A DNA stretch of 40,987 nt. Source: Planctomycetota bacterium. Its GTDB lineage: Bacteria; Planctomycetota; PLA2; JAEUHO01. The stretch lies in the NCBI GenBank assembly GCA_030065025.1, contig JASJDY010000084.1, forward strand, positions 1 through 40,987, in the 5' to 3' direction. Both the position numbers and the translations under genes were made by a program. Below the pieces are notes generated by a model, which worked only from the letters and a program-made list of their open reading frames with translations, searched no databases and was not told where the DNA came from. Shown here piece after piece: positions 1-40,987 of the stretch (position 1 is its first letter; each line of letters starts with the position of its first letter).

Positions 1-524
1 GCGAGATGCTGCAGGCTCGCAGCACGCACGCGCACCTTGTCGCTCACGAGCAGCGGGTGGGCCTCGAGCGCGACACGGAAACGGCGCTCCGCCTCCGCGT
101 GGTCCCGGAGGGCGAGAGCCGCGACGCCGGCGTGGTACGAGGCGATGTGGCGGAGCCACGCAGGGCGATCGTCGCTCGCCAGATGCTGCCAGCGCGTGAG
201 CCGCGCGAGCGGCGAAGGCGCGGCCGAGCGTGCGTTCTCGAGCGCGCCGGCCAGCTCGGCGGAGAGCGGCGCGTCCGTGCCGCGCAGGGTGCCCGGTTCG
301 AGCTGCCACGCCTGCTCCGGTCCCCCGGCCGGCTGGCGCGCGAGCCGCGGAGCGTTCGCCACGGCCTCGGCGAGGCGCCGTTGCTCGAGCGCGCGTGCGC
401 GGCGGTCCGTCTGTTCGCGTTCGAGGGCAAGGTGGCGGAAGCCCAGCAGCCCCAACAACACACCACCACCGAGCAGCAGGGTGGCGGTCAGCGAGCGACG
501 TCCGGCGCTGGTCATGCGCTGCAT
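1..524 (-). CDS. Partial (C-terminus beyond left edge) membrane-anchored protein, possibly TPR-containing or sensor/kinase-like extracytoplasmic region
   Basis: Reverse strand reads MQRMTSAGRRSLTATLLLGGGVLLGLLGFRHLALEREQTDRRARALEQRRLAEAV...HIASYHAGVAALALRDHAEAERRFRVALEAHPLLVSDKVRVRAASLQHLA with no stop to the window edge; N-terminal TM segment, TPR-like AERRFRVALEAHP. Not in the ORF track because it runs off the edge. Confidence 0.7.
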   Translation of the reverse strand, partial: MQRMTSAGRRSLTATLLLGGGVLLGLLGFRHLALEREQTDRRARALEQRRLAEAVANAPRLARQPAGGPEQAWQLEPGTLRGTDAPLSAELAGALENARSAAPSPLARLTRWQHLASDDRPAWLRHIASYHAGVAALALRDHAEAERRFRVALEAHPLLVSDKVRVRAASLQHL

Positions 525-598
525 CGTCGCGGTAAGTGCCCCCGCAGTGTCACGCAAGCGTAAACGTCGGATGGTCGATGATCCGGTAGGATTGCACC

Positions 599-2191
599 TT
601 GAAGGACATCGCCTTGAGCGCCTCCCGACCCCGCCCGCTGCCCCTGGCCGCGATGATCCTGCTCGGGGTCCTGGGACTCGCACTGCTGGCGCCCGCCGCG
701 GCCGGAGACGTCACGGCGACGCAGGTGAAGAGTCTGCACGCGCGCTACGAGGACCTCCAGTCGAAGAAGGGGCACACCGCGTTCACGGCGCGCATGGACG
801 CCATCCGCGACCTCGCGAAGCTCGACCACCCCGCGGCCCGCAAGGCGCTGCTGAAGATCGCGCGGGAGAGCAAGGTCGTCGACGACCGCGCGCTCGCCGT
901 GCTCGGGCTCGGCCGCCGCCTCGATCTCGCGACGGCGCGCGCCCTGGCCGCGATCGTGGCCAAGCGTCCGGTGCCCGTGCTGGTCCAGGCCCTCGGCGAC
1001 GCGTTCAGCGGCGCCGACGGCGAAGCCGTCCTGACCTGGCTGGCGACGGATGCCCTCGAGCACACGAGCCCCGCTGTGGCCCAGGCGGCGCTGGACGCGC
1101 AGTACGCGCACGCAGATCCGCGCGCGCTGAAGCGTGCCGTGGCGCTCTACGACGCGTGGCACGAGAAGCGCGACGGCAAGGCGATCGCCCACGCCGCGGT
1201 CCGCGCGCTCGGCAGCATCAACGGCCGCCCGGTCCGCACCTTCCTGCTGCGCGCCGCCGAACACGCGGACTGGCGCGTCCGCCTTGCCGTCGCAGACGTC
1301 ATGGCGTGGCAGCAGCCGTACGACGTGAACGTGCGCGGCACGCTGAAGGACCTCCTCACCGACGACGAGCCGGTCGTGCGCCAGCGAGCGGCGGCTTCCA
1401 TCGGCGAGGCGCGCATGGAGGAACTGCTGCCGGACGTCGCCGCACGCCTCGAGGATCCGCACATCAAGACGCGCGCGGTCGCCCACACCGCGCTGCGCGC
1501 GCTCTCACATCGAGACCTCGGCTACGACCCGCGCGACTGGCTGCTGTGGTGGAAGCGCCGGTCCACGACACGCGGCGGTCTCAAGCCGTCGCCCTCCAGC
1601 AGCGTCGTCACGTACTACGGCGTCAACGTCCACTCCGACCGCCTCATCTTCGTGGTGGACATCTCGGGCTCCATGGCGATGCCCCGCGTGGCAGGCAAGG
1701 CGCGCATCGACGTCGCGCGCCGCGAGCTACGCCGCGCACTCGGCAATCTCGACGAGAAGACGCTCTTCAACGTCATCGTCTTCTCGGACAAGGTCCGGGC
1801 CTGGCGTCGTGGTGAGGTCCTCGCGACGAAGGCGAATCTCGTCAAGGCGCGCACGTGGGTCGACAAGGCCCTGACCGATCCGCAGGGCGGCACGTACATG
1901 GCAGCGGCGCTCGAGAAGGCCTTCGCCGAGAACCCGCGCATGGACACGGTCTATCTGCTGACGGACGGCCTGGCGTCGGACGGCGAGCCGATCGTGCCCG
2001 AGGCGATCCTGCAGAGCGTGGGCGGCTGGAACCGCTACCGACGGGTGGTCATCCACACCTTCGCGCTGACGCTCGAGGACGAGTTCCCGGACGGCCTACC
2101 GGACGCGAGCCTCGATCCCGTCAAGCGCTTCATGCGCGACCTGGCCAAGGCCACGGGCGGCACGTGCACGGTGGTGACGAAGGCGCCGTAG
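599..2191 (+). CDS. HEAT-repeat plus von Willebrand factor A (VWA) domain secreted protein
   Basis: 530 aa; N-terminal signal-like LPLAAMILLGVLGLALLAPAAAG; HEAT-like repeats (DHPAARKALLKIA, DEPVVRQRAAASIGEA); MIDAS-type VVDISGSMAMP; probable TTG start. Confidence 0.85.
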   Translation: MKDIALSASRPRPLPLAAMILLGVLGLALLAPAAAGDVTATQVKSLHARYEDLQSKKGHTAFTARMDAIRDLAKLDHPAARKALLKIARESKVVDDRALAVLGLGRRLDLATARALAAIVAKRPVPVLVQALGDAFSGADGEAVLTWLATDALEHTSPAVAQAALDAQYAHADPRALKRAVALYDAWHEKRDGKAIAHAAVRALGSINGRPVRTFLLRAAEHADWRVRLAVADVMAWQQPYDVNVRGTLKDLLTDDEPVVRQRAAASIGEARMEELLPDVAARLEDPHIKTRAVAHTALRALSHRDLGYDPRDWLLWWKRRSTTRGGLKPSPSSSVVTYYGVNVHSDRLIFVVDISGSMAMPRVAGKARIDVARRELRRALGNLDEKTLFNVIVFSDKVRAWRRGEVLATKANLVKARTWVDKALTDPQGGTYMAAALEKAFAENPRMDTVYLLTDGLASDGEPIVPEAILQSVGGWNRYRRVVIHTFALTLEDEFPDGLPDASLDPVKRFMRDLAKATGGTCTVVTKAP

Positions 2192-3316
2192 TCACGCCTC
2201 GGCTGCGTCGCTCCGCGTCACGTGCAGCACTCGCTGCGGGAAGGGGATCTCGATCCCGCCCTCGTTCAGGGCGCGATTCAGCTCCGTACACACCTGGTCC
2301 AGCGCCCGCCCGTAGTCGACCGGCTTGCGCAGATAGCCGCGCACCTCGAAGTCGAGCGCCGAGTCGCCGAAGCCGCGGAAGCGCACGTTCGGCGGCGGCG
2401 ACGGCGCCAGCATGTCGCACGCCTTGACGGCCTCGAGCATCACCTCGCGGGCCTTGTCGACGTCGGAGCCGTAGGCGATGCCCAGCGGCACGCGCAGACG
2501 CCGCTTCACGTACGGCCCGCTCGACTCGTTGATGATCTTGGAGTTGGCCATGAGGCCGTTGGGCAGCGTGATCTCGATGTCGTCGCGCGTCAGGATGCGC
2601 GTGCTGCGGATACCGATATCGGTCACCTTGCCGCGCTCGCCCGTCTCGAGCACGATGAAGTCACCCAGCTTGTAGGGCGCGTCGGCGAGGATGAAGATGC
2701 CGGCGAACAGGTTCGCGAGCGTGTCCTTGGCCGCGAAGCCGATCGCGATGCCGAGAATACCGGCCGACGCCAGCCACGCCGTGAGGTCGATGTGCCACGC
2801 GGACATGAGACCGTAGATCGCGAAGCCCACGATCAAGAGCTTCGTGACGATCTCGAAGAGCGGCAGCGTGCGCGGCTCGATCCACTTGAAGTCGTCGACG
2901 CGCCGGGCGAGGCCGGTCAGGACCGCGTCGCTGATCTTCATGAAGGCGCGCATCCAGAACAGGATGGCGATCGTGACCATGAGCGACGTCGCGCGCGGGG
3001 TCCATGTGCTCCAGGTTCCGTAGTCGGACTGGAACGCTTCGCGCAGTGCCTTGCTGGCGTTCACCCCGGGATCGGAGGGCTCGAGGCCCTTCAGCATCAC
3101 GCTGAAGCCCACGAAGAGCACCGTGAGGAACAGCGGCCAGCGCAGCGCCGACAGGACCTTGTCGTCGAGCTCGTTCTTGGTGCGGTGCGTGACCATGCGC
3201 ACGACGCGGGTCACGACGAACTGCACGAGGAACGCGGCGACGACGCTGTAGATCAAGACCTCCCACCAGGAGAGGACCTCGAGCGACTTCAGCCACTTGT
3301 CGAACCACTCGGGCAT
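2192..3316 (-). CDS. Mechanosensitive ion channel family protein (MscS-type)
   Basis: MPEWFDKWLKSLEVLSWWEVLIYSVV...; MscS core GILGIAIGFAAKDTLANLFAGIFILADAPYKLGDFIVLETGERGKVTDIGIRSTRILTRDDIEITLPNGLMANSKIIN. Confidence 0.95.
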   Translation of the reverse strand: MPEWFDKWLKSLEVLSWWEVLIYSVVAAFLVQFVVTRVVRMVTHRTKNELDDKVLSALRWPLFLTVLFVGFSVMLKGLEPSDPGVNASKALREAFQSDYGTWSTWTPRATSLMVTIAILFWMRAFMKISDAVLTGLARRVDDFKWIEPRTLPLFEIVTKLLIVGFAIYGLMSAWHIDLTAWLASAGILGIAIGFAAKDTLANLFAGIFILADAPYKLGDFIVLETGERGKVTDIGIRSTRILTRDDIEITLPNGLMANSKIINESSGPYVKRRLRVPLGIAYGSDVDKAREVMLEAVKACDMLAPSPPPNVRFRGFGDSALDFEVRGYLRKPVDYGRALDQVCTELNRALNEGGIEIPFPQRVLHVTRSDAAEA

Positions 3317-3356
3317 GGATACCTCCATGCCCAGTGTCGGGGTGCGTGGCGACACC

Positions 3357-4160
3357 CTATTGCAGGTGCTTCTCCCAGAACGCCTTCATGGCCTCCCAGG
3401 ACTTCTCGTCGGCGGCCTTGTGGTAGGCGACGTTGTCCATGCCCCGGTCGCTGGCGCCGGGGTTCGTGAACGCGTGCACGGCGCCCTCGTAGGAAACGAG
3501 GTCGTACTCGATGCCGCGCTCGGCCATCGACGTCTCGAAGGCCCCGATCATCTCCTTGGTGACCCAGACGTCGTCGGCGCCGTTGCAGACGAGCACCGCG
3601 GCCGTGACCTTGTCGCTCTCGCCGGGCGTCGTGAGGCTGCCGTGGAACGCGACGACGCCCTTCACGCCCATGTCCGCCCACGCGGCCTCCAGCGCGACGG
3701 TGCCGCCGTAGCAGAAGCCCATGGCGCCGATCTTCGAGGCATCCACGCGCTCGTGCTTCGCGAGCACGTCGTAGCCGGCCTGGAGTCGCGCGCGCCCGAA
3801 GCCGGCGCGGTCGCCGTAGAACGCGCCCGACCACGCCTGCGCCTGGGGCACCTCGTCGGAGACCTTGCCCCTGCCGTACATGTCGACGCAGAACGCGACG
3901 TAGCCGAGCTCCGCCATCCGGCGCGCGCGCTCCTTCGGGTGGTCCTGCAGCCCCCACCACTCGTGGATCACGAGGATGCCCGGGCGCTTGCCCTCGCGGT
4001 TCTTGTCGTAGGCGAGGTAGCCCTCGAGCTCGACGCCGTCGTGCGTGTAGCTCACGGACTCCGAGACGACTTCGGGTTTCAGATCGGCTTCCTCCTTGCC
4101 GCCGCACGCGGCGAGCAGGACGACGAGGGACAGGACGAGCGAGACGCGGCTCAGCTGCAT
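3357..4160 (-). CDS. Dienelactone hydrolase family lipoprotein
   Basis: MQLSRVSLVLSLVVLLAACGGKE lipobox; RPGILVIHEWWGLQDHPKERARRMAELGYVAFCVDMYGRG; nucleophile region KIGAMGFCYGGTVALEAA; AVHAFTNP. Confidence 0.9.
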   Translation of the reverse strand: MQLSRVSLVLSLVVLLAACGGKEEADLKPEVVSESVSYTHDGVELEGYLAYDKNREGKRPGILVIHEWWGLQDHPKERARRMAELGYVAFCVDMYGRGKVSDEVPQAQAWSGAFYGDRAGFGRARLQAGYDVLAKHERVDASKIGAMGFCYGGTVALEAAWADMGVKGVVAFHGSLTTPGESDKVTAAVLVCNGADDVWVTKEMIGAFETSMAERGIEYDLVSYEGAVHAFTNPGASDRGMDNVAYHKAADEKSWEAMKAFWEKHLQ

Positions 4161-4204
4161 GGGTGCTTCTCCTGGGGGCGCGACAGTGTACGCAGCTCGA
4201 GGGC

Positions 4205-5452
4205 TCAGTCGACGACGGGGAGCGTGACCGTCTTCTCCGTGCGTCCGCGCAGCAGCTTGACGGCCACCTCCTGGCCCGCCCTCAGCTTCAGCCGGAACCA
4301 CGCGTGCCACTCCGCCACGCTGTGGAAGTCGCTCTTGCCGCCCGTCGCGAGGATCACGTCGCCCTTGCGGATGCCGGCCTTCGCGGCGTTGCGTCCCGTG
4401 TGCGCGTGCTCGCCCCACGTGACGAGGTAGTTGACGCGGAAGGCGAACGCCTTCTCGTCGAGCCCGAGCGTGCGCAGCTGAGCGGCACCCAGCCGGCGGC
4501 CGCCGAAGCCGGGCTTCGGCGAGAGCCTCCACTTGCTCGCCCGCCACGCGAAGTTGCGCGGGCTGGGCTCCTTCCAGCCCTTCGGCGCGCGAAGTGTGGT
4601 CCTGACGCTCTTGCCGGCGCGCTCGACCTGCAACGGGATGCGCGTGGCCTGCGGCGACGCCTCGTGCAGCACGCGCTGCACGTCGCCCAGCGTGAGGATC
4701 CGCCGGCTCTCCATGCGCAGCAGGCGATCACCCGTGCGAAGTCCCGCCGTGGCCGCCGGCGATTCCGGTGTGACGGCAGCGACCACCGCCTGGTCGTCGC
4801 GCTCGACCGTGAAGCCGAGCTCGCTCGAATCCGGGTAGCGCCAGGCCATCTGCCGGCGGAACGTCCCGAGGTCCTTGGCCCCCTCCGTCACCGCATCGTT
4901 CACCATGTGGCAGTGGTAGCACTCCGGCTGCTTGGGCCGCGCCTTCATCCAAGGCATGCGATCGACGCTGAGGGGCTCACGCTTCGCGGGCGGCGACGGG
5001 TTCTTCTGGTAGGCGGCGTGCGCCGGCAGCGTCTTGCGCAGCACGTCGACGAAGCTCTTCACGGACGTGTGGGATTGGGGATCCGTCCCGTCCCGTGCAC
5101 CGTAGCGGTGGTAGATCGTGCCGTCCGCGTTCATGAGGAGCACGGCGAGGGTGAGGTCGAAGTCGAAGTCGTAGGTGCGGACGTCGACGCCCTTCATGTT
5201 CGTGATGCGCACGCAGACGTACGGCTCGAGTGCCTTCGTGAGCTCGGAAGAGGAACGGACGACCTGCCCGTCGAAGGACCCGCAGTCCCTTCACGACTCT
5301 CAGCGGAACACGGCGACGATGGGCCGGCCCGTCTCGCGCGCCGCGGCACGTGCAGCGTCGAGGTCCGTGAGCCACGTGACACCGGCGCTCTCGCCGTCCT
5401 CGACCGCAGCGAGGACCGCGCAAAGCAGCAGCAGCAGGATCAGCGTGCGCAT
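4205..5452 (-). CDS. Putative selenoprotein: thioredoxin-like domain with UxxU motif, CxxCH (c-type heme-like) motif and PDZ domains; two in-frame TGA codons at 5300-5302 and 5291-5293
   Basis: Continuous reverse frame from ATG at 5452 (MRTLILLLLLCAVLAAVEDGESAGVTWLTDLDAARAAARETGRPIVAVFR) through TGA-GAG-TCG-TGA-AGG-GAC-TGC-GGG-TCC-TTC into SSELTKALEPYVCVRITNMKGVDVRTYDFDFDLTLAVLLMNADG...CYHCHMV...PDZ. The ORF track splits this into 5300-5497 and 4205-5212; 5302 and 5212 are exactly 90 nt apart, so they share a frame and no other stop intervenes. Confidence 0.8.
5255..5271 (-). promoter_or_regulatory. Candidate bacterial SECIS hairpin for the second TGA (5291-5293)
   Basis: Minus-strand RNA ACGGGC-AGGUC-GUCCGU: 6 bp stem (one G.U), 5-nt loop with G at position 2; loop spans nt 29-33 counted from U of the second UGA. 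Confidence 0.5.
5274..5290 (-). promoter_or_regulatory. Candidate bacterial SECIS hairpin for the first TGA (5300-5302)
   Basis: Minus-strand RNA AGGGAC-UGCGG-GUCCUU: 6 bp stem (one G.U), 5-nt loop with G at position 2; loop spans nt 19-23 counted from U of the first UGA. Confidence 0.55.
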
Positions 5453-6930
5453 CACCGCGCACCCGCCGCCCAGCGCACGCCGCGCTCGAGGAGCCACTCG
5501 AGGCCCTTCGTCTGCTCCGGGTGCGGACTGAAGACGATCACCCGGCCCTCGCCGCAGAGGCCGCTCGCGATGGCCGGCGTGCCGACTTGGAGCCCCTTGG
5601 GGGTGCCGTTCTGGGCAACCTCCGTGCGGAAGAGGGCTAGTGGCTCGAAGTCCGGCAGCGTCTCCGAGCCGGCGGGGCCGAGCACGGGCCCGTTGTGGAA
5701 CAGGACCTTCAGGGGGGCCTTACGCACTCCGAAGATCTCGCGGCCACGCTCGGTCAGCTCGACCTCGAGCGTGCCCTTGCCGCGGCGCCACTTGGGCGAG
5801 AGCGTGCGCGCGTCGAGGAGCTTGGCACCCCACGAGAAGCTCGTGCACGCCAGATAGGCCCCGGCGCAGACGCCGACGTAGCCGCCACCCGCCTCGACGA
5901 AGCGCTTGAGAGCCTGCCGGCCGGAGGCGCCTAGCGCGCTCCCCTGGCCGCTACCCGTGCCGCCGGGGAAGATCACGACGTCGAAGCCCGCCAACGCACC
6001 GGCGCGGATCTCGGGTGGGCCTACGCGCAGCACGTGCAGGTCTTCGCGACGGCGCAGCTGCTTCCAGATGTAGGGCACGCCGTTGCCGCCCGTGCCGCCC
6101 GCGTCGTAGAGCCCGACCACGGTCTGACCCTGGAGCGGCTTGGCGGGCAGCAGCGTGTCTATGGGGAAGTCGTGCGCGATCATCCCGAGGTGCAGCAGCA
6201 GCCGGTGCACCATCAGCCGGTGCTGGCGCGCGCGCAGCGAGCGCGGCTGGGTCCACGTGGTCTCGAGCAGCAGCGCCTTCGCGCCGAGGTGCTCGGCCGC
6301 TGCGCGCGCGATGCCGCCGTCCACCGGCGGCCCCAACCGCACGAAGCGCCGGCTCGACTTGCTGATCGTCGCGTTGACGGCGTCGAGCAGGAACGTCGCC
6401 GCCGTCTGTGCCTCGGCGCTCTTCCCCGTGATGACGGAGCTACCGACGCTCTTCTTGTTCACGCGGTGGAAGTCGGAGCCCTCGTGCAGGTCCACGACCC
6501 AGTCGGGTCGCATGGAGCGCAGGAAGAGCCAGAGCGCCCGCGCGCGTTTGCCGCGGGGCTGCTCGTCGCGGTCGGCGCGCGGAAAGTTGCGGTTGAGATC
6601 ACCGCGGCTCTTGTCCACGCCGGGCGTGCGGCGCTTGTAGGCCTCGAGCGCGTCGACGTTGGCTCGCGGGATGACCGTGAGGCGGCCGCGGCGGATGGGC
6701 CAATGGCGGATCTGGGCCGCCGCGTAGGTGGACGCCGGCTCGTTGCCGTGCATCCCCGCGACGATGACCACCGACGGTCCCGAGAGACCGCTATCGCGCA
6801 CGTAGGCGGGGGTGGCCCACGTCTCCCCCGGGGCGATCGTGACGGTACGCGTCCGCGCCTCGCGCGCTGCAGCGGAGCCGATCGCCAACAGGAGCAGCAG
6901 CGCGGCGGGCAGGACACGGACGACTCGCAT
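5452..6930 (-). CDS. Succinylglutamate desuccinylase/aspartoacylase (M14-like) domain fused to a BPL_N / class I glutamine amidotransferase-like domain
   Basis: Signal peptide MRVVRVLPAALLLLLAIGSAAA; zinc-site-like AGMHGNEP and WVVDLHEGSDF; C-terminal VVIFPGGTGSGQGSALG...GGGYVGVCAGAYLAC (nucleophile elbow-like). Stop overlaps the next start (ATGA). Confidence 0.85.
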   Translation of the reverse strand: MRVVRVLPAALLLLLAIGSAAAREARTRTVTIAPGETWATPAYVRDSGLSGPSVVIVAGMHGNEPASTYAAAQIRHWPIRRGRLTVIPRANVDALEAYKRRTPGVDKSRGDLNRNFPRADRDEQPRGKRARALWLFLRSMRPDWVVDLHEGSDFHRVNKKSVGSSVITGKSAEAQTAATFLLDAVNATISKSSRRFVRLGPPVDGGIARAAAEHLGAKALLLETTWTQPRSLRARQHRLMVHRLLLHLGMIAHDFPIDTLLPAKPLQGQTVVGLYDAGGTGGNGVPYIWKQLRRREDLHVLRVGPPEIRAGALAGFDVVIFPGGTGSGQGSALGASGRQALKRFVEAGGGYVGVCAGAYLACTSFSWGAKLLDARTLSPKWRRGKGTLEVELTERGREIFGVRKAPLKVLFHNGPVLGPAGSETLPDFEPLALFRTEVAQNGTPKGLQVGTPAIASGLCGEGRVIVFSPHPEQTKGLEWLLERGVRWAAGAR

Positions 6931-6971
6931 CCGCGCACGGTAGGGCGGCACGCGAACGGCCGCAAGATGGC

Positions 6972-7835
6972 CTACATCGGTTCTTCCAAACGGAGCAGGT
7001 GATAGTCCCCCACCGGCTCGTAGCCGAGCTTCACGTAGCACGCCTGCGCCGCGGGGTTGTCCTCGCCCGTGAAGAGGATCGAGCGCTCGGCGCCTTCCGC
7101 GCGTGCATCGCGAAGCGATCCCGCGACTGCCGCACGCGCGTAGCCGTTGGAGCGCAGCTCCGGCGGCGTGTAGACACCGCCCACCTGCACGCACGCCGGC
7201 GTCTGCGTGTTGAACCCCGTCATCGCCACCGGCTCCTCGCCTGCGTGCAGGATCCACAGGCGCCGGCCTGCGATGCCCGAGCGCATCGATGTCTCGACCT
7301 CGGACTCCGCCGACGGGTCGTCAGGCAGTCCGATCGCCTCGCTGCGGTAGGCCCGCCCCCACGGCACGAGCACGGGCAGGTCATCGGGGGTCGCGCGCCG
7401 ACAGGTGACGCGTCCTGCCGCAAGCGCTTCAGGCACGCGGAGGTCGGACAGCAGGAGCCTGTAGAGGATCTCCTTGCTGTCCATCGTCGTCGGCGCGTCC
7501 TCGAGCCCCAGCAGCCGCCGCGCTTCCACGACCTGGGCATGGATGCCGGTCAGGCCCTGCAGCGGACGAGGCGCAGCACGCAACGTCTCGCGGACCACAT
7601 CCTCCAGGTGGCGCGGCGCCTCGATCACGAGGTTGCGATTCCAGTAGAGCGCGGCCACCGCGACGACCTCGTCGCCTTCGAACGCGGCGGCGTACGTGCC
7701 CTGGAACCGCTCGCCTTCGTCGACCAGGCCGGCGGCGGCGAGGTTCCCCTGCAGGAACATCGTGGTGTCCGGCCGGCTGTGCAGGAAGCGGAGGAGCGCA
7801 GACTCGTCTGAGGCGGTGATCTTGCGGACGTTCAT
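6972..7835 (-). CDS. GNAT family N-acetyltransferase
   Basis: MNVRKITASDESALLRFLHSRPDTTMFLQGNL...; C-terminal GVYTPPELRSNGYARAAVAGSLRDARAEGAERSILFTGEDNPAAQACYVKLGYEPVGDYHLLRL is the GNAT acetyl-CoA binding region. Confidence 0.88.
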   Translation of the reverse strand: MNVRKITASDESALLRFLHSRPDTTMFLQGNLAAAGLVDEGERFQGTYAAAFEGDEVVAVAALYWNRNLVIEAPRHLEDVVRETLRAAPRPLQGLTGIHAQVVEARRLLGLEDAPTTMDSKEILYRLLLSDLRVPEALAAGRVTCRRATPDDLPVLVPWGRAYRSEAIGLPDDPSAESEVETSMRSGIAGRRLWILHAGEEPVAMTGFNTQTPACVQVGGVYTPPELRSNGYARAAVAGSLRDARAEGAERSILFTGEDNPAAQACYVKLGYEPVGDYHLLRLEEPM

Positions 7836-9256
7836 CAGCTGGCCCGCATCGCCTCGATCCCGTCCACCGTCTTCGGAATCGCCGCCGTCAGCACCTCGCG
7901 CCCGTCCTCCGTCACCAGCACATCGTCCTCGATGCGGATGCCGCCCCACTGCGCCATGGTGTCGGCCAGCTCCCAGTTCACGGCGTCGTGGTGCTCGTGC
8001 CGCAGGTTTGCGTCGGCCAGGAGCGCGGGAACGAAGTAGAGGCCCGGCTCGATCGTCACGACGTCGCCCGCGGCGAGCGGCGTGTCGATGCGCAGGTACT
8101 TGAGGCCGGGACGGTCGCTGCGCTCGCGTCCGGGCGCCCACCCGCCCACGTCGTGCGTGGCGAGCCCGAGCATGTGCCCCAGGCCGTGCGGGAAGAACAG
8201 CGCGTGCGTGTCGCGCTCGACGAGGCCGTCGGGATCACCGATCAGCAACCCGAAGTCGACGAGGCCGGCGGCAAGACGACGACACGCGGCGAGGTGCAGC
8301 TCGCGGAACTCGACGCCGGCGGCCACCTCTCCGATGGCGGCCTGCTGCACCTCCAACACGATCTCGTAGAGCGCGCGCTGCGAAGGCGTGAAGGCGGACG
8401 CGACGGGCCAGGTGCGCGTGACGTCACTGTCGTAGCCGCCGACCTCGGCGCCTGCATCGACGAGCACGAGGTCGCCGTCCTGCAAGGTGCGATCGCCGGG
8501 CGTCGCGTGCAGGACGGCCGTGTTCGGACCGCCGACGGCGATGGTCGCGTACGCCGGTCGCTCGGCGCCCGCGCGCCGGAAGCCGGTCTCGATCTCGACC
8601 TGCAGCGTGCGCTCGCTCATGCCGGTCCGTGCCCGCTCCATGCCCGCTTGATGGCCCGCGGCCGAGCAGGCTGCGGCAGCGCGCAGGAACCCGAGCTCGA
8701 CCTCGTCCTTGCGGCGACGCGCCTGGTGAACGCGAGCCTCGACGCGCTCGCTGAGATCGGCGTCGAAGGCCAGCGCTTCGAGATCCCCGGGGTGGAGGCC
8801 GTAGCCGATCGGCCGCTCGAGCACGTCGCGGCTGCCGAGCAGCGCGGCGGGACGACCTGCGCGGTCGGCAAGCCAGGCGCCGAGCTCGTCGGTCGGCTGG
8901 GCGCGCTCGACGCCGAGCGCCTCGGCCTGCGCCTCGGGCTCCGGTGTGGCGCCGTGCCACACGCGGTCCTCCTGGGACGCTTCGTGCGCGAAGAGCGTCC
9001 AGCCCTCCTCCGGATCATGCACGAGCACCTGCCCCGGCTCGCGGGCGCCCGCGAGGTACGCATGGTCATCGTGCCCGCGGAACTCGTACGGCTGGTCGGA
9101 GCCCTCGATCCCGACCACCAGGCCGCTCGGTACGAACACGATCGCGTCGCCGCACTCATCGTGCTCGGCCCACGCTGAGCGCAAGCGCTCGCGGCGCGCG
9201 ACCAGGGCCTCGCGTACACGCTGGGCGTCGGGACGTAGGACCTTGGGAGTGCTCAT
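7835..9256 (-). CDS. Aminopeptidase P family (M24) metallopeptidase
   Basis: Metal ligand motifs LVLVDAGAEVGGYDSDVTRTWPV, FFPHGLGHMLGLATHD, VVTIEPGLYF, IRIEDDVLVTEDG; N-terminal aminopeptidase P domain. Confidence 0.93.
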   Translation of the reverse strand: MSTPKVLRPDAQRVREALVARRERLRSAWAEHDECGDAIVFVPSGLVVGIEGSDQPYEFRGHDDHAYLAGAREPGQVLVHDPEEGWTLFAHEASQEDRVWHGATPEPEAQAEALGVERAQPTDELGAWLADRAGRPAALLGSRDVLERPIGYGLHPGDLEALAFDADLSERVEARVHQARRRKDEVELGFLRAAAACSAAGHQAGMERARTGMSERTLQVEIETGFRRAGAERPAYATIAVGGPNTAVLHATPGDRTLQDGDLVLVDAGAEVGGYDSDVTRTWPVASAFTPSQRALYEIVLEVQQAAIGEVAAGVEFRELHLAACRRLAAGLVDFGLLIGDPDGLVERDTHALFFPHGLGHMLGLATHDVGGWAPGRERSDRPGLKYLRIDTPLAAGDVVTIEPGLYFVPALLADANLRHEHHDAVNWELADTMAQWGGIRIEDDVLVTEDGREVLTAAIPKTVDGIEAMRAS

Positions 9257-9275
9257 GCGCGAGAGGGTACCGCCG

Positions 9276-9291
9276 CGGATCTGAAGATCCG
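9276..9291 (-). other. Perfect 6-bp inverted repeat (hairpin) in the 5' leader of the aminopeptidase gene
   Basis: CGGATC-TGAA-GATCCG, 20 nt upstream of the start at 9256; reads as a UUCA tetraloop in the minus-strand transcript. Confidence 0.45.
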
Positions 9292-9426
9292 TTAAGCAGG
9301 ACGCAGGTAGCGATGGAAACATCTCACGTCGCCTGTACACGTGGTCGATGGACGGACCTGAGATGCCCGGATGCGGCGGAAGACCCTGACTCTCGAGCTT
9401 CCAGCCCCACCATGAGCACGCTTCAC

Positions 9427-9490
9427 GCGCTTTGCGCCACTGCAGGGAAACCTGTCCGGCCCGAGCCGGGTAGGACTATGCAGAGTGCGC
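9427..9490 (+). other. Candidate structured leader RNA upstream of the DUF1800 gene
   Basis: Nested pairings: GCGC 9434-9437 with GCGC 9487-9490; ACT 9439-9441 with AGT 9484-9486; GCA 9442-9444 with TGC 9479-9481; GTCCGGC/GCC...GGAC around a CCGA loop (9454-9476). A competing GCGC-TTT-GCGC hairpin lies at 9427-9437. Confidence 0.3.
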
Positions 9491-9586
9491 AGGCTTCCGA
9501 GGGGACCACCGGGGCTCGAGGTCGCGCACGACAGCCCATCCAGGGTGCGAGCTCCCTGACCGCGCCCACAACCCGGGAGGCATAGG

Positions 9587-11455
9587 ATGCATGCCAGAAC
9601 GCTCCCCCCGCGCCCGCGCGACCGGCGACCCGCCGGCACCGCAGCGACCGCGGTTCTCCTGCTCCTCGCGGCGGCCGGTTTCCTGACCGCCTGCGGCGGT
9701 GGCGGCGGCGGCGCTCCGCCGATCGTTGCCCCGTCCAATCTCACGTACGCCGCGTCGCCGGTCCTCTACCGCACGGACGCCCCGATCACACCGAACGTGC
9801 CCACGATGGACGGCGATCCCGTCGACACGTGGACGTGCAACCCGGCGCTCCCCAGCGGCCTGGTGCTCGGCGCGGACGGCACGATCAGTGGAACGCCGAC
9901 AGGGCCCGTCCCCGCGGGAGACTACGAGATCACGGCCGAGAACGGCGGCGGCCTCGACAGCGTCATGATCAACATCGAGGTGCGCTGGGAGGAGTCGAAG
10001 TCGCTCCTCGTCAAGGACAGCCTCACCGACGCCGACATCCGCCACTTCCTCGACCGCACGCACTTCGGGTTCAGCCAGACGCACTACGACCAGATCGGAG
10101 GCGGCGGCTTCGCGGCGTTCGTGGACGCGATGACGACCTTCGGCGACACGAGCACGCTCGAGAACGACGCGAAGAACGCCTACCTCGTGGATGCGACCAA
10201 CGATCCCGAGGGGCTGTTCCCGTCCGAGCGTGATCTCGCGCGCTACTACCTCTACCTGATCATGAACAACGGCAACCCGTTCCAGGAGAACCTGGCCTTC
10301 AAGTGGCACGATCACTTCGCCACGGCGACCACGGTGCTCGGAGGCGCAAACCGCCACTACTTCATCGAGCATCTCAACCTGTGGCGTCACAACGGCGCGG
10401 GCAACCTGCGCCAGCTGCTGATCGACATGACCCGCGACAAGGCGATGCTCGTCTGGCTCGACGGCATCAGCAACACCGACTCGCAGCCGAACGAGAACTT
10501 CTCGCGTGAGTTCTTCGAGCTGTTCTGCCTCGGCGTCGACATCGAGTACGACCAGCAGGACATCGTGGAGGGCGCGCGCGCCTTCACGGGCTACCGCCAG
10601 CGCTTCGACTCGAACACGGGCTTGAACTTCATCGAGTTCGACCCGAACCGCCACGACCACGACGCCAAGATCGTCCTCGGCCAGACCATCCCCGCCCAGA
10701 CCGCGGGCGCGGGTGAGACCGACGACTACGAGGCGATGGTGGACATCGTTCTCACGACGAACGAAGCGAGCACCGGCGTGAGCCGTGTCGGCCAGTGGAT
10801 CGTGCGCTCGCTGCTCGAGTACTTCTGCTACGCGGATCCGGATCCGGTGGTGATCAACGAGCTCGCCAACGACCTGCGGGACGGCGGCTGGGAGCTCAAG
10901 CCGGTGCTCATGAAGCTGTTCCAGAGCGAGGCGTTCTTCTCCTCCAAGGCGAAGGAAGGCTTCGTGAAGGGCCCGGTCGAGCACGTCGTCGGCTTCATGC
11001 GCGCGACCAACCTCGTCGGTTCCGAGGGCACGATCGACGATCGCCTGCGCCTGATGGGGCACCGGCCGACGCAGCCGCCGACCGTCGACGGCTGGCCGGG
11101 TGGCACGCAGTGGCTGTCCGCGCAGGGCATGGTCGACCGCGCCAACCTGCTGAACTACCTGACCGAACAGGAGCAGAGCGACCAGCAGGCGCTGGGCATC
11201 ACGGCGCTCGATCTCCTGCCGGCACCGGCGGCGACCTCCACCGAGACGGTGGACTCGCTGGCCGAGCGCCTCAACGTGCAGCTGTCCGCCGCCGAGCGGA
11301 CGACGCTCGTCACGTACCTCGACACCGAGCGGGACAACAGCGGCACCGCCAACCCGGATCCCTTCGATCCGGTCGGCGACGCCGGCGAGGCCGAGCAGCG
11401 CGTACGGGGGCTGCTCTGGATCCTCGGTCAACACCCCACGTACCAGACGCGCTAG
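9587..11455 (+). CDS. DUF1800 domain-containing lipoprotein with N-terminal putative-Ig (He_PIG-like) domain
   Basis: Lipobox FLTACGGGGGGAPP; Ig-like LPSGLVLGADGTISGTPTGP; DUF1800 features HFLDRTHFGFS, ENLAFKWHDHFAT, NENFSREFFELFCLG, GARAFTGYR. Confidence 0.93.
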   Translation: MHARTLPPRPRDRRPAGTAATAVLLLLAAAGFLTACGGGGGGAPPIVAPSNLTYAASPVLYRTDAPITPNVPTMDGDPVDTWTCNPALPSGLVLGADGTISGTPTGPVPAGDYEITAENGGGLDSVMINIEVRWEESKSLLVKDSLTDADIRHFLDRTHFGFSQTHYDQIGGGGFAAFVDAMTTFGDTSTLENDAKNAYLVDATNDPEGLFPSERDLARYYLYLIMNNGNPFQENLAFKWHDHFATATTVLGGANRHYFIEHLNLWRHNGAGNLRQLLIDMTRDKAMLVWLDGISNTDSQPNENFSREFFELFCLGVDIEYDQQDIVEGARAFTGYRQRFDSNTGLNFIEFDPNRHDHDAKIVLGQTIPAQTAGAGETDDYEAMVDIVLTTNEASTGVSRVGQWIVRSLLEYFCYADPDPVVINELANDLRDGGWELKPVLMKLFQSEAFFSSKAKEGFVKGPVEHVVGFMRATNLVGSEGTIDDRLRLMGHRPTQPPTVDGWPGGTQWLSAQGMVDRANLLNYLTEQEQSDQQALGITALDLLPAPAATSTETVDSLAERLNVQLSAAERTTLVTYLDTERDNSGTANPDPFDPVGDAGEAEQRVRGLLWILGQHPTYQTR

Positions 11456-11471
11456 AGGAAGGAGTCACACC

Positions 11472-12788
11472 ATGTGCAAGCGTAAGCGTCATCTTCCGAA
11501 GAGCGTCTCCAGGCGCGACATCCTCCGCTACACCCTCGCGGGTGCGGGCATCGCGGCCCTCGGGCCGTTGGGCCGCGGGATGATCCCGACGGCGAGCGGC
11601 GCGCCGCTCGCCAATCACAAGCGGATCGTCTCGATCTTCTGCTACGGCGGCTACGACGGTCTCAACCTGCTCGTGCCCGTCACGAACAACGCCTACTACA
11701 ACCGGCGCTCGACGATCGCCATCCAGCCGGGCAACGCGCTCGACATCGGTGATCCCGACTACAAGCTGCATCCGAGCATGACGCGTATGGCGGCCCTGTT
11801 CAACGCGGGCCAGGCTGCGGCCTTCCGGATGGTGGGCTACCCCGACCGCAACCTGAGCCACTTCATCTCCCAGGACATCCACAGCTGGGGCGTGCGCTAC
11901 GACTTCAACTCCCTCGGTATCTCCGAGAGCGGCTGGATCGCGCGCTACGCCGACAACTACGCGACGACGCCCATGGGCGCCGCGTCGCTCGGCCTCGGGC
12001 GTCCGCTGGAGTTCGAAGGCGGTTCGACGAACCCGTTCCTCGCGGGCTCGCTCTCGAGCTTCAACTTCTCGCGGAGCAGCATCAGCAGCAACGACCACCA
12101 GCACCGACTGGCGGCGCTGGGCGACGTGCTGCAGTCCTTCTCGGGCGACACGCTCACGACGGAAGCCAAGACCGCGCTCGACCAGGGCATCGTGCTCACG
12201 GACCAGATCCAGACGGCCGTGGCCGAGTACCTGGACGACGTGACGGGCTCGCCCTTCAAGGACACGTATCCCGTGAACAGCCGCGGCAGCCTGACCACGC
12301 CCGGTCGCTACATGCGGGACGCGGCGATGCTGATCCGTGGCGGCTTCGAGACCGAGATCTTCATGACCGGTTTCGGCGGCTGGGACACGCACGGCAACCA
12401 GGGCAACGAGACCGGCAACCAAGCCAACCTCATTGCCCGCATGGACGGTGCGATTGGCGCGTTCGTCGACGACTGCATCGACATGGGTGTGTGGAACGAC
12501 ACGCTGATCCTGATCTCGAGCGAGTTCGGGCGGCGCAACTTCCAGAACGGCTCTGACGGAACCGACCACGGCCACGGGAACATGTTCTTCGCCCTCGGCG
12601 GAGCGCTGAACGGCGGCATCTACGGCCCGCCCGTGACCGAGTCGGACGTCGCGGACAACAACTGGCTCGGCTACGGGCTGGACTACCGCGACATCTTCAA
12701 GGAGGCCGTTGCGAACCACATGGGCGAGAACGCCGCGACGGTGTTCCCGGAGTCCCAGGACATCAACACGACTCTCAACTACGTCTGA
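11472..12788 (+). CDS. DUF1501 domain-containing protein (secreted, Tat-like signal)
   Basis: SRRDILRYTLAGAGIAALGP; IVSIFCYGGYDGLNLLVPV, GFGGWDTHGNQ, DDTLILISSEFGRR, GTDHGHGNMFFALGGALNGGIYG are typical of DUF1501. Confidence 0.95.
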   Translation: MCKRKRHLPKSVSRRDILRYTLAGAGIAALGPLGRGMIPTASGAPLANHKRIVSIFCYGGYDGLNLLVPVTNNAYYNRRSTIAIQPGNALDIGDPDYKLHPSMTRMAALFNAGQAAAFRMVGYPDRNLSHFISQDIHSWGVRYDFNSLGISESGWIARYADNYATTPMGAASLGLGRPLEFEGGSTNPFLAGSLSSFNFSRSSISSNDHQHRLAALGDVLQSFSGDTLTTEAKTALDQGIVLTDQIQTAVAEYLDDVTGSPFKDTYPVNSRGSLTTPGRYMRDAAMLIRGGFETEIFMTGFGGWDTHGNQGNETGNQANLIARMDGAIGAFVDDCIDMGVWNDTLILISSEFGRRNFQNGSDGTDHGHGNMFFALGGALNGGIYGPPVTESDVADNNWLGYGLDYRDIFKEAVANHMGENAATVFPESQDINTTLNYV

Positions 12789-12810
12789 TGCCACGGAGCT
12801 TCCCGAGCCC

Positions 12811-14247
12811 ATGCACCGACACACCATCCCCCTGGTGACCGCCGTTCTCTTGTACCTGGCCACGGCGGTCGCCTGCGGCGGCGGCGGAGGGGGCGGCACC
12901 CCTCCGTCGTCGCCCCCTACGGACCTGCAGTACGCGCAGGACGTGATCGCCTACCGCGAGGGCGCCGCAATCACGCCGAACACCGCCACGGTGGGCGGCG
13001 GCGCGCCCACGTCGTTCACGTCGATCCCGCCGCTGCCCGCAGGCCTGAGCCTCGACCAGACCACCGGCGCGATCTCGGGCACCCCCACGACCGAGGGCCC
13101 GGCGACGCAGCACGTCATCACGGCCGCCAACGCCGACGGCCAGACGAGCGACAACGTAACGATCGCGATCTGGGCGGGGCCGTTCGAAGTGGTCGCGGCC
13201 GGCTTCACCGTCGAGACCGTGCACGAAAACCCGGCGATGACACCGGTCAAGCACGGCAAGGTCGTGGCAGCGCCCGCCGGCGACGGCCGCGTCTTCTTCA
13301 CCGAGGTGGACACGGGCAACGTGCGCGTGATCGATCCGGCGAACGGAGGGCTGCAGGCCGCCCCCTTCGCCACCATCAGCGTCCTGACGGGTGGCCACAA
13401 CGGGCTGCTGGGGCTCTGCCTCGCGCCCGACTTCGACACGAGCCTCACGCCGTATGTGTACGTGCTGGCCTGCGTCGCGGGCATCGGCCCCACCGTCGAT
13501 CGCATGCAGATCCGGCGCTACACGGCGGTCGGGAACGTCGGCACGAACGAGACGATCGTGCTGGACAACCTGCCGATCGCGCCGTCGGGCAACGCCATCA
13601 ACAACGGCGGCGAGATCTGCTTCGATCTGAACGGCAACCTCTTCGTCAGCATCGGCGACGTCAACAACGCGTCCAACGCGGACGCCGACACGAGCGTGAG
13701 CCTCGCGGGTAAGGTCCTGCGCTACAACGTGAGCGTGATCCCGGCGGTCGCGGCCACGGGCAATCCGACGGCTGACGATCCGGAGTGGTGCCGCGGCCTG
13801 CGCAACACCTTCGGTCTCGCCGTACATCCCACGGCGGGCGGGCTCTACGGTGGCGACAACGGCCCAGCCGCGAACGACGAGTTCAACGAGCTACAGCCCG
13901 GCAAGCACTTCGAGTGGGGCGGCACTCCGCCGCCGATCGACGTCGGCAACCGCATCAAGAACTGGCCCTCGGTGATCGTGCCGACCGGCCTGTGCTGGCA
14001 CGACGGCACGGGCTGGGGCGCGGAGTTCGTCGACGACCTCTTCTTCTGCTCGTACGACGACCACCTGATCCGCCGCTTCGAGATGTCCGGCATCAACCCG
14101 AACCCGTCGGACATCGACAACGAGACCGAGTTCGCGCAGCTCGAGGACATCGCGGGCCGCAACCACCCGCTGGCGATCTGCCTGGCGCCGGACGGCTCGC
14201 TCTACGTCGCGACGTTCACGGGCATCTACCGCATCCGGAAGATGTGA
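12811..14247 (+). CDS. PQQ-dependent sugar dehydrogenase (glucose/sorbosone dehydrogenase-like beta-propeller) lipoprotein with N-terminal He_PIG-like domain
   Basis: TAVACGGGGGGGTPP lipobox; GLSLDQTTGAISGTPTTEGPA; GHNGLLGLCLAPDF, NGGEICFDLNGNLFVSIGD, GKVLRYN, WCRGLRNTFGLAVHP. Confidence 0.9.
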   Translation: MHRHTIPLVTAVLLYLATAVACGGGGGGGTPPSSPPTDLQYAQDVIAYREGAAITPNTATVGGGAPTSFTSIPPLPAGLSLDQTTGAISGTPTTEGPATQHVITAANADGQTSDNVTIAIWAGPFEVVAAGFTVETVHENPAMTPVKHGKVVAAPAGDGRVFFTEVDTGNVRVIDPANGGLQAAPFATISVLTGGHNGLLGLCLAPDFDTSLTPYVYVLACVAGIGPTVDRMQIRRYTAVGNVGTNETIVLDNLPIAPSGNAINNGGEICFDLNGNLFVSIGDVNNASNADADTSVSLAGKVLRYNVSVIPAVAATGNPTADDPEWCRGLRNTFGLAVHPTAGGLYGGDNGPAANDEFNELQPGKHFEWGGTPPPIDVGNRIKNWPSVIVPTGLCWHDGTGWGAEFVDDLFFCSYDDHLIRRFEMSGINPNPSDIDNETEFAQLEDIAGRNHPLAICLAPDGSLYVATFTGIYRIRKM

Positions 14248-14278
14248 GCGCCTGACGCCGGGATTCGGACGCAATGTG

Positions 14279-14290
14279 CCGAACGTTCGG
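14279..14290. promoter_or_regulatory. Perfect 12-bp palindrome CCGAACGTTCGG (candidate operator)
   Basis: Identical to its reverse complement; lies in the only clearly AT-rich intergenic region. Confidence 0.4.
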
Positions 14291-14300
14291 CGCGATTCGT

Positions 14301-14310
14301 GCCAATTGGC
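14301..14310. promoter_or_regulatory. Perfect 10-bp palindrome GCCAATTGGC (candidate operator)
   Basis: Identical to its reverse complement; centre is 21 bp from the centre of the upstream palindrome. Confidence 0.4.
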
Positions 14311-14312
14311 GC

Positions 14313-14340
14313 TTGGCTGACGTTTTATTTTTGTTAGTAT
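14313..14340 (+). promoter_or_regulatory. Candidate sigma70-type promoter
   Basis: TTGGCT (14313-14318), 16-bp AT-rich spacer, TAGTAT (14335-14340), 36 nt upstream of the ATG at 14377. Confidence 0.45.
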
Positions 14341-14376
14341 CTCTGAAGACCGCAGCCCGCTTCAGGGAAACAGCCC

Positions 14377-14841
14377 ATGCTCCCCCTCCACGAGGCCCGA
14401 GAGGCCCTCGCTGCGGTCGATCTCCGTCCCGGTCTCACGGTCGACGAGGTCCACGCGCGGCTCGCCCAAGGCATGCGTTTACACCAGGCAGGTGAGCGCA
14501 TCCTCGCCCACTACCAGTCCGAGATGGAGGCACAGGGCCTCCCGAATCAAGAGGAGGCCTGGCTAGAACAGGCCCGTTCCCAGTCGTGCCCCGAGCGGGC
14601 GCCTCCCGGCAGGCCGCCGCTGCTCGGCGAGCCCACAGGCCGGCCTGACGTCCTCCACACCGTCTCGATCTCGATGGGCCCGCGCACCCGCCACAAGTTC
14701 GACCTCGTCAAGCAGAAGCTCGGCGTGCAGCTTGGGCGCACTGTCGACGACGCCGAGTGCCTCAGCGTGCTCGCGGATCTCATGGTCCGAGTAAAGGTCG
14801 ACGGCACGTCACCGTCACCGAGCGCGCGCCGCAAGGGCTAG
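14377..14841 (+). CDS. Hypothetical protein; weak resemblance to flanking regions of HNH-endonuclease-type proteins without the nuclease motif
   Basis: 154 aa MLPLHEAREALAAVDLRPGLTVDEVHARLAQGMRLHQAGERILAHYQSEMEAQGL...HTVSISMGPRTRHKFDLVKQKLGVQLGRTVDDAECLSVLADLMVRVK; preceded by a plausible promoter. Confidence 0.6.
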   Translation: MLPLHEAREALAAVDLRPGLTVDEVHARLAQGMRLHQAGERILAHYQSEMEAQGLPNQEEAWLEQARSQSCPERAPPGRPPLLGEPTGRPDVLHTVSISMGPRTRHKFDLVKQKLGVQLGRTVDDAECLSVLADLMVRVKVDGTSPSPSARRKG

Positions 14842-17255
14842 GACTCCGGCTTGCTCCGGATCGCCATCGCCCAGTAGTCCCGGGCCTTGTCCACGGCCCG
14901 TCGGAGGAGCGTGCCCTCGGGGTACGTGCCGTCGTCGCCCAGACGCCCCACCTCGTGGCCCATGAAGAGCGCGAGCGCCTCGTGGATCGTGTCCACGGCG
15001 TAGATGTGGAAGCGCCCGTGCTCGCACGCGTCGACCACGTCGGCACGCAGCATGAGATCCCCCACGTTCGTCTTGGGGATGATGACGCCCTGCGTGCCGG
15101 TCAGCTCGCAGCAGTCCATGCACGTGTCGAAGAAGCCCTCGATCTTCTCGTTGACCGCACCGATCGGGAGAATGTTGCCGACCTGGTCGATGGCGCCCGT
15201 CATGGCGAGATCCTGGCGGATCGGGATGTCCGTGAGCGCGCTGATCAGACAGCACATCTCGGCGCCCGACGCCGAGTCGCCGTCGATGCCGCCGTAGCTC
15301 TGCTCGAACGCGATGGACGCGCTGAAGGCGAGCGGATGCTCGGTGCGCAGCAGGTAGCGCAGCAGACCGCCCAGGATGTAGAACCCCTTCGTGTGGATGG
15401 CTCCGCTGAGCTCCGCCTCACGCTCGATGTTGATCGTGCCGGCCGAGCCGGCGCCGATCGTCGCCGTGATGCGATTGGGGAAGCCGTACGTGAGCGCGCC
15501 GGCCGACATGACCGCAAGGCCGTTCACCTCGCCCACGCGCTTCCCCTGCGAGTTCACGCGGATGCTGCCCTTGGCGATCATCTGCCGGAAGCGACGCGCC
15601 GGCAGGTTCGCGCGCTCCTTGGTGCGGCGCACCGCCTGGTCCACGTGCTTGGCTGCGACGGTCCGCTCGGCGTCCTTGTCGGCGAGGTAGGCGGCCTCGC
15701 GTGCGAGGTCCGCCAGCCGACCGAAGCGCGCCGTGAGCTTGTCCTCCTGCGCCGCGATGCGCGCGCCGTGCTCACAGAGCGCGGCCACGGCGGTGCGGTC
15801 CATGGGCGGCAGCTTCTCCTCGCTCGCCACGCGCGCGAGCACGCTGGCGTAGAAGCCGAGCCCCTGCTCGTTGCGAGGCAGGGTCGTCTCGAAGTCCGAG
15901 AGCACCTTGAAGTGATCGCGGAAGTCGGTGTCGACCGCGTCGAGCATGTAGTAGAGGCGCGCGTCGCCCAGCAGGATGATCTTCAGGTTGACCGGGATCG
16001 GCTCCGGCTTGAGCGCCGGCACCTGCCACGGCAGCGGCATGTCCGGCGGCGCGAGCTCGATGCGTCCGCTGCGCAGCGTGCGGATGAGCGCCTTCCAGGC
16101 GCCCATCTCGGACAGCACGTCGCGCGCCTCGATGACGATGTAGCCGCCGTCGCTGCGGAGCAGCGAGCCGCCGCGGATCATCATCTGCGGTGCGTAGACC
16201 TCGTCGTCCGGATCGAGCGAGCGGTCGATCATGCCGAGCAACGCCTGGACGGACGGCGCGTGCTCCACGACGACCGGCGTCTCGTCCGTCGGCTTGTGCT
16301 TCAGCACGACGTTGACGCGGTAGCGCTCGGCAAAGCCGCCGCCCTCGCCCAGCTGGCCGAGGCGGCGCGTGAGCAGGTCCTGGACGACGTCGTCGAGGAA
16401 GGCCGCGACGTCGGCGCCCGTGAACTCCATGCGGATGGGCCGCAGCGCGCCCTCGAGCAGCGCCTGCGCCTCCTGTTCGATGAGCTTGTTCAGAGCCTCG
16501 ACGCGCTGGCCCTGGATCTGCTGCATCTTCTCGCCGACGCCCTGCATGCGCTCGGTGAACTGCGCGATCTTCTCGCCGAAGGCTTCGAGCTCCTCGTCCG
16601 TGAGCTTGCCCTCGCGGCGCAGAGCCTCGAGGCGCTCTGGCGGCGCGGGCTGGTCCTCGATCAGCGGCACGATGACCTGTCGCGAGACGGGGCCGACTTG
16701 GATCATGATCATCGTGAGGCCGGCCTCGCGCAGCTGCTCCTCGAAGGGGCGCGCGACGTTCTTCATGTCCTCGGCGGCGTGGCGCTCGATGTCGCCGGAG
16801 CGGGCCTTCACGACGTCGGACGTCAGGCCGTCGGCCAGCTCCTCCTTGACGAAGTGGATGAACCCGTCCATGCGGCGTCGGAAGGTCTCACCGGTGCCGC
16901 GCGGCAGGCTGAGGAGACGCGGCCGATCGGTCTGGGCGAAGTTGTAGACGTAGGCACGATCGTCGGGGAGGGGGCAGCCGGGCCGGATCTCCTCGAGGAG
17001 GCGACGGACGAGCGTGGCTCGGCCCGTGCCGGTGAGGCCGCGCACGTAGACGTTCTGACCCGGCGCGCTGGTTTCCAGACCGAAGCGCAGCGCCTCGACG
17101 GCGACGTCCTGCCCGACGATGCCCTCGGCGGCAGGGACCTCAGCGGTGGTCTCGAAGTCGAAGATCGCCGGGTCGCAGCGCCAGCGGAGCAGCTCGACGC
17201 CGAGGGCCGCGGGGGCCTCGGAGGGACGCGATGCGGGCGGCAGCGAAGCGCTCAT
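14838..17255 (-). CDS. Lon-like ATP-dependent protease (AAA_32 + Lon S16 proteolytic domain)
   Basis: VYVRGLTGTGRATLVRRLLEEI; Lon proteolytic domain with catalytic Ser in GGIDGDSASGAEMCCLISALTDIPIRQDLAMTGAIDQVGNILPIGAVNEKIEGFF (Lys in NEK). Confidence 0.93.
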   Translation of the reverse strand: MSASLPPASRPSEAPAALGVELLRWRCDPAIFDFETTAEVPAAEGIVGQDVAVEALRFGLETSAPGQNVYVRGLTGTGRATLVRRLLEEIRPGCPLPDDRAYVYNFAQTDRPRLLSLPRGTGETFRRRMDGFIHFVKEELADGLTSDVVKARSGDIERHAAEDMKNVARPFEEQLREAGLTMIMIQVGPVSRQVIVPLIEDQPAPPERLEALRREGKLTDEELEAFGEKIAQFTERMQGVGEKMQQIQGQRVEALNKLIEQEAQALLEGALRPIRMEFTGADVAAFLDDVVQDLLTRRLGQLGEGGGFAERYRVNVVLKHKPTDETPVVVEHAPSVQALLGMIDRSLDPDDEVYAPQMMIRGGSLLRSDGGYIVIEARDVLSEMGAWKALIRTLRSGRIELAPPDMPLPWQVPALKPEPIPVNLKIILLGDARLYYMLDAVDTDFRDHFKVLSDFETTLPRNEQGLGFYASVLARVASEEKLPPMDRTAVAALCEHGARIAAQEDKLTARFGRLADLAREAAYLADKDAERTVAAKHVDQAVRRTKERANLPARRFRQMIAKGSIRVNSQGKRVGEVNGLAVMSAGALTYGFPNRITATIGAGSAGTINIEREAELSGAIHTKGFYILGGLLRYLLRTEHPLAFSASIAFEQSYGGIDGDSASGAEMCCLISALTDIPIRQDLAMTGAIDQVGNILPIGAVNEKIEGFFDTCMDCCELTGTQGVIIPKTNVGDLMLRADVVDACEHGRFHIYAVDTIHEALALFMGHEVGRLGDDGTYPEGTLLRRAVDKARDYWAMAIRSKPES

Positions 17256-17322
17256 GATCGATCTCCGTCGTGTCCGGGCATTGGACGTCCGGGCGCGGGG
17301 CCGATCAAGCGGGTACCTGGGG

Positions 17323-18183
17323 CTACGTGCTCCAGTCGTAGAAGCCCTGGCCTGACTTCTTGCCGAGCTTGCCCTCGGCCACCATGTCGCGCAGCAGCTG
17401 CGGCGGCTGGAAGCGGCGGTCGTCCAGCACCTCGGCGAGGTGATCGGCGATGCCGAGGCGCACGTCGAGGCCCACGAGGTCGGTGAGCTTCAGCGGGCCC
17501 ATCGGGTGGCGGTAGCCGAGCTCGAGCGCCGTGTCGATGTCCTGCGCGCTCGCAACGCCCTCTTCGACCATACGGATCGCCTCGAGGCCGAGCACGAGGC
17601 CGAGGCGACTCGTGGCGAAGCCGGGCGAGTCCTTCACGACGACGCACGTCTTGCCCCAGCGCTCGCCGATCTCACGCGTCGCCGCCACGACCTCGTCCGA
17701 GGTCTGCTCGGTCTTCACGATCTCGAGCAGCTTCATCAGGTGCACCGGATTGAAGAAGTGCATGCCGATCACCTGCTCGGGTCGGCCGCTGGTCTGCGCG
17801 ATGTCGGTTACGGGCAACGACGAGGTGTTCGTCGCGAGGATGGCGTGCGCGGGGCACGCCTGTCCGAGCGTGCCGAAGATCGACTGCTTGAGTTCCATGC
17901 GCTCGGGCACGGCCTCGACGACGAGGTCCATGTCCTTGGCGGCATCGGCGAGGTCGGCCGGGGCTGCATGAAGGTTGGCAAGCGCGGCGTCCATCGCCTC
18001 CTGGGTGACCTTGCCGCGATCGACACCCTTCTGGAGGTTGGCCTTCACCTTGCCGAGGCCGGCCTGGACGACGTCCTGGTCGACGTCGAAGAGGTACGCC
18101 TGACAGCCGGCCTGTGCGGCGACGTGGGCGATTCCGTGGCCCATCGTGCCGGCGCCGATGACGAGGACACGCTCGATGCTCAT
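17323..18183 (-). CDS. 3-hydroxyacyl-CoA (3-hydroxybutyryl-CoA-type) dehydrogenase
   Basis: MSIERVLVIGAGTMGHGIAHVAAQAGCQAYLFDVD Rossmann motif; HFFNPVHLMKLLEIV; DSPGFATSRLGLVLGLEAIRMVEEGVAS; LGYRHPMGPLKLTDLVGLD. Confidence 0.95.
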   Translation of the reverse strand: MSIERVLVIGAGTMGHGIAHVAAQAGCQAYLFDVDQDVVQAGLGKVKANLQKGVDRGKVTQEAMDAALANLHAAPADLADAAKDMDLVVEAVPERMELKQSIFGTLGQACPAHAILATNTSSLPVTDIAQTSGRPEQVIGMHFFNPVHLMKLLEIVKTEQTSDEVVAATREIGERWGKTCVVVKDSPGFATSRLGLVLGLEAIRMVEEGVASAQDIDTALELGYRHPMGPLKLTDLVGLDVRLGIADHLAEVLDDRRFQPPQLLRDMVAEGKLGKKSGQGFYDWST

Positions 18184-18241
18184 GCTCTTCGCTCCCAGCC
18201 CGTGAACGGGGTGCGAAGGCTAGCACACGAGAGGTGGCGCG

Positions 18242-18601
18242 CTAGCGCACCTCCTCTTCGATGATGACCTCTTCGTAGACCGTCACCTGGCGCGGCCTGA
18301 CGACGCGGCGGCGGATCACACGGCGCGGCTCGCACGGAGGCGGCGGGCAGCAGCGTTCCTGGTCCTGCGCCACGCCCTCACCGACATCGCGGCCGACCAT
18401 GTAGCCGATCAGGCTGCCGAGCACGGCGCCCGTGCCGCGGTTGCCGGAACCTGCGGCAGCGGCTCCGACGACGGCGCCCGTCGCGGCCCCCACGCCGGCG
18501 CCGGCGGCGCGTGTGTGGCCCGGCCCGGCCGCGCAGCCCGCGAATGCGAGGGCGGCGACGACGAGAACGAGCAGAGAGATGGTGCGGATGGTCACGATCA
18601 T
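18242..18601 (-). CDS. Small glycine-zipper lipoprotein with charge-segregated tail
   Basis: MIVTIRTISLLVLVVAALAFAGCAAG lipobox; GAGVGAATGAVVGAAAAGSGNRGTGAVLGSLIGYMVGRDVGEGVAQ glycine zipper; CCPPPPCEPRRVIRRRVVRPRQVTVYEEVIIEEEVR. Confidence 0.8.
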   Translation of the reverse strand: MIVTIRTISLLVLVVAALAFAGCAAGPGHTRAAGAGVGAATGAVVGAAAAGSGNRGTGAVLGSLIGYMVGRDVGEGVAQDQERCCPPPPCEPRRVIRRRVVRPRQVTVYEEVIIEEEVR

Positions 18602-18731
18602 TCCTCCCGGGATCCGCACGGCCGGCGCGGCGCGTCCCCCGTGATCAGTACCCGGCGAGCATAGGCGGGTTTCGGCGGGCCGCAGGAACTGCTTGCCCGA
18701 CTGTTGGGATCGGTCGATGTCCCGCCCGGCC

Positions 18732-19502
18732 CTACTTCTTCTTGCGCCGCTCGAGGAAGGCCGTCATGCGCTCGAACTTGTCCGGGTGCTCGAAGAGCCC
18801 GGACTGGATCTCGTTGTCCAGCTTCAGGAGCTCGCTCTCGCCGCTGCCATGGATCCAGGCCTGGAGCGCCCGCTTCGTCTGCTTCACCGCCTCCGGCGCC
18901 TGCTCGAGGATCGGGACGAGCCAGTCGCGTGCGGCGGTCAGCACGTGATCGTCCATGACGACCTCGTCCACGAGTCCGATTGTCTCGGCCTCCTGGGCGT
19001 CGATGATCGCGCCGGTGAAGAGCAGGCGGCGCGCGTGCCGCAGGCCGACCAGGGCGGGGAGCCGGCGCGTCGCGCCCGCAGCCGCCATGATGCCGAGGCC
19101 GACCTCGGGCTGGCCGAACTTCGACGACGTGCCGGCCACGCGGAAGTCGCACGTCAGCGCCAGCTCGCAGCCGCCGCCCAGGCACCAACCCGCGATGGCC
19201 GCCACGGTGGGACGCGGGAAGCGCTCCATGCGCGAGAACAGGTTGGCGTTGATGCCCTTGAGTGCATCGGGCGCGCGGCGCTCCCGCAGCTCGGCGATGT
19301 CGGCACCGGACATGAAGGCCTTGCCGCCGGAGGACGTCAGGATCAGCGCCTTCACGTCGTCGCGCGCCTCGAGCTCGCCCAGCGCCGCGTGCAGGTCGTC
19401 CACCATCTGCTGGTTGATGGCGTTGCGTACCTCGGGGCGGTTGAGCGTCAGGACGGCGACACCGTCCTCCCCCACCTCCAGCAGGATCGTCTCGTAGGCC
19501 AT
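18732..19502 (-). CDS. Enoyl-CoA hydratase/isomerase family protein
   Basis: VLTLNRPEVRNAINQQMVDDL; SSGGKAFMSGADIAEL; AIAGWCLGGGCELALTCDFRVAGTSSKFGQPEVGLGIMAAAGATRRLPALVG. Confidence 0.95.
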   Translation of the reverse strand: MAYETILLEVGEDGVAVLTLNRPEVRNAINQQMVDDLHAALGELEARDDVKALILTSSGGKAFMSGADIAELRERRAPDALKGINANLFSRMERFPRPTVAAIAGWCLGGGCELALTCDFRVAGTSSKFGQPEVGLGIMAAAGATRRLPALVGLRHARRLLFTGAIIDAQEAETIGLVDEVVMDDHVLTAARDWLVPILEQAPEAVKQTKRALQAWIHGSGESELLKLDNEIQSGLFEHPDKFERMTAFLERRKKK

Positions 19503-19512
19503 GTGGATCTCC

Positions 19513-20544
19513 CTAGGGGGTCAGGACCAGCTTGCCGAATACCTCGCGCTCCTCGAGCCGCCGATGCGCCTCGCCCACCTGGTCGAGCGGGAGGACCGCG
19601 TCCACGATGGGGCGCAGCTTGCCGGCCTCGAGCAGCTTGATGATGCGGTGCACGTCACCGAGGCTGCCCATCGTGCTGCCGAGCACGCTGATGTTCTTGA
19701 AGAACACGAGGTTCAGGTTCATGTCGCCCTTCGGGCCGGTCGTCGCGCCACAGAACACGTAGCGTCCGCCGCGCACGAGCGTCTTGAGCGAGTTGGCGAA
19801 CGTCGCCTGCCCGACGTGATCGGCGACGACGTCGACGCCGATGCCGCCCGTGAGCTTCTTGACCTGCTTCGACCACGCGGGATCGCTGTAGTCGATGACC
19901 TCGTCGGCGCCGAGCTCGCGCGCGCGGTCGGCCTTCGCCTGCGAGGACGTCGTGGCGATGACCTTCGAGGCTCCGGAGAGCTTCGCGATCTGGATCGCCG
20001 CCGTACTGACGCCGCTACCGGCGGCGTGCACGAGAATCGTCTCACCGGGCTTGAGGCGCGCGCGGCGCACGACCATGTTCCACGCCGTGAGCGTCGCGAG
20101 CGGGAACGCAGCCGCGTCCTCGAACGAGACGTGGTCCGCGAGGGGAATCGCGTTGCGCGCGGGGATCGTCACGTACTCGGCGCAGGTGCCGTCACGCGTC
20201 TCGCCGAAGATGCCGTAGCGCGGCGAGAGGTGATCGAGTCCAGCGGCCGTCGCGCCGTCGTCGCCCTCGACGACGCCGGGCGCGATGACGACGCGTTGGC
20301 CGACCTCGATGCCTTGCACGCCGTCGCCGAGCGCGTCGATGACGCCGGAGCCGTCGCAGCCGGGCACCATGGGCAGCGGAAACGCGTGACCGGGCACGCC
20401 GCGGCGCACCCAGGCGTCGAGGTGGTTGAGGCCCGCGGCCTTCACCTGGATGCGGACCTCGCCGGCCTTCGGCTCGGGGATCTCGCGGTCCTCGAACAGC
20501 AGCTTGTCGTAGGAGCCGTGCTCGCGGATGACGACGGCGCGCAT
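19513..20544 (-). CDS. Zinc-binding alcohol dehydrogenase / quinone oxidoreductase family (MDR)
   Basis: MRAVVIREHGSYDKLLFEDREIPEPKAGEVRIQVKAAGLNHLDAWVRRG; ILVHAAGSGVSTAAIQIAKLSGASKVIATTSSQAKADRARELGAD. Confidence 0.94.
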   Translation of the reverse strand: MRAVVIREHGSYDKLLFEDREIPEPKAGEVRIQVKAAGLNHLDAWVRRGVPGHAFPLPMVPGCDGSGVIDALGDGVQGIEVGQRVVIAPGVVEGDDGATAAGLDHLSPRYGIFGETRDGTCAEYVTIPARNAIPLADHVSFEDAAAFPLATLTAWNMVVRRARLKPGETILVHAAGSGVSTAAIQIAKLSGASKVIATTSSQAKADRARELGADEVIDYSDPAWSKQVKKLTGGIGVDVVADHVGQATFANSLKTLVRGGRYVFCGATTGPKGDMNLNLVFFKNISVLGSTMGSLGDVHRIIKLLEAGKLRPIVDAVLPLDQVGEAHRRLEEREVFGKLVLTP

Positions 20545-20587
20545 GGGGCTGGTCCTCCTGGGTGGGCGGAGGAGTGTAGCGGATGCC

Positions 20588-22282
20588 TCACTGAAGACGG
20601 ATGACGACCTCAGCCGACTTCCCCGCCCCCACCTTCGCCTCGGCGCTGCCCACGAGCCCGCCCCAGTGGGCGCGCACGGTCCAGGTCCCGGCCGGCACAC
20701 GGTGCATGACCCGACGCCCCTTCACGTTCGTGAATGGATCGATGCGCTGGATCGCGCCGGTCATGTCGATCCAGCCGGCCTTGGGATCCAGGTCCACGCT
20801 GGCGTACGGAAGCGGCTCGCCCTCCTTGTCCACCACGCGCACGCGCAGGGTTCCGCCCTCGGCCTCGCGCAGCGTCACGCGCTGCGTGCGCGTCGCGCGC
20901 ACGTCGATTTGCATCGTCGTGCGCACGTAGCCCGGCTCGTCGAGGCGCACCTCGCGCTTGCCCTCCGGAATGCCGGTCCAGCGCGCGCGTCCTTCGGCAT
21001 CGGTCAGGTGCCCGGTGATCCAGCACCACACCTGCGCCCCGGGCACCGGTCGCCCATCCGCGTCGAGCACGAGGACCTCGACGGTGCCCACGGGGGCACG
21101 CTCGAGATAGCTGAAGTCGGAGTCCCACTCGTTGGAGTCACGGATCGTGCCGGACCAGGTCACCGCCGCGTTGTCCTTGGGGAAGCGCGCGGTGACGACA
21201 CACAGCTGCTCCCAGGTGGGTGGCAGCCGCGCATGCCCCAGGGCGGCGTTGGGTCCACTCCAGTAACCACGCCCGGTCGGCAGCACGAGGCCGGGCGACT
21301 CCTCCACGAGCGTGACCCGACGTTCGGCCTGGATCGCAGAGGTCTGTGCCTCACGAGTCACCAGCACCTCGATCGGCTGATCTCGGAAGAACGGCACGCC
21401 CCTCAGGAGCATGCCTCCGCGGTCGGGCACCCAGCGGACCCCGCGCATGATGCTCTTGCCGGCGATGTGGAAACCCTGGACGTGCGCCTTCTCGGCAGGC
21501 GTCCCGTCGTGCTCCAGCGCCCGGACGTGCACCCTGGCGTGGCGGCGCAGTGGCACCACGGCGAGGAGCCGCCATGCACGCCGGGCGATCCGCGTCTTCC
21601 AGAGCGGCATCTCCCACAGGACGTGGTCCCGCAGCACGGTCGACGGAAGGACCACGCCGAGCTCGAGCTCGTCACCGGGCAGCGCCGCGATCGGCCGGTC
21701 CAGCCGGGTCTCCGCGGCCGGCGGCTGGGCGAGGGCGGGCGCGGGGTGCCACATGACATCGCGCACGTATCTCCCCGTCTCGGCGTCCGGGAAGAGCGCT
21801 TCCAGCACCAGCTCCTGCTTGCACCAGACCTCGTGCTTCGTGTTCACGAGCTTCAGCGAGGCCAGCACCTCGGCATCGTCGCGCCACGACGCGAGGACGT
21901 CGACCTCGATGGAGCCATCGAGGGGCACGTCCGTGAGCAGCACCATGCCGCGGTGGTTCGTGACGTGCGTCACGGGCTTGGGCAGCCGCGGATCGCGTAC
22001 GACAACCGGGATGCCGGTGCGCTCCTGGCGCAGCGGCCCCTTCACGGTGATCGTGCAGTTGAAGAGCGGGGCGTCGGAGCGGACCGCCGGGGCCTTGGCA
22101 GGCCGGGTCTGGAGGCCCGGGCCGGGCAGGCCCTCAGCGGTCAGCGCGCTCGGTGCGGAGCCGCCGCGGTCGGGGTCCGCCGCATCGAGCGCATCAGGAT
22201 CGTCTGCGGCGGGAGGCCAGAGCAGCCACAGCGCCAGGCCGAGGGCGAGAGGCAGCAGGATCCAGCGCGCTCGATTCCTCAG
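20588..22282 (-). CDS. Membrane-anchored protein with carboxypeptidase-regulatory-like (Ig-like) domains; start uncertain (possible CTG at 22282)
   Basis: LRNRARWILLPLALGLALWLLWPP TM anchor then repeated beta-rich segments (VEVLVLDADGRPVPGAQVWCWITGHLTDAEGRARWTGIPEGKREVRLDEPGY; LRVRVVDKEGEPLPYASVDLDPKAG). No ATG/GTG/TTG seen at the expected boundary. Confidence 0.75.
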   Translation of the reverse strand: MRNRARWILLPLALGLALWLLWPPAADDPDALDAADPDRGGSAPSALTAEGLPGPGLQTRPAKAPAVRSDAPLFNCTITVKGPLRQERTGIPVVVRDPRLPKPVTHVTNHRGMVLLTDVPLDGSIEVDVLASWRDDAEVLASLKLVNTKHEVWCKQELVLEALFPDAETGRYVRDVMWHPAPALAQPPAAETRLDRPIAALPGDELELGVVLPSTVLRDHVLWEMPLWKTRIARRAWRLLAVVPLRRHARVHVRALEHDGTPAEKAHVQGFHIAGKSIMRGVRWVPDRGGMLLRGVPFFRDQPIEVLVTREAQTSAIQAERRVTLVEESPGLVLPTGRGYWSGPNAALGHARLPPTWEQLCVVTARFPKDNAAVTWSGTIRDSNEWDSDFSYLERAPVGTVEVLVLDADGRPVPGAQVWCWITGHLTDAEGRARWTGIPEGKREVRLDEPGYVRTTMQIDVRATRTQRVTLREAEGGTLRVRVVDKEGEPLPYASVDLDPKAGWIDMTGAIQRIDPFTNVKGRRVMHRVPAGTWTVRAHWGGLVGSAEAKVGAGKSAEVVIRLQ

Positions 22283-22479
22283 GCCTCCTTGCCCTTCTTG
22301 GCCAGCCGGCGGCCGCGGATCAGGGCCTGGAGGATCAGATAGAAGACCGCGAAGGTCAGCAGCTCCCAGTGGAGCCGGTCGACGCCGGTGTCCTTCTCGG
22401 CCCAGATGAAGCGGGAGCCCGTGTAGGCGGCGAGACCACAGAACACATTGATCAGCCACGACTTGAGGCCGGTGGTCAT
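22279..22479 (-). CDS. Small transmembrane protein
   Basis: MTTGLKSWLINVFCGLAAYTGSRFIWAEKDTGVDRLHWELLTFAVFYLILQALIRGRRLAKKGKEA, two hydrophobic segments, immediately upstream of the preceding gene. Confidence 0.65.
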   Translation of the reverse strand: MTTGLKSWLINVFCGLAAYTGSRFIWAEKDTGVDRLHWELLTFAVFYLILQALIRGRRLAKKGKEA

Positions 22480-22547
22480 GGGTGTCCTCCGTGGAGCGCT
22501 CGGCCCAAAGGCCGCGCCGTCCCCATGGTATGCGTACAACAGCGGCG

Positions 22548-24232
<1,685 letters not shown>

Positions 24233-24236
<4 letters not shown>

Positions 24237-25135
24237 GCGCACTCGACGTCCCCCCTCGCACCCTAGGTCGCACGGGCCTCGAGGTCTCGCCCCTGGGCTA
24301 CGGCTCCGTGCCGATCGGCCGCGCGCCGTACCCGAGCGACGATGCCGGCCGCCTGCTGAACACGCTGCTCGACTCCGGGATCACGCTGCTCGACACCGCC
24401 GCGGCGTACGGCAAGGCAGAGCAGGAGATCGGGACGCACGTCGCGCACCGCCGTGATGAGTACACGCTCGTCACGAAGACCGGCGCGACCGACAACTACG
24501 CGCCGGCCTGGTCGGCGCGCGAGATGCGCGAGACGACCGAACGCTCGCTGCGAAGGCTGAAGGCCGACGTGGTCGACGTCGTGCTGCTGCACACCTGCGA
24601 CCTCGACATGCTGCGTGCCGGGGAGGTCGTGGACGGCGTCCAGGAGCTGCGCGAGCGCGGCCTCGCGCGCTGGGTCGGCTACTCGGGGGACAGCGAGGCG
24701 CTCAGCTACGCGCTGGGCCTCGGCGTGTTCGACGTGATCGAGGCCTCGTACAGCCCGCTGGACCAGGCCAACCGGGACCTGCTGAAGCAGGCCGCGGAGC
24801 AGGACGTCGGCGTGCTCCTCAAGCGCCCGCTGGCCAATGGCGTCCCCGGCCGCACGAGCGCGCCGGAGGACGAGTACGCGGGTCAGTACTGGCCGCGCTG
24901 GCAGGCCCTGGAGCTGACGCGCGACGACATCGGCGGGCTCGAGTGGCCCGAGGCGTCTCTGCGGTTCGCCGCCTACGCAGGCGGCGTGACGTGCGCGCTC
25001 ACGGGCAGCGGCAGCCTCGCGAACATGCAGGCGAACATGGCCGCGATCAACGCGGGCCCGCTGCCGGCGGACGTGGTGGAAAACCTCGAACGCCGCTTCG
25101 ACGAGCGGTCGGAGAACTGGCTGGGCCTCACGTAG
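24233..25135 (+). CDS. Aldo/keto reductase
   Basis: RTLGRTGLEVSPLGYGSVPIG; LDSGITLLDTAAAYGKAEQEIG; VTKTG; YSPLDQANRDLL; GVLLKRPLANG; overlaps ettA stop by 4 nt. Confidence 0.94.
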
Positions 25136-25144
25136 AGGCGGCGT

Positions 25145-25975
25145 TCAGAAGTTCGCCCGCAGTCCGATGGCCAACAGCACGTCCGTCGACTCCGAAGGCG
25201 CCGGCGGCTCGATCACGTAGTCGACGCGCAGCGACACCGTGAAGTCGATCACCTCGCTCAAGGGCTTGGCGAATTTCAGGTCCCAGGTCATCACGCTCAG
25301 GTCGAAGTCGTTCAGGTTCGGCACGAACTTGTACTCGGCGTACAGCTTCGAGCCGCCGTCCCACTTCTTCTCGTACTCGAGTCCGAAGTACGCCGCCGGA
25401 TCACCCGTGCGCGGCAGGCCGACGCGCTTTTCCCACGTGTAGCCCGCGCCGAGCTCGCCCTTCAGCGAGATCGTGCGGCCCTTGACGAGCACGAAGCCGA
25501 GACCGCCGACCGTCGTCCAGCGGTACTCGAGTTCCGCGGGCACGTCCCGGCTCCAGTCGACGTTGCCGAACGCGTACACGCGCTCGCTGAGCTTGCGCTC
25601 GACGTTCAGTGTGACGTGGAACGCCTCGGTGGAGGTGTCGCCGTCCTTCTCGCCGTACGCGAACGTCGCCTTGAGCTTCAGACCCCACGGGTCCTGCTCG
25701 TACTTGGCCAGCCCGTCGGCCGTGAAGTCGAACGAGTCACTGTTGCCCTGCGCCAGGCTCAGCGCGAGACCGGCCGAGAAGGACCAGGGGTCCTTCGGCG
25801 CACAGGGGTCGCAGGGATCAGCGGCCGTCTGCACGGAATCCACGACACTGCGCTCGAGGCGCTCCATGGCGGGCATGGGCAGATGGGCCAGCGGCACGAT
25901 GTCGGCCGGGCTGGCGTGGGCGACGGAGGCGAGCGCGACGAGCGCGGCGATGGCTGTGAGGACTGCACGCATCAT
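25145..25975 (-). CDS. DUF481 / YdiY-like outer-membrane beta-barrel protein
   Basis: Signal peptide MMRAVLTAIAALVALASVAHA; WSFSAGLALSLAQGNSDSFDFTADGLAKYEQDPWGLKLKATFAYGEKDGDTSTEAFHVTLNVERKLSERVYAFGNVDWSRD...LRANF terminal aromatic. Confidence 0.85.
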   Translation of the reverse strand: MMRAVLTAIAALVALASVAHASPADIVPLAHLPMPAMERLERSVVDSVQTAADPCDPCAPKDPWSFSAGLALSLAQGNSDSFDFTADGLAKYEQDPWGLKLKATFAYGEKDGDTSTEAFHVTLNVERKLSERVYAFGNVDWSRDVPAELEYRWTTVGGLGFVLVKGRTISLKGELGAGYTWEKRVGLPRTGDPAAYFGLEYEKKWDGGSKLYAEYKFVPNLNDFDLSVMTWDLKFAKPLSEVIDFTVSLRVDYVIEPPAPSESTDVLLAIGLRANF

Positions 25976-26739
25976 GGATAGAACGACGCCGCCGTAAACC
26001 CGCCATCCAGAGGCAACGTCACGCCGTTCACCCAGCCCGCCTCTTCGCGGCACAGGAACGCCACGGCCGCGGCGATCTCGGCCGGCGTGCCCAGGCGGCC
26101 CGACGGCGTGCAGCCGAGCACCGCCTCCTTGAACCCGGGATCCGAGAGCACGCCCTCGGTGAGCGGCGTCGGCACGTACCAGGGCGCCACGAGGTTGATC
26201 GTCAAGCCGTCCGGCCCCCACTCGCGCGCGAGGTTCTTCGTGAGCTGCGCGAGGCCCGCCTTGGCGGACGCGTACGCCGCACCCGTAGGCAGCGCGGTCA
26301 TCCCGGCGACGCTGCCGATGTTCACGATGCGGCCCCACGAGCGCTCGCGCATGCCCTCGCCGCAGAGCTGCGACCAGTGGAAGGGCGCCGTCAGGCCGAG
26401 CGTGAGCAGCCGGTTCCACAGCTCGAGGTCCGTCTCGGCGGCGGTCGTACGGACGTTGCCGCCCGCGTTGTTGACCAGGATGTCGACACGCCCCTGCAGG
26501 CCCACGAAGCGCCTGACGGCCGCTTCGCTGGAGGCGGGATCCGTGATGTCAGCCTGCAGCACCGTCGCGCCGCCGCCACGGGCAAGGATGCGCTCGCTCA
26601 CCTCGGCGAGCACGTCCCCCGAGCGCGCGACGAGACCCACATGCGCGCCGTCGGCGGCCAGCCGTTCGGCGATGGCCAGGCCGATGCCGCGCGAGGCGCC
26701 GGTGACGATGGCCGTGCGGTCAGCGAGCGGATGCTCCAT
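25972..26739 (-). CDS. SDR family oxidoreductase
   Basis: ADRTAIVTGASRGIGLAIAERLAADGAHVGLVARS; ILVNNAGGNVRTT; IVNIGSVAG...AAYASAKAGLAQLTKNLA. Confidence 0.96.
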   Translation of the reverse strand: MEHPLADRTAIVTGASRGIGLAIAERLAADGAHVGLVARSGDVLAEVSERILARGGGATVLQADITDPASSEAAVRRFVGLQGRVDILVNNAGGNVRTTAAETDLELWNRLLTLGLTAPFHWSQLCGEGMRERSWGRIVNIGSVAGMTALPTGAAYASAKAGLAQLTKNLAREWGPDGLTINLVAPWYVPTPLTEGVLSDPGFKEAVLGCTPSGRLGTPAEIAAAVAFLCREEAGWVNGVTLPLDGGFTAASFYP

Positions 26740-27656
26740 CAGGCGGTCTCCACGAGCGGAACACGGATCCGAGCCTCGGCGCCGCCCGCGAGCGTCACGT
26801 CTCGGCCGTCTTCCGCGAACGCGTGTTTCACGTACGCCAGGGCGACGGCCTTGCCGTCCTCCATGTCAGCGGACGAGGTGACGTGCCCGACCTCCCGATC
26901 GTCAACGAGGACGACACTGCCGGGAGCCGGCGCGCCGCCGGCGGCAACCTCGAGCTGCACCAGCAGACGCGGAGGCCGACCGCGGTGCTTGGCCATGACC
27001 ACCGGCTCCTGGCCGGGATAGCAGCCCTTGTTCCAGGAGACGGCCTCTTCGAGCCCGGCCTCGTTGAAGAGCACCTCGTCCCCGAGCTCGTGGCCGAAGC
27101 GCGGGATTGCGTGCTGCACGCACAGCGCCGCGAAGCGGTGCTCGTCCTGCGGTACGCCGAGCCTCTCGACGAGATCCTCCGCCGCGTCGGGAAGCACGGC
27201 GATCTCGAAGGACGTCAAGCCGCGACGGTCGAAGCGCAGCACGTGTCCAGGGGAACCGCCGCACTCGATCGCGACGAATGACTCACTGGCCGGCACCTCG
27301 AAGCCCGCTGACTCCAGTGCTGCGGCTGCGTCGGGACCCGCGAGCACGTAGCGCCGCGTGCTGGCGGTGACGTCCTCGAAGGTCACGTCGTCGGTGATCA
27401 CGTAGCGCTCGAGCGCGGGTACCACGGCGGGTACGGCGTCCGCCTCCAGCTCCAGGAGGAGGTGCTCACCCGCGTTCCACAGCAGCAGGTCACCGAGGAT
27501 GCGCCCCTTCACGGTGAGGTAGCAGGCATACGCGGCCTGGCCCACGGGAAGGCGCTGCACGTCCTGTGTGAGCATGCGGTGCAGGTAGTCGAGCCGGTCG
27601 GCGCCCGTGACGCGCCACGTCGCACGGGTCTCACGGGCATGCAGTAGCGCGTTCAT
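26739..27656 (-). CDS. ygfZ: Folate-binding protein YgfZ (GcvT-like)
   Basis: DRLDYLHRMLTQDVQRLPVGQAAYACYLTVKGRILGDLLLW; signature NKGCYPGQEPVVMAKHRGRPPRLLVQL. Confidence 0.92.
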   Translation of the reverse strand: MNALLHARETRATWRVTGADRLDYLHRMLTQDVQRLPVGQAAYACYLTVKGRILGDLLLWNAGEHLLLELEADAVPAVVPALERYVITDDVTFEDVTASTRRYVLAGPDAAAALESAGFEVPASESFVAIECGGSPGHVLRFDRRGLTSFEIAVLPDAAEDLVERLGVPQDEHRFAALCVQHAIPRFGHELGDEVLFNEAGLEEAVSWNKGCYPGQEPVVMAKHRGRPPRLLVQLEVAAGGAPAPGSVVLVDDREVGHVTSSADMEDGKAVALAYVKHAFAEDGRDVTLAGGAEARIRVPLVETA

Positions 27657-28207
27657 GCTCCGCGCGGCTTCCACGGCACCTCCGTCGAGCCGCTCCGCTG
27701 GTTCTCGAAGCGGGCCTGGACGAAGAGCAGGTCGGAGAGGCGGTTGACCCAACGGATCGCGACCCCCTCGACCGCGGCCGCGTCTTCTCCCGTGAGCTCG
27801 ACGATGGCGCGCTCGGCGCGCCGGCAGATCGTGCGCGCGACGTGGAGGCGCGCGCCCTGCTCGGAGCCACCGGGCAGGATGAAGTTCTTCAGGGGCTCGA
27901 GCTGATCCTCGAGGGCGTCGATGGCGGTCTCGAGCGTCGTGACGTCGTCGTCGTTCACGCGCGGGACGCCGGGGTCCTTGCCGGGCGCGCTGGCGAGCCA
28001 GGCACCGAGGCGGAAGCAGGTGTCCTGGGACGCGCCGAGGATCGCGTCGACGCTCTCCGAGGGGCCTGCGGCGCGGGCCCAGCCGAGCACGGCGTTGAGC
28101 TCGTCGACCGATCCGTACGCATCCACGCGGGGATCGGCCTTGCTGACGCGGTCTCCTCCATAGAGGCCGGTGGAGCCGTCGTCGCCGCCTCGGGTGTAGA
28201 TCTTCAT
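27653..28207 (-). CDS. Cob(I)yrinic acid a,c-diamide adenosyltransferase (PduO-type ATR)
   Basis: MKIYTRGGDDGSTGLYGGDRVSKADPRVDAYGSVDELNAVLGWA; FILPGGSEQGARLHVARTICRRAERAIVEL; WVNRLSDLLFVQARFEN. Confidence 0.95.
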   Translation of the reverse strand: MKIYTRGGDDGSTGLYGGDRVSKADPRVDAYGSVDELNAVLGWARAAGPSESVDAILGASQDTCFRLGAWLASAPGKDPGVPRVNDDDVTTLETAIDALEDQLEPLKNFILPGGSEQGARLHVARTICRRAERAIVELTGEDAAAVEGVAIRWVNRLSDLLFVQARFENQRSGSTEVPWKPRGA

Positions 28208-28294
28208 GGGCCGGATCATAGCCAGCGCACAACCGATCCGGGGTGCCTGCGACGAGGGCCCGTAGAATCCGGCGCCTTCGCCCCGGAGCCCCGC

Positions 28295-29473
28295 GTGCGC
28301 CGCTCGTCCCCCCTCGTGGCCGTCTTCCTGACGGTCGTCATCGACCTGCTGGGATTCGGGATCGTCCTGCCGTTGCTGCCGCTGTACGGCGACGACCTCG
28401 GCGCCTCCAAGGCCACGATCGGCCTGCTGTTCATCTCGTTCTCGGGCCTGCAGTTCTTCGCCGCACCCATCTGGGGCCGGCTCTCGGACCGCATCGGACG
28501 CCGCCCGATCCTGTTGCTCGGACTCGCGGGCTCGGTCGTCTCGTACGTCCTCTTCGGTCTGGCCTCGGCGCAGCTGTCGCTCACGTGGATGTTCATCTCA
28601 CGGATCGTCGCCGGCGTGTTCGGCGGCACGATCTCCACCGCCTACGCGTACATCGCGGACGTCACGCCCATCGAGGAGCGCGGACGCGGCATGGCGCTCA
28701 TCGGCGTGGCGTTCGGCATCGGCTTCACGCTGGGCCCCGCCATCGGCGGCCTGGGCCACTGGATCGATCCGGTCGCGCCGGGCTTCATCGCCGCGGCGTT
28801 CTCCTTGATCGCGTTCCTCTACTGCCTCCGCAACCTGCCGGAGCCCGAGCGCCACGTCGCCGCCGGACGCCGCACCTGGTTCGACGTCGCGTCGTTCCGG
28901 AAGGCGCTGGGCGTGGCCACCGTCCCGCTGCTCCTGCTCCTCGGCTTCCTCACGATCACCTGCTTCGCCCTGATGGAGTCGACGCTGGGGCTGCTGGGCA
29001 AGCAGGTTCACAAGCTCGACTACTACGAGATCGGCCTGCTCTTCACCTGGCTCGGCTTCTGCTCGGCCATCGCGCAGGGCATGATCGTGCGGCGCTACAT
29101 GATGCGCGTCGGCGAGGTGCGCTTCGTGCTGATCGGCGCCGTCATGCTCGCGGCCGGCATGGTCGCCTTCAGCATGGCGCCCTCGCTGGGCTGGCTGATC
29201 GGACTCTCGCCGCTGGCCGTGCTCGGCTTCGCGATGATCACCCCGTCGCTCAACTCGCTGCTGTCCCGCCGCTCGGGCCGCGACGTACAGGGCGGCATCA
29301 TGGGCGTGAACCAGTCGCTGCAGAGCCTCGCACGCATCATCGGCCCGATGGTCGGCCTGCCCCTGTTCGGGCTCTCGGTGCCGCTGCCGTTCCAGGTGGG
29401 CGCAGGCATCATGGTGGTGTGCTTCGTGCTGGGCGTGCTGCTGGCGCGCCGGCCTGTGGCCGATCGCAGCTGA
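28295..29473 (+). CDS. MFS transporter (TetA-like)
   Basis: GTG start; RRSSPLVAVFLTVVIDLLGFGIVLPLLPLYGDDLGAS; GRLSDRIGRRPILLLGLAGS motif; 12 hydrophobic segments. Confidence 0.93.
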   Translation: MRRSSPLVAVFLTVVIDLLGFGIVLPLLPLYGDDLGASKATIGLLFISFSGLQFFAAPIWGRLSDRIGRRPILLLGLAGSVVSYVLFGLASAQLSLTWMFISRIVAGVFGGTISTAYAYIADVTPIEERGRGMALIGVAFGIGFTLGPAIGGLGHWIDPVAPGFIAAAFSLIAFLYCLRNLPEPERHVAAGRRTWFDVASFRKALGVATVPLLLLLGFLTITCFALMESTLGLLGKQVHKLDYYEIGLLFTWLGFCSAIAQGMIVRRYMMRVGEVRFVLIGAVMLAAGMVAFSMAPSLGWLIGLSPLAVLGFAMITPSLNSLLSRRSGRDVQGGIMGVNQSLQSLARIIGPMVGLPLFGLSVPLPFQVGAGIMVVCFVLGVLLARRPVADRS

Positions 29474-29482
29474 CGCGTCCGC

Positions 29483-31999
29483 TTACGGCGGCGTCAGGCT
29501 CAGGTCGATGCTGAGGCCCGACACGACCGGCTCGTTCGGGACGAACTCGACCGGGATCGCGTCCGCTTCCGTCGGGCCGCCGTGCCAGCCGCACGCGTCC
29601 GCGACCTCGCAGAAGAAGCCGTCGCGGTCGAGGTCCTCGCCCGCCTGCAGGCGATACGAAGCAGCGGGCATGCCCCGCAGCCAGTAGCGGTAACCGAACT
29701 CCGGATACGCGAAGGCGCGCCGCCGCGCGATGCCGGCGAACGCGTCGATCGCAGCCAGGGGCAGGATCTGGCCCGCCCGCTGACGCGCGCGCACGTAGGT
29801 CGTCACGCGGATGGTCTGGAGCGTGCCCTGCGAGTCGGCCAGGTGCACCGTGCCGCTGTAGCTGTCGGACGCGAGCGGCAGTTGACTGCGATCCACCGTG
29901 ATCGTCACCTTGGTGTTGTTGACCGGCACCCCGGGGCCGTCGGCCGCCGTCAGCTGTGCGCCGAGCCAGAGAGCGCCGTCATCCGTTTCGCCGAACGCGA
30001 AGAACACGTTGGCCGTGCCCCCGCCGCCGTTCATGAGCGGCACGTCGATGGATGTGCGCAGCCCCTCGAACTGCACGCTGTTCGTCGGCAGCATGAGGTA
30101 GGGCGCGTCGTTGCGCGGGTTGCCCTGCCGCTCCATGACGACCTTGAGGGCTTCGTGCACCTGCACGAGGCCGGAGCCGTACGCGAGGTCATCCCCCTTG
30201 AGCCCGAGGTCGAGCGCGGTGGCGCGCAGGATCGTCGTCAGCTCGGTGCTCGTGAGCGTCGGATCCATGGACAGCATCAGCGCGGCGGCGCCCGCGACGT
30301 GCGGTGCCGCCTGGCTCGTACCGACGATGTAGCCGCTGCCGTAGCGCGCAGGATCCACGGTCTGGTCGCGCGTGGCCGAGAGGATGCCGTCGTGCCAGCC
30401 GTCGTTCCACTGGTCGAAGCTGGTGCCGCCGCCGGGTGCGGCGATGTCGACGGACGCGCCGAAGCTCGAGTAGCTCGTCGTCTGCAGCTTGCCGTCGACG
30501 GCGGCCACGGCGAACGTGCTGTCGTAGCGCGCCGGGTACTGGACGGCACCGCCGCCGTTGCCGACGGCCGCGACGAGCAGGCAGCCACGGTTGGCCGCGC
30601 GCTCGCATGCGTCACGCAGCTCTTCGCTGTCCTGGTCCAGGCCGATGGACAGGTTCACGATGCGGATCGGTGCCGGCAGCACGCGGCCGTCCGGCGTCGT
30701 GTACAGACCGGCTGCGAAGAGGATCGCGTCCGCCGCGTCGCTGACGAAGCCCCCGCCCACGCCCAGCGCGCGCAGCATCATGACGCGGCAGTCGGGCGCA
30801 ACGCCGGTGACGCCGAAGCCGTCGTTCGCGCGACCGGCGATGATGGTGGAGACGTGCGTGCCGTGCCACAGGGACAGACCGGAGGAGCGCGCTCGATCGC
30901 CGGGATCGGTCGGATCGCCGTCGCGGCCGTCGCCGTCCGCGGCGATGACCGGATCGCTCACGAAGTCGTAGCCCGGCACGATGCGGTCCGCGATGTCGGG
31001 GTGCGGCACGATGCCGGCGTCGACGACGGCCACGACGACGTCCGCATCGCCGGTCTCCACGTCCCACGCCGACGGGGCGCCGATGGCGCGCATGTTCCAC
31101 TGCCGGTTGAACTCGGGATCGGTGGGGATGCCGAGCGAGCGGACGACATAGTCCGGCTCGACCCAGCGCACGCCGGCTAGCCCGGTGAGTCGCTCGCACA
31201 GCGCAACGGCGGCCGCCTCGCCCACGTCATGCGCCGGCAGGCGCACCCGGTAGCTGCCCGTGCCCGTGCGGCGACCGAGCTCGAGTCCCTCGCGCGCGCA
31301 GAACGCCTCCGGGTCGCAGTCGGCGTCGAAGCGCACCAGCACGTGGGTGCCCGCACACGCCACGGGGGGCGGCTCGCTCGGCTGCGCCGCCGGGCTCACC
31401 GCACTCAGGACGGTCTGCCCGAGCGCGGGCTTGTTGAGCTGCGGTCCCGGCAGAGGATCGCTCCCGACGAGGCGGAGCGTGTACCAGCCGTGGCCACCGA
31501 TCGCCGTGAGGACGATGTCGTAGGCCTCATCTGCGACCGCTTCGAATCCCAGCGTGCGGGGGAAGCCGGGCCCCGTGACGGAGACGCTGGCACCCGTCGC
31601 GCGCCGGAAGACCTCGGCCGTGAAGTTGTTCGGGCCGCCCAGCGCAGGATCGATGCTCGGGAAGTCGAGCTCGAGCTCGATCATCTGCGTGCGGACGCTC
31701 GTGAAGAGGAATACATCCACCGGATCGATGCGGCCGAACTGGGCCGCCGTGCGGCCCAGCTCGCCGGTCACCTCGAGGATGCTGCGAGGGAAGACAGGCG
31801 GCAAGCGGGCCGGACGCGCGGTGGAATCGTTGGGCTCCTGCTCGGCAATGCGGCCCAGGTCGAAGTCGGGCATCAGGACGCGCCCGCTCAGGCCGTCGAT
31901 GACGAGCGGGGCGCTGCCGCCGCCTCCGCCTCCACCGCCGCAGGCTGCGAGCGCGCCGAGTAGGACGTAGAGCACAGGCTGCAGGAACGGTACGCGCAT
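29483..31999 (-). CDS. S8 family serine peptidase (subtilisin-like) lipoprotein
   Basis: Lipobox LLGALAACGGGGGGGG; triad regions VVAVVDAGIVPHPD, LWHGTHVSTIIAGR, GYIVGTSQAAPHVAGAAALML. Confidence 0.95.
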   Translation of the reverse strand: MRVPFLQPVLYVLLGALAACGGGGGGGGSAPLVIDGLSGRVLMPDFDLGRIAEQEPNDSTARPARLPPVFPRSILEVTGELGRTAAQFGRIDPVDVFLFTSVRTQMIELELDFPSIDPALGGPNNFTAEVFRRATGASVSVTGPGFPRTLGFEAVADEAYDIVLTAIGGHGWYTLRLVGSDPLPGPQLNKPALGQTVLSAVSPAAQPSEPPPVACAGTHVLVRFDADCDPEAFCAREGLELGRRTGTGSYRVRLPAHDVGEAAAVALCERLTGLAGVRWVEPDYVVRSLGIPTDPEFNRQWNMRAIGAPSAWDVETGDADVVVAVVDAGIVPHPDIADRIVPGYDFVSDPVIAADGDGRDGDPTDPGDRARSSGLSLWHGTHVSTIIAGRANDGFGVTGVAPDCRVMMLRALGVGGGFVSDAADAILFAAGLYTTPDGRVLPAPIRIVNLSIGLDQDSEELRDACERAANRGCLLVAAVGNGGGAVQYPARYDSTFAVAAVDGKLQTTSYSSFGASVDIAAPGGGTSFDQWNDGWHDGILSATRDQTVDPARYGSGYIVGTSQAAPHVAGAAALMLSMDPTLTSTELTTILRATALDLGLKGDDLAYGSGLVQVHEALKVVMERQGNPRNDAPYLMLPTNSVQFEGLRTSIDVPLMNGGGGTANVFFAFGETDDGALWLGAQLTAADGPGVPVNNTKVTITVDRSQLPLASDSYSGTVHLADSQGTLQTIRVTTYVRARQRAGQILPLAAIDAFAGIARRRAFAYPEFGYRYWLRGMPAASYRLQAGEDLDRDGFFCEVADACGWHGGPTEADAIPVEFVPNEPVVSGLSIDLSLTPP

Positions 32000-32122
32000 G
32001 GGCGTGCGTGCCTCCTCGATGTCGTAGCCGCCCGGCCCCAGGCGTCCGCGGATGGTACCCGGAACCGCAGCAAGCCGGACGGGGGCGGGTGTAGCGCCTG
32101 CTTTGGCGGTACCGTCGTCCCC

Positions 32123-33205
32123 GTGTCCGCCGTCCTGGCCAGCCTCCTCGACCACCCCGTGCTGCTCGGCGCAGCGCTGATTGCGCTGCTGTGGTTCTCC
32201 ATCTCATGCCTCGTGCAATGGGGCGCGCTGCGGGCTGCGCGTCTCGCGAAGCGGGCGGCGCCGCCCTGCTTTCGGGCCGAAGGACCCGGTCCCGGCGAGC
32301 GGGTGCACGTGGCGTTCCTCGGCGACCTCCAGCGCGGTGTGCTCGACGTCCCCAGGGCGCTGGCGCCCGCACTGGAGAGCGGCGGCGCGGACCTGCTGGT
32401 GTCCAGCGGCGACTTCGTCAGCCACGGCGAGGGTCCCTACTACGGGGTCCTGCTCGGTGCCTTCGCGCGCGCCGGCATCAAGACACCCACGCGTGTCGTC
32501 CCGGGCAACCACGACCTGTGGCCGCGCCGCTGCAAGGACGACCGCATCGGCGGCGAGGCGTTCGAGCGCGCGTTCGGACCGCGACACTGGTCGTTGCGCG
32601 CGGGCCCCGTGTTGATCGTGGGGCTGGACAACGGCGCAGACTGGCTGATCGACGATCAGCTGCCGTGGCTCGAGCGCACGCTCGACGAGCACGCGGGCGT
32701 GCCGTGGATCTGCGTGTGCCATCGGCCGCCCTACGAGCTCGACGCGCCTGACACTCCGCCGGTTCGCGACATGGTGGAGCTGGCGGCGCTGCTCGAGCGT
32801 CGCAAGCCACTGCTTGTCGTGGCGGGGCACCTGCATGAGTACCGCGACGAGCTCGTGAACGGCGTACGCGTGATCGTGAACGCGCATGGCGGCGACGTGC
32901 ACGGGCTGGCGCTGCAGCGGGACGACTTCGAGCTGCTGCACGTGCGCGTGGGCCCCGAGGGCACCGAGGTCGAGCCCCGCCCCTACCGCCGCCGGAAGGA
33001 CCCGCACACGGCGCTCGATCAGCTCGCCGTGCGCTTCTGGGCCGATCGACGCAAGTGGTGGGGCGCGCTGCTGGGCCTGCCCGCCGACCTGTTGCTGCGC
33101 CTCCTCGGACGCAGCGTCCCGATCGTGAAGCATCCTGTCGAACGTCGCATCCCGGCCCGCGAGGTCCTCGTGTCGCGCCGGCGTGAAGCCCTGGAGACCC
33201 GGTGA
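32123..33205 (+). CDS. Metallophosphoesterase with N-terminal transmembrane segment
   Basis: GTG start; VHVAFLGDLQRGVLD, LLVSSGDFVSHG, RVVPGNHDLW, ICVCHRPPYE, LVVAGHLHEYRD. Confidence 0.9.
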   Translation: MSAVLASLLDHPVLLGAALIALLWFSISCLVQWGALRAARLAKRAAPPCFRAEGPGPGERVHVAFLGDLQRGVLDVPRALAPALESGGADLLVSSGDFVSHGEGPYYGVLLGAFARAGIKTPTRVVPGNHDLWPRRCKDDRIGGEAFERAFGPRHWSLRAGPVLIVGLDNGADWLIDDQLPWLERTLDEHAGVPWICVCHRPPYELDAPDTPPVRDMVELAALLERRKPLLVVAGHLHEYRDELVNGVRVIVNAHGGDVHGLALQRDDFELLHVRVGPEGTEVEPRPYRRRKDPHTALDQLAVRFWADRRKWWGALLGLPADLLLRLLGRSVPIVKHPVERRIPAREVLVSRRREALETR

Positions 33206-35112
33206 AACAGGAGCAGTTCCTCGACGTGGCCACCGTGGACGACGCCTGCCGGCGGTGGGAGGCGAAGCTCGAGCTCGGTCCGCGGCCCGACGAGATCGTC
33301 GCGCTGCGCGTCGCCCATGGCCGCGTGCTGTCGGCGGACGTGGTCGCCCCCGGCGACGTCCCGGCCTTCGATCGCTCGAACGTGGACGGCTTCGCCGTGC
33401 AGGCGAAGGACACGTTCGGTGCCTCGGAGCGCGAGCCGGTGACGCTCACGCTGCTCGGGCAGCCGATCGACGCCGGCCACGCGCCCGAGGTCGAGCTGGA
33501 GCCCGGCACCGCTTGCGTGATCGCGACGGGAGGCGTCGTCCCGCGCGGCGCGGACGCGATCGTCATGGTGGAGGACACCGAGAGCGACGGCCAAACCGTG
33601 CGCATCAGTTCGCCGGTCGCACCCGGCGCCCGCATCAGCATCGCGGGCAGCGACATCGCACGCGGCGAGCTCGTGCTGCGCCGTGGCACGCTGCTCTCGG
33701 CGCGCGAGACGGGCACGCTGGCGGCCTGCGGCATCGATCGTGTGTGGTGCGTCGTGCCGCTGCGCGTCGCCATCGTCTCCACGGGCGACGAGATCGTGCC
33801 GCCGGGCGCGAAGCTACGACCCGGCCAGGTGCACGACGCGAACGCGACGATGCTGGCCGACGCATTGCGCGAGCTGGGCGCCGAGCCGCACATCCTCGGC
33901 ATCGCCCGCGATGACGAGAGCGAGCTGCAGCAGATGCTGGCGATGGCACGGACGTACGACGCTGCGCTTCTCTCGGGCGGCACGAGCAAGGGCGGCGGCG
34001 ACCTTTCGTACCGCGTGCTGCACGAAATGGCGGAGCCGGTCGTGCACGGCATTGCGCTGAAGCCGGGGAAGCCGCTGTGCCTCTCGGTGTGGGACGGGAA
34101 GCCCGTCGCCGTGCTGCCGGGCTTCCCGACCTCGGCCATCTTCACGTTCCACGCGGTCGTGGCGCCGTTCCTGCGCCGCCTGATCGGCCGCCGTGTCGAG
34201 GAAGCCGCGACCGTGACGGCGCGCCTGCCGCGCGACGTGCGCAGCGTGCGCGGCCGCCGCGAGTTCAACCTCGTGAACCTGGTGCGCGGCCGCGACGGGT
34301 TCCTGGCCTTCCCCCTCGGCAAGGGCTCCGGCTCGGTGACGACGTTCGCCCGCGCCGACGGCTTCTTCGACATCGCGGCGGACGAGGAGTACGCCGAGGC
34401 AGACGACACCGTCAAGGTGACGCTCCTCGGACGCGACGTGCACCCGGCCGACGTCGTCGTGATCGGCAGCCACTGCACGGGTGTCGACATCGTGCTCGAG
34501 GCCGTCATCACACACGGCTTCGACGCCAAGGTCATCGCGACCGGCTCGCGCGGCGGCGTGGAGGCGGCGGCCGAGGGCGCGTGCGACCTCGCCCCCGTCC
34601 ACCTCCTCGACGAGGCCAGCGGCACATGGAACGCGCCGTTCGCGGCCGACGGCGTGCGTGTCCTGCAGGGCTACGTGCGCCGCCAGGGCCTCGCGTTCCG
34701 CGAGGAGCACGCGGAGCGCTTCGCGGGCGACGACGTGCCTGCGCTGCTGCAGGCGGCCGTGACCGATCCCGAGCTGCGCATCGCGAACCGCAATCCGGGT
34801 AGCGGCACGCGCATCCTCATCGACGGACTCTTCCCAGGCGAGGAGAGGGTCGCACCGCCGGGCTGGTCGACCGCCTACCGTTCGCACACCGCCGTCGCCT
34901 CCGCGATCGCCCAGGAACGCGCGGACTACGGCATCTGCCTCGAGCAGGCGGCGACCGCAGCGGGCCTGCGCTGGATCCCCTGGTGCGAGGAACACCTCGA
35001 CTTCCTCGTGCCGGCGGATCGCTGGGAGCGTCCCGGCGTGCGCGCCTTCCGGGCGGCGCTCGCCGACGACGGCGTGCGCGCGGCTCTGACCGCAGCGGGG
35101 TTCCAGCCGTGA
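33202..35112 (+). CDS. moeA: Molybdopterin molybdenumtransferase MoeA fused to a C-terminal PBP-like (substrate-binding) domain
   Basis: MoeA motifs DVPAFDRSNVDGFAV, VVPRGADAIVMVEDTE, VSTGDEIV, LSGGTSKGGGDLSYRVL, PVAVLPGFPTSAIFTFH; C-terminal GSHCTGVDIVLEAVI...NRNPGSGTRILIDGLF...DYGICLEQAA is PBP-like. Confidence 0.95.
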   Translation: MKQEQFLDVATVDDACRRWEAKLELGPRPDEIVALRVAHGRVLSADVVAPGDVPAFDRSNVDGFAVQAKDTFGASEREPVTLTLLGQPIDAGHAPEVELEPGTACVIATGGVVPRGADAIVMVEDTESDGQTVRISSPVAPGARISIAGSDIARGELVLRRGTLLSARETGTLAACGIDRVWCVVPLRVAIVSTGDEIVPPGAKLRPGQVHDANATMLADALRELGAEPHILGIARDDESELQQMLAMARTYDAALLSGGTSKGGGDLSYRVLHEMAEPVVHGIALKPGKPLCLSVWDGKPVAVLPGFPTSAIFTFHAVVAPFLRRLIGRRVEEAATVTARLPRDVRSVRGRREFNLVNLVRGRDGFLAFPLGKGSGSVTTFARADGFFDIAADEEYAEADDTVKVTLLGRDVHPADVVVIGSHCTGVDIVLEAVITHGFDAKVIATGSRGGVEAAAEGACDLAPVHLLDEASGTWNAPFAADGVRVLQGYVRRQGLAFREEHAERFAGDDVPALLQAAVTDPELRIANRNPGSGTRILIDGLFPGEERVAPPGWSTAYRSHTAVASAIAQERADYGICLEQAATAAGLRWIPWCEEHLDFLVPADRWERPGVRAFRAALADDGVRAALTAAGFQP

Positions 35113-35714
35113 TGCGCGGCGCGCTGGTTCTCTGCGGCGGCCGCAGCGTGCGCATGGGCCGCGACAAGGCGATGCTGCCCTTCGGCTGGGAGACGCTGCT
35201 GCAGCGCGTGGTGCGCATCGTGTCGCCGCTCGTGAGCGAGGTGCTGGTCGTCGCGCACGCGGACCAGGCCCTGCCGACGCTGCCCGACGCGGTACGCGTG
35301 GTCCACGACGAGGTCGAGGACCAGGGGCCGCTCGGCGGCCTGCAGGCGGGTCTGCGCCAGGCGACCGCCGACGCCCTCTACGTGACGGGCTGCGACGTGC
35401 CGTTCCTGGCGCCGGCGCTCGTGGAGTTGATGTTCGACGCACTCGGTGACGCCGAGATCGCGGTTGCGGACGAGGGTGGCTTTGCCCATCCGCTGGCTGC
35501 CGTCTACCGCCGCAGCGTGCTGCCGGTGGTCGAGCAGCTGCTGGCGGAGGATCGACGGCGGCCGCTCTTCCTCTTCAACGAGGTCGAGACGGTGCGCGTC
35601 GGCGCCGACTCCCTGCGTGAGGCCGACCCGCAGCTGTTGTCGCTCGAGAACCTCAACACGCCCGAGGCGTACCAGGACGCGCTGGCGCTCCTCGACGACG
35701 AGAAGTCGGCGTGA
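35112..35714 (+). CDS. mobA: Molybdenum cofactor guanylyltransferase
   Basis: MRGALVLCGGRSVRMGRDKAMLPFGWETLLQRVV; DQGPLGGLQAGLRQATADALYVTGCDVPFLAPALV; FLFNEVETVR; LENLNTPEAY. Confidence 0.94.
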   Translation: MRGALVLCGGRSVRMGRDKAMLPFGWETLLQRVVRIVSPLVSEVLVVAHADQALPTLPDAVRVVHDEVEDQGPLGGLQAGLRQATADALYVTGCDVPFLAPALVELMFDALGDAEIAVADEGGFAHPLAAVYRRSVLPVVEQLLAEDRRRPLFLFNEVETVRVGADSLREADPQLLSLENLNTPEAYQDALALLDDEKSA

Positions 35715-35971
35715 TCCGCGTCGAGCTCTACGAGGGCGCGCGGCAGATCGCGGGCGTGGCGACGCTGGACGTTGAGGCCGCGACGCTGGGCGAGGCCCTG
35801 GACGCGGTCCGCGCGCGCCATCCCGAGCTGGAGCCGCGCGTGCTCGTGCCGGGCGGCCTCGCCCCCCACTGGCGGGCAAGCGTGGGCGGCCGACGCTTCG
35901 TCGAGGATCCGGCGACGCCACTGGCGGACGGCGAGACGGTGCTCTTGGTCAGCGCGCTGGCGGGGGGTTAG
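35711..35971 (+). CDS. moaD: MoaD/ThiS family protein (molybdopterin synthase small subunit-like)
   Basis: 86 aa, MIRVELYEGARQIAGVATLDVEAATLGEALDAVRARHPELEPRVL...LADGETVLLVSALAGG with terminal GG. Confidence 0.9.
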   Translation: MIRVELYEGARQIAGVATLDVEAATLGEALDAVRARHPELEPRVLVPGGLAPHWRASVGGRRFVEDPATPLADGETVLLVSALAGG

Positions 35972-36021
35972 GAAGGGACGTACGGCGGGCAGTACGGCGT
36001 CCAAGTCCCCGAGGAGGTTCC

Positions 36022-36918
36022 ATGTTGCGCATCGTCTGGCGGTCCGCGTTCGTCTGTGTCGTGCTCGCTGCCCTCACGGTCGGCACAGGTGTCCTGGGCG
36101 TGCTCGCACCGCGTCCGCTCGATGCCGACGAGGGCAAGCGCGTGCGCCTGCTCGTGAAGTGTGATCAAGGCGAGCTGTCGGATGTGCTTGCGGCGCTCGC
36201 ACAGACAAGAGCCGAGGTCTGGGATCTCGGGACGATGAAGCGCCTGACGCCTACGGTCGAGAAGCCCGCCCCCACCGTGGAGAAGGCGGAGCCCCGCGGT
36301 CCGATCCCGCCGCTGCGGGATGCGGGCCGGGTGATGGAGGAGATCCTGGCGACCGTGGCTGCCGTCGTGCCGACGGTGAAGGGGCGGCCGCCGCACGTCG
36401 ACGGCATGGCGGTGAAGCCGCGTGCCGCGATCATCGAGCTGGACGCGGTCGCAGGAGCCGACATCGACAACGTGCGCAAGGCGCTCGCGGCCAATCCGTG
36501 GCTTGCGGCGCGACTGGAGGAGATCGTCTCGGGCGAGTTCCGGCGCAGGGCCAACGGCCTCGTCGGCGGCAGACTGGTCCTGAAGTTCGACACGGCACGT
36601 CCGGAGCCCGGTCAGGCCGTCCACCTGGACCAGCTGGACATGCAGGCCTTCGAGCGCGTCCTGCGGCCGCACAAGCTCTCGTTCCGCTTTGCCGGTGCAG
36701 TGCAGAAGGACGCCAATCGCAAGGCCGGCCACATCACGACGGCCCGGGAGTACCACCTCGACAAGGCGACGCTGGCACAGCTGCGCGCGCTGCTGAAGGA
36801 CATCCCGAAGGCGCAGCCGGGCCTCGTACCCTTCGAGGTGCGCTGGAAGGACGACGGCAGGAGGATCATCAACAAGCCGATCCTGCGCGTCGGTGGCCGC
36901 GCACCCGCAGCGCCCTAG
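36022..36918 (+). CDS. Hypothetical exported/membrane-anchored protein
   Basis: MLRIVWRSAFVCVVLAALTVGTGVLGVLAPRPLDADEGKRVRLLVKCDQGELSDVLAALAQTRAEVWDLG...; no family recognised; AGGAGG-like RBS upstream. Confidence 0.75.
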   Translation: MLRIVWRSAFVCVVLAALTVGTGVLGVLAPRPLDADEGKRVRLLVKCDQGELSDVLAALAQTRAEVWDLGTMKRLTPTVEKPAPTVEKAEPRGPIPPLRDAGRVMEEILATVAAVVPTVKGRPPHVDGMAVKPRAAIIELDAVAGADIDNVRKALAANPWLAARLEEIVSGEFRRRANGLVGGRLVLKFDTARPEPGQAVHLDQLDMQAFERVLRPHKLSFRFAGAVQKDANRKAGHITTAREYHLDKATLAQLRALLKDIPKAQPGLVPFEVRWKDDGRRIINKPILRVGGRAPAAP

Positions 36919-36960
36919 TCACGCGCACGCCGACCATCGTTCGGCTCCTACAATCTGCCG

Positions 36961-38772
36961 ATGCCTCCCGGCGGCTACCACGGCTCGGCGCTCCACGTCC
37001 GTCTCGACGACGGTTCTTCACGGCGTGAGCCGCTCGACGACGCCACGTTGCGCGCGTTTCTCGGCGGCTCGGGGCTCGGCACGAAGCTGCTCCTTGACGC
37101 GCAAGCTGCCGGCGTCGATCCGCTCGCTCCGGAGGCGGCGGTCGTCGTGGCGCTGTCGCCGCTCGTCGGCTCGCCGCTGACGACGTCGGCCAAGTTCGCC
37201 GTCGTCGCGAAGTCGCCACTCACGAACCGCATCAGCGACGCGCTCGCAAGCGACCGCTTCGCGATCGAGCTGAAGCACGCGGGCCTCGACGCACTCGTGA
37301 TCACCGGCGCCGCGCCGGCGTGGTCCGTGCTCGTCATCGAGGACGGCGACGTGCGGCTCGAGGATGCGAGCGACCTGCTCGGCCTCTCGTCGTGGGATGC
37401 GGAACAGCGCATGCGCGAGCGGCTCGGCGCACGCTTCCGCTGGTTCGGCATCGGACCCGCCGGCGAGCGGCTCGTGCGCTATGCCACGATCTCCGGCGAC
37501 AACCGTCACGCGGGCCGCGGCGGCCTCGGCGCCGTGTTCGGCTCCAAGCGGTTGAAGGGCATCGCCGTGCGCGGCTCGACGCCGTGCGCCGTCGCCGATC
37601 GCGAGGCCGTCCTCGCGCTGGCCAAGGACCTGTCGTCGCGCTCCCTCGGCGAGGGCACGGCCAAGTACCGCGAGCTCGGCACGATCGCCAACGTACTCGT
37701 GCTCAATCGCCTCGGCGCACTGCCGACGCGCAACTTCCAGGCGGGCAGCTTCGAGGGTGCGGAGGCCGTCTCCGGCGAGGCGTTCCACGCGATGCCGACC
37801 AAGGTGCGCAAGCACTGCGCGGCGTGCACGATCGGCTGCGAGCACGTGTTCTCCACCAAGGAGGGCAAGCCCGTACGCCTCGAGTACGAGGGCGTGTTTG
37901 CGCTCGGACCGCTATGCGGCATCGACGATCGCGAGACGGTGCTCGAAGCCGCCGCACGCTGCGACGAACTGGGGATCGACGTGATCTCGGCCGGCGGCAC
38001 CGCGGCCTTCGCGATGGAGTGCGGCGAGCGCGGCATGCTGCAGAGCGTGCCCGCGTTCGGAGACGGCGCCGGGCTGCTCACATTGCTGGACGACGTCGCA
38101 AACCGCCGCGGCGTCGGCGACCTGCTCGCGGAGGGCTCGCGACTCGCAGCCGAGCGCATCGGCGGCGACGCGGCGTCGTTCGCGTGCCACGTGAAGGGCC
38201 TCGAGCTGCCGGGCTACGAGCCGCGCGCGCTGCAGGCCATGGCGCTCGGGCTCGCCGTCGGCACACGTGGGGCCGACCACAACCGCTCCGGCGCATACGA
38301 AGAGGACTTCCGCCCGGGCTCGGATCGCCTCGCCGCCGACGACTCCAAGGGGCCCGCCGCGGCGCACACCGAGAACCGGGCCGCGTTGCTCGACAGCCTG
38401 ATCCTGTGCAAGTTCCTGCGCGGTGTGTTCGCCGACCTCGAGACCGAGGCGGCGGCCATGCTCGCCGCCGTCACCGGATGGGAACTCACGAAGGAGGAGC
38501 TGCTCACCACCGCGGAGCGCATCGTCACGCTGAAGAAGCTCTTCAACGAGCGCGAGGGGTGGCAGCGAGAAGAGGACACGCTGCCTCCGCGCTTCCTCAC
38601 CGAGCCGCTGCAGGGACACCCAACAGAGCCCTCACCGGCGCACGGGGTCTCGTTGAGCACCCATGATCTCGACCGTATGATCCTGGGCTACTACCGCGCA
38701 CGCGGCTGGAGCGACGACGGCAGGGTGCCGGCCGAACGTGCGGCTGCTCTCGGCCTGGAGGCCTACCGATGA
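36961..38772 (+). CDS. Aldehyde ferredoxin oxidoreductase (AOR) family tungsten/molybdenum enzyme
   Basis: LGGSGLGTKLLLD; TTSAKFAVVAKSPLTNRISDALASDRFAIELKHAGLDALVITG; RHAGRGGLGAVFGSKRLKGIAVRG; CAACTIGC (CxxCxxxC) cluster ligands and later LLDSLILCKFL Cys. Confidence 0.93.
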   Translation: MPPGGYHGSALHVRLDDGSSRREPLDDATLRAFLGGSGLGTKLLLDAQAAGVDPLAPEAAVVVALSPLVGSPLTTSAKFAVVAKSPLTNRISDALASDRFAIELKHAGLDALVITGAAPAWSVLVIEDGDVRLEDASDLLGLSSWDAEQRMRERLGARFRWFGIGPAGERLVRYATISGDNRHAGRGGLGAVFGSKRLKGIAVRGSTPCAVADREAVLALAKDLSSRSLGEGTAKYRELGTIANVLVLNRLGALPTRNFQAGSFEGAEAVSGEAFHAMPTKVRKHCAACTIGCEHVFSTKEGKPVRLEYEGVFALGPLCGIDDRETVLEAAARCDELGIDVISAGGTAAFAMECGERGMLQSVPAFGDGAGLLTLLDDVANRRGVGDLLAEGSRLAAERIGGDAASFACHVKGLELPGYEPRALQAMALGLAVGTRGADHNRSGAYEEDFRPGSDRLAADDSKGPAAAHTENRAALLDSLILCKFLRGVFADLETEAAAMLAAVTGWELTKEELLTTAERIVTLKKLFNEREGWQREEDTLPPRFLTEPLQGHPTEPSPAHGVSLSTHDLDRMILGYYRARGWSDDGRVPAERAAALGLEAYR

Positions 38773-40987
38773 ACCCGCCCCTCATCTCCGAGGCCGCCAA
38801 GGCCCGCGCCGCAGCCCGTTCGGCGGGCACGGTAAAGCTGGAGATCGACGGCGAGGAGATCACCGTCCCGGAGGACTTCACGATCTGGGAGGCCGCCCAG
38901 CAGATGGGCAAGGCCATCCCCGTCCTCTGCCACGATCCGCGCATGGAGCCCGCCGGCGTCTGCCGCATGTGCGTCGTCGAGGTCGAGGGCGCTCGCGTTC
39001 TCCAGGCGTCGTGCGTCCGCAAGGTCGAAGAGGGCACGGTCGTCCGCACGGATACGCCGCAGATCCGCCAGAACCGCAAGGTCCTGACCGAGCTCATGAT
39101 GGCTGACCAGGCCGAGGCGTCGACGCGCGAGGAGCGCACGGGCGACGACGAGCTCTTCGACCTCGCGCGTGAGCTGGACGCCGACGGCTCTCGCTGGCCC
39201 GAGCAGAACGGCAAGAAGCAAGACGCGAGCTCGGCGGTCATCCAGGTCGACCACCAGGCCTGCATCCTGTGCGACCGCTGCATCCGGGCCTGCGACGACG
39301 TGCAGTCGAACATGGTCATCGGACGCACGGGCAAGGGCTTCAGCACGCGCATCGGCTTCGATCTCGACGACCCCATGGGGAACTCGAGCTGCGTCGAGTG
39401 CGGCGAGTGCGTCACGTCGTGCCCCACCAGCGCCCTGACCAACAAGACGCTCACCGTCGACCCGAAGCCGGCGCAGGACCTGAAGCAGGTCGACAGCGTG
39501 TGTCCGTACTGCGGCGTCGGCTGCGCGATCAGCTACTTCGTCGACGAGCAGGAGAACAAGGTCGTCTACGCCGAAGGCCGCACGCCCAGCGCCAACGAGG
39601 GGCGCCTCTGCGTCAAGGGCCGCTACGGCTTCGACTACGCCACGCATCCGCACCGCCTCACGAAGCCGCTGATCCGCAAGGACGCGTACTACCCGAAGAC
39701 GGTGCTCACGTCGGACATGCGCGGCGAGTCCGACGGGCGCCGGAAGAAGCGCGTCTACGAGGACTACGAGAAGGCCCTGGAGGCGTTCCGCGAGGCGACG
39801 TGGGAGGAGGCGCTGGAGCTCGTCGCGAGCAAGCTGGGTGGCATCCGCGACGAGCACGGCCCGCGCTCCCTTGCCGGCTTCGGCAGCGCGAAGTGCAGCA
39901 ACGAAGAGGCCTACCTCTTCCAGAAGATGATCCGCACCGCCTTCGGCACGAACAACGTCGACCACTGCACGCGGCTGTGCCACGCCTCGAGCGTCGCGGC
40001 CCTCCTGGAGACGATCGGCTCGGGCGCCGTCACGACGGTCTACAGCGACGTGGCGAACGCGGACATCGCGATCATCACGGGCAGCAACGCGACGGACAAC
40101 CACCCCGTGGCCGCGACCTTCTTCAAGGAAGCGGCCCGCAACGGCACGCGCCTGGTGGTGATCAACCCCTTCCGGCCGGAGCTCGCCGACCACGGCGACT
40201 ACTACCGCATCAAGCCCGGCTCGGATGTGACGTTCTACAACGCGCTCATGAACGTCATCCTCGCGGAGGGCCTCGAGGACACCGCATACATCGAGCAGCA
40301 CACCGAGAACGTCGAGGCGCTGAAGGAGGTCGTCGCGCGCTACACGCCCGAGGTCGCGGCGCCGATTTGCGGCATCGAGCCCGAGCGCATTCGCGAGCTC
40401 GGCATCGCTATCGGCAAGGCCGGCACCACGCTCGTGTTCTGGGGCATGGGCATCTCGCAGCACATCCACGGCACCGACAACGCGCGCTCGCTCATCTCCC
40501 TCTGCCTGCTCACGGGCAACGTGGGCAAGCCCGGCACGGGCCTGCATCCCCTGCGCGGCCAGAACAACGTGCAGGGCGCGAGCGACGCCGGCCTGATCCC
40601 GATGGTGTTCCCGGACTACGCCCCGGTCGCCGACGAGGCGGCGCGCGCACGCTTCGAGAAGGCGTGGGGCATCGAGCTCGATCCGGAGCCCGGCCTCACC
40701 GTCGTGGAGATCGCGCACGCGGCCCAGCGCGGCGACATCAAGGGCATGTACATCATGGGAGAGAACCCGTTTCTCTCCGACCCCAACGTCGCCCACGCCC
40801 GCGAAGCGTTCTGCAGTCTCGACTTCCTCGTCGTGCAGGACATCTTCCTCACGGAGACGGCCGAGGCCGCGGATGTCGTGCTGCCCGCCACGAGCTACTT
40901 CGAGAAGACGGGCACGTACACGAACACCGACCGCCGCGTGCAGCTCGGCGTGAAGGCGCTCGAGCCGCCGGGCGAGGCGCGCCTCGA
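38769..40987 (+). CDS. Formate dehydrogenase alpha subunit (Mo/W-bis-MGD oxidoreductase), truncated at right edge
   Basis: Open frame from ATG 38769 to window end: 2Fe-2S N-domain (VLCHDPRMEPAGVCRMCVVEVEGAR), ferredoxin clusters CILCDRCIRACD and CVECGECVTSCP, 4Fe-4S CPYCGVGC, FDH active-site segment NNVDHCTRLCHASSVAALLETIGSGAVT, GITQ-like GMGISQHIHGTDNARSLISLCLLTGNVGKPGTGLHPLRGQNNVQGASDAG. Absent from the ORF track because it runs off the edge. Confidence 0.95.
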   Translation, partial: MNPPLISEAAKARAAARSAGTVKLEIDGEEITVPEDFTIWEAAQQMGKAIPVLCHDPRMEPAGVCRMCVVEVEGARVLQASCVRKVEEGTVVRTDTPQIRQNRKVLTELMMADQAEASTREERTGDDELFDLARELDADGSRWPEQNGKKQDASSAVIQVDHQACILCDRCIRACDDVQSNMVIGRTGKGFSTRIGFDLDDPMGNSSCVECGECVTSCPTSALTNKTLTVDPKPAQDLKQVDSVCPYCGVGCAISYFVDEQENKVVYAEGRTPSANEGRLCVKGRYGFDYATHPHRLTKPLIRKDAYYPKTVLTSDMRGESDGRRKKRVYEDYEKALEAFREATWEEALELVASKLGGIRDEHGPRSLAGFGSAKCSNEEAYLFQKMIRTAFGTNNVDHCTRLCHASSVAALLETIGSGAVTTVYSDVANADIAIITGSNATDNHPVAATFFKEAARNGTRLVVINPFRPELADHGDYYRIKPGSDVTFYNALMNVILAEGLEDTAYIEQHTENVEALKEVVARYTPEVAAPICGIEPERIRELGIAIGKAGTTLVFWGMGISQHIHGTDNARSLISLCLLTGNVGKPGTGLHPLRGQNNVQGASDAGLIPMVFPDYAPVADEAARARFEKAWGIELDPEPGLTVVEIAHAAQRGDIKGMYIMGENPFLSDPNVAHAREAFCSLDFLVVQDIFLTETAEAADVVLPATSYFEKTGTYTNTDRRVQLGVKALEPPGEARL

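Follow-up and report, generated by a model that had tools for sequence, protein, structure and literature searches.

A putative double-selenocysteine Trx7/PDZ protein gene of a planctomycete and an RNA hairpin associated with its UxxU motif

Gene and predicted product

The stretch of DNA analysed here (the window) covers 40,987 nucleotides, positions 1 to 40,987 of contig JASJDY010000084.1 in a metagenome-assembled genome (MAG) of a Planctomycetota bacterium (GCA_030065025.1). Its minus strand holds, when read directly, one 415-codon frame running from an ATG at 5452 to a TGA stop at 4207–4205, which is broken in two places only, both times by TGA (UGA1 and UGA2; Table 1). The two TGAs are three codons apart, with GAG TCG between them. 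Rereading of the minus strand confirmed the coordinates and sequence given for this frame in a preliminary description of the window to be exact. The start of the gene overlaps the stop of the upstream gene, and the N-terminus encoded from the ATG, MRTLILLLLLCAVLAAVEDGES..., is signal-peptide-like. Standard ORF calling keeps 5212–4205 alone and misses the N-terminus; conventional gene callers split or truncate double-Sec genes of this kind.

The read-through protein was compared to the NCBIfam and Pfam profiles, and its match to NF041199, the Trx7/PDZ domain-containing (seleno)protein, lies above the equivalog cut-off of 300 bits and spans profile positions 2–389 of 390. This is the Trx/PDZ (seleno)protein family to which the preliminary description had tentatively pointed. 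The domain order is Thioredoxin_7 (PF13899) followed by PDZ (PF13180, in two stretches). In an AlphaFold2 model built from 13 sequences (mean pLDDT 86.8, pTM 0.82), residues 51 and 54 are found between a strand (45–49) and the first Trx helix (55–64), at the start of that helix, where thioredoxins normally have their CxxC, with a lower local confidence of about 61 around the motif. A Foldseek search of the model was dominated by matches to its PDZ tandem (DegQ, DegP, RseP) and did not inform on the Trx part, for which a sequence search against the PDB returned a single weak match, the disulphide isomerase 3fk8 (E 0.03).

Table 1. Positions of the features discussed in the text, given for the window unless another contig is named.
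Feature	Position	Strand	Evidence
Trx7/PDZ (seleno)protein gene, two in-frame TGAs	4205–5452	-	NF041199, 400 bits, residues 26–412
Signal-peptide-like N-terminus, about residues 1–21	5390–5452	-	Sequence; low-confidence, partly helical in model
Thioredoxin_7 domain core, residues 26–85	5198–5377	-	Pfam PF13899, E 2.9e-9; AlphaFold2 model
UGA1, predicted Sec at residue 51, first UxxU position	5300–5302	-	Aligns with C or U in homologues
UGA2, predicted Sec at residue 54, last UxxU position	5291–5293	-	U in 100 of 100 Sec-containing homologues
Accessory hairpin H1, directly after UGA2	5275–5289	-	Predicted -6.4 kcal/mol; family statistics
SECIS apical hairpin	5254–5272	-	Folding; codon-shuffle tests
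CxHCH motif, residues 178–182	4907–4921	-	138 of 138 homologue rows
First PDZ domain, residues 212–286	4595–4819	-	Pfam PF13180, E 2.3e-19, two stretches
Second PDZ domain, about residues 336–412, boundary approximate	4217–4445	-	Second Pfam stretch; model strands and helices 338–412
Seven further genes with in-frame TGA (loci L261–L267)	Window's genome (G000), contigs C10, C120, C227, C112, C180, C232, C58

A CxHCH motif lies between the Trx and the first PDZ domain and is invariant in the homologues. It matches the CxxCH haem-attachment motif of c-type cytochromes, and the N-terminus points to export of the protein; the motif suggests a candidate c-type haem or metal site, both equally possible. 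As judged from its sequence, the product of the gene is very probably a single exported redox protein whose active site contains two selenocysteines; it may function as an extracytoplasmic selenol/thiol oxidoreductase with its PDZ domains holding a partner or substrate. A gene for an MscS-type mechanosensitive channel is located nearby (2192–3355); the same is seen in four relatives (L117, L118, L119 and L122), in two of which, L119 and L122, it directly adjoins the Trx7/PDZ gene.

Motif states, Sec machinery and SECIS element

Within the class, the family was matched above the cut-off in 16 of the 17 genomes searched. The best copy in each of these 16 reads UxxU in 10 cases, CxxU in four and CxxC in two, and several genomes encode a second, CxxU copy. 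Across the phylum, the family was found in 125 of 395 genomes. The motif could be parsed in 139 distinct homologues, mainly from Planctomycetota, of which 67 are UxxU, 33 CxxU and 39 CxxC, numbers that follow the sampling, as the loci were drawn non-randomly from the stronger matches; two additional rows left unparsed by the script read CxxC. Both TGA positions are thus C or U in 139 of 139 homologues, the pattern for which the preliminary description had proposed to look. Together with the NF041199 match over residues 26–412, this excludes a chance arrangement. The selenoprotein reading of that description is supported, but the UxxU form, which it had named as the point of interest, is no rarity of this gene: of the Sec forms sampled in the family, it is the commonest. 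The predicted double-Sec form is thereby common in a family listed as single-Sec. UxxC, although it prevails in many other Trx-fold selenoproteins, is found in none of the 139, the last motif position always being Sec when any Sec is present. Members from three genomes of Verrucomicrobiota (L125, L126, L127) are Cys-only (CxxC), and tandem copies occur within single genomes (L183, L225, L228, L233), some of them differing in motif, with UxxU beside CxxU or CxxC. A third TGA in one homologue (L253) was set aside, as it lies at the end of a partial match, outside the motif.

The preliminary description had also pointed to the sel genes as a check, and the outcome was mixed. The window's genome, an 89% complete MAG in 285 contigs, encodes selA and selD next to each other on one contig, whereas searches of this MAG for selB and tRNA-Sec gave no match. 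Both are present in relatives: selB exceeds the cut-off in every class genome but the window's own (16 of 17), and tRNA-Sec was found in 13 of the 17, with the anticodon UCA confirmed by ARAGORN in the nine that were checked. The two absences are most simply explained as assembly gaps. The selD gene of the window's genome (L046, on contig C201) has an in-frame TGA and probably itself encodes a selenoprotein. Seven other Trx-fold or AhpC/TSA genes in the same genome have an in-frame TGA at an active-site position, e.g. WUGPC and WUPYC, and dozens more such genes were seen in relatives within the class; this group looks rich in selenoproteins.

Downstream of UGA2, the check for a bacterial-type SECIS was positive. 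The element, GACGGGC[AGGUC]GUCCGUU, has a loop that begins 25 nt past UGA2 and 34 nt past UGA1. The bSECIS model, in the available parts of PMC13188914, has a loop of 3–9 nt with a G in its first two positions, a stem of 4–16 bp, a spacing of 16–37 nt and an energy of at most -7.5 kcal/mol. The window's element, with the loop AGGUC and a best fold of -11.5 kcal/mol, falls within these limits and resembles the bacterial SECIS in stem, loop size, loop G, spacing and energy, but differs from the description in that source in that a single element is within range of two UGAs. A permissive scan with the same limits detects an element of this kind in 65 of 66 UxxU, 31 of 33 CxxU and 11 of 39 CxxC genes. 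The loop of the Sec-form homologues usually lies 25–26 nt from UGA2 and therefore 34–35 nt from UGA1, so that one element is in range for both. Against a null in which synonymous codons were shuffled within alignment columns, the SECIS window gave z-scores of -8.2 for UxxU, -9.1 for CxxU and +1.4 for CxxC, with excess stability in the two Sec forms but not in CxxC.

These data bear on two other readings of the TGAs. That they are true stops or artefacts in a dead gene is scarcely credible: the sequence does come from a MAG assembly in which selB and selC were not found, but independent assemblies from its genus, its family, its order and its phylum have the same two TGAs in an intact frame, followed by a conserved SECIS. 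Sequencing error or decay would not produce the double TGA in so many separate assemblies and is ruled out; the homologue set refutes this as the main reading, and the motif tally upholds the preliminary argument that the two TGAs are neither error nor pseudogenisation. Very improbable, too, is that TGA is decoded as Cys or Trp or by plain read-through and not as Sec. With Cys at the aligned positions, the protein chemistry would tolerate insertion of Cys, and nothing else was found in favour of this reading; many genes here stop at TGA, the Trx7/PDZ gene included, SelA and SelD are present, and a conserved SECIS would be purposeless. We infer that Sec would be inserted at both sites.

Putative accessory hairpin between UGA2 and the SECIS

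A second hairpin, here called H1, is predicted between UGA2 and the SECIS, with the sequence GGGACU[GCG]GGUCCU in the window. The preliminary description had noted neither H1 nor the SECIS hairpin. Other versions are AAGGACU[GCA]AGUCCUU, GCUGGC[UGC]GCCAGC, ACUGGC[UGU]GCCAGU and GGCUCC[UGCA]GGAGCU, among others. Most UxxU genes have H1, while most CxxU and CxxC genes do not. The mean energy in an 18-nt window is -5.5 kcal/mol for UxxU, compared to -1.8 kcal/mol for both CxxU and CxxC, and the codon-shuffle z-scores of the same region are -10.3, +0.5 and -1.6, respectively. With a null drawn from the codon usage of each gene itself, the UxxU mean of -5.5 is set against an expected -2.6, and the CxxU mean of -1.8 against -2.0. 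Scanned along the gene, stability has two peaks in UxxU (H1 and SECIS), the SECIS peak alone in CxxU, and none in CxxC. The association has exceptions in both directions: two UxxU genes (L116 and L094) have little or no H1, and six of the 33 CxxU genes fold comparably, at -3.0 kcal/mol or lower. No single pair of columns covaries across the whole set because the H1 stem slides in register, which leaves column-wise covariation weak, and H1 was judged by its presence, its energy and the codon-shuffle tests. In minimum-energy folds of the whole region, H1 and the SECIS face competition from alternative pairings in some genes, that of the window included.

The motif has changed repeatedly within the family. 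On a first tree, computed after removal of the motif and SECIS columns, UxxU requires at least 13 changes on well-supported branches, and 16 changes were counted on a second, more carefully built tree limited to the 99 Sec-containing rows. When H1 was scored by threshold on supported branches, 11 independent pairs were available, 6.5 of them as expected and 0.1–0.8 opposite (median p 0.03–0.07); the corresponding test on the first tree gave a median p of 0.04–0.125, and this threshold-based paired test is borderline. When the energies themselves were compared over all branches, there were 15.5 edge-disjoint UxxU/CxxU pairs, and in 13.4 of them the UxxU gene had the stronger H1 (median p 0.007); the energy of the SECIS differed more weakly in the same pairs (10.2 vs 5.2). 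Neighbouring UxxU and CxxU copies in one genome (L183) show the same difference in H1. H1 thus tracks UxxU over about 15 independent pairs of relatives.

Other genes with two TGAs were sought in the class with PF00578 and PF13899 scans, which returned many single-TGA genes; among the matches listed, only Trx7/PDZ genes had two. The metal-binding protein family NF041115, another UxxU family, had no match in 297 genomes, a result that does not show its absence.

Proposed decoding of two UGAs and relation to known systems

The pattern is consistent with a model in which SelB, bound to the one SECIS hairpin, would deliver Sec-tRNA to both UGAs, while H1 would occupy the linker from UGA2 to the SECIS. 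With the ribosome on UGA1, H1 would still be folded at the mRNA entrance and would favour Sec insertion at this codon, whether by reducing the distance to the SECIS or by acting as a hairpin that redefines the stop codon. The ribosome footprint places H1 in the mRNA channel when the ribosome is at UGA2, where the hairpin would already have melted; H1 could hence act on UGA1 only, which fits its association with UxxU genes. On this comparative basis, H1 probably helps the ribosome to read UGA1. That UxxC is not seen would be expected if UGA1 depended on the system of UGA2, but could alternatively reflect protein chemistry. The model as a whole, an exported Sec-x-x-Sec Trx7/PDZ oxidoreductase with one SECIS for both UGAs and H1 aiding UGA1, is in our judgement likely, and we lean, with less assurance, towards H1 being an undescribed bacterial Sec-decoding spacer or redefinition hairpin by which one SECIS would recode two UGAs, and whose gain or loss would have coincided with that of the first UGA on at least about eleven occasions.

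Two other roles for H1 were weighed against this model. H1 might instead be a SelB-binding SECIS of its own for UGA1, leaving the downstream hairpin to serve UGA2 only. Its loops lie 13–17 nt past UGA1, mostly at 16 nt, which is the lower edge of the accepted 16–37 nt, and many of them begin with G. The loops are however variable, and their sequence is mostly fixed by the need to encode a conserved Cys (GCA, UGC); GG or GU occurs in just 11 of 63, in contrast to the downstream hairpin, whose loop nearly always reads GGU, AGGU or AGUU. Most H1 energies are moreover weaker than the bSECIS limit of -7.5 kcal/mol, and UxxC genes with H1 alone number 0 of 139 homologues, which together make a tandem SECIS unlikely. 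Somewhat less probable still is that H1 is unrelated to decoding, as a by-product of amino-acid or codon preference in UxxU proteins or through regulation of mRNA stability. The evidence for H1 is wholly comparative, and residues such as KDCKSF give part of the signal, as seen from the rise of the null means for UxxU, but the strong excess over synonymous-codon shuffles is found in UxxU only, H1 is positioned exactly between UGA2 and the SECIS, and it accompanies UxxU over repeated switches on the tree.

An H1 that assists UGA1 can be placed beside known systems. The family was first reported from ocean metagenomes as a 'putative secreted serine protease MucD' (PMC2398784), which, to judge from the review tables as far as available, would be NF041199, and the available parts of two reviews describe Trx7/PDZ as a single-Sec family with a CxxU motif (PMC13188914, PMC9312934). 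The window gene agrees with NF041199 in its full-length match above the cut-off, in domain order and in the Sec at the last motif position, and differs from the form in the accessible review text, as do 67 of the 139 homologues, in having UxxU with two TGAs (PMC13188914, PMC9312934). UxxU is a variant form within NF041199, with no ground for exclusion. Other UxxU selenoproteins are a Prx-like family (PMC2398784) and the FmdB-type metal-binding protein NF041115 (PMC13188914), according to the available portions of these sources; they have two Sec at CxxC spacing, as in the window, but belong to different protein families, and in a comparison by description no accessory hairpin is mentioned for them in those portions. 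The eukaryotic Sec redefinition element (SRE), e.g. of SELENON (PMC8704476), is, as H1, a short stem-loop just after the Sec-UGA and apart from the SECIS. The SECIS there lies in the 3' UTR, whereas H1 occurs in bacteria, is placed between UGA2 and the SECIS and goes together with a double UGA, so that the resemblance in action would be one of analogy and not of homology. The parts of PMC2398784, PMC9312934 and PMC13188914 at hand make no mention of UxxU in Trx7/PDZ proteins or of an accessory hairpin for bacterial double-UGA decoding. The family, its single-Sec form and UxxU in other families are thus known, while the UxxU-linked second hairpin is new with respect to these sources, and is more novel than the UxxU form itself.

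As a bacterial SECIS lies at a fixed short distance from its UGA, the decoding of two nearby Sec codons is a real question. The Trx7/PDZ family offers a natural experiment on it: its genes have switched repeatedly, and in both directions, between UxxU, CxxU and CxxC, the hairpin appearing and disappearing along with the first UGA, and the part played by H1 is testable with short reporters.
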